A stretch of DNA of 64,000 nt, taken from contig NZ_QCXS01000002.1 in assembly GCF_003260015.1 (NCBI RefSeq), positions 1,240,001 through 1,304,000 on the forward strand, written 5' to 3'. The notes beneath the pieces are model-generated. The model ran no database searches and was not told the DNA's origin. It saw only the letters and a program-made list of their open reading frames with translations. A program made the translations under genes and the position numbers. Positions within the stretch are counted from its first letter, which is position 1, and each line of letters starts with the position of its first letter. The DNA comes from Nakamurella deserti (GTDB taxonomy: Bacteria; Actinomycetota; Actinomycetes; Mycobacteriales; Nakamurellaceae). Shown piece by piece: positions 1 to 64,000 of the stretch.

Positions 1-40
1 CGCCGTCGCCCGGCTGGGCGCGCAGGGTCGGAGAAGCCAT
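1..40 (-). CDS. N-terminus of a gene running off the window
   Basis: An ATG at 38-40 on the minus strand opens a frame reading MASPTLRAQPGDG to the window edge. A TAGGCT hexamer sits 6 nt upstream of the ATG, the same -10-to-start spacing seen at several other genes in this window, so a leaderless gene start is plausible. Too little protein is visible to name a family. Confidence 0.35.
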   Translation of the reverse strand, partial: MASPTLRAQPGDG

Positions 41-234
41 CCGATCAGCCTAGTGGGCGTCGTCGCGGGCGACGGCGGAGAACCGGACGCGGGGTCCCGG
101 CGCCGACCGGACGGGGCCGCTCCGCGGGCCGCCGCCGTCGCGCACCGTAGGGTGACGCGGACGACCGGGGTCCCGATCCCGGAGGACCGGCGGCGGCCCG
201 CGGACGGGCCGCCGGAACGAGCGGAGACCACCCC

Positions 235-597
235 ATGGACCATCACCTGTTGCTCGCCTACTGCACCGGCCGGCCCGGCGCCGAGCAGGCCGAGACCAGC
301 GCCGGGCACGACGAGGTGACCGTCGGTGGTCAGGCCTTCGCCGTCTTCGGTCCGGAGGTCGGGACCGTCACCCTCAAGTGCGGGCGCGACGCCGACGAGG
401 CCCAGTGGTGGCGGGACGCCTACCCCGACGACGTGCTGATCGCGCCCTACGTCGGCCAGTACGGCTGGAACACGTTCGCCCTGTCGGCCGACATCGACGA
501 CGCCGAGTTCCACCGCGCCGTCGACGTGTCCTACGCCGACGTCGTCGAGCGCCAGCGCGACGCCGGCACCTCCGTCAGCGGGGAAGCGACGAGCTGA
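235..597 (+). CDS. MmcQ/YjbR-like (DUF419) protein
   Basis: A protein of 120 aa. The central part (TLKCGRDADEAQWWRDAYPD) and the later GWNTFALSADIDDAEF and SYADVVERQR segments resemble the MmcQ/YjbR family, whose typical features are a 'KC..E' strand, a conserved W-N-T strand and a C-terminal 'SY..V' helix. That family is a small alpha/beta domain of unclear biochemical role, sometimes linked to DNA binding. The ATG at 235 follows a GGAG about 8 nt upstream. The 3' end overlaps the convergent amidohydrolase gene by 23 bp. Family assignment is from motif recall; function unknown. Confidence 0.7.
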   Translation: MDHHLLLAYCTGRPGAEQAETSAGHDEVTVGGQAFAVFGPEVGTVTLKCGRDADEAQWWRDAYPDDVLIAPYVGQYGWNTFALSADIDDAEFHRAVDVSYADVVERQRDAGTSVSGEATS

Positions 598-2191
598 CCA
601 GCAGGCCGGTGTCGAAGGCGACCCGGCCGGCGGCGACCGTGGCCACGCACACCGGGTCCGGGGCGTGCGGCGCGAGGTCGGGCAGCAACGGGACCCGCGA
701 CCGCGGGTCGGTCGACCAGCGCTGCGCCAGCTCCGCGGCCTCAGGACGCACCAGCGGCCCGGTCTCCCAGATCGCCAGGTCGGCGACCGAGCCGACGGTC
801 AGCACGCCGCGGTCCAGTCGCCGTGCCGCGCGATGGGCCCCACGGGTGTGGGCGGTGAAGGCCGCCCGGGGCGTGACCGACGAGCCGGGCGTGCGGTGGT
901 TGACGGCGGCCCGCACGGCCTGCCACGGCTCGGCCGCGGTGACCGGGGCGTCGGACCCGAAGGCCAGTGTCACCCCGGCCGCGGCGATGGCGGCGAACGG
1001 GTTCATCGGAGCGGCGCGGTCAACGCCGAGGCGCTGCACGTAGACGCCGTCCGTACCGCCCCACAGGGCGTCGAACAGCGGCTGCACGCTGGCGATCGCG
1101 CCGCAGCGGGACAGGATGTCGATGTCGGCGGCCGAGATCATCTCGGCGTGCTCGATCCTCGGCGCGACCGCGGCCAGCGGCAGCGTGCCGCCGAGGATCT
1201 CGGCGGCGCGCCGCAGACCACCGGCGACGGCGGCGACCGCGTCGTCGCCGATGGCGTGGAACCCGGGCTGGATCCCGGCGCGGGCGCAGGCCACCAGGTG
1301 GTCGGCGATCTGGTCGTCGCTCAGGTACCGCACGCCGGTACCGGCGTGGTCGGCGTACGGGGCGTGCAGCGACGCCGTCCGGGAGCCCAGTGCACCGTCC
1401 ACGGAGAGGTCACCGCCGAGGGCGTGCGCCCCGGTGCGGGCCAGCAACGCGGTGGCCTCGGCCGGGTCGGTCACGGCCTGCCCGAGATAGGCCCGGACCG
1501 CGACCGGGGCGTCCAGCGCCAGCAGCCCGGCCAGGTCGGCCAGCGCCTGGGGATCGGAGAAGGCGCACTCGTGCACCTCGACCATGCCGCGGGACGCCGC
1601 ATGGGTCAGGAACGCCCGCTGGGCGGCCGTGCGGTCGGCGTCGGACAGCAGCGACCTCGCGAGCCCGCGCGCCTCGTGGTGGCTGTCCTGGGTCAGCGGA
1701 CCGTCCGGGGAGAAGCCGGGCCTGGCGGTGTCCAGCCGGTCACCGATCGCGCCGGACACCACCGCGGAGTGGACGTCGATGCGGGACAGGTACGTCGGAC
1801 GGCCGCCGACGGCGGCGTCGATCTCCGAGCGGCTCGGTGGCCGTCGCTCCGGCCAGCCCGCGTCGTCCCAGCCGTGGCCCCATATCAGGCCGGCGTCGGA
1901 GGACGCGGCGTGGGCGCGCAGCAGGTCCAGCGCCTGGGTCAGGCTGCGGGCGCCCCGCAGGTCGAGACCGATCAACGCGAGCCCCGCGTCGGTGCAGTGC
2001 ACGTGGGCGTCGACGAACGCGGGCGCGACGAAGAGCCCGTCCAGGTCGATCGTCTCGTCGATGTGGCCCGCCTGCTCGACCCCGGTGTCGGGGCCGATCC
2101 AGCTCACCACCCCGTCGGTGATCGCCAAGCAGGTGGCGGCGGGTTCGGCGGGGTTGTGGATGCGGCCGCCGCGCAGCAGTGTCGTGGTCAT
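575..2191 (-). CDS. Amidohydrolase family protein (YtcJ-like)
   Basis: A protein of 538 aa starting at the ATG at 2191 (MTTTLLRGGRIHNP), the usual N-terminal beta-sandwich start of amidohydrolases. A longer upstream frame exists but has no family similarity. Metal-binding motifs appear in order: D-A-H-V-H near residues 61-65, HAIGD in the middle, RIEHAE, and GSDAPV near the C-terminal third. This arrangement is that of the Amidohydrolase_3/YtcJ group, which hydrolyse amide or related bonds. The substrate cannot be told from sequence. It is divergent from the P-type ATPase gene across a 169 bp gap and convergent with the DUF419 gene. Confidence 0.88.
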   Translation of the reverse strand: MTTTLLRGGRIHNPAEPAATCLAITDGVVSWIGPDTGVEQAGHIDETIDLDGLFVAPAFVDAHVHCTDAGLALIGLDLRGARSLTQALDLLRAHAASSDAGLIWGHGWDDAGWPERRPPSRSEIDAAVGGRPTYLSRIDVHSAVVSGAIGDRLDTARPGFSPDGPLTQDSHHEARGLARSLLSDADRTAAQRAFLTHAASRGMVEVHECAFSDPQALADLAGLLALDAPVAVRAYLGQAVTDPAEATALLARTGAHALGGDLSVDGALGSRTASLHAPYADHAGTGVRYLSDDQIADHLVACARAGIQPGFHAIGDDAVAAVAGGLRRAAEILGGTLPLAAVAPRIEHAEMISAADIDILSRCGAIASVQPLFDALWGGTDGVYVQRLGVDRAAPMNPFAAIAAAGVTLAFGSDAPVTAAEPWQAVRAAVNHRTPGSSVTPRAAFTAHTRGAHRAARRLDRGVLTVGSVADLAIWETGPLVRPEAAELAQRWSTDPRSRVPLLPDLAPHAPDPVCVATVAAGRVAFDTGLLVSSSLPR

Positions 2192-2360
2192 CGCCGTCCA
2201 GTGGAGCACGGACGGCGGCCCGCCCGGAACCCGGTCACCCCACGGCCGGCCGGGATCTGCCGCCGGTTCGGCAAAGGAACGGCAAAATCGCCAGCACATG
2301 GTGGGTGTGACCGACCCCGACACCCTCCTGCAGCGGGCGTGCGTCTGCGACGATGACCCG

Positions 2361-4736
2361 GTGAGTACTGCAACCACGCGCCTCGACGACCTCGACCACC
2401 CCCGCACGGAGGACGGTCTCACCGACGCGCAGGTCGCCGACCGCGTCGCCCGGGGGCTGCTCAACGTCACCGACCGCACCTCGACCCGGTCCGTCTGGGA
2501 CATCGTCCGGACGAACGTCATGACGCGGTTCAACGCGATCCTCGGTGCGCTCTTCGTGCTCATCCTCATCGCCGGCAGCCCCGTCGACGGGTTGTTCGGC
2601 GTCGCGCTGATCGTCAACTCCGCCATCGGCATCGTCCAGGAGCTCGCCGCCAAGCGGAAGCTGGACCGGCTGGCGCTGCTCAACGCGCCCACCACCACCG
2701 TCGTCCGGGGCGGCCGGGTCTCCACCGTCCCCACCGGCGAGGTGGTCCTCGACGACCTCATCGAGCTGCGCGCCGGCGACCAGGTCCCCGCGGACGGGAA
2801 GCTGCTCACCAGCGCCGGGCTCGAGGTCGACGAGTCCAACCTGACCGGGGAGTCCGACGCGGTGCCGAAGGCCCCCGGTGACGAGTGCCTGTCCGGCACC
2901 ACCGTGGTCGCCGGGGCCGGCCGGTTCCACGCCGCCGCGGTCGGCCCGGACGCCTACGCCAACCGGATCGCCGCCGAGGCCCGCAAGTTCACCCGCACCC
3001 GGTCGGAGATCCAGGACTCCATCAACACCCTGCTGAAGTACATCACCTGGGTCATCGTGATCGCGTTGCCGCTGCAGATCTGGTCGCAGTGGCGGACCAT
3101 CGGCGACCAGGGCTGGCAGGAGGTCATCATCCGGTCGTCGGCCGGGCTGGTCGGGCTGGTGCCCGAGGGCCTGGTGCTGCTCACCTCGGTGGCGTTCCTG
3201 CTGGCGGCGGTCACGCTGACCAAGCAGCAGGTGCTGGTCCAGGAACTGCCGGCCGTCGAGGGCCTGGCCCGGGTGGACGTGGTGTGCCTGGACAAGACCG
3301 GCACGCTCACCGTCGGCGACATCGTCTACGAGGGGCTGGAGCACCTCGAACCCGAGCACGACGACGTCTACGTGCAGGCCGCGCTCGGCGCGCTGGCCGA
3401 CGACCCCAACGCCAACGGCACCCTGGTCGCGGTGGCCGCCAAGCTCGCGGCACCCGAGGGCTGGCACCGCACCCAGACCGTGGCGTTCAACTCCGCCCGC
3501 AAGTGGTCGGCCGCGGAGTTCGAGGGGCACGGCTGCTGGGTCTTCGGGGCGCCGGACGTGCTGCTGGCCGCCGACGACCCCATCCGGGACCGGGTCCGGG
3601 AGCTGGCCGCCACCGGCCGGCGGGTCCTCGTCGCCGGGCAGACCCGGCACCCCCTCACCGGGCCGGTGCTGCCGGCCGGGCTGATCTGGAAGGCGCTGGT
3701 CATCCTGGGTGAGCAGGTCCGCCCGGACGCGGCCGAGACGTTGCGCTTCTTCGCCGACCAGGGCGTGGCCATCAAGGTGATCTCCGGCGACAACCCCGAC
3801 ACCGTCGCCGCCATCGCGCGCCGGGTGGGGCTGGACACCAGCCACGTCGTGGACGCCCGCACGATCGGCGAGGACGCCGAGGAGCTGCGCGAGGTCGCCG
3901 AGCGGACCACCGTCTTCGGCCGGGTGTCGCCGCTGCAGAAGCGGATGCTGGTGCAGGCGCTGCAGAAGAACGGACACGTCGTCGCGATGACCGGTGACGG
4001 CGTCAACGACGCGCTGGCCCTCAAGGACGCCGACATCGGGGTGGCCATGGGCAACGGTGCCCAGGCGACCAAGGCGGTGGCCCAGCTGGTCCTGCTGGAC
4101 GGCAGGTTCTCGCACCTGCCGAGCGTGCTCGCCGAGGGCCGCCGGGTGATCGGCAACGTCGAGCGGGTGGCCAACCTGTTCGTGGCCAAGAACGTGATGA
4201 GCCTGATCGCCATCGTCAGTGCCGCGGTGTTCTTCCTGCCGTTCCCGTTCCTCCCCCGACATCTCACGCTGGTCTCCACGGTGACGATCGGCATCCCCGC
4301 GTTCTTCCTGGCGCTGGGCCCGAACAAGCGCCGCTACGTCCCCGGCTTCCTCACCCGGGTCCTGCGGTTCGCCGTGCCCGTCGGCGTCATCGCCGGCGTC
4401 TCGGTGATCGTCGCGTACCTCATCACCCACGGCAGCTTCCCGGGCCGCGACGGACAGGAGCAGACCGGCACCGCCGCCACTCTGGCGCTGGTGGTGGTGT
4501 TCCTGTGGATCCTGATCTGCCTGGCCCGCCCGTTCGTGCTGTGGAAGGCGCTGCTCATCGGCGCGATGATCGGCATCGTGCTGCTGGCGTTCCTGCTGCC
4601 CGCCGGCCGCGACTTCTTCAACTTCTCGCTGACCGGTGAGTTCACCGGATGGGCCCTGGCCGTCGGCGCCGTCGGCGCAGTGCTGGTGGAGATCGTCTAC
4701 CGGACCTTCGGGAAGCCGCAGGCGTCGGTGCACTGA
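2361..4736 (+). CDS. ctpE: Cation-transporting P-type ATPase, CtpE-like
   Basis: A protein of 791 aa from GTG 2361. ATG 2298 is an in-frame alternative that adds 21 residues. P-type ATPase signatures are intact: actuator TGES at about 162-165, phosphorylation motif DKTGT with the acceptor Asp at about 311, and hinge GDGVND at about 545-550. Hydrophobic segments occur before and after the actuator, with a C-terminal cluster. The N-terminal stretch (SVWDIVRTNVMTRFNAILG) and overall length match mycobacterial CtpE, reported to transport calcium, so divalent cation (probably Ca2+) transport across the plasma membrane is the best guess. Start choice is uncertain because neither candidate has a clear ribosome binding site. 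Confidence 0.87.
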   Translation: MSTATTRLDDLDHPRTEDGLTDAQVADRVARGLLNVTDRTSTRSVWDIVRTNVMTRFNAILGALFVLILIAGSPVDGLFGVALIVNSAIGIVQELAAKRKLDRLALLNAPTTTVVRGGRVSTVPTGEVVLDDLIELRAGDQVPADGKLLTSAGLEVDESNLTGESDAVPKAPGDECLSGTTVVAGAGRFHAAAVGPDAYANRIAAEARKFTRTRSEIQDSINTLLKYITWVIVIALPLQIWSQWRTIGDQGWQEVIIRSSAGLVGLVPEGLVLLTSVAFLLAAVTLTKQQVLVQELPAVEGLARVDVVCLDKTGTLTVGDIVYEGLEHLEPEHDDVYVQAALGALADDPNANGTLVAVAAKLAAPEGWHRTQTVAFNSARKWSAAEFEGHGCWVFGAPDVLLAADDPIRDRVRELAATGRRVLVAGQTRHPLTGPVLPAGLIWKALVILGEQVRPDAAETLRFFADQGVAIKVISGDNPDTVAAIARRVGLDTSHVVDARTIGEDAEELREVAERTTVFGRVSPLQKRMLVQALQKNGHVVAMTGDGVNDALALKDADIGVAMGNGAQATKAVAQLVLLDGRFSHLPSVLAEGRRVIGNVERVANLFVAKNVMSLIAIVSAAVFFLPFPFLPRHLTLVSTVTIGIPAFFLALGPNKRRYVPGFLTRVLRFAVPVGVIAGVSVIVAYLITHGSFPGRDGQEQTGTAATLALVVVFLWILICLARPFVLWKALLIGAMIGIVLLAFLLPAGRDFFNFSLTGEFTGWALAVGAVGAVLVEIVYRTFGKPQASVH

Positions 4737-4794
4737 ACACGTCGCCACCGCGGTACCGGTGCGACGAGCGGGCCGGGTAGGTAAAGATGAACCC

Positions 4795-5766
4795 ATGAGC
4801 GGAATCTTTGCCCTACTCGACGACGTCGCGGCGTTCGTCAAACTGACGGCGTCGTCGCTGGACGACATCGCGGCCGGCGCCGGCCGGGCGAGCGTCAAGG
4901 CCGCCGGTGTCGTCGTCGACGACGCTGCGGTGACTCCGCGCTATGTCCAGGGCCTCAAGCCCGAGCGGGAGCTGTCGATCATCTGGCGGATCGCCAAAGG
5001 ATCGCTGCGCAACAAGTTGTTGATCATCCTGCCGGTGGCGCTGCTGCTGAGTCAGTTCGCGCCGTTCCTGCTCACCCCGATCCTGATGGTCGGCGGCACC
5101 TACCTCTGTTACGAGGGTGCCGAGAAGCTGTGGGAGAAGTTCTCCGGGCACGAGGCGAAGGCGCAGGACCCCACCGAGGCCGCCGGCGGTGAGCCGGTCG
5201 ACCACGAGAAGCAGGTGGTGTCGGCTGCCACCCGGACCGACTTCATCCTGTCCGCGGAGATCATGGTCATCGCGCTCAACGAGGTCGCCGATCAGGGGCT
5301 GGTGGCGCGGGCGCTCATCCTCATCGTGGTGGCCATCCTGATCACGGCGCTGGTGTACGGCGCCGTCGGGCTCATCGTCAAGATGGACGACGCCGGCCTG
5401 GCGCTGGCCAAGCGCGACGGCAAGGCCGTGGCCGGCTTCGGACGCGGCCTGGTCAAGGCCATGCCCATCGTGCTGTCGGTGCTGTCGTGGGTGGGCATGG
5501 TGGCCATGCTGTGGGTGGGCGGCCACATCCTGCTCGTCGGCGCCGACGAACTCGGCCTGCACGCGCCCTACGAACTGGTCCACCACCTGGAGGTGGCCGT
5601 GCACGACGCCACCGGCGGTCTCGGTGCGGTGCTCGGCTGGATCACCAACACGTTCTTCTCCGCCGTGCTGGGCATCATCGTCGGCGCGATCATCGTGACC
5701 CTGCTGCACGTCCTGCCGATCGGCAAGAAGGCCGGTCACGACGGAGCGGACGCCGCGGCCCACTGA
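4795..5766 (+). CDS. DUF808 family membrane protein (YedI-like)
   Basis: A protein of 323 aa from ATG 4795 (MSGIFALLDDVAAFVKLTAS). The N-terminal 'GIFALLDDVA..K..A.SLDD' pattern and following membrane spans are typical of DUF808 inner-membrane proteins, whose function is unknown. I see hydrophobic segments around residues 75-105, 165-195, 220-250 and near the C-terminus. It lies 58 bp after the P-type ATPase gene on the same strand and may be co-transcribed. No Shine-Dalgarno is evident; an AT-rich TAAAGAT just before the start suggests a possible leaderless transcript, but the hexamer is imperfect. Confidence 0.85.
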   Translation: MSGIFALLDDVAAFVKLTASSLDDIAAGAGRASVKAAGVVVDDAAVTPRYVQGLKPERELSIIWRIAKGSLRNKLLIILPVALLLSQFAPFLLTPILMVGGTYLCYEGAEKLWEKFSGHEAKAQDPTEAAGGEPVDHEKQVVSAATRTDFILSAEIMVIALNEVADQGLVARALILIVVAILITALVYGAVGLIVKMDDAGLALAKRDGKAVAGFGRGLVKAMPIVLSVLSWVGMVAMLWVGGHILLVGADELGLHAPYELVHHLEVAVHDATGGLGAVLGWITNTFFSAVLGIIVGAIIVTLLHVLPIGKKAGHDGADAAAH

Positions 5767-5882
5767 GGCCGCAAGGCTGCGCGCAGCACAGCACCGCGCC
5801 GGACTGTGGGGTCCCCCGGCGACGACCCGGCGACGACCGCGCGGCCGCGCCGCCTGCCGGGGTCGGGAATCGGGGCCGACGC

Positions 5883-6338
5883 TCAGGCCTGGGACGCCAC
5901 CAGCGGCGGCCGGTCCTCGAACGGGGTCGACAGCACCACCGTGGTGCGGGTGGACACGTTGGCGGCGGCCCGGATCTGGGCCAGCAACGCCTCCAGCGCA
6001 CTCGGGGTGGGCACCCGCACCTTGAGGATGTAGGACTCCACCCCGGCGACGGAGTAGCACGCCTCCACCTGACGCAGGTGCGCGATGCGGCTCGGGTAGT
6101 CGTCGGCGGCGGCGGGGTCGATCGGCGTCAGCGACACGAACGCCGTGAGTGGCAGCCCGATCTCCTCGCCCCCGATGCGGGCGGCGTAGCCCCTGATGAC
6201 GCCACGCTGCTCCAGCCGGCGCACCCGCTGGTGCACCGCCGACACCGACAGGCCGACCCGCTCGGCCAGGTCGGTGTAGGAGCACCGGCCGTCGGCCGCC
6301 AGCTCGTTCGCGATCCGCGCGTCGATGTCCTCGAGCAT
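5883..6338 (-). CDS. Lrp/AsnC family transcriptional regulator
   Basis: A protein of 151 aa from ATG 6338, preceded by GGAAGAGA at good spacing. A further in-frame ATG upstream would add 13 residues without family support. The N-terminal winged helix (YTDLAERVGLSVSAVHQRVR) is a typical AsnC-type HTH. The rest forms the RAM effector-binding domain with the usual 'ACYSVAGVESYILKV' strand. Such proteins sense amino acids and control metabolic genes. It sits 103 bp upstream of the stop of the M24 peptidase gene on the same strand, so the peptidase is transcribed towards it. Target unknown. Confidence 0.9.
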   Translation of the reverse strand: MLEDIDARIANELAADGRCSYTDLAERVGLSVSAVHQRVRRLEQRGVIRGYAARIGGEEIGLPLTAFVSLTPIDPAAADDYPSRIAHLRQVEACYSVAGVESYILKVRVPTPSALEALLAQIRAAANVSTRTTVVLSTPFEDRPPLVASQA

Positions 6339-6441
6339 GTTCGTCTCTTCCACTCGGCCGCACGGAGGCGGTGACATCCGTTCCCCGCCACCGGGTCCGG
6401 GGGGCGGTCACTACGGGCGCGCGGACCGGGATCCGCGCGCA

Positions 6442-7554
6442 CTACACGACGGTGAGGTCGCGGGTGCAGTTGTTGACGCGGCGCGGGCCGGCCTCGGTGG
6501 CCACCACGATGTCCTCGATGCGGATCCCGAAACGGCCGGGGAGGTAGATGCCGGGCTCGACCGAGAACGCCATCCCGGCGGCCAGCGGCCGGCTGTTGCC
6601 GGCCACCATGTACGGCTCCTCGTGGACCTCGAGACCGATGCCGTGGCCGGTCCTGGTGATGAAGAACTCGCCGTAACCCGCATCGACGACGACCCGGCGC
6701 GCCGCGGCGTCCACCGACTCGCAGGTCGCCCCGAGCACCGCCGCGTCGACGCCGGCCTGCTGGGCGCGCTGCACGACGTCGTAGACGGCGGCGAACTCCG
6801 GGTCCGGCTCGCCGACCACCTGATAGGTGCGGGTGCAGTCGGAGAAGTACCCACCGCGGTGCGGTCCGCCGATGTCGATGACGACGACGTCACCGGCCTG
6901 CACCACCCGGTCGGACGCCTCGTGATGCGGGCTGGCCCCGTTCGGCCCGGATCCGACGATGACGAAATCGGCCCGCTGGTGCCCCTCCGCGCGGATGGCG
7001 GCGGCGATGTCGGCGGCGATCTCGTGCTCCGTGCGGCCGGGTCGCAACCACTCGCCGATGCGCTCCTGCACCCGGTCGATCGCCGCTCCGGCCGCGGCGA
7101 GCTCCTCGATCTCGGCGGCGGACTTGCGCACCCGCAGCGCGGCGACGGCCTCTCCGGCCAGCGACAGCTCCGAGCCGGGGACCGCGTCCCGCAGGTGCAG
7201 GGCGTGCCCGGCGGGCATGTGGTCGCCGACGGCGATCCGGGCGGTGCCGGCCGGCAGCAGGTCGGCCACCAGCGCGTAGGGGTCCTGCCCGTCGAGCCAG
7301 GTGGCGATCCGGACGGCGTCCTCGGCGGCGGTGCCGGCCCAGCCGAGCCGCTCCAGCTGCGGCACGAGCAGCGTCGGGCTGCCGGCGATCGGCACCACGA
7401 GGCAGCTCAGCCGCTCGTGGGAGGCGACGGAGTGGCCGAGCAGGTACTCGACGTCGGGTCCGGGCGTCAGCACCGCGACCTCCGCGCCGCGCTCCTTGAC
7501 GTGCGTCCGGAGCCGGTCGAGACGGTCGGCGTACGGCAGGGTGTCGGTCGGCAT
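6442..7554 (-). CDS. M24 family Xaa-Pro peptidase (PepE/PepQ-like)
   Basis: A protein of 370 aa. The C-terminal pita-bread fold shows the metal ligands of M24 aminopeptidases: Asp in VVIDIGGPHRGGYFSDCTR (two Asp), His in GHGIGLEVHEEP, Glu in EPGIYLPG and Glu in RIEDIVV. The N-terminal creatinase-like domain includes VEYLLGHS. It probably cleaves Xaa-Pro dipeptides in the cytosol. The start at ATG 7554 is supported by a TAGGGT hexamer 7 nt upstream, a leaderless layout. It is divergent from the exonuclease gene, as pepE and the Rv2090 exonuclease are neighbours in M. tuberculosis. Confidence 0.9.
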   Translation of the reverse strand: MPTDTLPYADRLDRLRTHVKERGAEVAVLTPGPDVEYLLGHSVASHERLSCLVVPIAGSPTLLVPQLERLGWAGTAAEDAVRIATWLDGQDPYALVADLLPAGTARIAVGDHMPAGHALHLRDAVPGSELSLAGEAVAALRVRKSAAEIEELAAAGAAIDRVQERIGEWLRPGRTEHEIAADIAAAIRAEGHQRADFVIVGSGPNGASPHHEASDRVVQAGDVVVIDIGGPHRGGYFSDCTRTYQVVGEPDPEFAAVYDVVQRAQQAGVDAAVLGATCESVDAAARRVVVDAGYGEFFITRTGHGIGLEVHEEPYMVAGNSRPLAAGMAFSVEPGIYLPGRFGIRIEDIVVATEAGPRRVNNCTRDLTVV

Positions 7555-7561
7555 GGGGATC

Positions 7562-7567
7562 ACCCTA
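7562..7567 (-). promoter_or_regulatory. -10 box of the M24 peptidase gene
   Basis: TAGGGT on the minus strand, ending 7 nt before ATG 7554. Transcription would begin at or next to the start codon, and no ribosome binding site is present. Confidence 0.55.
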
Positions 7568-7645
7568 ACCGGCGCCGCGCGGCACCCGGGTGACCTGGCG
7601 CGGTGGCCGTGACGTCCCGCACCGGGTCGACGGCGTCGACCGGGA

Positions 7646-7651
7646 TAGCGT
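7646..7651 (+). promoter_or_regulatory. -10 box of the exonuclease gene
   Basis: TAGCGT ends 6 nt before ATG 7658 with no Shine-Dalgarno in between, again a leaderless arrangement. With the divergent peptidase -10 it defines a compact 103 bp back-to-back promoter region. Confidence 0.5.
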
Positions 7652-7657
7652 GCAGCC

Positions 7658-8593
7658 ATGCTGCAGCTCCTGGACCTCGCCGGCATCTACTTCCGCGCGT
7701 TCTTCGCGGTACCGGGGTCGGTGAGATCACCCGACGGCATGCCGGTGAACGCCGTGCGCGGGTCGCTGGACATCATCCGGCGGGTGGCCGAGGACGGCCG
7801 GCCCACCCACCTCGTCGCCTGCCTGGACCTGGACTGGCGGCCGGCGTTCCGGGTCGCGGCGATCCCGTCGTACAAGACGCACCGGGTGCTGACCAGCGCG
7901 CCACCCGTGCGCGGCGTCGCCCAGGAGGTGGTGCCGGACGAGCTGTCCCCCCAGGTGCCGGTCCTGCTGGACATTCTTGGGGCGATGGGCATCGCGCTGG
8001 CCGGCGCCGAGGGCTACGAGGCCGACGACGTCATCGGCACCCTCGCCGAGCACCGCAGCCGCCCGGTCGAGGTCGTCACCGGCGACCGCGACCTGATGCA
8101 GCTGGCCACCGACGACGAACCCCCGGTGCGGCTGCGCTACATCGGCGCGGGCATGGCGAAGACCGAGGTGCTCACCGGGGCGGCGGTCGCGGCCAAGTAC
8201 GGCATCCCGGCGGCCGGTTACGCCGACTTCGCCGCGCTCCGCGGCGATCCCTCCGACGGCCTGCCCGGGGTGCCCGGGGTCGGCGACAAGACCGCGGCGT
8301 CGCTGATCGCCCGCTTCGGCACCCTGGAGGGGCTCGTCGCGGCCGTCGCCGACCCGACGTCCGGGCTGACCGCGTCGATGCGGCACAAGCTCACGCCGTC
8401 GCTGGAGTACCTGGAGGCGGCCAAGACCGTCGTCCGGGTGGCACGGGACACCACGGTCATCCTCGACCGCCCGGACCCGGTCGTCCCGGCGGCGGCCGCG
8501 GACCCGGAGCGGCTCGCCGGGCTGGCCGCCCGCTACGGGGTCGTCAACAGCGTCGACCGACTGGGCCGGACCCTCACCGAGCTCGCCGGCTGA
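7658..8593 (+). CDS. 5'-3' exonuclease (PolI N-domain-like)
   Basis: A protein of 311 aa related to the 5' nuclease domain of DNA polymerase I but standing alone. Acidic metal-binding residues appear in LLDLAGIYFRAFF, EGYEADDVIGTLAE and VTGDRDLMQL. The helix-hairpin-helix DNA-binding segment is GVPGVGDKTAASLIARFG. It probably removes RNA primers or flap structures in the cytosol. Orthologues occupy the same place next to helY in mycobacteria. It is followed by a strong hairpin shared with the convergent DUF4333 gene. Confidence 0.93.
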   Translation: MLQLLDLAGIYFRAFFAVPGSVRSPDGMPVNAVRGSLDIIRRVAEDGRPTHLVACLDLDWRPAFRVAAIPSYKTHRVLTSAPPVRGVAQEVVPDELSPQVPVLLDILGAMGIALAGAEGYEADDVIGTLAEHRSRPVEVVTGDRDLMQLATDDEPPVRLRYIGAGMAKTEVLTGAAVAAKYGIPAAGYADFAALRGDPSDGLPGVPGVGDKTAASLIARFGTLEGLVAAVADPTSGLTASMRHKLTPSLEYLEAAKTVVRVARDTTVILDRPDPVVPAAAADPERLAGLAARYGVVNSVDRLGRTLTELAG

Positions 8594-8625
8594 CCGCGGT
8601 CCGGGATCGGTCACCGACCACGACA

Positions 8626-8659
8626 ACGCCCCCGCTGCAAGACTTCTCAGCGGGGGCGT
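8626..8659. terminator. Bidirectional terminator hairpin
   Basis: Perfect 12 bp stem (ACGCCCCCGCTG with CAGCGGGGGCGT) around a 10 nt loop, 32 bp after the exonuclease stop and 16 bp from the convergent DUF4333 stop. No T-tract on either strand. Confidence 0.7.
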
Positions 8660-8675
8660 CGGGTACGTCGGCAGG

Positions 8676-9881
8676 TCAGCGCGGCAGACCCACGGTGTAG
8701 TTGCCCTTCTCGGCGTCGCTCTTCTCGTCACCGGTGACGGTGATGGTGACCCGCTTGGCCTCACCGGCGATGTCGACGGTGCAGTCGAACGTGGTGCCCT
8801 TGACGACCGACTGGTCGGCGGGGCACGAGACGTTCTCGACGTCCTCCAGGCCGTACCCGTCGGGGCTCGCCGACGTCAGGATGGTGCGCACGCCGTTCTG
8901 CACGGCGTCGGCGTTGAACGTCTCCTTGTTGAGGAAGCCGGGCCACAGGAACGCGGCGACCGCGGCCAACGCGATCACCACCGCGGCGATCGCGGCGATG
9001 ATGATCGGGGTCCGGCTGCCGCCGGACTTCTCCGCCGGCTGCGAACCGTACGGCTGCGCCGACTGACCGTAGGCGGGCTGCTGACCGTACGGGGTCGCGG
9101 CGGCCGCGGCGCCGTACGCGGGCTGCTGCCCGTAGCCCGCCTGCTGCCCGTACCCCTGCTGGCCGTACCCTTGCTGGCCGTAGCCCGGCTGCCCGTAGGC
9201 GGGCTGCTGTCCGTATCCGGTGTTCGGGCCGCTGCTCTGCCCGTAGCCGCCGGCGTAGCCCTGCGGGTTCGGGTCGTACCCACCGGTCTGCGGGGACTGG
9301 CCGTACCCGCCCGGGGAAGTGCCGTACTGGCCCGGGACGGCCGGCTGCACGGTGGTGGGGTGGCCCCCCGACGCGTCCTGGTTCCAGCCCTGCGGGCCGT
9401 ACCCGGACGGCTGACCCTGCCCCGACGCGGCGGAGTCGCCACCGTAGGCGGCCTGGGAGCCGGTGGTCGGCTGCTGGCCGTAGCCACCGGCGGCGGGCTG
9501 CGCCCCGGTCCCGGTGTCCTGTGTGCCGTAGCCCGACGGCCCGCCGTAGGACGGCTGCTGACCGTAGGACGGTTGGCCCTGGCCGTAGGTCGGCTGCTGG
9601 CCGTAGGACGACCGGCCCTGCTCGGTGGGGGCGCGCCAGTCCTGCTGATCGGTGCCCTGTCCGGAACCGGGTTGTCCCCAGCCCTGGTCACCGGAGCCGT
9701 ACTGCGGTGCGGGCGGCGCACCCGCCTCCGGGGTCCCGCCGTACTGCGGGGCCGCCGGCTGACCGCCGGTGGGCTGATCGGCACGGGCGTCGTCCCCGCC
9801 GGTGGGCGGCGGGGTCCACTGCTGGGTGCCGTCGGACTCCTGCCCGCTGCCGGACCGACCCGGATCGTGTGGCGTGCTCAT
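8676..9881 (-). CDS. DUF4333 membrane protein with Tyr/Gly/Gln-rich cytoplasmic region
   Basis: A protein of 401 aa from ATG 9881 with GGGAG about 7 nt upstream. Residues 1 to about 285 are low-complexity and dominated by repeated [18 protein letters not shown] and PSYGQQ units. One membrane span follows (about 290-315, [20 protein letters not shown]), then a small C-terminal DUF4333 domain of about 85 aa with two cysteines ([17 protein letters not shown]) likely forming a disulfide outside the membrane. The position beside helY parallels the membrane protein Rv2091c of M. tuberculosis. Function unknown; the repeat region looks intrinsically disordered. Confidence 0.85.
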
Positions 9882-10039
9882 CGCGGACTCCCTCACCTCG
9901 TACCGAGAACCGTTCGGGCGCCGCATCGGCCCGCGGCGTCGTTCCTGCCGTCGTTGATCCAATCACGCTGCCCGCGACGCCAGCGTCCCAACCGCCGCAG
10001 TGCACCCGACGTCACCCTCCCGACCCGGGCCGGGCGAGG

Positions 10040-12793
10040 TCAGCTCGCCCCGAGGGCGACCACCCCGCGGCGGAGTTCCTTCACCGCGTCGCCGGCGACC
10101 TGGCCCACGGTGCCGTCGTCCACGCCCTGGAGCTGGTCGAGCAGGTCGATCACCTGACGGCACCACCGCACGAAGTCCCCGGCGGACAGCTCCGAGCCGG
10201 AGGCCGAGGCGATGGCCAGCGCCTGGGTCAGCGTGGATCCGTCGGCCCAGGCGGCGACGGCCGAGGCGAACCCGATGTCGGGCTCCCGGGTGGCCGGCAG
10301 GTTCGCCTCCCGTTCCAGACCGGCGATGCGGGACCAGATGCGCACCGTGTCGGCGATGGCCTCGGCCGCGGCGTTGCTGGGCATCCGCGGAGCCGCCGAC
10401 ACGTCCTGACGCGCCTCGAACACCAGCACCGACACCGTGGCGGCCAGATCGGCCGGTCCCAGCCCCGACCACGCCTCCGAGCGCAGGCACTCCGCCACCA
10501 CCAGGTCGCTCTCGGACCAGATCCGGGACAGCTGCCGGCCGGCGTCGGTCAGTCGCGACCCCTGCAGGTAGCCCAGGGTGCGCAGCAGGCCGACGATGCG
10601 GTCCAGGGCGTTGCCCAGCGAGTCCTTGGCCGAGGAGACCTTCGCCGACAGCGCCCGGTTCTCGGCGAGGAGCTGCTCGCGCCGCCGCGCCCACTGCAGG
10701 TGCGCGTCCCGGTCGGCGCACCCGTGCACCGGATGGGTGCGGATGGCCACCCGCAACGCCCCGATCTCGGCGTCCTCGGACGAGTCGCGGCGCGGCCCAC
10801 CCCGCGGCATGGCGATGCCCTGGGCCAGCAGCGTCGAGGCGATCTGCCGCCGGACCTCCGCCGAGCCGTGGTCGACGTGCTTGGGCAGCTTCACCCGGCC
10901 CAGCGTCGGCACGGGCCCGCGGAAGTCGGCGTTGGACAGCCGGCCGGCCCAGCGCTTCTCGGTGATCACCAGCGGCCGCGCGCTGCCGTCGGAGCTGACC
11001 CCCGGGTCGAGCACGACGGCCAGACCGGCGCGCCGGCCGCCGGGGACGGCCACGACGTCGCCCTTGCGCAACCGGGCGAGGTCGTCGTGGGTCTGGTTGC
11101 GACGCCGGGCGGCGCCGCCCCGGGCGGCGTCCTTCTCCAGCCGGGTCAGATCGTTGACCAGCCCGTAGTACTCCTCGACGTCACCGAGATGGCAGGCCAT
11201 CGAACCGGAGTGGGCGGCGATCGCGTCCTCGTTGCGGCGCAGCTGGCGGGCCACCCCGACGACGGTCGCGTTGGCCTGGTACTGCGCGAAGGACTGCTCG
11301 AGCAGCTCACGGGCCTGCTGCGGGCCCATCCGGTCGAGCAGGTTGACGGCCATGTTGTAGCTGGGCCGGAACGACGAGCGCAGCGGGTAGAGGCGCTTGG
11401 AGGCCAGGCCGGCGACCGCGCGGGGGTCCATCCCCGGCGTCCACATGACCACCGCGTGGCCTTCGACGTCGATGCCACGGCGGCCGGCCCGCCCGGTGAG
11501 CTGGGTGTACTCCCCCGCGGTCAGGTCGACGTGGCCCTCGCCGTTGTACTTGACCAGCCGTTCCAGCACCACGGTGCGCGCGGGCATGTTGATGCCCAGC
11601 GCGAGGGTCTCGGTGGCGAACACCGCCTTGACCAGGCCCGCGACGAACAGCTCCTCGACGGTCTCCTTGAACGCCGGCAGCAACCCGGCGTGGTGCGCGG
11701 CGATGCCGCGCTCCAGCCCGTCGCGCCACTCCCAGTAGCCCAGGACGGCCAGGTCGGCCTCCGGCAGCTCGGCGGTGCGGCGGTCGATGACCGCCCGGAT
11801 CTCGGCGCGCTGCGCCTCCGTGGTCAGCCGGAGCCCGGCGTGCAGGCATTGCTGGACGGCCGCGTCGCAGCCGGCCCGGGAGAAGATGAACGTGATGGCG
11901 GGGAGCAGGCCGTTGCCGTCCAACCGCTCGATGACGTCGGCCCGCGACACCGGCCGGAAGCTCTGCCGGCGCGGCTCGTACCGCCGGCCCGGGCCGCCGC
12001 CGCCGCTGAACCGGCCGTGCCGCGACTCCGCCTCCGACGCCGCCCGCGCCAGCGCCGGGTCGATGCGCGTCTGCTGGCCGGTCAGCTCGTTGTCCTTGGC
12101 CGAGGCGAACAGGTCGTACATCCGGCGGCCGACCATCATGTGCTGGAACAGCGGCACCGGCCGGTGCTCGTCGACGACGACGGTGGTGTGGCCGCGCACC
12201 TCCTGCAGCCAGGCGCCGAACTCCTCGGCGTTGCTCACCGTCGCCGACAGGCCCACCAGCTGCACCGACAGGTCGGTGTGCAGGATGACCTCCTCCCACA
12301 CCGCGCCGCGGAACTTGTCGGCCAGGTAGTGGATCTCGTCCATCACCACCGACGTGAGGCCGTCCAGATCGGGCGAGTCCGCGTACAGCATGTTGCGCAG
12401 CACCTCGGTGGTCATCACCACGATCGGGGCGTGCGAGTTGACCGAGGTGTCGCCGGTGAGCAGCCCGACGTGCTGGGCGCCGTGACGGGCCACCAGGTCG
12501 GCGTACTTCTGGTTCGACAGCGCCTTGATGGGCGTGGTGTAGAAGCACTTGCCGCCGTGCTGCAACGCCCGGAAGACCGCGAACTCCCCGACGATCGTCT
12601 TGCCGGCACCGGTCGGCGCGCAGACCAGGACACCCTGGCCCTGCTCGAGCGCCTCGCAGGCGGTGCGCTGGAACGGGTCCAGGCTGAACGACAGTCCGGC
12701 GGTGAACTCCGTCAGGTCGGCGAACCGGGCGCGTTGCCGTGACCGCTGGAACCGCTCGGCCGGGGACAGCTCCACATCCGGCTCAGTACTCAC
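10040..12793 (-). CDS. helY: HelY, Ski2/Mtr4-type DExH RNA helicase
   Basis: A protein of 917 aa. Helicase motifs in order: Q-like region near 40, Walker A APTGAGKT at 59-66, TTPIKALSNQKY (Ia), DEIHYL (II), SATVSNAEEF (III), and QLTGRAGRRGIDVEG (VI). The C-terminal half carries the winged-helix/ratchet and the DSHCT-type end (SGSELSAGDFVRWCRQVIDLLDQL). It probably unwinds RNA, as Ski2-like enzymes do in RNA turnover. The start is GTG 12793; GTG starts are common here. It lies 48 bp downstream of tatC on the same strand, the mycobacterial helY-tatC order. Confidence 0.95.
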   Translation of the reverse strand: MSTEPDVELSPAERFQRSRQRARFADLTEFTAGLSFSLDPFQRTACEALEQGQGVLVCAPTGAGKTIVGEFAVFRALQHGGKCFYTTPIKALSNQKYADLVARHGAQHVGLLTGDTSVNSHAPIVVMTTEVLRNMLYADSPDLDGLTSVVMDEIHYLADKFRGAVWEEVILHTDLSVQLVGLSATVSNAEEFGAWLQEVRGHTTVVVDEHRPVPLFQHMMVGRRMYDLFASAKDNELTGQQTRIDPALARAASEAESRHGRFSGGGGPGRRYEPRRQSFRPVSRADVIERLDGNGLLPAITFIFSRAGCDAAVQQCLHAGLRLTTEAQRAEIRAVIDRRTAELPEADLAVLGYWEWRDGLERGIAAHHAGLLPAFKETVEELFVAGLVKAVFATETLALGINMPARTVVLERLVKYNGEGHVDLTAGEYTQLTGRAGRRGIDVEGHAVVMWTPGMDPRAVAGLASKRLYPLRSSFRPSYNMAVNLLDRMGPQQARELLEQSFAQYQANATVVGVARQLRRNEDAIAAHSGSMACHLGDVEEYYGLVNDLTRLEKDAARGGAARRRNQTHDDLARLRKGDVVAVPGGRRAGLAVVLDPGVSSDGSARPLVITEKRWAGRLSNADFRGPVPTLGRVKLPKHVDHGSAEVRRQIASTLLAQGIAMPRGGPRRDSSEDAEIGALRVAIRTHPVHGCADRDAHLQWARRREQLLAENRALSAKVSSAKDSLGNALDRIVGLLRTLGYLQGSRLTDAGRQLSRIWSESDLVVAECLRSEAWSGLGPADLAATVSVLVFEARQDVSAAPRMPSNAAAEAIADTVRIWSRIAGLEREANLPATREPDIGFASAVAAWADGSTLTQALAIASASGSELSAGDFVRWCRQVIDLLDQLQGVDDGTVGQVAGDAVKELRRGVVALGAS

Positions 12794-12841
12794 CCCACCA
12801 GGGTGTCACAGGTCATGACCGACCCCCGGGCGCGGCACGAC

Positions 12842-13681
12842 TCAGAGGTCGGACGCCTGGTCGTCGGAGAGCGCGGCCAGCTGTTCGGCCTCCGGGTTGT
12901 TGCGTCCCCGGCGCCGGTCGTTGAACCGCGCGACCTGGGTGCTGATCTCGTAGAGCAGACACATCGACAGCGCCAGCGCCAGCATGCTGATCGGGTCGTT
13001 GCCCGGCACCACGAGCGCGGCGAAGACGAACATCGCGAAGATGGCGTACCGACGCCACTTCGCGAGCTGGCGGCCCTTCAGGACGCCGATGAAGTTGAGC
13101 GCGACCAGGAACAGCGGCAGCAGGAAGCTGATGCCGAACACGATCAGCAACGTCATCAGGAACGAGTAGTACTGCTCCGGTCCGGTCATGTTGACGACGC
13201 TGGTGTCGCCGAAGCCGAACAGCACCCGCAGGCCCTCGGGGATCACCAGGTACGCGAGGTACGCGCCCAGGGTGAACAGCACGGCGGCGAGGGTCACGAA
13301 GGAGACCGCGTAGCGCCGCTCCTTGGAGTACAGCGCCGGGGTGACGAAAGCCCAGATCTGATAGAGCCAGCCGGGTGAGGAGAACACCAACCCGGCCATC
13401 AGAGCCGCCTTGAGCTGCAGCTGCAGCCCGGAGAACGGGTTCAGGGCCAGCAGCCGGGCATCCTCGTTCCCGATGGCCACCTTGTAGGGCTCGATGAGGA
13501 TGGCGCCCAACGACGGGATCGGCCCGACGGGCTTGTCGAACCAGATGAACCCGAGCACCACGCCCACGAAGATGAAGACGACCGCCCACATCAGCCGCTT
13601 CCGCAGCTCGTAGAGGTGCTCCATCAACGACATCGAGCCGTCGGCCGGACGTTCGACCTTCGTGCGGCGGAACCAGGCCAC
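12842..13681 (-). CDS. tatC: Twin-arginine translocase subunit TatC
   Basis: A protein of 279 aa from GTG 13681, with GGGAG about 9 nt upstream. The N-terminal SLMEHLYELRKRLMWA is the TatC signature that binds twin-arginine signal peptides. Six membrane spans follow, with FSSPGWLYQIWAFVTPAL in the conserved central loop. It is the receptor core of the Tat export complex. The usual tatA gene between tatC and pafC is not present; the adjacent space holds lacI and a repeat array. The C-terminal tail is charged and cytosolic. Confidence 0.96.
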   Translation of the reverse strand: MAWFRRTKVERPADGSMSLMEHLYELRKRLMWAVVFIFVGVVLGFIWFDKPVGPIPSLGAILIEPYKVAIGNEDARLLALNPFSGLQLQLKAALMAGLVFSSPGWLYQIWAFVTPALYSKERRYAVSFVTLAAVLFTLGAYLAYLVIPEGLRVLFGFGDTSVVNMTGPEQYYSFLMTLLIVFGISFLLPLFLVALNFIGVLKGRQLAKWRRYAIFAMFVFAALVVPGNDPISMLALALSMCLLYEISTQVARFNDRRRGRNNPEAEQLAALSDDQASDL

Positions 13682-13839
13682 GGACAGAGCTCCCAGCGGG
13701 CGGCGATCGGACGGATGTTCTCGCGGTGATCCTACTGACCCGCGCGGTGGGCGGACGGTGTTCGGGCCCGGGGCCGGGCCTCCGTGGGCCGGGGTCGGTC
13801 ACGGCGGACCGGGCGTCCGCGGGCCGGGACCGCGTGCCG

Positions 13840-13874
13840 CTAGAACGTACTAGGGACGCCGGTTAGGGTGGGGC
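13840..13874 (+). promoter_or_regulatory. lacI promoter with a probable self-operator
   Basis: CTAGAACGTACTAG at 13840-13853 is a near-perfect palindrome (two non-matching positions) with a central ACGT, as expected for a LacI-family operator. A TAGGGT -10 box at 13864-13869 ends 5 nt before ATG 13875, so the transcript should be leaderless. The palindrome covers the -35 position, so repressor binding would block the polymerase. Autorepression is an inference from this geometry. Confidence 0.55.
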
Positions 13875-14888
13875 ATGCCCCGGGAACCGATCGCCCGCCG
13901 CCCGACGATGGCCGACGTGGCCGCGGCCGCCGGCGTGTCGACCGCGTTGGTGTCCATCGTGATGCGCGACGTGCCCGGAGCCAGCGCCGCCACGCGGGAG
14001 CGCGTCCTCGCCGCGGCCGCCGAGTTGGGCTACCGGCCGGACAGCCGGGCGCGGCTGCTGCGCAGCAGCAACAGCCGCCTCCTCGGTGTGGTGTTCCACG
14101 TCCAGCAGGACTTCCACGGGAGCCTGCTGACCGGGTTGTACGCCGCCGCCGCGGCGGTCGACCACCAGATCACGCTGAGCGCGGTGACGCCCGGCCGCGA
14201 CGAGCGGGCCGCGGTGAACGACCTGCTGCAGGACCGCTGCGAGGCGGTCATCCTGCTCGGGCCGGAGTCACCGCGGGCGTTCCTGGCCGAGATCGGCGCG
14301 CGCACACCGGTGGTCGCCCTCACCCGCAACGTGCGCCACCGGCTGGTCGACGTGGTGCGCACCGCCGACGACCAGGGACTGCACCAGGCCGTCGACCACC
14401 TGGTGCAGCTGGGCCACCGCCGCATCGTGCACGTCGAGGGTGGCCGCTCCGCGGGCGCGGCCGAGCGGCGCCGGGGCTACACCGAGGCGATGCGGCGGCA
14501 CGGCCTCGACGCCGAAGCCCGGATCGTCCCCGGTGGTGCGGACGAGGACGACGGCGCGGCCGCCGCCCGGCTGCTGCTGGCCGGCGGGCTGCCGACCGCC
14601 GTCACGGTGTTCAACGACCGCTGCGCGACCGGCCTGCTCGAGGTGCTGCGGACGTCCGGTGTCGACGTGCCCGGTGACGTCAGCGTGGTCGGGTTCGACG
14701 ACTCCCGGCTCGCCCGGCTGTCGTTCGTCGACCTCACCACGGTGGCGCAGGACGTGCCGCTGCTGAGCCGGCTCACCGTCGAACGTGCCATCGCCCGCGC
14801 GCAGGGCGAGACCGTCGTCGGACGGGAGCAGGTCATCCCGCCGCGACTCGTGGTGCGGCAGACCAGCGGGCCGGTGCGGGTGGGGTGA
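13875..14888 (+). CDS. LacI family transcriptional regulator
   Basis: A protein of 337 aa. The N-terminal LacI HTH and hinge are clear (PTMADVAAAAGVSTALVSIV, then AATRERVLAAAAELGYRPD). The remainder is the periplasmic-binding-like effector domain (LGVVFHVQQDF, VVGFDDSRLARLSFVDLTTV) ending with the typical VIPPRLVVRQTS. Ligand unknown: no sugar-uptake or sugar-metabolism gene lies beside it. It sits alone, divergent from tatC-helY and followed by the first repeat array. Its position inside the otherwise conserved tatC-pafC interval suggests later insertion. Confidence 0.93.
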   Translation: MPREPIARRPTMADVAAAAGVSTALVSIVMRDVPGASAATRERVLAAAAELGYRPDSRARLLRSSNSRLLGVVFHVQQDFHGSLLTGLYAAAAAVDHQITLSAVTPGRDERAAVNDLLQDRCEAVILLGPESPRAFLAEIGARTPVVALTRNVRHRLVDVVRTADDQGLHQAVDHLVQLGHRRIVHVEGGRSAGAAERRRGYTEAMRRHGLDAEARIVPGGADEDDGAAAARLLLAGGLPTAVTVFNDRCATGLLEVLRTSGVDVPGDVSVVGFDDSRLARLSFVDLTTVAQDVPLLSRLTVERAIARAQGETVVGREQVIPPRLVVRQTSGPVRVG

Positions 14889-14923
14889 GCCCGGGAACAG
14901 CGGGCCCCCGGTCGCGCCGGCCG

Positions 14924-16148
14924 GGATCTGCCGCACGGGTTGAGGTCTGTGCGGGTGGGCGCCGCCGGTTCCGGTGGGTGAGTGCGCGGCGCCGCGACGC
15001 AAGCACGGGCTGGTGGGCATTGGGCTCAGCTCTACCGCACGAGGCTCTAATCCGTTGCCGTCGGGCACCGGTCGGCCGGGCCCGATCCGTAGATCTGCCG
15101 CACGAACCCGGGTCTGCCCACCCTGCAGGGTGCGCACCGACGCGCCGGGGGGCAGATCCGCGACGCCGCGACGCAGGGCCGGTGCGCATCCGGCTCGGCA
15201 CTGCCGGCCCGGGGGTCGGACCCGTTGCTGTCGGGCACCGGTCGGAAGGGCCCGGCCCGCAGATCTGCCGAACGAACCCGGGTCTGCCCACCCTGCAGGG
15301 TAGGCACCGTCGCATCCGGTGGGCAGACCCGCGACACAGCGACAACGCGCAGGCACGGGCCGGTGCGCGTCGGGCTCGTCTCTACCGGACTGGACTCGGA
15401 TCCGGCGCGGCGGAGGTACGTGTCTGTCGGCCCGGCCCGCGATCTGCCGCACGAACCCGGGTCTGCCCACCCTGCAGGGTGGGCACCGTCGCATTCGGTG
15501 GGCAGATCCGCGACGTCGCGACGCAGGGCCGGTGCGCACCGGATTCGGCTCCACGGCAGCGGGGGGCACCGGTCCGCCGGGCCCGCCAATCTGCCGCACG
15601 AACCCGGGTCTGTCCACCCTGCAGGGTGGGCACCGTCGCATCCGGTGGGCAGACCCGCGACGCAGCGAACCGGGCCCGGGCCGTGCGCACCGGACTCGGC
15701 TCCACCGCGGCGGGGGGCACTGGTCGGCCGGTCCCGGCCCGCGGATCTGCCGAACGAACCCGCGTGTGCCCACCCTGCAGGGTGGGCACCGTCGCATCCG
15801 GTCGGCAAATCCGCGACGTCGCGACGCAGGGCCGGTGCGCATCCGGCTCGGCACTGCCGCACCGGGGGTCGGACCCGTTGCGTCGGGCACCAGTGGGCCG
15901 GTCCCGGCCCGCAGATCTGCCGAACGAACCCGGGTCTGCCCACCCTGCAGGGTGGGCACCGTCGCATTCGGTGGGCAGAGCCGGCCACGCAGCGACGCGG
16001 GCCCGGTCGAAGCAGATGGGCTCGGCTGTACCGCCGTCCGTACAAGGGCACCGGTCGGCCGGCCCCGGCCCGCCGATCTGCCGAACGAACCCGGGTCTGC
16101 CCACCCTGCAGGGTGCGCACCGACGCATCCGGTGGGCAGACCCGCCCA
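14924..16148 (+). repeat. Array 1: about eight structured repeats, spacing 147-179 bp
   Basis: Tandem array filling the gap between the convergent lacI and pafC genes. Each unit contains GATCTGCCGMACGAACC, then a 22 bp palindrome (arms TGCCCACCCTG and CAGGGTGGGCA), then GGTGGGCAGAYCC. The palindrome centre CCCTGCAGGG occurs at 15121, 15291, 15470, 15617, 15773, 15943 and 16104, and a degenerate first copy lies near 14924-14980. The 3' GGCAGATC can pair with the 5' GATCTGCC, enclosing the hairpin. The 90-110 bp between cores is also partly conserved. Long open frames run through the array on both strands, but they are a by-product of GC-rich periodic DNA. Function unknown. Confidence 0.88.
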
Positions 16149-16149
16149 G

Positions 16150-16229
16150 CAGCGACGGGCCCACGCCCACCGGCCACGCAGCGACGGGCCGACGCCCACC
16201 GACGCCCAGCGACGGGGCCGACGCCCGGT
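16150..16229 (+). repeat. Short tandem repeat, three units of about 28 bp
   Basis: Three copies of a unit beginning CAGCGACGGG and containing CGACGCCCACCG (starts 16150, 16179, 16207), directly after array 1 and ending 10 bp before the pafC stop codon. Confidence 0.7.
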
Positions 16230-16239
16230 AAAGCGAGCC

Positions 16240-17187
16240 TCAGCCGTAGTGGGCCAGCGCCGCCCGCGCCCGACGGCCCACCTCGGCGGCCAGGTCGGGC
16301 CGGTCCTCGATCACCGCGCCGCCGCCGAGGGACAGCACCTGACGCACGAGCCATTCGTCGCTGGACGGCCGCATCCGGACCCGCAGCCGGCCGGCCGGAC
16401 CGCCGGGCAGCTCCTCCGCCTGGTAGTACTCGGCGAACCAGCGCAGCTCCGGGTCCAGCGCCACCGTCACCGACGGGACCGCCGGGTCGGGGTGGAACAT
16501 CTGCTCCGGGACGTCGTCGATCACCAGCAGCGGCTGCTGGGCGGGTTCGTCGAGCAGCCTGATCTCCTCGATCCGGTCCACCCGGAAGTGCCGGATCGCC
16601 GAGACCAGGTGGCAGTACGCCTCGAGGTAGGTCTGGCCGTCGGTGACCAGCAGCCGCAGCGGGTCGACGGTGCGCTCGCTGACCGCGTCACGCGACGCCG
16701 TGTAGTAGCGCATCCACAGCTGCCGCCCCTCCTCCAACCCCTCCCGGACGACGCCGAGTGCCGCGGCCGGCGCGGCCGCCTCGACCTGCACGCCCGCGGT
16801 GTCCCCGGCCCCGACCTGCTCCAGCTTCGCCAGCGCCGAGTACACGCTGTCGGCGTCGACCAGCCCGGGCAACCCGGCCAGCGCGCGGAGTGCGACGGTG
16901 AGCGCCACGGCTTCGTCGTGGGTGAGCCGCACCGGCCGCTCCAGGCCGGCGTCGAAGGTGATCGACACGGTGGCGCTGTCCTCGGACAGCACGACGTCGA
17001 TGAGGTCGTCGGGGTAGTACCCGGGCAACCCGCACACCATCAGAAGGTCCAGGTCCTTCTGGATCTGGGCGGCGCTGACCCCGAACTCACCGGCCAGGTC
17101 GGCGATGGCGATGCCGGGACGGCGGGAGATGTAGGGCACCAGCGCCAGCACGCGGGCCAGCCGATCGGTGGCGGATTCGCTGATCAC
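16240..17187 (-). CDS. pafC: PafC, WYL-domain DNA-damage regulator
   Basis: A protein of 315 aa from GTG 17187, which overlaps the pafB stop by 4 bp (GTGA) with GAGGAG upstream, so translation is coupled. The N-terminal HTH is GIAIADLAGEFGVSAAQIQK. The WYL domain follows in the C-terminal half (LRLLVTDGQTYLEAYCH), ending in a WCX-type tail. In mycobacteria PafB and PafC form a heterodimer that activates the LexA-independent DNA-damage regulon, with the WYL domain proposed to sense single-stranded DNA. Candidate target promoters occur in this same window at uvrA and uvrB. Confidence 0.95.
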   Translation of the reverse strand: MISESATDRLARVLALVPYISRRPGIAIADLAGEFGVSAAQIQKDLDLLMVCGLPGYYPDDLIDVVLSEDSATVSITFDAGLERPVRLTHDEAVALTVALRALAGLPGLVDADSVYSALAKLEQVGAGDTAGVQVEAAAPAAALGVVREGLEEGRQLWMRYYTASRDAVSERTVDPLRLLVTDGQTYLEAYCHLVSAIRHFRVDRIEEIRLLDEPAQQPLLVIDDVPEQMFHPDPAVPSVTVALDPELRWFAEYYQAEELPGGPAGRLRVRMRPSSDEWLVRQVLSLGGGAVIEDRPDLAAEVGRRARAALAHYG

Positions 17188-18206
17188 GACAACTCCTCGT
17201 CGATCCCGTCCAGCGGTGGGACCACCGGCAGGTCCGGCGCGGCGGTCGCCGCGGCGTCGGTCAGCAGCCGGATGACGGCGTCGCGCAGGTCGGCCGGGGA
17301 CTCGACCACGGCGTCGGCCCCCAGCGCGGCGACCGAGCGGGCGGTGTCCCACAGGTGGTCCACGGACACGGTCAGCCGGTCGAACCCGGGCCGCGTCGCG
17401 CTGTCCCCGGCGGGAGTGGCGCGGCGGCGCAGCCCCGCACCCGCACCGACGGCCAGCTGCACCACGGCGTCGCGGACCTGGGGCGCGGGTTGCGACCCGG
17501 CGACGGCTGCGAGCAGGTCGACGTCGGCCGGGATGGTCACCGCGCCGGACCGGCCGACCCGGGCGACCTCGCCGGCGATCCGGGACAGCCGGAACGTGCG
17601 CTGCTCGCCGCGGGCGACGTCGCGGCCCACCACGTACCAGCGGCCCTTCCAGCTGACCAGCCCCCAGGGCTGCACCCTACGGGTCTCGACGGCCCCGGCC
17701 GGATCCTTGCGGTAGGGGAAGGTGACCGCCTGCCGGGCCTGCACGGCCGCGTACAGCGGACCGAACGCCGGGTCGGAGGTGCGCACCCGCGGCTGTAGCG
17801 CGAGCCGCGGTCCGGCGAGCTGATCGCCGCTGGCGTCGGCCAGCTTGCGCAGCGCACCCGACCCGGCCTCCCCGAGGACGCTGGTCTCCCAGAGCCGTCC
17901 GGCGAGGGCCAGGGCCGCCTTCTCACCCGGCGTGAACGACATCTCGGGCAGCGCGTACTCCCCCGGCGGGATTCGGTAGGCGCCGTCGGCCGACGTCTGC
18001 AGAGGGATGCCGAGGTCGCGCAGCTCGACCTTGTCGCGCTCGAACATCCGGAAGAAGGCCTCGTCGTTGGCCGCGTCGCGATAGCCCTCGACCTTCTCCC
18101 GGATCCAGCTGACGTCGCGGAACCGGGCGGAGTTCAGCAGCGCGATCACCAGGTTCAGCAGCCGCTCCGCCTTCGCCGCGGACTTACCCGACGGCACGTG
18201 CACCAC
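17184..18206 (-). CDS. pafB: PafB, WYL-domain DNA-damage regulator
   Basis: A protein of 340 aa. The N-terminal winged helix (KAERLLNLVIALLNSARFRD and WIREKVEGY) is followed by a WYL domain (RRVQPWGLVSWKGRWYVVGR, with arginines in RTFRLSRIAG) and a C-terminal WCX region. It partners PafC. The start is GTG 18206, 3 bp after the pafA stop; GTG codons at 18203 and 18197 are alternatives. The tight pafA-pafB-pafC spacing indicates one operon driven from the pafA promoter. Confidence 0.94.
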   Translation of the reverse strand: MVHVPSGKSAAKAERLLNLVIALLNSARFRDVSWIREKVEGYRDAANDEAFFRMFERDKVELRDLGIPLQTSADGAYRIPPGEYALPEMSFTPGEKAALALAGRLWETSVLGEAGSGALRKLADASGDQLAGPRLALQPRVRTSDPAFGPLYAAVQARQAVTFPYRKDPAGAVETRRVQPWGLVSWKGRWYVVGRDVARGEQRTFRLSRIAGEVARVGRSGAVTIPADVDLLAAVAGSQPAPQVRDAVVQLAVGAGAGLRRRATPAGDSATRPGFDRLTVSVDHLWDTARSVAALGADAVVESPADLRDAVIRLLTDAAATAAPDLPVVPPLDGIDEELS

Positions 18207-18209
18207 CCA

Positions 18210-19568
18210 CTAGATCGACTCGATCAGCTTGTCGACCCGGTCGTCGATGGACTTGAACGGGTCCTTCAACAGCACGGTGCGCTGCGCCTGGTCGTTGAGC
18301 TTGAGGTGCACCCAGTCGACGGTGTAGTCCCGGCCGGCGTCCTGGGCGGCGGCGACGAACTTCCCGCGGAGCTTGGCCCGGGTGGTCTGCGGCGGCACCG
18401 TCATCGCCTCCTCGATCCGCGCCTCGTCGACGACGGTGCGGGCCATCCCGCGGGCGGCCAGCAGCGAGTAGAGCCCGCGGCCGGGCCGGACGTCGTGATA
18501 GGCCAGGTCGATCTGGGCGACCCGGGGGCTGGTCAGCTCGAGCTGGTTCTTCTCCGCGTACCGGTCGATGAGCTTCTTCTTGATGACCCAGTCGATCTCG
18601 GTGTCCACGCCCGACAGGTCGCCGGTCTCCACCGCGCGCAGCGTGCGGCCCCACAGGTCCATCACCTGGTCGGTGACCGGGTCGCTGCCGCGGACGGCGA
18701 CGAAGTCGACCGCCCGCTGGTAGTAGTCCAGCTGCGCGTCCAGTGCGCTGATCACGCCGCCGCCGGCCAGCTTGACCTCCTTGCGGCCGGTCAGGTCGTT
18801 GGAGATCTCGCGGATGGCCCGGATGGGGTTCTCGAAGGTGAAGTCGCGCAGCGCCACCCCGGCCTCGATCATCTCCAGCACCAGCGCGGCCGACCCCACC
18901 TTCAGCAGCGTGGTCGTCTGGCTCATGTTGGAGTCACCGACGATGACGTGCAGCCGGCGGAACCGCTCCGCGTCGGCGTGCGGCTCGTCGCGGGTGTTGA
19001 TGATCGGCCGGGAGCGGGTGGTCGCCGACGAGACGCCCTCCCAGATGTGCTCGGCGCGCTGGGACAGGCAGTACGTCGCACCGCGTGGGGTCTGCAGCAC
19101 CTTGCCGGCCCCGACGATGAGCTGCCGGGTGACCAGGAACGGGATCAGCCCGTCGGAGATCCGGGAGAACTCGCCCTGCCGCGCGATGAGGAAGTTCTCG
19201 TGGCAGCCGTAGGAGTTGCCTGCCGAGTCGGTGTTGTTCTTGAACAGGTAGATGTCGCCGCCGACACCCTCCTCCTGCAGCCGCGCCTCGGCGTCGACCA
19301 CCAGGTCCTGCAGGATCCGCTCGCCGGCCTTGTCGTGGGCGATCAGCGAGTACAGGTCGTCGCACTCGGCGGTGGCGTACTCGGGGTGCGAGCCGACGTC
19401 CAGGTAGAGCCGACTGCCGTTGCGCAGGAAGACGTTCGACGACCGTCCCCACGACACGACGCGGCGGAAGAGATACCGGGCCACCTCGTCGGGGCTCAGC
19501 CGGCGTTGCCCCTTGAAGGTGCAGGTGATCCCGAACTCGGTCTCGATACCCATGATTCGGCGCTGCAT
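18210..19568 (-). CDS. pafA: PafA, Pup-protein ligase
   Basis: A protein of 452 aa. It attaches the C-terminal glutamate of Pup to substrate lysines using ATP, in the cytosol. The glutamine-synthetase-like fold shows its catalytic features: the start [16 protein letters not shown] (Glu9 and Glu11 as nucleotide/metal ligands), Asp57 in [35 protein letters not shown], and [10 protein letters not shown] with the basic LHVIVGDSN. It lacks the Dop-specific loop, which separates it from dop in this window. Start ATG 19568 is 7 nt after TAGGGT, suggesting a leaderless transcript. Unlike in M. tuberculosis, pafA is separated from prcBA by a 12 kb accessory block. Confidence 0.97.
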
Positions 19569-19575
19569 GACCCAA

Positions 19576-19581
19576 ACCCTA
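19576..19581 (-). promoter_or_regulatory. -10 box of the pafABC operon
   Basis: TAGGGT on the minus strand ending 7 nt before ATG 19568, with no Shine-Dalgarno between them. Probable promoter of pafA-pafB-pafC. Confidence 0.55.
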
Positions 19582-19681
19582 TGCGTCCCGCGCACGGTCC
19601 CGCGGACGGCCCGGGCCCGCGTCGTGGCGTCGCCCGCCGCCGCGGCCGCGCAACGGGCTCCGCGCGGCCCCGGCGGTCGGC

Positions 19682-20497
19682 TCAGCCGACGGCGTCGAGC
19701 AGCAGGGTCAGCCCGGTTCCCGGGCAGCCGTGCAGCGTCCGGCCGTCCGGCAGCGCCCCCGTCGGATCCGGCTGCTGGAGTCGTTCGCGCAGGCCGGGGA
19801 AGCGCAGCACCGTGCCGGCGGCGCGGTGCGCGTCGGTGGACACCACCACCCGGCCGGCGGCGTTGAGCAGCGTGGCCGGTCGGCCGGCGCCCAGCAGCCG
19901 CGGCAGCAGCAGCGACTCGACCGTGCGGACGTAGATGTCCATCCCGACCATGCCGATCATCGCCGGCGCCGCCCCGGGCGCCCGGACCGCGACCGGGGCG
20001 GTCAGGGTCAGCGTGTACTCGTCGGTGCACAGGTAGTCCACGTACGGGCCGGTGATGTGCGGGCGGCCGGTCGCGGCGGGCACCCGCCACCATTCCAGGA
20101 CGGTGTAGTCCCGGTAGCCGTCCGAGCCGGGGTCGAGATCCACGGACAACCGGCGGACCGGTGCCGATCCGGCCGGAACCGTCCCGCGCCCGATCGGGTT
20201 GTCCGGTCCGAGCCACCACGACAGGTAGCGCGTCGCGCCGCGGACCCAGTCGGGCCGGGCGATGAACCCCGCGCCCACCACGGTCGGCTCGGGGCGGGAC
20301 AGCTCGGCGAGCACCAGCGACCGGGTCACCAGGTCGAGCTGCCCGGGGGTGGGGCCGGCGGCCGGCCAGCCGCGGGCGCCGAGTGCGGCGGCCCAGCCCT
20401 GCATCGTGGCGACCATGGCCGCGAAGGTGTGGCTGACCGCCGCGACGCAGTCGGCGACGGCGTCGACCGGCGGCACCAGGGTGGACGGTCCGGTCAT
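19682..20497 (-). CDS. Soluble cache-domain protein
   Basis: A protein of 271 aa from ATG 20497, which overlaps the GntR stop by 4 bp (ATGA). The pattern [27 protein letters not shown], and [17 protein letters not shown] is that of a double-cache ligand-binding fold, usually an extracellular sensor. Here there is no signal peptide or membrane span, so it should be cytosolic. Coupling to a GntR regulator and divergence from a polyamine-type ABC operon suggest it helps sense or bind the transported ligand. That role is inferred. Confidence 0.72.
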
Positions 20498-21291
20498 GAC
20501 GGCGGTTCCTTCCGGACGGGGACGGTCGGTGGACCGCTGTCGAGGGTGCTCTTGTGGTCGACGAGCCATTCCAGACTCGCGTCCACGTGGGCGGCGGTCA
20601 ACGCCCGGGCCCGCTCGGTGTCCACGTCGTCCAGAGCGGCGGCGATGGCGTCGTGCGCCTCCCGGGCGGTGACCCGGGCGTGGGGGTCGTCCTGGCAGCG
20701 CCACAGCAGGGCACCGAACTCGGCCTGCAGCCGCACCTCCTCGCGCACCAGCCGGGGCGACTGGCTCAGCGCGGCGAGCTGCAGGTGGAAGGCGTTCTCG
20801 CCGCGGCGGCCGGCCACCGGGTCGTCGGTGCCGGTGCGCTCGACCAGGAGGCGGAGCTGCGCGACGTCGTCGGGTGCAGCCCGGTCGGCGGCGAGCTCGG
20901 CGGCACCGGCGTTGATGGTGCGGTAGTAGGTGGCCATGTCGCGCAGGTCGACCCGGGAGAGCTGCCTGAGGCGGTGGTCCAGGGCGGCGCGGTCGGGTCG
21001 GTCCGCGGCCGTGACGAAGCTGCCGCCGTCGCGGCCCCGGGTGGTGCGGACCAGCCCGCGGTGCCGCAGCGCCTCCAGCGCCTCCCGCGCGGTGACCGTC
21101 GCCACCCCGAACCGGCGGGCCAGGTCGGCTTCGCGGGGCAGCCGTTCGTCGTGGTGCAGCAGCCCCGCCGCGATGGCCTCGGCCAGGCGGCGCTCGACGA
21201 GCTCCGCCCGGCCGCCGCCCTCCAGCGGGGCGAACACCGCCGCCCGCGACAGGTCGTGGTCCTCCTGGGAGGACCGCACGGAACTGGGCAT
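20494..21291 (-). CDS. GntR/FadR family transcriptional regulator
   Basis: A protein of 265 aa from ATG 21291 with CGGAG about 5 nt upstream. The N-terminal winged helix ([29 protein letters not shown]) is the GntR type. The C-terminal helical FCD-like domain ([37 protein letters not shown]) binds effectors. It is divergent from potA across 111 bp, and a 7 bp inverted repeat lies between them. Most likely it represses or activates the adjacent ABC operon in response to its substrate. Confidence 0.92.
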
Positions 21292-21306
21292 CGGGACTCC
21301 GGGGCT

Positions 21307-21324
21307 GGTCACAGACTTGTGACC
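21307..21324. promoter_or_regulatory. Candidate GntR operator
   Basis: GGTCACA and TGTGACC form a perfect 7 bp inverted repeat separated by GACT, 15 bp upstream of the GntR start and in the GntR-potA divergent gap. Such GT...AC palindromes are typical of FadR-type regulators. A TATGAT at 21366-21371 could be the -10 box for potA. Confidence 0.5.
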
Positions 21325-21402
21325 GGATCGTAACGTGGGCCGATGGCAAAAGACATCTGGTTCCATATGATTCAGCGACCAGACGGCCGGACGGAGTTGA
21401 GC

Positions 21403-22434
21403 GTGACAGGAACCGATGTGGCCCCACCCGCCATCCGGCTGACCGGACTCACCCGCGTGTTCGGGGACGTCCGTGCCGTGGACGGTGTCGACCTGGACAT
21501 CGCCGACGGCGAGTTCTTCTCGATGCTGGGGCCATCCGGGTCGGGCAAGACGACCGTGTTGCGGATGATCGCCGGGTTCGAGCAGCCCACCTCCGGCACC
21601 GTCGAGCTGCACGGCCGGGACGTCACGGCGCAGGCGCCGTTCCAGCGGGACGTGAACACCGTGTTCCAGGACTACGCGCTTTTCCCGCACATGAACGTGC
21701 TCGACAACGTGGCGTACGGGCTGCGGGTCCGCGGGATGGGGCGGCGCGAACGGCACGGCCGGGCCCGGGAGGCGCTGGCCCGGGTCCGCCTGGAGGGGTA
21801 CGACGAACGCCGGCCGTCGCAGCTGTCGGGTGGCCAACGACAACGCGTCGCGCTGGCCCGGGCGACGGTCGTCCAACCGAAGGTGCTGCTGCTCGACGAG
21901 CCTCTGGGCGCGCTGGACCTGAAACTCCGGGAGGAACTGCAGGTCGAGCTGAAGGCGCTCCAACGCGACCTCGGCATCACCTTCATCTTCGTCACCCACG
22001 ACCAGGAGGAGGCGCTGACCCTGTCCGACCGGATCGCGGTGTTCAACCACGGCCGGATCGAACAGCTCGGCACCCCCACCGAGATCTACGAGTCCCCGCG
22101 GTCGACGTTCGTCGCGACCTTCGTCGGGACGTCCAACGTCTTCGACGCAAAGCTGTCGCAGGCGGTGCTCGGCCGCGGCGGCGTCAACGCGTTGCGGCCG
22201 GAGAAGCTCGCGCTGACCGGCACCGGACCGGGCGTGCCCGGCACCGTCGCCGAGGTGATCTACCTGGGCGCCGGCAGCCGGGTGCTCGTCGACCTCGACG
22301 CCGGGACCCGGGTCACCGTGCTGGAACAGAATTCCGCCGGCCGCGCCGCGATCGTGCAGCGCGGTGAACGGGTGCGGATCCGCTGGTCCGACGCGGACGT
22401 GGTCGCCCTGACCCCCGCCGCCGCCCTGCCCTGA
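21403..22434 (+). CDS. potA: Spermidine/putrescine-type ABC transporter ATPase (PotA)
   Basis: A protein of 343 aa from GTG 21403, preceded by CGGAG. ATG 21343 is in frame but has no ribosome binding site and lies upstream of a likely -10 box. Motifs: Walker [11 protein letters not shown]-loop [13 protein letters not shown], signature [13 protein letters not shown], Walker [13 protein letters not shown], switch His in THDQEEA. A C-terminal TOBE domain follows (residues about 240-343). It hydrolyses ATP at the membrane for the PotBC permease. It is the first gene of the pot operon. Confidence 0.93.
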
Positions 22435-22611
22435 CCCCGTCGTCCATCAGGCCCACCTCGATCCACCACGTCGTGCGTGCCGCCGGGGGGCCACGCCTCC
22501 CGCTCCCGCCGCACCGGACGACCGCACCACCGCACGATCCGTCCCGACCCCCCCCGGTCCCGACCCCCCCGTCCAGGGAGTCCCGTCCACCACCGAACGG
22601 AAGGCACCACC

Positions 22612-23805
22612 ATGCACACACCGATCCGCCGCCGCGGCGCGCTGGGGGTGACCGCGGGCGCGATGCTGCTGCTCGCCGCCTGTGGCACCACGTCCGGCTC
22701 GTCGCCGTCCACCAGCGCCGCCCCCTCCGCGGCCCCGTCGGTCACCGCCACCACCATCGGCGCCGGTGAGGGGACCGTGTCGATCCTGGCCTGGCCCGGT
22801 TACGTCGAGGACGGGTCCAACGACCCGGCCGTCGACTGGGTGACCCCGTTCGAGACCCAGACCGGGTGCCAGGTCACCTCCAAGACCTACGGCACGTCCG
22901 ACGAGGCGTTCTCGCTGATGAAGACCGGCGACTACGACGTCGTCGCGGCGTCCGGCGACGCGTCCCTGCGGCTCGTCGCCGCGGGCGACGTCGCCCCGGT
23001 CAACACCGAACTGCTGAGCAACTACGACGGCATCTACGACTTCCTGAAGATGCAGTCGTGGAACAGCGTCGACGGTCAGTCGTACGGCATCCCGCACGGC
23101 TACGGCGCCAACCTGCTGATGTACAACACCGAGGCCGTCACCCCGGCGCCCACCTCGTGGGACGTCGTCTTCGACAAGGCCTCGTCCTACGCCGGCAAGG
23201 TGACCGCCTACGACTCCCCCATCTACATCGCCGATGCCGCCGTCTACCTGATGACGCACCAGCCGGACCTGGGCATCAAGAACCCCTACGCGCTGGACGA
23301 GACCCAGCTCGCCGCGGCCGTCGACCTGCTGAAGGCGCAGCGCGCCCACGTCGGCGAGTACTGGTCGGACTACCTCAAGTCCATCCAGTCGTTCGAGACC
23401 GGTGACACCGTCGTGGGCACCACCTGGCAGGTGATCGCGAACTCGATCCCCGAGGGCACCCCGGTGGACGTGGTGCTGCCGGTCGAGGGCGTCACCGGCT
23501 GGTCGGACACCTGGATGGTCGCGTCGAAGGCCAAGAGCCCGAACTGCGCCTACCAGTGGCTGAACTACATCGCGAGCCCCGAGGCGAACGCCGCCGCCAC
23601 CGCGTACTTCGGCGAGGCGCCGTCGAACCAGGCGGCGTGCGAGTTCCGCACCGACTGCGAGGCGTTCCACGCCGGTGACGCCGACTACGCCGCCAAGATC
23701 TGGTACTGGTCGACGCCGATCGCCGAGTGCATCGACGGGCGTACCGACGCCACCTGCACCGACTACTCCGCCTGGACCAAGGCCTGGGCCGAGATCAAGG
23801 GCTGA
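22612..23805 (+). CDS. potD: Polyamine-type ABC substrate-binding lipoprotein (PotD-like)
   Basis: A protein of 397 aa from ATG 22612 with GGAAGG upstream. A lipoprotein signal with lipobox LLAAC (Cys about residue 24) follows RRR. The mature domain begins with the PotD-like TVSILAWPGYVEDG and has YDVVAASGDASLRL and SYGIPHGYGANLLMYN, typical of the spermidine/putrescine-binding fold. The lipid-anchored protein delivers ligand to PotBC. A 177 bp gap with C-runs separates it from potA. Exact ligand not decidable from sequence. Confidence 0.9.
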   Translation: MHTPIRRRGALGVTAGAMLLLAACGTTSGSSPSTSAAPSAAPSVTATTIGAGEGTVSILAWPGYVEDGSNDPAVDWVTPFETQTGCQVTSKTYGTSDEAFSLMKTGDYDVVAASGDASLRLVAAGDVAPVNTELLSNYDGIYDFLKMQSWNSVDGQSYGIPHGYGANLLMYNTEAVTPAPTSWDVVFDKASSYAGKVTAYDSPIYIADAAVYLMTHQPDLGIKNPYALDETQLAAAVDLLKAQRAHVGEYWSDYLKSIQSFETGDTVVGTTWQVIANSIPEGTPVDVVLPVEGVTGWSDTWMVASKAKSPNCAYQWLNYIASPEANAAATAYFGEAPSNQAACEFRTDCEAFHAGDADYAAKIWYWSTPIAECIDGRTDATCTDYSAWTKAWAEIKG

Positions 23806-23886
23806 GCCGGGCCGACCCCGTCGTCCGTCGCGGTCCCGTCCGGGTCACCCCCGGACGGGACCGCACCTCTGGAGAGAGTTGACCGA

Positions 23887-24795
23887 GTGAGTACCGAACT
23901 GCAGGAGCGGGTGCCCCGGATCCGTGACTCGCCGGCGCGCCGCGCCTCGGTGGTGCTGTCCCGGCACGCCCGGCTCCGGCTGGGGCTGCTGCTGACCGCA
24001 CCGCTGTTCTGGCTGGGCCTGGTCTACATCGCCGCGCTCGCCGCGCTGCTGATCACCGCGCTGTGGACGGTTGACAGCTTCACCGGGCTGATCAGCACCA
24101 CCTGGACGCTGGACAACATCGTCGAGGTCGTCACCGGGTCGCTCTACCAGACCGTCACGCTGCGGACCGTGGCCGTCGCGGCCCTGGTCACGGTGGTCGA
24201 CATCGTCATCGCGCTGCCCATCGCCTTCTTCATGGCCAAGGTCGCCTCACCCCGGCTGCAACGCGCACTGGTCATCGCCGTGCTGATGCCGCTGTGGGCC
24301 AGCTACCTGGTGAAGGCGTACGCGTGGCGGTCGGTGCTGTCCAACGACGGCCTGTGGGACTGGGCCGGTGCGCCGTTCGGCATCAGCAGCCCCGGGTACG
24401 GGCTGACCGCCACGGTGATCACGCTGGCCTACCTGTGGCTGCCCTACGTCATCCTGCCGATCTACGCGGGCCTGGAACGGGTTCCCGACAGCCTCCTCGA
24501 GGCGTCGTCGGACCTGGGTGCCTCGACCTCGCGGACGCTGCGCACGGTGGTGCTGCCGCTGCTGTGGCCGGCGATCATCGCGGGCTCGATCTTCAGCTTC
24601 TCGCTGTCGCTGGGCGACTACATCACCGTCAACATCGTCGGCGGGACGAACCAGTTGCTGGGAAATCTCGTCTACACCAACGTCGGCGCGGCCAACAACC
24701 TGCCGCTCGCGGCGTCGATCGCGTTGATCCCCATCGTCATCATGTTCGTGTACCTGACCGCGGCCCGCCGCAGTGGTGCTCTGAACAGCCTGTGA
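23887..24795 (+). CDS. potB: ABC transporter permease (PotB-like)
   Basis: A protein of 302 aa from GTG 23887 with GGAGAGAG upstream. About six membrane spans. The EAA-type cytoplasmic loop that docks the ATPase reads DSLLEASSDLGASTSRTLRT. Binding-protein-dependent permease of the polyamine class. Its stop overlaps the potC start by 4 bp (GTGA). Confidence 0.92.
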   Translation: MSTELQERVPRIRDSPARRASVVLSRHARLRLGLLLTAPLFWLGLVYIAALAALLITALWTVDSFTGLISTTWTLDNIVEVVTGSLYQTVTLRTVAVAALVTVVDIVIALPIAFFMAKVASPRLQRALVIAVLMPLWASYLVKAYAWRSVLSNDGLWDWAGAPFGISSPGYGLTATVITLAYLWLPYVILPIYAGLERVPDSLLEASSDLGASTSRTLRTVVLPLLWPAIIAGSIFSFSLSLGDYITVNIVGGTNQLLGNLVYTNVGAANNLPLAASIALIPIVIMFVYLTAARRSGALNSL

Positions 24796-25592
24796 AGCTC
24801 AGCCGCCCGGCCCGTGTCCTGCTGGGCACCTTCACTCTCGTGGTGCTCGGCATCATCTACGTGCCGCTGCTCGTGGTGCTGGTCAACAGCTTCAGCACCT
24901 CGACCAGCCTGACCTGGCCACCGCCGGGCTTCACCTTCGAGTGGTGGGGGCGGGCGTTCCGCAACGAGGGTGCCCTGGACTCGCTGGCGACCAGCGTGCA
25001 GGTCGGGCTGGCGGCGACCGCCATCGCGCTCGTCCTCGGGACGCTCATCTCGCTGGCGCTGCAGCGGTACGAGTTCTTCGGCCGGGACACCGTCAGCCTG
25101 CTGGTGATCCTGCCGATCGCGCTGCCCGGCATCGTCACCGGCATCGCCCTGAACAACGCGTTCCGGACGATCATGGGGATCCCGTTGAGCCTGTTCACGG
25201 TGATCGTGTCGCACGCGACGTTCTGCATCGTGACCGTGTTCAACAACGTGATCGCCCGGCTGCGCCGCACCGGCACCACCCTCGAAGACGCCTCCGCCGA
25301 CCTCGGGGCCGGCGTCTGGACGACGTTCCGGCTGGTGACCTTCCCGCAGCTGCGGTCGGCGCTGTTCGCCGGCGGGTTGCTGGCGTTCGCGCTCAGCTTC
25401 GACGAGATCATCGTGACCACCTTCACCGCCGGCTCCGGGGTGTCGACGCTGCCGATCTGGATCCTCAACAACCTGTTCCGCCCCAACCAGGCGCCGGTGG
25501 TCAACGTGATCGCCGTGGTGCTGGTCGTGGTGTCCATCGTGCCGATCTACATCGCGCAGCGGATCGCCGGGTCGGAGCAGACGCGGCGGTGA
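24792..25592 (+). CDS. potC: ABC transporter permease (PotC-like)
   Basis: A protein of 266 aa from GTG 24792, in 4 bp overlap with potB, so translation is coupled. Spans start with VLLGTFTLVVLGIIYVPLLV; the EAA loop is TLEDASADLGAGVWTTFRLV. It pairs with PotB to form the membrane channel. It ends the pot operon; array 2 lies immediately downstream. Confidence 0.92.
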   Translation: MKLSRPARVLLGTFTLVVLGIIYVPLLVVLVNSFSTSTSLTWPPPGFTFEWWGRAFRNEGALDSLATSVQVGLAATAIALVLGTLISLALQRYEFFGRDTVSLLVILPIALPGIVTGIALNNAFRTIMGIPLSLFTVIVSHATFCIVTVFNNVIARLRRTGTTLEDASADLGAGVWTTFRLVTFPQLRSALFAGGLLAFALSFDEIIVTTFTAGSGVSTLPIWILNNLFRPNQAPVVNVIAVVLVVVSIVPIYIAQRIAGSEQTRR

Positions 25593-25745
25593 GCCCCGTT
25601 CTGCACAGTCGGCGTGGGATGACCGGATGACGGTGTCGGTCACGCCGGAGCCGGGTCGGGGGTGGGATCGGGGGCATCTCCAGGGTGCTGAGGCCGGTGC
25701 CGGGTGCCGGGGCCGGGTGCCGGGTGCCTGGGCCGGGTGCCTCAC

Positions 25746-26327
25746 TTTCGACGTGAAAACTCCCGGAATCCGGCGATGTCCACGCCGAAATGAGCGGCTG
25801 CACCCGTCCTCGGGGCCTTCCGGCCGAGCCTTCTCTTTTCGGCGTGACGACAGCCGGAATCCGGAGATCTCCACACCGAAAGTCGCGGCCGCCCCGGTCC
25901 TCGGGGGACTCCCGACCAGGGCTCTCCCCTTTCGGCGTGGAGACGGCCGAATCCGGCGATTCCCACGCCGAAAGCAGCCGGGGCGCCGATCCCCGGGGGC
26001 GTCCCGGCCGAGCCTTCGCTGCCGGCGTGGAGACAGCCGGGATCCGGCACTCACGCCGAAACAGCCCGTCCTGTGGTCGGGCTGCCTGGGCGCCGCGGCT
26101 CCTTTCCGCGTGACGACAGCCGGAATCCGACGATCCACACGCCGGAATCAGCGGCTGCCCCGGCCCCCCGGGTCCCTCCGGCAACGGCTCCCCCTTTTCG
26201 GCGTGAACACTATCGGAATCCGAAGGTTTCCACGCCGAAACAGCCCGTGTACTGTTCGGCCGCCTCGTCGCCGGGGGCTCACTTTCGGCGTGACCAGCAC
26301 CGGGATCCGGTGATGATCACGCCGAAA
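25746..26327. repeat. Array 2: seven inverted-repeat elements, period about 90 bp
   Basis: Seven copies of a 42-46 bp element starting near 25746, 25837, 25930, 26020, 26103, 26196 and 26283. Consensus: terminal arms TTTCGGCGTG and CACGCCGAAA around a central CCGGAATCCGG. The 37-48 bp between elements is GC-rich and also loosely conserved, so the whole 90 bp is the repeating unit. Copies 4 and 5 have damaged left arms. The array lies between the convergent potC and CBS-protein genes. Arms and core do not match arrays 1 and 3. Function unknown. Confidence 0.88.
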
Positions 26328-26370
26328 CCGACCGGGGCGTAAGACCCCGGAACGGACCCGGCCGTACGGG

Positions 26371-27432
26371 TCAGGCCCGGTGCTTCCGGGTGGCGTCGCG
26401 GACCTCACCGATCAAAGTCTCGATCGCGTCCTCCAGCATCACCACGCCGGTCCGTTCGGCCGAGACCGGGGTCCCGGTGCCGGCCAGTGAGACCTGCGCG
26501 AGGTGCGCGCCGACCCGGCGCATCTGATCCAGCGCGGACCGCAGCGGAATGTCCTGCGGCAGCACCGGCAGCTCGCGGATCCGCGCCGCCGGCACCGGGC
26601 GGTCCCGGTCGTCCTCGTCGAGACCGACGACGTCGCGGATGTGCAGGTACCCGAGGTAGCGCCCGTCCGGCGCCTGCACCGGGAACCGGGAGAAGCCGGT
26701 GCGCGCACAGGCCAGCTCGACCTCCGCGGGCGTGGCACCCTGCGGGACCGTGACGACCTGCCGGTCGGGCACGACGATGCCGGCGAGCGTCGCGGTGTCG
26801 AAGTCCAGCGCACTGGTCAGCCGGCCGCTCTCGTCCTCGTCGAGCAGACCCTCCTCGCTGGACTCGCTGATCAGCCCGGCGACCTCCTCACGGGTGAAGG
26901 TCGAGCCGACCTCGTCCTTGGGTTCGAACCCGAGCAGCCGGACGATGGCGTTGGCGAGGTGGTTGAGACCACGCAGCACCGGTCCGAGCAGCTTGGCGAT
27001 CATCCGCAGCGCCGGCGCCAACGTCATCGCGACCCGTTCGGGGCTGGCGATGGCGATGTTCTTCGGCACCATCTCGCCCAGCGAGACGTGCAGCGACACC
27101 ACGATGAGCAGCGCCAGCGTCAGCGCCACCGGGTGCAGCCACGAGTCGGGCACGCCGAGGGAGTGGAACAGCGGCTCGAGCAGCGTCGCCACGGCCGGCT
27201 CACCCAGCGCACCGAGCAGCACCGCGCACACGGTGATGCCGAGCTGGGCGCACGCCATCATCAGCGAGACGTCCTCCATCGCCTTGAGGGTCGACCGGGC
27301 GCTCTTGCTGGTGACGGCGAGCGGTTCGATGACGCTGCGGCGGGACGAGACGAGGGAGAACTCCGCGGCCACGAAGAACGCACTGGCGAACAGCAGCAGG
27401 ACCGAGATCAGGACCAGGAACCAGGGACTCAT
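26371..27432 (-). CDS. CNNM/CorC-type transporter with CBS pair
   Basis: A protein of 353 aa from ATG 27432, overlapping the preceding gene's stop by 4 bp (ATGA). An N-terminal DUF21/CNNM membrane domain of three to four spans (FASAFFVAAEFSLVSSRR, VSLHVSLGEMVPKNIAIA) is followed by two CBS motifs (about 205-340). These proteins are linked to magnesium or other divalent-cation efflux. The typical C-terminal CorC_HlyC domain is absent here, so it is a short partner of the longer upstream paralogue. Confidence 0.9.
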   Translation of the reverse strand: MSPWFLVLISVLLLFASAFFVAAEFSLVSSRRSVIEPLAVTSKSARSTLKAMEDVSLMMACAQLGITVCAVLLGALGEPAVATLLEPLFHSLGVPDSWLHPVALTLALLIVVSLHVSLGEMVPKNIAIASPERVAMTLAPALRMIAKLLGPVLRGLNHLANAIVRLLGFEPKDEVGSTFTREEVAGLISESSEEGLLDEDESGRLTSALDFDTATLAGIVVPDRQVVTVPQGATPAEVELACARTGFSRFPVQAPDGRYLGYLHIRDVVGLDEDDRDRPVPAARIRELPVLPQDIPLRSALDQMRRVGAHLAQVSLAGTGTPVSAERTGVVMLEDAIETLIGEVRDATRKHRA

Positions 27433-29060
27433 TCGTCCTCACCGTCCCAACCTTCACGCAGGCCGATGGCCGACAGCTGCAGCGTCTCTATCCGGTGCCC
27501 GACGCGGTGCACCACGTCCAACCGGACCCAGGCCGACCGGGGCAGGTCGTCCTCGGGGTCGGGCTCGATATCGGTGGCGGACTGGGCGGCGGGATGCGTC
27601 CGGCGGGACTCCGCGAGACCCTCGGCACGCTCGGCGGGGGTGCGGTGGTCGTCGTCGTGCTCGGCGTGCGTCGCGTGGTCGTCGCCGGACCCGAGGCCGG
27701 ACCCGGCGATGTAGGTGCTCGACGCCGCGGCGGCCGGGGCGAGCCCGGCCTCCTGCAGCAGCTCCTCGGCTGCCGACGGCGCCTCCCGGGCGGCGTCCAG
27801 GGCGCCGAGTGCCGCACTGTGACGCACGGTGGCCTCGACGACGGTGAAGTCGCCGTCGGTGGCGAGCCGGCCGAGCCGGGCCAGCACCAGGCCGGCGATC
27901 GTCTCGTACTCACCGGCTTCGGGCAGCAGCACCCCGGTGATCTCGGCGACCTCGTCCGGCCGCAGGATCCCGGGCAGCAGCCACGTGCGGTCGGGCAGCC
28001 GTTCGGCGCGCCGCGCCTTGGGGTCGTGTTCGTCGGTGATCTCACCGACCAGCTCCTCGACGACGTCCTCCAGGGTCAGCACCCCGGCGGTCCCGCCGTA
28101 CTCGTCGGCGACGACCGCCATCTGGAAACCGCGCTCGCGCAGCAGGTCGAGCAGACCGTCCAGCGGCATCGTCTCCGGGACCACCGGCAGCTCCGAGACC
28201 AGCGCCGACACCGGTACGTGCGCCCGCTGCTCGCGGGGAATGGACACCGCCCGCTTGAGGTGGACCAGGCCCAGCACGTCGTCGGAGTCCTCGCCGATGA
28301 CGGGGAACCGGGAGTGGCCGGTCTCGGCGGCGGCGGCGATGATCTCCTCGGCCGACTCCACCGACTTGATGAAGCGCACCCGGGGCCGTGGGGTGAGTAC
28401 GTCGGCGGCGGTCTTGTCGGAGAACGAGATGGACCGGGCCAGCAGGCCGGCGGTGCGGTTCTCCAGGGTGCCCTGCTCGGCGGAGCGGCGAACCAGGCTG
28501 GACAGCTCGTCGGGCGATCGGGCCGACCGGAGCTCCTCCTGGGGCTCGATCGAGAACATCCGCAGCACTCCGTTGGCCGCGCCGTTGAGCACCCAGATCA
28601 GCGGCTTGAACACCGTCGCGGAGATCCGTGACGCTCCGACGACGGTCTTGGCCGTACCGAGCGGTTCGGCGATGGCCAGGTTCTTGGGCACCAGCTCACC
28701 GAAGACCATCGACAGGATGTTGGTGATCACGAGGGCGATCACCACGGCGGCGGTGACGGACGCGCCGTCGCCGAGACCGACGGCACCCAGCGGCGCGCCG
28801 ATCAGGTCGGCCAGGGCCGGCTGCATGACGAAGCCGAGCGCCAGGGTGGTGAGGCTGATGCCGACCTGGGCGCCCGACAGCTGGGTGGACAGCGTCCGCA
28901 GGCCGGTCAGCAGGGACTGGGCACCGGCGTCGCCGTCGGCGGCCTGCCGGGACACGGTGGCCCGGTCGACGGTGATGAGGCTGAATTCGGCGGCGACGTA
29001 GAGCGCGGTGAAGGCGATCAGGACGAGGCCGACGCCCAGTCCGATCCACGCGGTGATCAT
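27429..29060 (-). CDS. CNNM/CorC-type transporter with CBS pair, long form
   Basis: A protein of 543 aa. DUF21/CNNM membrane domain (ALYVAAEFSLITVDRATVSR, MVFGELVPKNLAIAEPLG), a CBS pair (about 205-330, ADEYGGTAGVLTLEDVVEEL at its end), then a CorC_HlyC-like transporter-associated domain and a disordered acidic His-rich tail (DDHATHAEHDDDH). I use ATG 29060 because it lies just before the first span; GTG 29105 is in frame and has a TAGGTT 18 nt upstream. It forms a coupled pair with the short paralogue, suggesting a hetero-oligomer. Confidence 0.88.
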   Translation of the reverse strand: MITAWIGLGVGLVLIAFTALYVAAEFSLITVDRATVSRQAADGDAGAQSLLTGLRTLSTQLSGAQVGISLTTLALGFVMQPALADLIGAPLGAVGLGDGASVTAAVVIALVITNILSMVFGELVPKNLAIAEPLGTAKTVVGASRISATVFKPLIWVLNGAANGVLRMFSIEPQEELRSARSPDELSSLVRRSAEQGTLENRTAGLLARSISFSDKTAADVLTPRPRVRFIKSVESAEEIIAAAAETGHSRFPVIGEDSDDVLGLVHLKRAVSIPREQRAHVPVSALVSELPVVPETMPLDGLLDLLRERGFQMAVVADEYGGTAGVLTLEDVVEELVGEITDEHDPKARRAERLPDRTWLLPGILRPDEVAEITGVLLPEAGEYETIAGLVLARLGRLATDGDFTVVEATVRHSAALGALDAAREAPSAAEELLQEAGLAPAAAASSTYIAGSGLGSGDDHATHAEHDDDHRTPAERAEGLAESRRTHPAAQSATDIEPDPEDDLPRSAWVRLDVVHRVGHRIETLQLSAIGLREGWDGEDE

Positions 29061-29280
29061 CTGGGCGCGGACATGCGCTGGGGAACTCCAAGCTCTGGAC
29101 TGCACGGTGGTGCGAGAAGCCCCAACCTACCAAAGGCGGTGGGGGCCGTCGGGCACAGCGTGCCGGGCACGGCGACGAGACGACCGATGTACACGTCGGT
29201 CTCGGGTACCCGCTCGGGCGTCCCGCGCACCGCACGCGGGGGGGTGTGGCCGCGGACGGCCGCCCGGGTACACAGCAGCG

Positions 29281-30297
29281 GTGACCTTCTCGCTCTCCCC
29301 GTCCCCGTCCGGTGATCGCTCCCCGGGCCGGTCACGGTCGCGCACCCCGGTCGCCGCGACCCCGCCCACGACGGGCGGTGAGAGCCTGCTCACGGTGCTC
29401 GTCGCGTTCGGCGCCAACCTGCTGATCGCGGTGGCCAAGACGGTGGCGGCGACGCTCACGGGTTCGTCGTCGCTGCTGGCCGAGGCGGCGCACTCGTGGG
29501 CGGACGCCGGCAACGAGGTGTTCCTGCTGATCGCCGACCGCCGGTCGAAGAAGGCGGCCGACGAGGATCATCCGCTCGGTTACGGGCGGGAGGCCTACGT
29601 CTGGTCGATGTTCGCCGCGCTCGGACTGTTCGCCGCGGGATCGGCGGTGTCGCTCACCCACGGCATCTCCGAACTGCGCGATCCGTCGCCGGCGGAGAAC
29701 TTCCTTCTCGGGTACCTGGTCCTCGCGGTGGCGTTCGTGCTGGAGGGCGTGTCGTTCCTGCAGTCGGTGCGGCAGGCCCGCCGCGAGGCCCGCACGTTGC
29801 AGCGGGACCTCATCGAGCACGTCCTGGTCACCTCTGATCCGACCCTGCGCGCGGTGTTCGCCGAGGACGCGGCGGCCCTCGTCGGCCTGATCGTGGCGGC
29901 GGCGGGCCTCGCCGCGCACGAGATCACCGGATCTGCGGTGCCGGACGCGGTGGCGTCGATCGTCATCGGCGTCCTGCTCGGGGTGGTGGCGCTGGTGCTG
30001 ATCAACCGCAACCGACGCTTCCTGGTGGGCGAGGTGGTCGACCCCCGGGTGCGGGCGGCGGCGGTCGAGTCGCTGGTCGCGATGCCCGGGGTGGCGCGGG
30101 TGACGTACCTGCGGTTGGACGTCGTCGGCCCCCGCCGGATCAGCCTGATCGCCGACGTCGACCTCACCGGTGACGACCCCGAGTCGCACCTGGCGGTCCG
30201 CTTGCGCGACCTGGAGGCACGGTTGGTGGACAGCCCGGTCGTGGTCGGGGCGGTGCTGAGCCTGTCCGCGCCGGACGAGCCCTCGCTGACCCGCTGA
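29281..30297 (+). CDS. Cation diffusion facilitator family transporter
   Basis: A protein of 338 aa from GTG 29281. Membrane domain with the CDF metal-site pattern in the second span (AEAAHSWADAGNEVFLL; the His and Asp are the usual ligands) and a later span carrying AAALVGLIVAAAGLAA. The cytosolic C-terminal domain is VRAAAVESLVAMPGVARVTY. It exports divalent metal (Zn, Mn, Fe or similar) by proton antiport. It is divergent from the CorC-type pair, which fits a local metal-handling theme. The start region has no good Shine-Dalgarno. Confidence 0.9.
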   Translation: MTFSLSPSPSGDRSPGRSRSRTPVAATPPTTGGESLLTVLVAFGANLLIAVAKTVAATLTGSSSLLAEAAHSWADAGNEVFLLIADRRSKKAADEDHPLGYGREAYVWSMFAALGLFAAGSAVSLTHGISELRDPSPAENFLLGYLVLAVAFVLEGVSFLQSVRQARREARTLQRDLIEHVLVTSDPTLRAVFAEDAAALVGLIVAAAGLAAHEITGSAVPDAVASIVIGVLLGVVALVLINRNRRFLVGEVVDPRVRAAAVESLVAMPGVARVTYLRLDVVGPRRISLIADVDLTGDDPESHLAVRLRDLEARLVDSPVVVGAVLSLSAPDEPSLTR

Positions 30298-30306
30298 CCC
30301 GCTGAG

Positions 30307-30473
30307 CCGGCCCCGGCCGGCCTCGCCCCGGCCTGTCCGGCCTGCGCCGCTCTGTCCTGCCTGCCCGGCCCCGGCCGGCGTCGCCCGGCCGTCCGGCCTG
30401 CGCCGCCCTGTCCTGCCTGCCCGGCCCTGTGCTGACCCGGCCCGGCCCTGTCCTGACCCGGCCCGGCCCGGCC
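30307..30473. repeat. C-rich direct repeats with a G-quadruplex motif on the minus strand
   Basis: Two imperfect copies of a 56-58 bp unit (30307-30364 and 30365-30420) both ending TCCTGCCTGC, followed by repeats of CGGCCCTGTSCTGACC. At 30425-30469 there are seven CCC triplets with 2-8 nt between them, so the minus strand has seven GGG tracts, a canonical quadruplex pattern. It lies in the 276 bp gap between the CDF and metallophosphoesterase genes. No gene is visible there. Confidence 0.6.
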
Positions 30474-30573
30474 ACCGTCGGTCGTCGCGTCGGCGGCCGA
30501 CCCGGGGAACACCGCCGGGCCGACACGCGTTCGGCCAGAGGGCCGGTAGAGCGCGGGCCGCTGGGAGTGAGTG

Positions 30574-31713
30574 ATGCCTGCGAAGCGACGTCTGGTCTTC
30601 TCCACCGTGCTGGTCGCGGTGCTGGCGCTGCTGCACGGCGTGCCGTGGTTGGTGCTCGTGCTGGCGCCGGGATGGCCCACCGCGGTCACCGTGACCGGCA
30701 CCGTGCTCGCCGTGGGTGCGGCGGTGGGGTTCCCGGTGGCGATGTGGCAGGGCCACGGCGCGCGGCACCGGGACCGGGCCGCGGTCGCCGGTGACGTCTG
30801 GCTCGGCGTGGTCTGGCAGTTGTTCGCGTGGACGCTGGTCGCGGGCGCCGCGGAGCTGGTCGCCGTCGTCGCCGGGGCGGACCGGACGGTCATCCGCGGC
30901 ATCGCCGTCGTCGCGCTCATCTGGATCGCCGGCCTGCTGCTGTGGGGTCACCGCCAGGCGATGCGGGTGCCGCCGGTCCGCTGGGTCGACGTGCGGCTGC
31001 CGCGGCTGGGCGCCGACCTCGACGGGTTCCGCGTGGCGATGATCACCGACACCCACTTCGGTCCCCTCGACCGGAGCCGGTGGTCGGCCGCGGTCGCCGA
31101 CGTCGTCAACGGTCTGGACGCCGACCTCGTCGCCCACGCCGGTGACATGGCGGACGGCAGCGTGGAGCAGCGACGCGGACAGGCCGCGCCGCTGGCCCGG
31201 ATGACCGCCCGCGAGGGCCGGGTCTACATCACCGGCAATCACGAGTACATGAGCGGCGCCGCCGCATGGACCGCGCACCTGGAGGACCTCGGCTGGACGG
31301 TGCTGCGCAACCGGCACCTGTTGATCCGACGTGGTGCGGCGACGCTGGCGGTCGCCGGTGTGGACGACCGCACGGCGGCGGGTTCGGGGGTGGCGGGGCA
31401 CGGCACGGATCTGGCCCGGGCCCTGCACGGGGTCGATCCCGACCATCCGGTGCTGCTGCTGTCGCACCAGCCCAGGCAGGTGTCACTCGCCCGGGCCGCC
31501 GGGGTCGACCTCCAGTTGTCCGGGCACACCCACGGCGGCCAGATGTGGCCGTTCCACCTGCTCGTCCGGGCGGAGCAGGGTGTGCTGCAGGGGCTGTCAC
31601 GCCACGGCGACCGCACCCAGCTCTACACCAGCCGCGGGTCCGGGTTCTGGGGTCCGCCGTTCCGGATCTTCGCCCCGAACGAGATCACGCTGCTCACCCT
31701 GCGGGCCGGCTGA
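30574..31713 (+). CDS. Membrane-anchored metallophosphoesterase (YkuE-like)
   Basis: A protein of 379 aa from ATG 30574 with GGGAG 6 nt upstream; GTG 30571 is adjacent. Four hydrophobic spans in the first 130 residues. The phosphoesterase domain follows, with all metal motifs: MITDTHFGP, AHAGDMADG, ITGNHEYMSG, LLLSHQPRQ and LSGHTHGGQMW. Homologues act on phosphodiester or phospholipid substrates at the membrane. It is convergent with prcA, 33 bp apart. Confidence 0.92.
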   Translation: MPAKRRLVFSTVLVAVLALLHGVPWLVLVLAPGWPTAVTVTGTVLAVGAAVGFPVAMWQGHGARHRDRAAVAGDVWLGVVWQLFAWTLVAGAAELVAVVAGADRTVIRGIAVVALIWIAGLLLWGHRQAMRVPPVRWVDVRLPRLGADLDGFRVAMITDTHFGPLDRSRWSAAVADVVNGLDADLVAHAGDMADGSVEQRRGQAAPLARMTAREGRVYITGNHEYMSGAAAWTAHLEDLGWTVLRNRHLLIRRGAATLAVAGVDDRTAAGSGVAGHGTDLARALHGVDPDHPVLLLSHQPRQVSLARAAGVDLQLSGHTHGGQMWPFHLLVRAEQGVLQGLSRHGDRTQLYTSRGSGFWGPPFRIFAPNEITLLTLRAG

Positions 31714-31746
31714 CCACCGGAACCGGCCGGTAACGGCCCGGCGGCG

Positions 31747-32571
31747 TCAGCCCTCGAACGGCGCTTCGTCCGGGCCGCGGACACCCTCGGGTGTCGCACC
31801 CCCGGCCGCCGGTGCGTCACCGGGCACGCCCGGCAACGCCGGCTGCTCGTCGACGGGCGGCGGCGCGACGTCATCGGTCGGCGGCGCGAGCAGCAGATCC
31901 AGCTCGGCACCGGCGATCCGCCGGAAGGTCCGCCCGGTGCGGCGCCGGTCCAGCACCGCCACCTCCAGCTGCGCGCCGGTCAGGGTGCGCGGCGCACTGT
32001 CACCGACGGTGCCCAGCGCGGTCGCGGCCGACCGCAGGGCCACCCCGAGCGACCAGCCGGCGGTGAACGACTCGCGCATCGACGCGACCACGGGCTCGGT
32101 GGTGCCACCCATCACCAGGAACGTCGTCTCGTCGGAGATCGAACCGTCGTAGGAGATCTGGTACAGCTGGTCGACGCCGCCGTTCTCGGCCACCTCGCCG
32201 ACGCAGATGCCGACCTCGAACGGCTTCTGGTGCTCGGAGAAGATCGAGCCGAGCGTCTGGGCGTAGGCGTTGGCCAGCCACCGCCCCGTGACGTCCCGGC
32301 GGTCGTAGGAGTACCCGCGCACGTCGGCGAGCCGGATACCGGCCGTCCGGAGGTTCTCGAACTCGTTGTAGCGCCCCACCGCGGCGAACCCGAGGCGGTC
32401 GTAGATCTCGCTGACCTTGTGCAGGCTCGGCGAGTGGTTCTCGGCGACGAACAGCACACCGTCGGCGAAGGTGGTGGCGATGACGCTCCGGCCCCGGGCG
32501 ATGCCCTTGCGGGCGTACTCGGAGCGGTCGCGCATGAACTGCTCGGGCGACGCGTAGATCGGCATGGACAT
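31747..32571 (-). CDS. prcA: Proteasome alpha subunit PrcA
   Basis: A protein of 274 aa from ATG 32571; ATG 32565 is two codons later. The N-terminal gate and H0 helix ([20 protein letters not shown]) match actinobacterial PrcA, which forms the outer rings of the 20S proteasome. The fold continues with [20 protein letters not shown]. The C-terminus has a proline/acid-rich extension of about 45 residues that lies outside the core. It follows prcB by 43 bp, whereas these genes often overlap. Confidence 0.96.
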
Positions 32572-32614
32572 TCAGCGGCCCCCCAGGGTCGTTCTCACGG
32601 TCGGCACGCGGGAC

Positions 32615-33476
32615 TCAGCCACCCGGCCGTTGCAGTCGGCCGGCGACGACCGCCTCGGACACCCGGCCCACCTCGGCGGCCGGCAGCTTCACGGCACCCA
32701 CGGCGGTCATCACCACGACGCTCGGGTAGATCCGACGGGCGAGATCGGGCCCGCCGGTGGCGGAATCGTCGTCGGCGGCGTCGTAGAGCGCCTCGACGGC
32801 GGCGCGGACGGCGCCGGCCTCGTCGGCCTGGGGATCGTGCCGCTTCTTCAGGGCCGAACGCGCGAACACCGACCCGGACCCGACGGCGTGGTAGTCGTTC
32901 TCCTCGTAGCGGCCGCCCGCCACGTCGTAGGAGTAGATCCGGCCGGGCCGCAGGGACTCGTCGTTCTGCGCCAGCCGGGCCGCGGCCCGGTCGGTGTCGT
33001 ACCCGGCGAAGAGCGGGACCACGGCGAGCCCCTGCATCGCCGCACCGAGGTTGCCGCGGATCATGGCGGCCAGCCGGTTCGACTTGCCGTCCAGCGACAG
33101 CCGGACACCCTCGATCTTCTCGTAGTGCTCGAGCTCCAACTGGAACAACCGGACCATCTCGACCGCGAGGCCCGCGGTGCCGGCGATGCCGACCGCGGAG
33201 AACGAGTCGGTGACGAAGACCTTCTCGATGTCGCGCTGGGCGATCATCGGCCCCATGGTCGCCCGGCGGTCACCGGCCATCACGACCCCGTCGGCGAAGG
33301 TCAGCGCGACGATCGTGGTGCCGTGCGGGAGTTCGGGGACCACCCCGGGCGAGCCGGCCGCGCCGCGCCCCGGCAGCAGCTGCGGCTCCGCCTCGGCGAT
33401 GAAATCGGTGAACGACCCGGTACCCGGGGGTGAGGTAGCGGGCCGGGACGGCGGACACCGGCCAGGGTGCGGTCAC
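32615..33476 (-). CDS. prcB: Proteasome beta subunit PrcB, reading frame interrupted by +1 shift
   Basis: The catalytic part is intact: [14 protein letters not shown] supplies the N-terminal Thr (codon 33317-33319) exposed by self-cleavage, and the mature chain would be 234 aa. The propeptide segment [16 protein letters not shown] is in the same frame, but that frame is closed by TGA at 33473-33475 with no ATG, GTG, TTG or CTG between. The conserved first part, [18 protein letters not shown], lies one frame over, from GTG 33476. Removing one base in the run of five C (33426-33430) joins them into a normal 286 aa PrcB with a 52-residue propeptide. Sequencing error, mutation or programmed shift are all possible. 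GTG 33343 would give a protein without most of the propeptide. Confidence 0.9.
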
Positions 33477-33525
33477 ACCACACCCCCGGGCGGTGCCGCG
33501 GTCGGGACGACGGGTCGACCGACGA

Positions 33526-33723
33526 TCACTGGCCGCCCTTCTGCACGTACGCGCGCACGAAGTCCTCGGCGTTGGTCTCCAGGACGTCGTCGATCTCGTC
33601 GAGGATGTCGGTGGTGTCGGACGCGAGCTTGTCGCGGCGCTCCTGACCGGCAGCCGAGGAGGCGGCGTCGTCGGCGTCGTCGGAGCCGCCGCCGCCCTGC
33701 CTGGTGGTCTGTTCCTGTGCCAT
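33526..33723 (-). CDS. pup: Prokaryotic ubiquitin-like protein Pup
   Basis: A protein of 65 aa ending GGQ. Pup is disordered, with a helical part that binds the ARC/Mpa coiled coil (DILDEIDDVLETNAEDFVRA here). Ending in Gln means Dop must deamidate it to Glu before PafA can ligate it. The start ATG 33723 has GGAAAGG upstream. It is 105 bp downstream of dop and 49 bp upstream of prcB, the usual dop-pup-prcB-prcA order. Confidence 0.98.
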   Translation of the reverse strand: MAQEQTTRQGGGGSDDADDAASSAAGQERRDKLASDTTDILDEIDDVLETNAEDFVRAYVQKGGQ

Positions 33724-33751
33724 GTGCTGACCTTTCCGCGGGATGAGTCAA

Positions 33752-33757
33752 ACAGTA
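33752..33757 (-). promoter_or_regulatory. Candidate -10 box of pup-prcBA
   Basis: TACTGT on the minus strand, 28 nt upstream of the pup start, leaving room for a short leader with the GGAAAGG ribosome binding site. No clear -35. Confidence 0.4.
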
Positions 33758-33828
33758 CCCAGCGGCACCGACAGCGCCGGTGACCGACCGCACCGGCCGG
33801 GTCCGTCAGCGGTCGGCGCCACCGGCGG

Positions 33829-35340
33829 TCAGCGCCGGGTGAGCGCCTCGACGAGCTGGACGGCGTCCTCGGCCTCGTCGAGCAACGGCCCGACGTGGGC
33901 CTTCGTCCCCCGGGTGGGCTCGAGGGTGGGGATCCGCACCAGCGACTCCCGGCCGACGTCGAAGATCACCGAGTCCCACGACGCGGCCGCCAGCCGGTCG
34001 GCGTACTGCGAGACGCAGCGCCCCCGGAAGTAGGCGCGGGTGTCCTCCGGCGGGTCGGTGACCGCGGCGAGCACCTCGTTCTCGGTGACGATGCGCTCCA
34101 TGGAGCCGCGCGACACCAACCGGTTGTACAGGCCCTTGTCCAGCCGGACGTCGGAGTACTGCAGGTCGACCATGGCCAGTCGCGGCGCCGCCCAGCCGAG
34201 CCCGTCCCGCTCCCGGAAGCCCTCCAGCAGACGGAGTTTCGCCGGCCAGTCGAGTTCGCCGGCCAACTGCATGGGGTCGACGGCGAGCCGGTCGAGCACG
34301 TCCAGCCAGCGCCGCAGCACGTCGGCGGTCTGCTCGTCGACGTCGTCGCCGTAGGTCGCCTCGACGTAGGCGGCCGCCGACTCGGCGTAGGCGCGCTGCA
34401 CGTCCAGACCGGTGAACTGGCGGCCGTCGGCCAACGGCACCAACGCCGTCAGGCCCGGGTCGTGGGAGATCTGGTGGACCGCCGTGACCGGGGAGGCGAG
34501 CTCGACGGGCGGCATCGGCCAGCCCGATTCGATCATGCTCAGGACGAGCGCCGAGGTGCCCACCTTCAGGTACGTGGCGACCTCGGACAGATTGGCGTCG
34601 CCGATGATCACGTGCAGTCGGCGGTACTTGTCGGCGTCGGCGTGCGGCTCGTCGCGGGTGTTGATGATGCCCCGCTTGAGGGTGGTCTCCAGCCCCACCT
34701 CGACCTCGATGTAGTCACTGCGCTGGGCCAGCTGGTAGCCGTCCCGCTCCCCCTGCGGCCCGATGCCGACCCGGCCGGAGCCGGCGAAGACCTGGCGGGA
34801 GGCGAAGAACGGCAACAACCCGCTGACGATGGCCGGGAACGGGGTGTCGCGCGAGCAGAGGTAGTTCTCGTGGGTGCCGTAGGAGGCGCCCTTGCCGTCG
34901 ACGTTGTTCTTGTACATGTGGATCGGCTTCGCCCCGGGCACCGCGCCGGCCAGCCGCGCCGCGGTCTCCATCACCCGCTCGCCGGCCTTGTCGAAGATCA
35001 CCGCGTCGCGCGGGTTGGTGACCTCGGGCGCGGAGAACTCCGGGTGCGCGTGGTCCACGTACAGCCGCGCACCGTTGCTGAGGATGACGTTCGCCGCGCC
35101 GATGTCGTCCGGGTCCGGCGAGGCGCTGCCGAACAGTCCGGCGAGGTCATAGCCGCGGGCGTCCCGTGACGGGGACTCCACCTCGTAGTCCCACCGCGGG
35201 CGGCGGGCGCGCGGGGCCGCCACGGACGCGGCGTAGGCGAGCACGACGTGGGTCGAGGAGATCACCGGGTTGACCGAGGGCTCGGTCGGGATGGAGATCC
35301 CGTACTCGACCTCGGTGCCCATGATGCGTCGGACGGTCAT
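33829..35340 (-). CDS. dop: Dop, Pup deamidase/depupylase
   Basis: A protein of 503 aa. Same fold as Paf[13 protein letters not shown] with Glu10, catalytic Asp96 in [33 protein letters not shown] and [18 protein letters not shown]. It has the extra Dop-loop (about residues 45-70, [16 protein letters not shown]), which PafA lacks and which marks it as the deamidase. It converts the C-terminal Gln of Pup to Glu and removes Pup from proteins. ATG 35340 lies 6 nt after TAGGTT, suggesting a leaderless transcript. Confidence 0.97.
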
Positions 35341-35346
35341 GCGTCA

Positions 35347-35352
35347 AACCTA
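35347..35352 (-). promoter_or_regulatory. -10 box of dop
   Basis: TAGGTT on the minus strand ends 6 nt before ATG 35340 with no ribosome binding site between, a leaderless layout. Confidence 0.5.
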
Positions 35353-35488
35353 TCCGGCGCTCGGCGCGCGACGACCGTCGCGGACCGGACGGCCGCCGGA
35401 CCGCTTCCCGACGGTGGCCCGCGCCCGGCCCTGGCGGGGTGACGATGGGAGGCGCCACCGACGGGGCGGCGGCCAGGGGGGGACGGCG

Positions 35489-36157
35489 ATGAGACGGGCA
35501 CTGCGGATCGGGGCGACGCTGTGGGCGGTGCAGCCACTGCTGATCGTCGTGGAGCTGGGGGTCGCGCTGGCGGCGGCGTCCGCGGCGGTGCCGCTGTCCA
35601 CACTGCTCGTCGACCGGTCGATCAGCGACCTCGGGGCCGACCGGCAGAACTGGGTGGTGCTGGGCGGACCGGAGCCGGTCCAGTCACCGGCCTGGGTCAC
35701 CATGGACGCCGCGTTCGTGGTCTTCGGGCTGCTGATGGCGGCCGGGGCGGTCATGCTCCGGTCCCGGCTGCCCCGCGGCCTGCCGGCCACCGTGGTGACC
35801 GCGCTGTGGGTCGTCGTCGGGCTCAGCGCGGCCGGTGCGGGTCTGGTGCCGCTGCACGTCGACCAGCAGGCCCACGTCGCACTGTCGGCCCCGGCGCTGC
35901 TGCTGCAACCGGTCGCGACGGTGCTGCTGGCGACGGTGCTGCCAGGCCGGTGGCGGTGGGCCACCATGGTCGTCGGCGTGCTGTCCGTCGTCGGTGCCGT
36001 CGGCTACCTGGGCCGCACGTCGACGGCGGTCGGGTCGGGCGCCTTCGAACGGTTGGCGCTCTGGCCGGCGTATCTGTGGCTGCCGGTGGTCGCGCTGGTG
36101 CTGGTCGCGGGAACGCGACAGCCCGGCCCGCGGGAGGCGGACCGGGCTGTGCGCTGA
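35489..36157 (+). CDS. DUF998-like membrane protein
   Basis: A protein of 222 aa from ATG 35489 with GGGGGGACGG upstream. Six hydrophobic segments. The loop VDRSISDLGADRQNWVVLGG after the first span (SDLG motif) and the His-containing VPLHVDQQAHVALSA are the pattern of DUF998 membrane proteins. Function unknown. It is convergent with arc/mpa, only 7 bp between stops. Confidence 0.75.
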   Translation: MRRALRIGATLWAVQPLLIVVELGVALAAASAAVPLSTLLVDRSISDLGADRQNWVVLGGPEPVQSPAWVTMDAAFVVFGLLMAAGAVMLRSRLPRGLPATVVTALWVVVGLSAAGAGLVPLHVDQQAHVALSAPALLLQPVATVLLATVLPGRWRWATMVVGVLSVVGAVGYLGRTSTAVGSGAFERLALWPAYLWLPVVALVLVAGTRQPGPREADRAVR

Positions 36158-36164
36158 CGCGCGG

Positions 36165-37925
36165 CTAGAGGTACTGGCCGGTGTTGGCTGCGGTGTCGAT
36201 GGACCGCGAACCCTCGGAGTTCTTACCCGAGACCAGGGTGCGGATGTAGACGATCCGCTCCCCCTTCTTGCCCGAGATCCGCGCCCAGTCGTCCGGGTTC
36301 GTGGTGTTGGGCAGGTCCTCGTTCTCGGCGAACTCGTCGACGATGGCGTCCATCAGCTGCGACACCCGCAGACCGCTGGTGCCGTACTCGATCTTGCTCT
36401 TGATCGCCGCCTTCTTGGCCCGGTCGACGATGTTCTGGATCATCGCTCCGGAGTTGAAGTCCTTGAAGTACAGGACCTCCTTGTCGCCGTTGGCGTAGGT
36501 CACCTCGAGGAAGCGGTTCTCCTCGGTCTCGGTGTACATCCGCTCGACGGTCGTCTGGATCATCGCCTGGATGGTGCCCTGACGGTCGCCGCCGAACTCG
36601 GCGAGATCCTCGGCGTTGATGGGCAGCTCGGCCGTGAGGTACTTGGAGAAGATGTCCCGGGCGGACTCGGCGTCCGGCCGTTCGATCTTGATCTTCACGT
36701 CGAGCCGGCCGGGCCGCAGGATGGCCGGGTCGATCATGTCCTCACGGTTGGAGGCGCCGATGACGATGACGTTCTCCAGGCCCTCGACGCCGTCGATCTC
36801 GCTGAGCAGCTGCGGGACGATCGTCGTCTCAACGTCGCTAGACACGCCCGACCCGCGGGTCCGGAAGATCGAGTCCATCTCGTCGAAGAAGACGATGACC
36901 GGGGTGCCGTCGGACGCCTTCTCGCGGGCCCGCTGGAAGATCAGCCGGATGGTCCGCTCGGTCTCGCCGACGTACTTGTTGAGCAGCTCCGGTCCCTTGA
37001 TGTTGAGGAAGTAGCTGGTCATGTGCTCGAGCCCCCGCGCCGCGGCGATCTTCTTGGCCAGCGAGTTCGCGACCGCCTTGGCGATCAGCGTCTTGCCGCA
37101 GCCGGGCGGGCCGTAGAGCAGCACACCCTTCGGCGGCCGCAGCTGGTACTCGCGGAACAGCTCCTTGTGTAGGAACGGCAGCTCCACCGCGTCGCGGATC
37201 TGCTCGATCTGCCGTTGCAGCCCGCCGATGTCGCTGTAGTCGACGTCCGGCACCTCCTCGAGGACGAGGTCCTCGACCTCGGCCTTGGGCACCTTCTCGT
37301 AGGCGTAGCCCGCCTTGGAGTCCACCAGCAGCGAGTCTCCGGGCTTGAGCGACTGCTCCAGCAGCGGCGCCGCGAGCCGGACGACCCGCTCCTCGTCGGC
37401 GTGCCCGACCACCAGCGCCCGATCGCCGCCGAGCACCTCGCGCAGACTGCTGACCTCGCCGACCAGCTCGAAGGAGCCACCCTCGACCACGGTCAGCGCC
37501 TCGTTGAGCCGCAGCTGCTGACCGGGGGTCAGCTCGGCGACGGTCACCGACGGAGATGCGGCGAGCCGCATCCGGCGGCCGGACGTGTAGACCTCGACCG
37601 TGCCCTCGGGACCGGCCTCGATGAAGACGCCGTAGCCGCTGGGCGGCTGGGCGAGCCGGTCGACCTCCTCCTTCAACTGCAGGAGCTGGCTGCGCGCGTC
37701 GCGCAGGGTCGTCACGAGCTTCTCGTTGCGCTCGGACAGGGCCTCGACCTGGGCCTGGGCCTCGGTGAGACGCCGTTCGAGCGGACGGGTGTCGGCTCCG
37801 GAGCCCGCCAACCGGCGGCGGGCCACGGTGAGTTCCTCGTTGAGTGCGCGGATGTGTGCGCGCAACTCGTCGGTGTTTGCCTGGGTGGCGTCCGAACGTC
37901 CCCCAGTTGGTCCCATATCGGGCAT
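36165..37925 (-). CDS. arc: Proteasomal AAA+ ATPase ARC/Mpa
   Basis: A protein of 586 aa from ATG 37925 with AAGGGGG upstream; GTG 37940 is in frame. An N-terminal coiled coil (about 25-95, [20 protein letters not shown]) binds Pup. Two OB domains form the ring. The AAA module has Walker [10 protein letters not shown], the Walker B acidic pair FFDEMDS and sensor GASNRED. The C-terminus is GQYL, the penultimate-Tyr motif that docks into and opens the proteasome. It unfolds pupylated proteins into PrcAB. The C-terminal motif and the neighbourhood leave little doubt. Confidence 0.97.
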
Positions 37926-37970
37926 CGGGGCCCCCTTCACCTGGCGGCACGGATCACTGGCCGCCTGTTC

Positions 37971-37976
37971 ACCCTA
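37971..37976 (-). promoter_or_regulatory. Candidate -10 box of arc/mpa
   Basis: TAGGGT on the minus strand, 45 nt before ATG 37925. The expected leader is about 39 nt and contains the AAGGGGG ribosome binding site. Confidence 0.4.
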
Positions 37977-38045
37977 CCGAACTGTCCCGCGGGCCCGGCG
38001 GGGACGCGTGCGGCGTGTGCACGTCCGATGTACGCGCGGTGGCCG

Positions 38046-40134
<2,089 letters not shown>

Positions 40135-40194
40135 CGGGCGAGCGTAGCGGCCGGCGTCACGGGCCCGGGAACGGTGCGCGAGCGGGACACGGGC

Positions 40195-41457
40195 TCAGAG
40201 GGTGGACGCACGGCCGGCAGGGCGACCGGAATCGTGTCCCGCGGTGGGCTCCCGCGGTGCCGGGACGTGACCGGACCCGACGCGGGCGACCCGGCGCATC
40301 TGCTTGTCGGCGTTGACCGCGGCGTCACCGACCCGGAACGCCTGCGCGATGGTCGGCTGCTGCGGGCACGACGCACCGGCCACCGCCACCGAGAACGGGC
40401 CACCGGCGACCTCGCCGCGGGCGAGCACCGCCTGCCGCAGGACGTGGACCAGCTCGTCCACCGGAGGGGCGTCCCGGTCGACCAGACGCAGCAACGCGAA
40501 CTCGTCGCCGCCGGTGCGGCACACGGTCGTCCGGGGCGGGGCGGTGGCCGCCGCGACCTCGGCCATCGCCCGGATCAGGGCGTCGCCGGCCTCGTGCCCG
40601 CGACTGTCGTTGGCCTCCTTGAGGCCGTCGATGTCGGCGACCACGACGTCGGCCCGCAGGGTGCCGTCGGTGAGCGCGGCCTCGGCGGCCTCGACGGCCT
40701 CCGACCAGGCCCGGCGGTTGCCGAGGCCGGTGAGCGGGTCGAGCCGCGCCTCCTCCCGGGCGTCGGAGATCTCCCGGTCGAGCCGGACGGTGCTGTGGGC
40801 CAGTTCGCGGCGGTCCCCCGCGAGCAGCGCGACCAGACCGATCGGTACGGCCACCAGGACCAGGGTCATCGGCAGGCCCAGGCCGGTCGCCACCGCACAG
40901 AACCCGATGACCGCCAGCGCCGCGTCGATGGCGAAGGTCCACGCCATCGGGCGCAGGATCGGTGTCACGCCGTCGCCCAGTGCCGCGGCGCGCAACGCAC
41001 CGGACCCCAGGTCGAAGACGAACTGGGCGGCCAGTGCCAGCAGGAGGACCCGCCAGCGCGCCGGATCCGGCTCGGTCACCCCGGTCAGCGACAGGACCAG
41101 CACGGGGCCGACGCAGTGCCAGCCGTTGAGCGCGCGGATCGCCAGCGTGCGCACGATCTCCCGCGGCGCCCGGCCGAGGTGCGGGTCGCCGAGCAGCTGG
41201 GCGAGCAGCACCGCCAGCGGTACCAGCCCCAGCGGCAGCAGGAAGAGCATGCCGATGAGGGCCGGCTCGGTCGGCACCGTGCTGTGTACGGCCGTGCTCC
41301 GACGCCTCACGTGTTGGAAAACCGTGCGGAACGCGACGGCATAGAGCCCGATCAGGACGACCAGGGCGATGACGTCCTGAATCGTCAGGTCGCGAACGCC
41401 CATCGCGGTGACGAGCGCCACCATCACGAACCCACCGCCGAGCAGCACGCGGCTCAT
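40195..41457 (-). CDS. Membrane-bound GGDEF protein (probable diguanylate cyclase)
   Basis: A protein of 420 aa from ATG 41457 with GGAAG upstream. The first 235 residues have about seven hydrophobic spans. A GGDEF domain then begins at ARLDPLTGLGNRRAW and contains an intact active-site GGDEF (VCRTGGDEFALL). I see no RxxD inhibitory site at the usual position before it, so feedback control by c-di-GMP may be missing. No EAL domain. It would make c-di-GMP from GTP at the membrane. Confidence 0.9.
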   Translation of the reverse strand: MSRVLLGGGFVMVALVTAMGVRDLTIQDVIALVVLIGLYAVAFRTVFQHVRRRSTAVHSTVPTEPALIGMLFLLPLGLVPLAVLLAQLLGDPHLGRAPREIVRTLAIRALNGWHCVGPVLVLSLTGVTEPDPARWRVLLLALAAQFVFDLGSGALRAAALGDGVTPILRPMAWTFAIDAALAVIGFCAVATGLGLPMTLVLVAVPIGLVALLAGDRRELAHSTVRLDREISDAREEARLDPLTGLGNRRAWSEAVEAAEAALTDGTLRADVVVADIDGLKEANDSRGHEAGDALIRAMAEVAAATAPPRTTVCRTGGDEFALLRLVDRDAPPVDELVHVLRQAVLARGEVAGGPFSVAVAGASCPQQPTIAQAFRVGDAAVNADKQMRRVARVGSGHVPAPREPTAGHDSGRPAGRASTL

Positions 41458-41551
41458 CGCTTCCAGACGCTGTCGCCTCCGGGTCGACGGTCCCGTCGCT
41501 TGAACTACGGCCTGCGCATGTCGATCAGACCGGCTCACGGACCGGCGCCTG

Positions 41552-42268
41552 TCAGCCGGATCGCCACGGGTCCAGCGCCACGTCGTCCAGCCGCCAGGTG
41601 CCCCAGCCGACCGGCTCGAAACGGAGGGTGAGGTACTGGACGCCGGACGCCCCGCGGACATCGGGCACCGTGAGGGGCGCAGACGCCGCCCAGGACGCGC
41701 CACCGTCCACCCGGTGCGTCACGGTCGCCGTAGTGCCGTCCACGTTCTGCGCCGTCACCGTCACCTTGAGCCAGGACGAGGACGGGCCGGTCAGCCGCTG
41801 GGTGAAGAACCGCAGCTCGGCGGCGAAGTGGTCGGTGGTGCGCAGGGTGCCGGACGCCCCGGGCAGCAGGGAGACGGAGCGGCGATCGGTGGGGTTCCAC
41901 ACCCGCCAGGGCTCGTTGCCCCAGCTGATGAAGGCGCCACCGCTGAACTGCCAGTGGGCGGCGGACTCGGCGTCGCCACCCACGAGGAGCGTGTACAGCC
42001 GCTCGTCGCCCCAGGGCGCGAAGACGGAGTTCCAATTGACCAGGTCCATCGCCGGGAACAGGTTGAGATCGAGCGTCACCGGCCCCACGGCCACGTCGAG
42101 CGCGCCCGGGATCGTCGCGGTCACCGTCGGTGGCGGCGGTACGGGCACGGGGGTCTCGTCGGCACCGGCCGGGACCGCACCCGCCAACTGCACCGCCACC
42201 GCGAGGGCGACGGCAGCGCCGACCCACCGCACACGTCGCCCACCATCAGTCACCACGAGTACCCGCAC
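41552..42268 (-). CDS. Secreted protein of unknown function
   Basis: A protein of 238 aa. GTG 42268 has an ideal GGGAGAGG 6 nt upstream, and a TACAAT -10 precedes it. Signal peptide RRVRWVGAAVALAVAVQLAG with probable cleavage after AGA near residue 35. The mature part has many Trp and aromatic residues (WNSVFAPWGDERLYTLLVGG, HWQFSGGAFISWGNEPW) and ends RLDDVALDPW, resembling beta-sandwich carbohydrate-binding or lectin-like folds. I do not recognise the family. Alone on its transcript as far as I can see. Confidence 0.75.
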   Translation of the reverse strand: MRVLVVTDGGRRVRWVGAAVALAVAVQLAGAVPAGADETPVPVPPPPTVTATIPGALDVAVGPVTLDLNLFPAMDLVNWNSVFAPWGDERLYTLLVGGDAESAAHWQFSGGAFISWGNEPWRVWNPTDRRSVSLLPGASGTLRTTDHFAAELRFFTQRLTGPSSSWLKVTVTAQNVDGTTATVTHRVDGGASWAASAPLTVPDVRGASGVQYLTLRFEPVGWGTWRLDDVALDPWRSG

Positions 42269-42287
42269 ACCCCTCTCCCTGCTGCAA

Positions 42288-42293
42288 ATTGTA
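42288..42293 (-). promoter_or_regulatory. -10 box of the secreted-protein gene
   Basis: TACAAT on the minus strand, 19 nt upstream of GTG 42268. This is the closest match to the consensus -10 in the window. The leader of about 13 nt carries the GGGAGAGG ribosome binding site. No good -35. Confidence 0.55.
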
Positions 42294-42489
42294 CCCAGCG
42301 CTGTCGCGGAAGCACAGAACGTTGCACCCGGCTGGGCTCCGTGCTCCGAACGGTGGAATGGCGCGACGCTGGGTGCACGCCGCCACCGCAGGATGCTCGG
42401 GCGTGGGGTGGGGCGGGTCAGCCGTTCGGTGCAGTGGCTCCAGAACCGGGGCAGGGGCGGCGGCCCTGTCCGGGAGGGCGGACGACGGG

Positions 42490-42690
42490 TGACGGGGTCG
42501 AACGGCCGTCGCCGGCCGCGTCCGCCTGGCGGGGCACGTAGCCCGGTCATGGCCAACGGGGGTCGGACAGGCACTCGTCGGCGGAGTCCGCCGGGCCAGG
42601 CCCGCCGCCCGGTCATGGAGTACGGGGGTGGGACAGACACCCGCCGGCCGGGCCCGCCGCCCGGTCGTGGGAGACGGACGGCGGGCCGGG
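42490..42690 (+). repeat. Degenerate direct repeats between secreted-protein gene and hisG
   Basis: In the 516 bp without genes (42269-42784) there are about three imperfect units built around CCCGGTCATGG, ACGGGGGTSGGACAG and CCCGCCG, for example at 42540, 42606 and a truncated copy near 42660. Flanking parts hold only GC-rich unique sequence, including short inverted GCACCC/GGGTGC words near 42333 and 42370. No open frame there has coding character. Confidence 0.5.
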
Positions 42691-42784
42691 GGCGGGAGCG
42701 CAGGACAGCCGACGCGGGTCGGGCTCGGCCGTCGGCCTGCTGCCGCGGCGAGACCGGGAGGGGACGGAGCGGCGCCGGGAGGGT

Positions 42785-43630
42785 TCAGAGCCGGCAGGAC
42801 CGGATGTCGGACGCCAGGATCGCCTTGGCCCCGAGCTCGACGAGGGCGTCCATCACAGGGTTGGCGTCGTGGCGGGGCACCATGGCGCGGACCGCGGCCC
42901 AGTCGGGATCGGCCAGCGGGGCGACGGTCGGCGACTCGAGCCCGGGGGTGATCTCGACGGCCCGCTCGAGCAGCGCCCGCGGGCAGTCGTAGTCGAGCAT
43001 CAGGTACTGCTGGGCGAGGACGACGCCCCGCAGCCGGTTGACGACCTGCCGAGCGGCGGGCGAGAGCTCGCGCTGCGACTGGCCGATGACGACCGCCTCG
43101 GAGCTGCAGATCGTGTCGCCGAAAGCGACCAGCCCGTGTTGGCGCAGGGTGCGACCCGACCCGACGACGTCGGCGATCGCGTCGGCCACACCGAGCTGGA
43201 TGGAGATCTCGACGGCTCCGTCCAGGCGGATCACGTCGGCGGTCACGCCGCGGGCGGCGAGGTCGGCGCGGACGAGGTTCGGGTACGCGGTCGCCACCCG
43301 GATGCCCTCGAGGTCCTGGACGGTCCAGTCCCGGCCGCCCGGGGCGGCGTACCGGAACGTCGAGTGGCCGAAGCCGAGACCGAGCTCCTCGTTCACCGTC
43401 GACTGGGACTCGGCGGCGAGGTCACGACCGGTGAGACCGAGGTCGAGCTCACCCGAGCCGACGTAGATCGCGATGTCCTTGGGGCGGAGGAAGAAGAACT
43501 CGACGTCGTTGGCCACGTCGATGACGGTCAGGTCGCGGGCGTCGGTGCGCTGGCGGTACCCGGCCTCGCGCAGCATCGCGGAGGCGGGTTCGCTCAGGGT
43601 GCCCTTGTTGGGCACGGCGAGGCGGAGCAT
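42785..43630 (-). CDS. hisG: ATP phosphoribosyltransferase HisG (long form)
   Basis: A protein of 281 aa from ATG 43630 with AAAGGA upstream. It begins [20 protein letters not shown] and contains the PRPP loop in [19 protein letters not shown]. The length and the end ([20 protein letters not shown]) show the C-terminal regulatory domain of the long form, which is inhibited by histidine. It catalyses the first step of histidine synthesis in the cytosol. It lies 178 bp after hisE on the same strand. Confidence 0.97.
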
Positions 43631-43808
43631 GGGTGGTCCTTTCGTCGGGCGCCCGGTCACGTCGACGGACGGCGGCCGGGCAGGGAGGTCAACGGGTCAC
43701 GGGGTCGGCCGGCAGGCTCGCGCCCCGGTGTGGCCGGGCGGCGGATCGGCGTCGCGTCGTCGACGGCGGTCCGCCGCAATGACACGGGCAACGAGAGCCG
43801 CACCGCCG

Positions 43809-44072
43809 CTACAGATGTCGGTACACCTGCTCCAAGGTGATCCCACGGCCGACCATGATGACCTGGGCCCGGTAGATGAGCTGAGAGATCTCCAGGGCGA
43901 GCGCGTCGTCGCCCTCGTGCTCGGCGGCCAGCCACACCTCGCCGGCCTCCTCGATCAGCTTCTTGCCCTGGGCGTGGACACCGGCGTCGAGCGCGGCGAC
44001 GGTTCCGGACCCGTCCGGTCGGGTGGCCGCCCGGTCCAGCAGCTCGGCGAACAGGGAGTCGAAGGTCTTCAC
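43809..44072 (-). CDS. hisE: Phosphoribosyl-ATP pyrophosphatase HisE
   Basis: A protein of 87 aa from GTG 44072. The MazG-like helical fold has acidic metal ligands in [20 protein letters not shown], and the end is [13 protein letters not shown]. It hydrolyses PR-ATP to PR-AMP, the second step of histidine synthesis. The hisE-hisG order on one strand is the normal actinobacterial pair. Confidence 0.96.
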
Positions 44073-44485
44073 AGGGGCCGATTCTCCCAGACTCCGAACG
44101 CGGTTCCGTCCGCGCGGCGCAGGGGTCGTGCGCGTCCGACTCCGCACGGTCGGTGCTGGCCGGTCTCGGCGCCGGGTACCCCTCCCCGGAACCTGGACGG
44201 GCAGCCTGCGGGCCGGTCAGTCCCGCCCACACCGCCGAGCCGCGCGAGCACCGGGTCGACCGACCGACCGCGGCAGCCACCGACGTCGCGCGGGGCCGGC
44301 TCGGCTCCAGCCGGTGGGCCAGCGCGGACCAGCCCCAAGACAGACGGCCCGGACTGGCCGGACCGTTCGCGCGACGACCGCCATCTTGGCGCCGAGCGCC
44401 GGCTCGGCCGCGACCGACGGCTCGCCCATCCGGCACGCACCACCACACGGGCGACGCCGACCCGGGCCGTGGCGCCGCTCACCAC
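44073..44485. other. Intergenic stretch with no recognised feature
   Basis: 413 bp between the uvrA stop and the hisE start, both on the minus strand. The open frames here have no codon bias, ribosome binding site or family resemblance. I see no repeat array or RNA gene. It must contain the hisE promoter, which I could not place. Confidence 0.5.
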
Positions 44486-47470
<2,985 letters not shown>

Positions 47471-47481
47471 CACGGGATCCC

Positions 47482-47504
47482 ATGCTAGGCGGAGGTACCG
47501 ACAG
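47482..47504 (-). promoter_or_regulatory. PafBC-type (RecA-independent damage) promoter of uvrA
   Basis: On the minus strand CTGTCGGTA, 8 nt, TAGCAT. This fits the mycobacterial RecA-independent element (TTGTCRGTG-N8-TANNNT) at 7 of 9 upstream positions with exact spacing. The -10 ends 11 nt before ATG 47470 or 8 nt before GTG 47473. Confidence 0.65.
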
Positions 47505-47557
47505 TGACCTTCTTCCTGCCCCGCCGGACCCTCCCGCAGGCCGTTCTGTGAGCGATC

Positions 47558-47569
47558 GAACACCTGTTC
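47558..47569. promoter_or_regulatory. Candidate LexA box upstream of uvrA
   Basis: GAAC-ACCT-GTTC, extended on the left as TCGAAC, matches the actinobacterial SOS box TCGAAC-N4-GTTCGA except at the right end. It lies about 55 bp upstream of the PafBC-type promoter, in the 138 bp gap between uvrA and the MDMPI-like gene. Confidence 0.55.
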
Positions 47570-47608
47570 CGACCGGTGGGGCGACGAACCGGTCGCTCCC
47601 GGTTGCGG

Positions 47609-48280
47609 TCACCGGATGACCGGCAGCAGGGACGTGCCGCCCCGGCCGGTCAACACCTCGAGCAACCCGACCGGATCGGCCACCGCGGCGACGACCTGGA
47701 GGCTCCGGCGCACGGCCGCCGCCGGTGCCGCGGGTCCACCCACCGCCGCGATCAGGTCGAGCAGGTGCACGGTCTGCTCCATCACCGCCACCTCCAGCAG
47801 AGCGGCCACCGTGACGGAGCCGAGCACCGGATGCCCCACCACCCGGTCCGGCGGCACGGCCCGCAACCGAGCGGCGAAGGACGGTTCGGTGACCCCCCGG
47901 AACCGGTCGACGAGGTCGGCGGTGGACAGCGCGGCCGCCGTCCGGACCGCCGCGTCGGCCACGGCCGGCGCGGCGGCGGAGGCGAGGCCGTCGGCGCGGT
48001 TGTAGGCGCGCAGGATGCCCGCCCCGTCGGTGACGGCCGCCCGACCGTCGGTGACGGCCGCCCGACCGTCGACGCCGGCGGACAGGAAGCCGAGCAGTTC
48101 GTCGGGAACCGGAGCGACGTGGGCGTACAGCTCGCGGACGGTCCACCCCGCCAGCCGTGTCGGCGTCGACCACTGCGCCGCGGTCAGGGTGGCGCCCCGT
48201 TCGGCCCAGGTCGTCCAGAGTCCGTGGACCAGATCGCCGTCGGACCGGTCTGATTCCGTGTCGTCGAAGACGTCGTCCAT
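47609..48280 (-). CDS. DinB/MDMPI-fold (maleylpyruvate isomerase-like) protein
   Basis: A protein of 223 aa from ATG 48280. The N-terminal four-helix bundle has the typical WSTPTRLAGWTVRELYAHVA, where His is a metal ligand, and a later bundle His (VGHPVLGSVTVAAL). A repeated AAVTDGR occurs near residues 73-85, an 18 bp direct duplication in the DNA. Such proteins are often mycothiol-dependent enzymes. It is divergent from the MBL gene across 57 bp; TACGCT ends 8 nt before the ATG. Confidence 0.8.
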   Translation of the reverse strand: MDDVFDDTESDRSDGDLVHGLWTTWAERGATLTAAQWSTPTRLAGWTVRELYAHVAPVPDELLGFLSAGVDGRAAVTDGRAAVTDGAGILRAYNRADGLASAAAPAVADAAVRTAAALSTADLVDRFRGVTEPSFAARLRAVPPDRVVGHPVLGSVTVAALLEVAVMEQTVHLLDLIAAVGGPAAPAAAVRRSLQVVAAVADPVGLLEVLTGRGGTSLLPVIR

Positions 48281-48307
48281 GACCGTCCAGCGTAGGTCGG
48301 AGGGGCA

Positions 48308-48330
48308 CTGTCGGCACGGCTGTCTAAGGT
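48308..48330 (+). promoter_or_regulatory. Promoter of the MBL-MFS operon, PafBC-like
   Basis: CTGTCGGCA, 8 nt, TAAGGT: the same architecture as the uvrA and uvrB promoters with two changes at the 3' end of the upstream word. TAAGGT ends 7 nt before ATG 48338, so the transcript should be leaderless. Confidence 0.45.
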
Positions 48331-48337
48331 GGGCGCC

Positions 48338-49000
48338 ATGTCGGAATACAGCGGTCACGTCGATCCCGGCGGGGCGCCCGTCACCCGCTCGCTGGAGCAC
48401 CTGAGCATCACCAAACTGTCGGTCGGCCCGATGGACAACAACGCCTATCTGCTCGTCTGCGCGGCGACCGGTGATGCCCTGCTCATCGACGCGGCCGCCG
48501 AGCCCGAGCGGCTCACCGAGGCGCTGGACCTCGCCCGTCGACGGCTGCGCACCATCGTCACGACGCATCAGCACCAGGATCACTGGCAGGCACTGGAGGC
48601 CGTCACCGGCCAGGGCGGCGCCACTCTCGTCGCGCACCGCGACGACGCGGAGGCGCTGCCGGTCCCGACGGACGTGTTCCCGGAACAGGGCACCGCGTAC
48701 GCCGTGGGCGAGTGCCCGATCGAGTTCATCCACCTGCGCGGGCACACGCCCGGTTCACTGGCGGTGCTCTACCGCGACCCGGCAGGCAGCCCGCACCTGT
48801 TCACCGGTGACTCGCTCTTCCCCGGCGGCCCCGGCAGGACCGGCTCCCCCGCGGCCTTCGCGTCCCTGATGGACGACCTCTCCCAGCGCATCTTCGACGT
48901 CCTCCCGGACGACACGTGGGTGTACCCGGGTCACGGCGACGACACCACCCTCGGCGCGGAACGCCCGCACCTGGCGGAATGGCGCGAGCGGGGCTGGTGA
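48338..49000 (+). CDS. MBL-fold metallo-hydrolase (glyoxalase II-like)
   Basis: A protein of 220 aa. Metal motif THQHQDHW (HxHxDH), then His in HLRGHTPGSLAVLY, Asp in LFTGDSLFPGGPG and His in VYPGHGDDT, all expected ligands of a binuclear zinc hydrolase. Probably hydrolyses a thioester or similar small substrate. ATG 48338 is supported by TAAGGT 7 nt upstream; GTG 48329 is within the -10 region. The stop overlaps the MFS start (GTGA). An MBL gene beside uvrA also occurs in M. tuberculosis (Rv1637c). Confidence 0.9.
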   Translation: MSEYSGHVDPGGAPVTRSLEHLSITKLSVGPMDNNAYLLVCAATGDALLIDAAAEPERLTEALDLARRRLRTIVTTHQHQDHWQALEAVTGQGGATLVAHRDDAEALPVPTDVFPEQGTAYAVGECPIEFIHLRGHTPGSLAVLYRDPAGSPHLFTGDSLFPGGPGRTGSPAAFASLMDDLSQRIFDVLPDDTWVYPGHGDDTTLGAERPHLAEWRERGW

Positions 49001-50253
49001 CCGGCCGGTCCACCGGTCCACGGCAGAGCCTCCGCGCATTCCGGCACGACACCTTCTCCTCGCTCGCCAACGCGAACTTCCGGCGCTACTTCGCCGGCCA
49101 GTCCGTGTCGCTGGTCGGCACCTGGATGCAGACGGTCGCCCAGGGCTGGCTGGTGCTGCAGCTGACGGGCTCGGGCACCGCCGTCGGCGTGCTGGTCGCC
49201 CTGCAGACCCTCCCCGTGCTGCTGCTGGGCCCGTACGCCGGGGTGGTCGCCGACCGTCTCGACAAGCGCCGCCTGATGATCCGCCTGCAGTCGGCGATGG
49301 GTGTGCTCGCCGCGGCACTGGGCCTGCTCACCGTCACCGGCGTGGTCCAGCTCTGGCACGTCTACGTCCTCGCGGTGCTCCTCGGCCTCAACAACGCCTT
49401 CGAGAACCCGGCGCGGCAGACCTTCATCCTGGAGATGGTGGGGCCCACCGAGCTGCGGAACGCGGTGAGTCTGAACTCCGTCCTGGTCAACGTCGCCCGT
49501 GCGGTCGGCCCGGCGGTGGCCGGCCTCATCATCGGCTGGGGCGGACTGGGGATGTGCTTTCTGCTCAACGCGGTCAGCTTCGCCGCGGTCGTCTGGTCGC
49601 TGACCGCCCTGGACCTGGCCGCCCTGACCACGCCGGACCCGGTGCCACGGGCGAAAGGGCAGCTGCGGGAGGGGCTCGCCTACGTCCGGCACGAACCGGA
49701 CCTGCTTGTGCCGCTGCTGATGATGGCGCTGGTCGGATGCCTCGCCTACGAGTTCCAGGTGGTGCTGCCCATCGTCGCGGCCGACACCTTCGGCGGCGAC
49801 GCCCGCACCTACGGCTTCATGACCGCCGCGATGGGGGTCGGGGCGGTCGTCGGCGGGCTGTGGGTCGCCGCGCGTGGACGTACCGGTACCCGCGCGATGA
49901 TCCGGACGTCGGTCGCCTTCGGCGTCGTCATCGCCGGTGCGGCCCTCGCGCCCAGCCTGCCGCTGGAATACCTGGCCCTGGCGCTCGTCGGCGGGGTGAG
50001 CATCGGGTTCCTGTCGAAGGGCAACAGCACCCTGCAGCTGTCCGCCGCACCGCACATGCGCGGCCGGGTGATGGCGCTGTGGAGCGTCGCGTTCCTCGGC
50101 TCCACGCCGATCGGCGGTCCCATCGCCGGTGCGGTCAGTGAGTACTACGGCGGGCGGGTCGGCCTGCTGATGGGCGCGGTGGCGTGCCTGCTCGCCGCCG
50201 CTCTCGGCGTGCTGGTGCTGCGCCGGAGCCGTCGCGGCACCGCCGCGGCCTGA
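48997..50253 (+). CDS. MFS transporter (EntS/MFS_3-like)
   Basis: A protein of 418 aa from GTG 48997, coupled by a 4 bp overlap to the MBL gene. ATG 48979 is in frame but lies inside that gene. The start FRRYFAGQSVSLVGTWMQTV is the typical first span of MFS_3 exporters, with GVVADRLDKRRLM in loop 2-3 and ENPARQTFILEMV. About twelve spans. Likely a proton-driven exporter of a small molecule; substrate unknown. Confidence 0.9.
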   Translation: MTGRSTGPRQSLRAFRHDTFSSLANANFRRYFAGQSVSLVGTWMQTVAQGWLVLQLTGSGTAVGVLVALQTLPVLLLGPYAGVVADRLDKRRLMIRLQSAMGVLAAALGLLTVTGVVQLWHVYVLAVLLGLNNAFENPARQTFILEMVGPTELRNAVSLNSVLVNVARAVGPAVAGLIIGWGGLGMCFLLNAVSFAAVVWSLTALDLAALTTPDPVPRAKGQLREGLAYVRHEPDLLVPLLMMALVGCLAYEFQVVLPIVAADTFGGDARTYGFMTAAMGVGAVVGGLWVAARGRTGTRAMIRTSVAFGVVIAGAALAPSLPLEYLALALVGGVSIGFLSKGNSTLQLSAAPHMRGRVMALWSVAFLGSTPIGGPIAGAVSEYYGGRVGLLMGAVACLLAAALGVLVLRRSRRGTAAA

Positions 50254-50363
50254 GTCCCGGGCGATCCCCGACGGGTCACGGGGTTGCGCCGGCAGCGAAC
50301 CGTCCGGCGCCGCCCCGTCACCGACGGTCGGGGTCCCGTTCACTCTCTGGCACTCTGGACCGC

Positions 50364-53294
50364 ATGTGGAGACGCCGCCGCGGGCTGCTGATCGGGTTGG
50401 CCGTGGCGCTGGTCGCCGTCCTGGCGATCGTGGTGTGGCCGAAGGGCGGCACCGCCACCGCCGCGACAGACGACGTCACCTTCACCGCACCGGGTGGCGA
50501 GGGTGAGGACCCCACCGTCACCCTCGACGCCACGATCTACCTCCCCGAGGTGACGCCGGCGCCGGCGGTCATCCTGGCGCACGGACTGGGGGGTACCAAG
50601 GCCTCCGTCGCCGACGACGCACAGGATCTCGCCGCCGCCGGCTACGTCGTGCTGGCCTACACCGCCCGCGGATTCGGCGCCTCCACCGGCCACGTGCACC
50701 TGGACTCGCTGGACTACGAGGCCCAGGACGGCAAGGCCGCGGTCGACTACCTGGCCACCCGCGGAGACATCGTCACGCAGGACGGCGCGGACAACCCCCG
50801 CGTGGGTGTGATGGGCGGCTCCTACGGCGGTGCGCTCGCCCTGATGCTGGGCGGCATCGATCCCCGCGTCGACGCGGTCGTGCCGCTGATCACCTGGCAC
50901 GACCTGTCCGACGCGCTGTTCCCGAACTTCGCCGACACCGAAGGCGCAGCGGCCGGCGGCGACAGCCTCGGCGGCGTCTTCAAGAAGTACTGGGCGTCCG
51001 TGCTCGTCACCTCCATCAGCCTGTCGGGCGGAGCGGGTGGAGCCGGCGGCGCGGGTGGCCTGGGTGGCCTGCTCGGCGGCGCCAACGGTGCCGGTTCCGC
51101 GTCCTCCGAGGCGTCGTCGTCCGCGGGAACCACCGGCTCGGAGCCCGCTGGGTCCGACCCGACGACGCCCCCCGGTGGCGCCACCAGCGGCAACGGCGAC
51201 ACCAGCGGCAACGGCGCGGCCGGCGGAGCCCCGTCGGCCGCCGGCGCGCTCTGTGGGCGTCTCGCCACCGACCTGTGCACCGCCTACCTGCAGGTCGCCG
51301 AAACCGGTCGGCTGACGCCGGAACTCAAGGCCCTGCTCGACCGCTCGTCGCCCTCCCAGGTCGTCGGGGAGATCACCGCGCCGACGCTGCTGGTGCAGGG
51401 CGAGCGGGACACCCTGTTCGGGCTCGACCAGGCCGACGCCAACGCCAAGGCGATCGCCGCCAACGGCACGGACGTGTCCGTCATCTGGTTCGCCGGTGGC
51501 CATGACGGCGGCGGCATCGACAACCAGACCCGCGCCGCGATCCACACCTGGTTCGACCACTACCTCCGCGACGAGGGCGACGCTCCGGCGCTCGGCTTCC
51601 GCTACTCCATCGACGGCGCCATCTCCGACACCGGGTCCGTGCGCAGCCGCATGCTGCAGGCCGACGGATATCCCGGGATCGACGGCGCCGCGGCCACGGA
51701 GGTGCCGGTCACCCTCAACGGACGCACCGCACCGGTGGTGAACCCGCCGGGTGGCACACCGGCGGCGGTCTCGTCGCTCCCGGGCCTCGGCGGTACGGCC
51801 TCGACCGCGCTGGCGACCCTGGGCCTCGACATCCCCGGTCAGTCGGCGACCTTCACCTCCGATCCGCTCACGTCACAGCTGCTGCTGACCGGCTCCGCGA
51901 CGACGACGCTGTCGGTCACCGCGGGACCGCCGCTGTCCAGCGCCGCGGACGCGTCGAGCGACGCCACGCTGTTCCTCAAGCTGTACAAGGTGACCGCCAG
52001 CGGGGTCCGCACCCTCGCCGGCAGCGCGGTCTCGCCGATCCGCGTGACCGGACTGACCCCCGGTCGGACCGTGGACGTGCCGGTGTCGCTGACCGGCTTC
52101 GCCCTGCAGGTCGACGCCGGCTCGTCGGTGCAACTCGTCGTGTCCAGCACCGACCAGGGCTACGCCCTGCCGGCGCAGGCGTCGGTCCACCTGGTCGGTC
52201 TCGCCGGCGACGGGGTGCTCACCGTGCCGGTCGCCGGCGGCAGCAACATCTCCACATCGGAAGTGCCGCTCGGGCTGCTGATCGCGCTCGTCGTGTTGAT
52301 CGTGGTGGCGATCACCGCTCTGGTGCTGGCCGGACTGGTACGCCGGCGGACGCCGGCGACCGACCCGGAGCTCGCACGGATCCCGCTGCGCATCTCGGGT
52401 CTGCGTAAGGAGTATCCGGGTGGTGTCGTGGCGGTCAAGGACGTCAGCTTCGACGTCCGGCCGGGTCAGGTCGTCGGGCTGTTGGGTCCCAACGGAGCCG
52501 GCAAGACGACGTCGTTGCGGATGGTCATGGGCCTCATCAACCCCAGCGCCGGCGAGATCACCGTGTTCGGGCAGAAGGTCGTTCCCGGAGCCCCGGTGCT
52601 GTCGCGTATCGGCTCGTTCGTCGAGGGCTCGGGTTTCCTCCCGCACCTCACCGGCATCGACAATCTGAACCTGTACTGGGCGGCGACCGGCCGACCGGCC
52701 GAGCTCGCCCACCTGGACGAGGCGCTGGCCATCGCCGGCCTGGGCACCGCGGTCGACCGGCGGGTGCGGACGTACTCGCAGGGCATGCGGCAACGCCTCG
52801 CCATCGCCCAGGCGATGCTGGGGCTGCCGGACCTGCTGATCCTCGACGAACCCACCAACGGGCTCGACCCGCCCCAGATCCACGCCATGCGTGAGGTGCT
52901 GCGGCGCTACGCGGCCACCGGCCGGACCGTGCTGGTGTCCTCACATCTGCTGGCCGAGGTCGAGCAGACCTGCACCGACGTCGTCGTCGTCAACAAGGGC
53001 GAGGTCATCGCGTCGGGCACGGTGGCCGAGCTGGTCGCGCTGTCCGGCGAGATGAGCTTCACCGTGGATGATCCCGAGCGGGCGCGGACCGTGCTGCAGC
53101 GGATCCCGGGGGTCGACGGCGCCGAGATCGAGGACCAGCAGGTGCACGTCGACCTGGCCGGCGTCGCGCCCGCCGCGGCCATCGCCGCGCTCGTCGACGC
53201 GGGGGTGGCCGTCTCCTCGGCCGCACCGCGCAACCGCCTCGAGGACGTCTTTCTCGACCTCGTGGGCGCCACCGGAAGAGGGAGTTCGGCATGA
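50364..53294 (+). CDS. Fusion: alpha/beta hydrolase (S15/CocE-like) and ABC ATPase
   Basis: A protein of 976 aa. Residues about 7-26 are a signal anchor (LLIGLAVALVAVLAIVVW). An S15/CocE-like alpha/beta hydrolase follows, with nucleophile Ser153 in VGVMGGSYGGAL, acid in VQGERDTLFG and His in FAGGHDGGG. A Gly/Ser-rich insertion spans about 219-295. After a beta-rich part comes a second membrane span (about 633-662), then a cytosolic ABC ATPase: Walker A GLLGPNGAGKTTS near 707, signature YSQGMRQRLAIAQA, Walker B LLILDEPTNGLDPP. The hydrolase should face outside and the ATPase inside. The ATPase pairs with the next gene's permease (ATGA overlap). I infer export or processing of a substrate by one machine; substrate unknown. 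Confidence 0.88.
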   Translation: MWRRRRGLLIGLAVALVAVLAIVVWPKGGTATAATDDVTFTAPGGEGEDPTVTLDATIYLPEVTPAPAVILAHGLGGTKASVADDAQDLAAAGYVVLAYTARGFGASTGHVHLDSLDYEAQDGKAAVDYLATRGDIVTQDGADNPRVGVMGGSYGGALALMLGGIDPRVDAVVPLITWHDLSDALFPNFADTEGAAAGGDSLGGVFKKYWASVLVTSISLSGGAGGAGGAGGLGGLLGGANGAGSASSEASSSAGTTGSEPAGSDPTTPPGGATSGNGDTSGNGAAGGAPSAAGALCGRLATDLCTAYLQVAETGRLTPELKALLDRSSPSQVVGEITAPTLLVQGERDTLFGLDQADANAKAIAANGTDVSVIWFAGGHDGGGIDNQTRAAIHTWFDHYLRDEGDAPALGFRYSIDGAISDTGSVRSRMLQADGYPGIDGAAATEVPVTLNGRTAPVVNPPGGTPAAVSSLPGLGGTASTALATLGLDIPGQSATFTSDPLTSQLLLTGSATTTLSVTAGPPLSSAADASSDATLFLKLYKVTASGVRTLAGSAVSPIRVTGLTPGRTVDVPVSLTGFALQVDAGSSVQLVVSSTDQGYALPAQASVHLVGLAGDGVLTVPVAGGSNISTSEVPLGLLIALVVLIVVAITALVLAGLVRRRTPATDPELARIPLRISGLRKEYPGGVVAVKDVSFDVRPGQVVGLLGPNGAGKTTSLRMVMGLINPSAGEITVFGQKVVPGAPVLSRIGSFVEGSGFLPHLTGIDNLNLYWAATGRPAELAHLDEALAIAGLGTAVDRRVRTYSQGMRQRLAIAQAMLGLPDLLILDEPTNGLDPPQIHAMREVLRRYAATGRTVLVSSHLLAEVEQTCTDVVVVNKGEVIASGTVAELVALSGEMSFTVDDPERARTVLQRIPGVDGAEIEDQQVHVDLAGVAPAAAIAALVDAGVAVSSAAPRNRLEDVFLDLVGATGRGSSA

Positions 53295-54229
53295 GTCCGG
53301 TACATCAGGACCGTTCGGCCGACGCCGCGGTCGCCGCGCTGGAGTCGTTGCCGGCGCCGGGAGCGGCGGAGCCGTCCGGGGTCGCGGTGGGCTTCGTCCC
53401 GGGCCGGACGCTGCCCTTCGGGGTGGAGGTGCGGCGGCAGCTCAAGCGTCGGCGGACCCAGTTCACGCTCGGGTTCATGGTGCTGTTGCCGATCATCCTG
53501 GCGATCGCCTTCGCCGTCGGTGACGGCGACGGCGGTGGGGGCCGCTCGGGCAGCACCCGCGCGTCGATCGTCGACCTTGCGCAGAACGGCGCCGGCAACT
53601 TCGCCATGGTGACGATGATCTTCTCGGCGAGCTTCCTGCTCATCGTGGTGATCTCGTTGTTCTTCGGCGACACGATCGCCTCCGAGGCGTCGTGGTCGTC
53701 GCTGCGCTACCTGCTGGCGATGCCGGTGCCGCGGATGCGGCTGGTGCGGCAGAAGGTGCTGGTGGCGGGGGCGCTGTCGATCCTGGCGATCCTGCTGCTG
53801 CCGGTCACCGCGATGATTCTGGGCGGGATCCTGTACGGCTTCGGGCCGCTGTCGACGCCGGTCGGCGACCAGCTCGACTTCGCCGCGACGGTGTTCCGGC
53901 TGGGCGTGGTGGTCGTGTTCATGATCCTGCAGCTGTCCTGGGTGGCGGGACTCGCGTTCCTGCTCAGCGTGTCCACCGACGCGCCGCTCGGCGCGGTGGG
54001 CGGTGCGGTGCTGCTGACCATCCTCAGCCAGATCCTCGACCAGATCGACGCGCTGGGCGACATCCGCAACTTCCTGCCCACCCACTACTCGTTCGCCTGG
54101 ACGGGGACCCTGTCGGATCCGATCCGTTGGGACGACATGGTGCGAGGCAGCTTCGCCGGCGTCGCCTATGCGCTGATCTTCTTCGGCCTCGGCATCCTCA
54201 AGTTCCGCCGCAAGGACATCACCAGCTGA
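53291..54229 (+). CDS. ABC-2 type permease partner of the hydrolase-ATPase fusion
   Basis: A protein of 312 aa from ATG 53291, overlapping the fusion gene by 4 bp. An N-terminal cytosolic part with PFGVEVRRQLKRRRTQFTLG is followed by six spans of the ABC-2 type, including SASFLLIVVISLFFGDTIAS and the coupling segment ASWSSLRYLLAMPVPRMRLV. It should form the membrane channel for the C-terminal ATPase of the upstream protein. It ends the operon; array 3 begins about 130 bp downstream. Confidence 0.9.
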   Translation: MSPVHQDRSADAAVAALESLPAPGAAEPSGVAVGFVPGRTLPFGVEVRRQLKRRRTQFTLGFMVLLPIILAIAFAVGDGDGGGGRSGSTRASIVDLAQNGAGNFAMVTMIFSASFLLIVVISLFFGDTIASEASWSSLRYLLAMPVPRMRLVRQKVLVAGALSILAILLLPVTAMILGGILYGFGPLSTPVGDQLDFAATVFRLGVVVVFMILQLSWVAGLAFLLSVSTDAPLGAVGGAVLLTILSQILDQIDALGDIRNFLPTHYSFAWTGTLSDPIRWDDMVRGSFAGVAYALIFFGLGILKFRRKDITS

Positions 54230-54362
54230 GCTGTCCGTTCCGGGTGCACCAGCCCGGTCGGAGGTCCGCTTCGAGTGGTACAGGTCGGTGGTCGTCGTCG
54301 AGGAGCGCGCGGGGCGGCGCCGTTGCCGGTGGTCCGTCGAGAGCCTGGCTCCGGGCCGGCCC

Positions 54363-55600
54363 GAATCTGCCGCACGAACCGGAGTCTGCTCACCCTGCAG
54401 GGTGAGCACACCCATACCCGGTGGGCAGATCCCCGGTCCGCTGGTCAACCCCTGGACTGGAGACCTGCAGCGGTCCGACACGGTTGCGGTCCAGGATCTG
54501 CCGCGCGAATCGGAGTCTGCTCACCCTGCAGGGTGAGCGCACCCACATCGGGTGGGCAGATCCCCGGTCCGCTGGTCAACCCCTGGACTGGAGACCTGCA
54601 GAGGTCCGACACGGTTGCGGCTCAGGATCTGCCGTACGTACCGGAGTCTGCTCACCCTGCAGGGTGCGGACACCCACATCGGGTGGGCAGATCCGCGGGT
54701 CCGCTGCTGAAATAGGGAGCGCGAACCTGCAGCCGTCCGTCAACCGGATTCGGCTCCAAATCTGCCCCATTACCGGAGCCTGCTCACCCTGCAGGGTGCG
54801 CACACCCACACTCGGTGGGCAGACCCGCAGGACGCAGCCGGGCGAATCTCACAGAGCCTGCAGCCGCGGCCTCAACCGGAGTTCGCTCCGGATTCGCCCC
54901 ATCGACCGGGATTTGCTCACCCCGCGGGCTGAGCACACCCCACAGTGGACGAGCAGATCCGCAGCCCGCAACGGGGCAGACCTGACGGAGCCCGCCCCAC
55001 GGACGGCCGGCAACGAATCCAGCTCCGGACCTACCCCACCGGTTGGCTCTGCGGAGGCCTTCACGAGACGTGAGTGACGGCGTCCGGAAGAACCGGCCCC
55101 AGATCTGCCGCACGAACCGGAGTCTGCCCACCCTGCAGGATGAGCAGACCCACATCGGGTGGGCATATCCGCAGGACGCAGCCGGGCGAACGTCACCGGA
55201 GCGGCAGCGGCTCCATGGAGCCTGACGAGGGATCCACCCCGCCAACCGGAGTCTGCTCACCCCGCAAGGCAGATGCGCGCGCATCCGACCAGGCACATTC
55301 ACAGGTGAACCCAGGGAGCGCGAACCTGCAGCCGTCCGCACGGTTGCGGCTCTGGATCTGCCGCACGAATCGGACACTACTCACCCTGCAGGGTGCGCCC
55401 ATCCACATCGAGTGGGCAGACCCGCAGGACGCAGCCGGGCGAACGTCACCGGAGCGGCAGCGGCCCCACCGAGCGCGACGACGAACCGTCCCGGGTCATT
55501 CGAACCCCGTCGCGCCGGCTGGCCCGGTACCGGCCTCTCAAGACTGCAGCCACGCCCGAGATCACGAGACGGAAGACACCGGTTCCCACCCTGCAGCGCC
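54363..55600 (+). repeat. Array 3: seven to eight structured repeats related to array 1
   Basis: Palindrome centres at 54393, 54524, 54655, 54787, a degenerate one near 54920, 55131, a degenerate one near 55260, and 55384; a remnant at 55588. The first four are spaced 131-132 bp, and the flanks of copies 1-3 are nearly identical for about 70 bp, a sign of recent duplication. Core: ATCTGCCGCACGAACC, palindrome arms TGCTCACCCTG and CAGGGTGAGCA, then GGTGGGCAGATCC. Same design as array 1, with C to T and G to A changed on both sides of the hairpin. It fills the gap between the convergent ABC permease and uvrB genes. No gene is supported there. Confidence 0.88.
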
Positions 55601-55615
55601 AGCCACCCGAACCGA

Positions 55616-57763
55616 TCAGGCCATCGCGGCGTCCATGTGCCGCAGCTCCTTCTTCAGCTCGGAGATCTCGTCGCGGAGCCGGCCGGCCAGCTCGAACTGC
55701 AGATCCTTGGCCGCGGCGAGCATCTGGTCGGTCAGCTGCTGCACCAGGCTCGCCATCTCACCACGGGCCATGCCCGCCGTGGGGTGCCCGGCGTAGATGC
55801 CCGCCGAGGTGCCACCGGGCTCGCTCTGGGCCTTACGACCTCGGGACATGTTGCGTCCCGAGCCACCGATGGCGACGGTGTCCTCCGCCTCGGCGTACAC
55901 CCGCTCGAGGATGTCGTTGATCTTCTTCCGCAGCGGCTGCGGATCGAGCCCCATCTCGAGGTTGTACGCCACCTGCTTCTCGCGTCGCCGGTTGGTCTCC
56001 TCGATGGCGGTGGCCATCGACGCGGTGATCCGGTCGGCGTACATGTGCACCTGACCGTTCACGTTCCGCGCGGCACGGCCGATCGTCTGGATGAGCGACG
56101 TACCCGACCGCAGGAAGCCCTCCTTGTCGGCGTCGAGGATGGCCACCAGCGACACCTCGGGCAGGTCGAGGCCCTCCCGGAGCAGGTTGATGCCGATGAG
56201 GACGTCGTACTCGCCCATCCGCAGCTCGCGGAGCAGCTCGACCCGTCGCAGGGTGTCGACCTCCGAGTGCAGGTAGCGCACCCTGATCCCCAGCTCGAGC
56301 AGGTAGTCGGTGAGGTCCTCGCTCATCTTCTTGGTCAGCGTCGTGACCAGGACCCGCTCGTCGCGCTCGGCCCGGGCCCGGATCTCCCCCACCAGGTCGT
56401 CGATCTGGCCCTGGGTCGGTTTGATGATGACCTCCGGGTCGACCAGACCCGTCGGGCGGATGACCTGCTCGACGAACTCGCCCTGGGCCCGGCCGAGCTC
56501 GTAGTTGCCCGGGGTCGCCGACAGGTAGACCGTCTGGCCGATCCGATCGGAGAACTCCTCCCAGGTCAACGGCCGGTTGTCAAGAGCGCTGGGCAGCCGG
56601 AAGCCGTGCTCGACCAGGGTGCGCTTGCGGGCCGCGTCACCCTCGTGCATGCCGCCGATCTGCGGAACGGTCACGTGGGACTCGTCGATGACAAGGAGGA
56701 AGTCGTCCGGGAAGTAGTCGATCAACGTGGCCGGCGCGGTGCCCGCCGCCCGGCCGTCGATGTGGCGCGAGTAGTTCTCGATGCCCGAGGTGAACCCGAC
56801 CTGGCGCATCATCTCGAGGTCGTAATTGGTGCGCATCCGCAGCCGCTGGGCCTCCAGCAGCTTGTTCTGAGCGTCCAGCTCGGCCAGCCGGTCGGCCAGC
56901 TCGTTCTCGATGTCGTTGATGGCCTTCTCCATGCGCTCCGGTCCGGCGACGTAGTGCGTGGCCGGGAAGATGCGCAGCTCGTCCACCTCGCGCTGCACGT
57001 CGCCGGTGAGCGGGTGCAGGTAGTACAGCTTCTCCACCTCGTCGCCGAAGAACTCGATCCGCAGGGCCAGCTCTTCGTAGGACGGGATGATTTCGACGGT
57101 GTCGCCCCGGACCCGGAACGACCCCCGGGTGAACGCGAGGTCGTTGCGGGTGTACTGGATGTCGACGAGTGCGCGGAGCAGCTTGTCGCGGTCGAGGTCC
57201 ATCCCCACCCGCACCGGCAGCGATCGGTCGAGGTAGGACTGCGGGGTGCCGAGGCCGTAGATGCACGACACCGACGACACCACGATGACGTCGCGGCGGG
57301 ACAGCAGCGACCGGGTCGCCGAGTGCCGCAGACGCTCGACGTCGGAGTTGATCGACGAGTCCTTCTCGATGAAGGTGTCGGTCTGCGGGACGTACGCCTC
57401 CGGTTGGTAGTAGTCGTAGTAGGAGACGAAGTACTCGACCGCGTTGTGCGGGAAGAGCTCGCGGAACTCGTTGGCGAGCTGGGCGGCCAGCGTCTTGTTC
57501 GGGGCCATCACCAGCGTCGGCCGCTGCACCTTCTCGATCAGCCAGGCCGTCGTCGCCGACTTCCCGGTGCCGGTGGCGCCGAGGAGCACGACGTCCTTCT
57601 CCCCCGCCGCGAGCCGTTTCTCCAGCTCGGCGATGGCCGCCGGCTGGTCACCGGACGGCTTGAACTCGGACACGACCTCGAAGCGCCCGCCGGTACGCGG
57701 GAGCTCGCTCACGGTCCGGAACTCGGAGGTCGCCAGGACGGGTTTCTCTGCTGCGAATGCCAC
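55616..57763 (-). CDS. uvrB: Excinuclease ABC subunit UvrB
   Basis: A protein of 715 aa from GTG 57763, chosen because TAGCCT ends 7 nt upstream (leaderless) and the longer frame has no family similarity. Helicase motifs: Walker [16 protein letters not shown], the DNA-clamping beta-hairpin [29 protein letters not shown], and [18 protein letters not shown]-terminal UVR domain ([17 protein letters not shown]) binds UvrC. It verifies damage after UvrA delivery in excision repair. Its promoter fits the PafBC element. The N-terminal 25 residues before GRFEVVSEF are longer than in enterobacteria, as in other actinobacteria. Confidence 0.98.
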
Positions 57764-57770
57764 GGAAGTC

Positions 57771-57793
57771 AGGCTACGCGGCGGCACCGACAG
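57771..57793 (-). promoter_or_regulatory. PafBC-type promoter of uvrB
   Basis: On the minus strand CTGTCGGTG, 8 nt, TAGCCT: 8 of 9 positions of the mycobacterial RecA-independent element plus exact spacing to a TANNNT -10. It fits within the 46 bp gap between coaE and uvrB, so uvrB has its own damage-responsive promoter. Confidence 0.7.
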
Positions 57794-57809
57794 TGTTCGT
57801 CGCCGCAGG

Positions 57810-59018
57810 TCAGACGCGTGAGTCCGGGCCCGGCCGCCACCCCGTCCGCTCGACCCACCGGGCCAGCGGCTCCGCCGCGGCACCCCACCACGCCTCGCGC
57901 GCCGCGTCGACGCCGGCACCGTCCGGGTCGTCGGCGTGCTCGGCCGCCCAGCGTCGTTGCCGGGCCAGATGGGCCTCCCGTTCGGCGTCGTCGGCGATGA
58001 GGCGGTCCCGCATGGCCAGCGCCCACCGCCAACCCGGGCCGTCCGCGGGGCGGACGTGCAGGTCGACCGCGCGACCGGGATCGGCGTTGGCGTGCCATCT
58101 CGCGCGCCACCGCGCCGGATCGGCGTCCGCGGGATGCGGCGTGTCGGTGTCCCGGTTGGGCATCGCGACGAACCCGGCGCGGGTGAGCGCAGGCCCGACG
58201 CGCTCGGCGGCCGCCAGGTCGGACACCGTCAACTGCAGCTCCAGCACGTCATCGGCGGGCAGTCCCGGGACGGCGGTGGCGCCGATGTGGTCCAGACGCA
58301 CGGTGTCGTCGCCGGCGGCCCGGCCCACCCGCGCGAGCAACCGGACCGCGTCGGTCGTCCACCGCGGATCGTGCGCGACCGGTTCCGGGCGGTCACGCGG
58401 AGCCGCAGCACCACGCAACAGGAGCTCCTCGAAGGGCTGCACCCGTTCGCTCCAGAGGCGGTCCACCCGGTCGGCGAGATCGTCGGCGGCGCCGTCGTTG
58501 TCGAGCCAGACGTCGGTGAGCGGCCGCCGGGTGTCGTCGTCGATCTGGGCGGCGATCCGCGCCCGCGCGTCGGCCTCGGCCAGACCGCGCGCGATCAGGC
58601 GGCGGACCCGCAGCTCGGCGTCGGCGCCCACGCCGATCACGAGGTGGAACCCCGCCGCGACCGGCAGCGCCACCAGCAGTGGGATGTCGTTCACCACCAC
58701 CGCGTCGACCGGGGCGGCCGCCGCGAGCTCGTCGAATCGGGCGCGCACCCGGGGATGCGTGATGCCCTCCAACGCCCGTCGGGCGTCCGGGTCGCTGAAC
58801 ACGACCGCAGCGAGAGCCGCCCGGTCGAGGGCGCCGTCGGATGTCAGCATCGAGGGCCCGAAGCGTTGCACCACGGCGGCGAGCCCCGGCGACCCGACGG
58901 CCACCACCTCGCGTGCCAGCCGGTCGGAGTCGACGACGACGGCGCCCTGCCGGGCGAGCCGTGCCGACACGGTGCTCTTCCCCGATCCGATCCCGCCGGT
59001 GACCGCCACTCTCAGCAC
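57810..59018 (-). CDS. coaE: Dephospho-CoA kinase fused to GrpB/UPF0157 domain
   Basis: A protein of 402 aa from GTG 59018 with GGGGGAGA upstream. Residues 1-200 are CoaE: P-loop [27 protein letters not shown], and the lid with [20 protein letters not shown]. It phosphorylates dephospho-CoA in the last step of CoA synthesis. Residues about 200-400 form a GrpB/UPF0157 nucleotidyltransferase-like domain ([20 protein letters not shown]). M. tuberculosis CoaE (Rv1631) has the same fusion. The role of the C-terminal domain is not settled. Confidence 0.95.
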
Positions 59019-59147
59019 GTTGTCTCCCCCTGTCGACCGCCGACGGACCGCCGGACCGTGTCGGTCACCGACGGCGTCGACGGCGCCGCCTACCGTCGAG
59101 TCTCGCCCACCCGGGCAGGGCCCACGTCACCGACCCGAGGAGCACCC

Positions 59148-59315
59148 ATGAACGCCGTCGCCACCGGCCGGCACCGCCACGGAACGCCGGGGCTCATCCC
59201 GGTCCGCACCCTGGTCAGGGTGCGGCGCGGCATCTTCGGCTGGTTCCGGCCCGGACGTCACCGCACCACGACGCCGACGGTGCGGACGCGACGACCCGTC
59301 CCGGCCGCCGCCTGA
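59148..59315 (+). CDS. Small basic protein of unknown function
   Basis: A 55 aa protein. The ATG at 59148 follows GAGGAG at ideal spacing, the best ribosome binding site in this part of the window, and TACCGT at 59091-59096 could be its -10 box. About a quarter of residues are Arg or His (TGRHRHG, VRTLVRVRRG, FRPGRHR), with one short hydrophobic and aromatic patch IFGWF. Divergent from coaE and convergent with a lipoprotein gene. No family recognised. The strong translation signals make it a credible real gene. Confidence 0.6.
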   Translation: MNAVATGRHRHGTPGLIPVRTLVRVRRGIFGWFRPGRHRTTTPTVRTRRPVPAAA

Positions 59316-59363
59316 ACCGGTCGTCACCGCGGCCGTACCCTCCGGCCACCGGGACCGCGCGCC

Positions 59364-60134
59364 TCAGCCCGTGCTGACGACCTGGTTGAGCGCGTACTCC
59401 GCCGCGCCCTCGAGGGCGGCCGGCAGCTTGTCCTCGGGAACGATCCCGTTCGCCACCACCACGGACAACGTCCACGAGTCGTAGCCGGCGACGATGAGGC
59501 CACCGTCGCGCAGCAGCACGTCCGCCGGGTAGCCGAGGACCGTGGTGGTCGAGTCCTTCGCCCCCGCCTGCCTTTCAGACGTGGCGGTGAGCGTGCGCTG
59601 GGCGTCGGCGGCCTGCTGGGAGGTGAACTGGGCCAGGATGACCTGGACGGCGATCGATCCGCCCTCGACGCCGTACTGGCACTTCAGCCGGCCGGTGATC
59701 TCCCGCTCGGGGTTGGCTGCCTCGAGGATGCGGTTCGTCCCGGCGGGCAGTTGGCCGAACGCCTTGCCCAGTTCGGTCGGGTTCATGATCTTGGTGCAGT
59801 CGGCCGCCAGCGGATCGACCGACACCACCGGCGCCGACGACTCGGTCGCGCTCGCGGACGCTTCGGAGGTGCTCGAACCCGTCGAGGTCTCCGACGCCGA
59901 CGTCGACGGGTCCGAGGTCTCCACCGCGCCGCTGGTCGCCCCCGTGCCGGCCGTGGTGGTCCCTGCGGTGGCGTCGGCGGTGGCGTCGGCGGTGGTGTCG
60001 ACCGCCGAGGTGGCGGCGGTCTCGGTGACGATCACGGTCGAGCGGGCGGTGTCGTCGGACGAGCCGCAGCCGACGAGGACCGCACCGCTGAGCAGGACGG
60101 CGGCGGACAGGGACAGGAGCCTGGGGGTTCGCAT
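59364..60134 (-). CDS. Lipoprotein with Thr/Ser/Ala-rich linker (DUF3558-like)
   Basis: A protein of 256 aa. Lipoprotein signal with lipobox LVGC (Cys about 23). A Thr/Ser/Ala-rich linker covers about 30-105. The globular part (ADCTKIMNPTELGKAFGQLP, RLKCQYGVEGGSIAVQV, QAADAQRTLTAT) has two Cys and resembles DUF3558-type actinobacterial lipoproteins, though I am unsure of the family. ATG 60134 lies 7 nt after TACGGT (60142-60147), a leaderless layout. It is downstream of rpsA on the same strand but separated by a strong terminator. Confidence 0.82.
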   Translation of the reverse strand: MRTPRLLSLSAAVLLSGAVLVGCGSSDDTARSTVIVTETAATSAVDTTADATADATAGTTTAGTGATSGAVETSDPSTSASETSTGSSTSEASASATESSAPVVSVDPLAADCTKIMNPTELGKAFGQLPAGTNRILEAANPEREITGRLKCQYGVEGGSIAVQVILAQFTSQQAADAQRTLTATSERQAGAKDSTTTVLGYPADVLLRDGGLIVAGYDSWTLSVVVANGIVPEDKLPAALEGAAEYALNQVVSTG

Positions 60135-60255
60135 AACGACAACCGTAATGAAGTGGGTGCGCCTGATCGTGCAGGATCACCGCCGCGTCGCCGGCCGCGC
60201 ACGGTCGGGACCGCCGCGGTGTCGCGATCGGGCAACCGGGTCCGTCCCGGAGACG

Positions 60256-60304
60256 CCGGAAGCCCCGGCCCGCCCACACGAGGTGGACGGGCCGGGGCTT
60301 CCGG
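60256..60304. terminator. Strong terminator after rpsA
   Basis: Perfect 17 bp stem (left 60256-60272, right 60288-60304) with an extra CCAC/GTGG pairing in the loop, 16 bp downstream of the rpsA stop. No T-tract. It separates rpsA from the lipoprotein gene. Confidence 0.85.
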
Positions 60305-60320
60305 TCGCGGTGCGGGACGG

Positions 60321-61817
60321 TCAGTTCCCGGCGAGGCGCTCCTTGAGAGCGGCCAGCTGCTCGTCGTTGACGAGCGAACCGGTCGGGGCGCTCGACGAGT
60401 ACGACGAACCGGCGGCGGCGTCGTCACCGTCGGCGGCGTCGGCGTCACCGGTGGAGGACGAGTAGTTGCTCGGCTCCGCCGCCGCGGCGTCGGCGGCCTG
60501 CGCCGCGGCGACCTGCTTCAGGTGCGCGGTGTAGGTCTCCTGGGCGTCCGCGTACTGCTTCTCCCAGGCCTCACGCTGCGCGTCGAAGCCCTCGAGCCAC
60601 TCGCCGGTGGCGACGTCGAAGCCCTCCGGCGGCACGAAGTTGCCCTGCTCGTCGTAGTGGTCCACGACGCCGTACTGGGCGCGCACCTCGTCGAACTCGG
60701 TGTCCGGCGTGATGCCCTCGTTGGCCTGCTTGAGCGACAGCGAGATCCGGCGACGCTCGAGGTCGATGTCGATGACGCGGACGAAGATCTCGTCGTCGAC
60801 GGACACGACCTGCTCCGGGATCTCCACGTGGCGACCGGCCAGCTCGGAGATGTGGACCAGACCCTCGATGCCGTCGTAGACACGGACGAACGCACCGAAC
60901 GGCACCAGCTTGGTGACCCGACCTGGGACGACCTGGCCGATGGCGTGGGTCCGGGCGAAGTGACGCCACGGGTCTTCCTGCGTCGCCTTGAGCGACAGCG
61001 AGACACGCTCGCGGTCCATGTCGACGTCGAGAACCTCGACGGTGACCTCCTGGCCCACCTCGACGACCTCGGACGGGTGGTCGATGTGCTTCCAGGACAG
61101 CTCGGAGACGTGCACCAGGCCGTCCACGCCACCCAGGTCGACGAACGCACCGAAGTTGACGATCGAGGAGACGACGCCCTTGCGGACCTGCCCCTTGCCG
61201 AGCTGGTTGAGGAACTCGCTGCGGACCTCGGACTGGGTCTGCTCGAGCCACTGACGGCGGGACAGCACCACGTTGTTGCGGTTCTTGTCCAGCTCGATGA
61301 TCTTGGCGTCCAGCACCCGGCCGACGTACGGCATGAGGTCGCGCACACGGCGCATCTCGACGAGCGAGGCGGGCAGGAAGCCACGGAGACCGATGTCGAG
61401 GATGAGGCCGCCCTTGACGACCTCGATGACGGTGCCGGAGACGACGCCGTCCTCTTCCTTGATCTTCTCGATCGTGCCCCACGCGCGCTCGTACTGGGCG
61501 CGCTTCTTCGACAGGATCAGGCGGCCTTCCTTGTCCTCCTTCTGGAGAACCAGGGCCTCGACGTGCTCGCCGACCTCGACGACCTCACTGGGGTCGACAT
61601 CGTGCTTGATGGAGAGTTCGCGCGAGGGGATGACACCCTCGGTCTTGTAGCCGATGTCCAGCAGGACTTCGTCCCGATCGACCTTGACAATGACGCCTTC
61701 GACGATGTCGCCGTCATTGAAGTACTTGATCGTCTTGTCTACTGCTGCGAGGAAATCCTCGGCCGACCCGATGTCGTTGATGGCAACTTGCGGGGCGGTG
61801 CGGGTAGGTGCGGACAT
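60321..61817 (-). CDS. rpsA: 30S ribosomal protein S1
   Basis: A protein of 498 aa with four S1 domains: about 36-105 (GDIVEGVIVKVDRDEVLLDI), 123-188 (VVSGTVIEVVKGGLILDI), 209-277 (VRKGVVSSIVNFGAFVDLGG) and 294-363 (VVPGRVTKLVPFGAFVRVYD). The tail is acidic, Ala/Ser-rich and disordered, as in other actinobacteria. It helps mRNA bind the ribosome. The start ATG 61817 has CCGGAG 13 nt away. Next to coaE and uvrB as in mycobacteria, with a small protein and a lipoprotein between. Confidence 0.98.
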   Translation of the reverse strand: MSAPTRTAPQVAINDIGSAEDFLAAVDKTIKYFNDGDIVEGVIVKVDRDEVLLDIGYKTEGVIPSRELSIKHDVDPSEVVEVGEHVEALVLQKEDKEGRLILSKKRAQYERAWGTIEKIKEEDGVVSGTVIEVVKGGLILDIGLRGFLPASLVEMRRVRDLMPYVGRVLDAKIIELDKNRNNVVLSRRQWLEQTQSEVRSEFLNQLGKGQVRKGVVSSIVNFGAFVDLGGVDGLVHVSELSWKHIDHPSEVVEVGQEVTVEVLDVDMDRERVSLSLKATQEDPWRHFARTHAIGQVVPGRVTKLVPFGAFVRVYDGIEGLVHISELAGRHVEIPEQVVSVDDEIFVRVIDIDLERRRISLSLKQANEGITPDTEFDEVRAQYGVVDHYDEQGNFVPPEGFDVATGEWLEGFDAQREAWEKQYADAQETYTAHLKQVAAAQAADAAAAEPSNYSSSTGDADAADGDDAAAGSSYSSSAPTGSLVNDEQLAALKERLAGN

Positions 61818-62066
61818 GTGTGGGGTTGCTCCGGAGGGACGTGGGGTGTGGTCGCCGCGCCATGGGACGGGGTGACTGTGGACAGGGTCTGAAGCGTCGG
61901 CCGGCCCGCGGGAGGCGATCCGGACGGCACGCGGTGGAAGAGGGAGACCGCCGAGGATGGGCCCCGGAAAGGGCGGCCCGTCGGGATGTCCGGGCCGGTG
62001 AGCAGGAGGCTCCCGGACCGGTCACACCGGCACATCGACGACAGGGCAGCACAGACCCACAGCGCG
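61818..62066 (-). promoter_or_regulatory. Long rpsA leader
   Basis: About 249 nt between the predicted transcription start and ATG 61817. It has pyrimidine- and GC-rich segments that can pair (for example GGCCC with GGGCC words) but I recognise no known riboswitch. S1 autoregulates its own translation in other bacteria, so a control leader is plausible. Confidence 0.45.
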
Positions 62067-62072
62067 TCGACA

Positions 62073-62100
62073 AGCGTACCCCGCACCACAGTCAGGTCAA
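62073..62100 (-). promoter_or_regulatory. rpsA promoter
   Basis: On the minus strand TTGACC, 16 nt, TACGCT. This is the best-matching -35/-10 pair seen in the window, as expected for a highly expressed ribosomal protein gene. Confidence 0.65.
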
Positions 62101-62147
62101 AGTCGACCGCCGGGCGGGGACCTGCCGGGGTGTCTTCCGCGGGCCCC

Positions 62148-62153
62148 TAGTGT
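62148..62153 (+). promoter_or_regulatory. -10 box of the methyltransferase gene
   Basis: TAGTGT ends 7 nt before GTG 62161 with no ribosome binding site, a leaderless layout. Confidence 0.45.
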
Positions 62154-62160
62154 CGGGGAC

Positions 62161-62991
62161 GTGTCCGATCCGCACCGTACCGCCGAAGCCGTCCTCGGCC
62201 CGACCCGCCCGGTCAAGCGCCCCGCCGGCCCCGACGACTCACGTCGCGCCAATCGCCGCTGGTGGGACGCCGATGCCGACGACTACCACGCGGAGCACGG
62301 GACGTTCCTGGGCGACGCCGACTTCGTCTGGTGTCCGGAACGGGTCCGGGAGGCCGACGTCGGGCTGCTGGGCGACGTCCGGGGCCGGCGGGTGCTGGAG
62401 GTGGGCTGCGGCTCCGCGCCGTGCGCCCGTTGGCTGGCCGCCCAGGGTGCGCAGGTCGTCGCGTTCGACCTGTCCGCCGGGATGCTGCGTCACGGGCAGG
62501 AGGCGGCCCGCCGCACCGGGATCGACGTCCCGTTGGTGCAGGCCGACGCGGTGGCACTGCCGTTCCGGGATGCGGCGTTCGACGTGGCGTGCTCGGCGTT
62601 CGGCGCGGTGCCCTTCGTCGCCGACGCCGGGGCGGTGATGGCCGAAGTGGCGCGGGTGCTGCGCCCGGGCGGCCGCTGGGTGTTCTCGGTGACGCACCCG
62701 ATGCGCTGGATCTTCCTCGACGACCCGGGCGAGCGTGGACTGACCGCGGTGCAGTCCTACTTCGACCGCCGGCCCTACGTGGAGGTCGACGCGGACGGCG
62801 AGCCCGCGTACGTCGAGCACCACCGGACGCTCGGCGACCGGGTGCGCGACCTCGTCGGCGCCGGGTTCACGCTCACCGAGCTGGTCGAGCCGAGTTGGCC
62901 CGAGGACCTGGACGCGACCTGGGGCCAGTGGTCGCGGACGCGCGGCGAGGTGTTCCCGGGGACCGCGATCTTCGTCTGCGAGAAGCGCTGA
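62161..62991 (+). CDS. SAM-dependent class I methyltransferase
   Basis: A protein of 276 aa from GTG 62161. SAM-binding motif I is VLEVGCGSAPCARWLA, followed by VVAFDLSAGML (acidic motif II) and ADAVALPFRDAAFDVACSAF, then VARVLRPGGRWVFSV, a Methyltransf_11 type domain. The N-terminal NRRWWDADADDYHAEHG is common in actinobacterial members. Substrate unknown. Divergent from rpsA. Confidence 0.93.
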   Translation: MSDPHRTAEAVLGPTRPVKRPAGPDDSRRANRRWWDADADDYHAEHGTFLGDADFVWCPERVREADVGLLGDVRGRRVLEVGCGSAPCARWLAAQGAQVVAFDLSAGMLRHGQEAARRTGIDVPLVQADAVALPFRDAAFDVACSAFGAVPFVADAGAVMAEVARVLRPGGRWVFSVTHPMRWIFLDDPGERGLTAVQSYFDRRPYVEVDADGEPAYVEHHRTLGDRVRDLVGAGFTLTELVEPSWPEDLDATWGQWSRTRGEVFPGTAIFVCEKR

Positions 62992-63113
62992 CCGACGCTC
63001 GGTGACCGGTTCGTAGCTCGGGGCGGCGTGACGGCAGGTCGCGTCCGTTCGTCACCTGACGGAAAAGGACGCCACCGAAGGGGTGCGCGTGCCACGACCG
63101 CGAAGGACCCCCG

Positions 63114-63785
63114 GTGCCCCGAACCGACCAGATCACCGTCCGCGCGATCGGTTTCACGATGCTGGCGGTCACCGCCGTCGTGTTGTCCGGATGCGTCACC
63201 ACCGTCGACGGACGGGCCGCCGCGAGCGCCACCATCGCCCCCCTTGCGACCACGACCACCTTCCCGACGACCACCACGCCGACGACCACCACGCCGACGA
63301 CCACCGACACCGGCACGACCGACGACGCAGCCGTGGGCGCACCGACAACGGGCGCACCGACGACCGACGCCCCGTCCGGCCCGGTGGACGACGCCCCGGT
63401 CGGACTGTCCATCGGCGAGGCGATCACCAGCACCTATGAGGACGGCGAAGCCGACATCTGGGTACGGCGGGCGACCTTCGAGGGCACCGGCGCCGAGACC
63501 GTCCTCCGGGTCACCGTCGACTACGAGTGCTACGAGGGCGAATTCTCCTACGACGTCCGCGACTGGACCGTGCTGGACTCGACGGGCCGTCGTTCCCGGC
63601 CGCTGCTGGAGTCCGGTTTCGGGGCGGCGGACGAGCAGGATTCCGAGGTGGCCGAGTTCGGTGTGATCCCGGAGTGGGAGCAGAAACGGGGTCAACTCAT
63701 CTTCGACGTCGCTCCCGGCGACGCGACCCTGGAGTTCGGCTACGCCTGGGGCGATCCCGCGACCTGGATCGCCCCCGCGTCCTGA
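63114..63785 (+). CDS. Lipoprotein with Thr/Pro repeats
   Basis: A protein of 223 aa from GTG 63114 with AAGGA upstream. Signal with lipobox VLSGC (Cys about 27). A linker of PTTTT repeats (about 50-65) and Thr/Ala-rich sequence extends to about 95. The C-terminal domain (about 98-223; YECYEGEFSYDVRDWTVLDS, LIFDVAPGDATLEFGYAW) looks like the beta-sandwich of DUF4352-type extracellular domains. Probably anchored outside the membrane. Function unknown. Confidence 0.8.
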   Translation: MPRTDQITVRAIGFTMLAVTAVVLSGCVTTVDGRAAASATIAPLATTTTFPTTTTPTTTTPTTTDTGTTDDAAVGAPTTGAPTTDAPSGPVDDAPVGLSIGEAITSTYEDGEADIWVRRATFEGTGAETVLRVTVDYECYEGEFSYDVRDWTVLDSTGRRSRPLLESGFGAADEQDSEVAEFGVIPEWEQKRGQLIFDVAPGDATLEFGYAWGDPATWIAPAS

Positions 63786-63810
63786 CGTCTCCCGCCGAAA
63801 CTCTCAACCT

Positions 63811-64000
63811 CTACTCGACGGTGAGCTCACCCATCTCGCCCCAACCCTCACCCTCGACCTGACGGCTGACGATCTTCGGCGTCGCCACCAGCGCCTGCGG
63901 CATGTCCTTCATCGCCTGCTGGAAGTGCGCGCTGTTGACGTGCGGTCCGGCACCGTCGTCGGTGAATGCCTCCACCAGCACGAACGTGTCCGGCTCGTCG
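63811..64000 (-). CDS. C-terminal part of an ABM-domain (YgiN-like) monooxygenase
   Basis: The visible 62 residues run from the window edge to TAG at 63811-63813. They include FVLVEAFTDDGAGPHVNSAHFQQAMKD (split by the conserved His), the pattern of antibiotic-biosynthesis monooxygenase domains such as YgiN quinol monooxygenase. The start lies outside the window. Confidence 0.75.
   Translation of the reverse strand, partial: DEPDTFVLVEAFTDDGAGPHVNSAHFQQAMKDMPQALVATPKIVSRQVEGEGWGEMGELTVE

Follow-up and report, generated by a model that had tools for sequence, protein, structure and literature searches.

Does the prcB gene of Nakamurella deserti, an environmental actinobacterium, really carry a frameshift in its propeptide, and could the gene still be of use if it does? 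The question arises from a stretch of 64,000 nucleotides of this genome (hereafter the window), in which the initial annotation, made from the sequence alone, described prcB as split by one base inside its propeptide. We read the frames directly and compared the gene with 96 other loci, all of which are intact, and the description holds.

One gene in two reading frames

The PrcB catalytic frame can be read directly from GTG 33343 (32615..33343, minus strand), and its mature domain passes the profile scan with TIGR03690 (20S_bact_beta), scoring 355.5 bits (cut-off 191.9). Thr1 after the Gly processing site is present in this frame, as are Asp17 and Lys33, which we take to be catalytic residues of PrcB. 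Upstream of GTG 33343, the same frame continues through the remaining propeptide (33344..33418, minus strand), including its conserved center, the central box. The box was placed by eye and corresponds to region II as given in an earlier study (PMC7210456). TGA 33475-33473 closes the catalytic frame on direct reading of the minus strand, as first reported, and there is indeed no start codon 5′ of the propeptide segment. That account has to be completed by GTG 33343, which does precede Thr1. This is the single ATG, GTG, or TTG before Thr1 in the catalytic frame, 8 codons upstream, and it would give a pro-sequence of 8 residues, VVPELPHG, followed by TTIVAL... The annotation had allowed for an overlooked start that would give a full propeptide in the catalytic frame; there is none, and in the window prcB no start codon opens a long in-frame propeptide.

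The conserved PrcB N-terminus lies in the neighboring frame and starts at GTG 33476 (33426..33476, minus strand), again in agreement with the initial annotation. The annotation had likened this region to Streptomyces PrcB starts; the closest relatives found are not Streptomyces but congeners (16 Nakamurella genomes), with PrcB identities of 69–78%. Translation from GTG 33476 passes through the conserved N-terminal segment into YRVVH... out of frame and ends at a stop whose last base is 33270. The two starts differ in their upstream sequences. GTG 33476 is preceded by a strong Shine-Dalgarno-like sequence (−12.5 kcal/mol, at least as strong as in 98% of 443 called starts) and GTG 33343 by a weak one (−2.8 kcal/mol, at least as strong as in 23% of the 443). 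Initiation would therefore favor the frame that does not reach the catalytic domain.

The surplus base lies in the stretch 33419..33430 of the minus strand (CCCCCGGGTACC), where a C run (33430-33426) adjoins a G run (33425-33423). The run of five C is as originally described, but the surplus base does not belong uniquely to it. At least two placements within 33430-33419 account for the split equally well, and the exact base is not determinable from the sequence. Deletion of one base restores, by arithmetic, a PrcB of 286 amino acids, as had been calculated. Readthrough of the stop codon at TGA 33475-33473 was rejected, as the translation downstream of it is not the conserved peptide.

The split among prcB loci

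A comparison with related genomes had been called for beforehand, and we compared 97 prcB loci: the window (L003), 16 congeners, and 80 named actinobacterial loci, which are the best 80 of 564 relatives, with the possibility that rarer split copies occur elsewhere. In an alignment test, 96 of 96 other loci had an in-frame start 40 or more codons ahead of Thr1, together with the SF of the propeptide center, and the window did not. This test on all 97 loci replaces the figures of an initial strict motif pattern, which had flagged 25 of 73 loci (24 besides the window). A stricter pattern test was passed by 88 of 97 loci; the nine exceptions are the window and eight loci with a variant spelling, which are in frame by eye. 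The congener L005 has identical CCCCCGGG letters at the split site, yet its prcB is in frame. As far as seen among these 97 loci, the frame split appears to be private to the window genome.

In a survey of the class to which the window belongs, 309 of 394 genomes had a match to a PrcB query, suggesting that loss of the core is not the rule in this class. The survey is blind to the split, as it takes even the split gene of the window for a single open frame, and its matches (150 loci among those listed, 149 besides the window) were not used on this point. A search of the accessible literature found no paper combining frameshift, prcB, and actinobacteria, and no title on a split bacterial prcB was among the matches listed for prcB, frameshift, proteasome, and propeptide.

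The N. deserti genome (4,625,266 bases in 6 contigs, 99.55% completeness) contains two PF00227 genes, prcB and prcA, and thus no spare prcB. Of 99 positions without variation among the 16 other congener copies, its mature PrcB keeps 98, and its tip branch of 0.128 is mid-range for the congeners (0.020–0.198). Both halves of the propeptide also resemble their congener counterparts. Relaxed selection would point to an old loss, and the mature PrcB bears no sign of it in its invariant positions or in its unremarkable tip branch. Since the mature part is as conserved as in the congeners, the shift is recent or technical, and decay of prcB, judged from these alignments, has not begun.

Mutation, sequence error, or use of the split

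The quality of the assembly bears on the choice between a recent shift and a technical one. A codon-usage frame scan recovered 78 of 103 simulated indels; it misses short N-terminal shifts, including that of prcB itself, which is called from GTG 33343, and its rate does not measure errors of this kind. Over 864 kb of this genome, the scan called 11 shifts automatically, against 10 uncurated calls in 400 kb of the finished genome of N. multipartita. The assembly is not rich in frameshifts by this comparison. On inspection by eye, three of the 11 calls are convincing, seven are gene borders or low-complexity stretches, and one is a gene fragment; no evident core gene is among the three convincing shifts. 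At L108:12571-13205 (plus strand; about 1192571-1193205 of G000:C2), the frame of a gene that looks phosphatase-like by eye breaks at a repeated five-base unit of the GGGAC type in about three copies, possibly a slipped-strand switch or a pseudogene. Homologs of this gene occur in 14 of the 16 congeners, at most one in each, with 34–53% identity over the stretch searched, and this genome has a second homolog on contig C3. At L113:7784-8144 (plus strand), a gene that is glyoxalase-like by eye has an apparent frame break at no obvious homopolymer, and matches to it are present in 3 of 16 congeners. The serine-hydrolase-like fragment at L156:15669-16150 (minus strand; by eye) has a frame break and a truncation and looks like a decayed gene. 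The three convincing shifts, a small sample, suggest a fairly clean assembly that contains natural pseudogenes rather than random errors, which tilts the balance slightly towards a real mutation.

We therefore lean slightly towards a real change, by which prcB was recently lost or weakened, and away from an assembly error. A recent one-base insertion in an ordinary Nakamurella prcB has, in our estimate, an even chance of being the right explanation, and an assembly or sequencing error, by which an ordinary in-frame prcB would have received its surplus base as a consensus mistake in a G+C-rich run, has somewhat less than that. An error would account for a split in one of 97 loci, for its position where C and G runs meet, and for the pristine state of both sides, with the mature part under normal constraint. 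In its favor are also the other scanned genes of the pathway, which are open and above their cut-offs, and the presence of bpa. Against an error stand the completeness of the genome in few contigs and its low frameshift background, together with the nature of the three convincing shifts elsewhere, one of which lies at a five-base repeat (L108) and another at no obvious homopolymer (L113), and none of which hits an evident core gene. The real insertion has to contend with the same comparison, as 0 of 96 other loci have a broken prcB and real breakage must be rare, and with the pristine halves, which an error would also leave. The gene has what is expected of a recent pseudogene: an indel that would inactivate it, otherwise good conservation, and intact relatives. 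Single-frameshift pseudogenes resemble it in these respects, with one indel and halves that are otherwise intact. The event is in either case of an ordinary kind, a one-base frameshift that is private as far as the 97 loci show. It stems from a recent mutation or an error in the sequence, and nothing points to a new mechanism.

The initial annotation had offered assembly error, a real frameshift, and ribosomal shifting at the CCC-GGG junction. The first two stand, whereas shifting finds no support, and purposeful use of the split prcB in any form is, in all, highly improbable. Programmed +1 frameshifting at CCC-GGG, which would join the frames and control the dosage of PrcB, is the least credible reading. 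A +1 step at this site would yield the conserved peptide, and the Shine-Dalgarno sequence of the upstream part looks strong. However, none of the 96 other loci is split, L005 is in frame with the same letters, and the codon pair is common in this genome: 449 called genes (157,349 codons) contain 122 in-frame instances of CCC-GGG and 18 of NCC-CCC-GGG, and GGG makes up 21% of their glycine codons. No stimulating RNA structure was found in the 100 bases downstream, where the fold is no better than that of shuffled sequences (z −0.47; 62 of 200 shuffles as good), and no stimulating Shine-Dalgarno-like element was noticed by eye near the split. Slightly less incredible, yet scarcely probable, is a real shift in which useful PrcB is made from GTG 33343, its 8-residue pro-sequence being self-processed at Gly/Thr1. 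GTG 33343 is in frame and the processing site PHG|TT is kept. According to PMC7210456, assembly does not need the short archaeal propeptides, and particles still formed when the Rhodococcus propeptide was truncated at its N-terminus, with faster dimerization and slower activation. The same source describes the actinobacterial PrcB propeptide as a conserved central box between less conserved outer regions, states that the box lets one β subunit contact two α subunits, and holds that assembly cannot do without the long bacterial propeptide. A start at GTG 33343 would lose the central box, its Shine-Dalgarno sequence is weak, and the long propeptide is kept in 96 of 96 other loci. That the split gene is read on purpose by either route, the +1 shift or the restart, giving low or nearly propeptide-free PrcB and a propeptide-independent assembly, seems very unlikely to us.

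Under the favored recent insertion, the surplus base would separate the conserved YLTPG part of the propeptide from the conserved SFTDF part. Ribosomes starting at GTG 33476 would go out of frame, as can be read from the sequence, and stop at 33270. No normal PrcB precursor would then be made, and at most a little PrcB may arise from the weakly preceded GTG 33343, without the central box and with almost none of the propeptide. The proteasome core would probably cease to function or function far less, with the pupylation genes still in place. The window prcB shares with actinobacterial PrcB (TIGR03690) the catalytic domain, the Thr1 processing site, the propeptide segments, and the gene order, and differs in that its propeptide is split over two frames with no catalytic-frame start before the central box.

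Pupylation genes and the pup-prcB spacer

The genes on the minus strand are in the order arc-dop-pup-prcB-prcA, with pafA further on. All five neighbors are open frames that exceed the curated NCBIfam cut-offs: arc, the proteasome ATPase (36165..37940; TIGR03689, 855.5 bits, cut-off 504.75), dop (33829..35340; TIGR03688, 733.8 bits, cut-off 492.3), pup (33526..33723; TIGR03687, 69.6 bits, cut-off 41.45), prcA (31747..32571; TIGR03691, 345.5 bits, cut-off 139.05), and pafA (18210..19568; TIGR03686, 762.1 bits, cut-off 551.3), all on the minus strand. Of 17 genomes of the genus, this one included, all 17 have the proteasome activator gene bpa, a finding that fits a recent event and an error alike.

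The intactness of pup, dop, prcA, pafA, and arc had been put forward as evidence against simple loss of the pathway. This argument is weak. About half of the sequenced actinobacteria have lost the core-subunit genes and kept the pupylation enzymes, according to a review (PMC6466877). Deletions of the proteasome caused no phenotypic defect in Streptomyces lividans, S. coelicolor, and M. smegmatis, and impaired growth and persistence in M. tuberculosis (PMC2920845). Because core loss is tolerated in several relatives and pupylation is kept in coreless actinobacteria, the intact neighbors do not speak against loss. The window would represent a first step towards the coreless state sketched in the review, with the core broken and pup, dop, and pafA kept, and differs from that state in still having prcA and nearly all of prcB in conserved form. 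If the insertion is real, this genome would offer a snapshot of an actinobacterium at a first step through which the proteasome core may be lost and pupylation retained. It would also be a natural experiment on how well PrcB manages without a propeptide. An assembly error would matter solely as a correction to the record.

The spacer between pup and prcB is the longest among 17 genomes of the genus: the stop of pup and the conserved WP codons are 64 bases apart here and 5–47 bases apart in the others. It contains an 18-codon ORF (33473..33529, minus strand), whose GTG 33529 overlaps the pup stop and whose TGA 33475-33473 overlaps GTG 33476 (GTGA). In 13 of 16 congeners (counted by hand), the GTGA overlap at the pup stop supplies a GTG that shares its frame with the conserved prcB segment. 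The 18-codon ORF looks like the trace of an older move of the prcB start, with translational coupling kept. A start of prcB at GTG 33529, which is in frame with the catalytic part, was rejected, as this frame is interrupted by TGA 33475-33473 and does not carry the conserved segment, which is in the other one.

Two further genes follow pafA on the minus strand, at 17184-18206 and 16240-17352, and the border that the gene caller set between them is doubtful. The former (17184-18206) has no NCBIfam match at 0.001. From their position and sequence, we take the two to be probably the PafB and PafC regulators.
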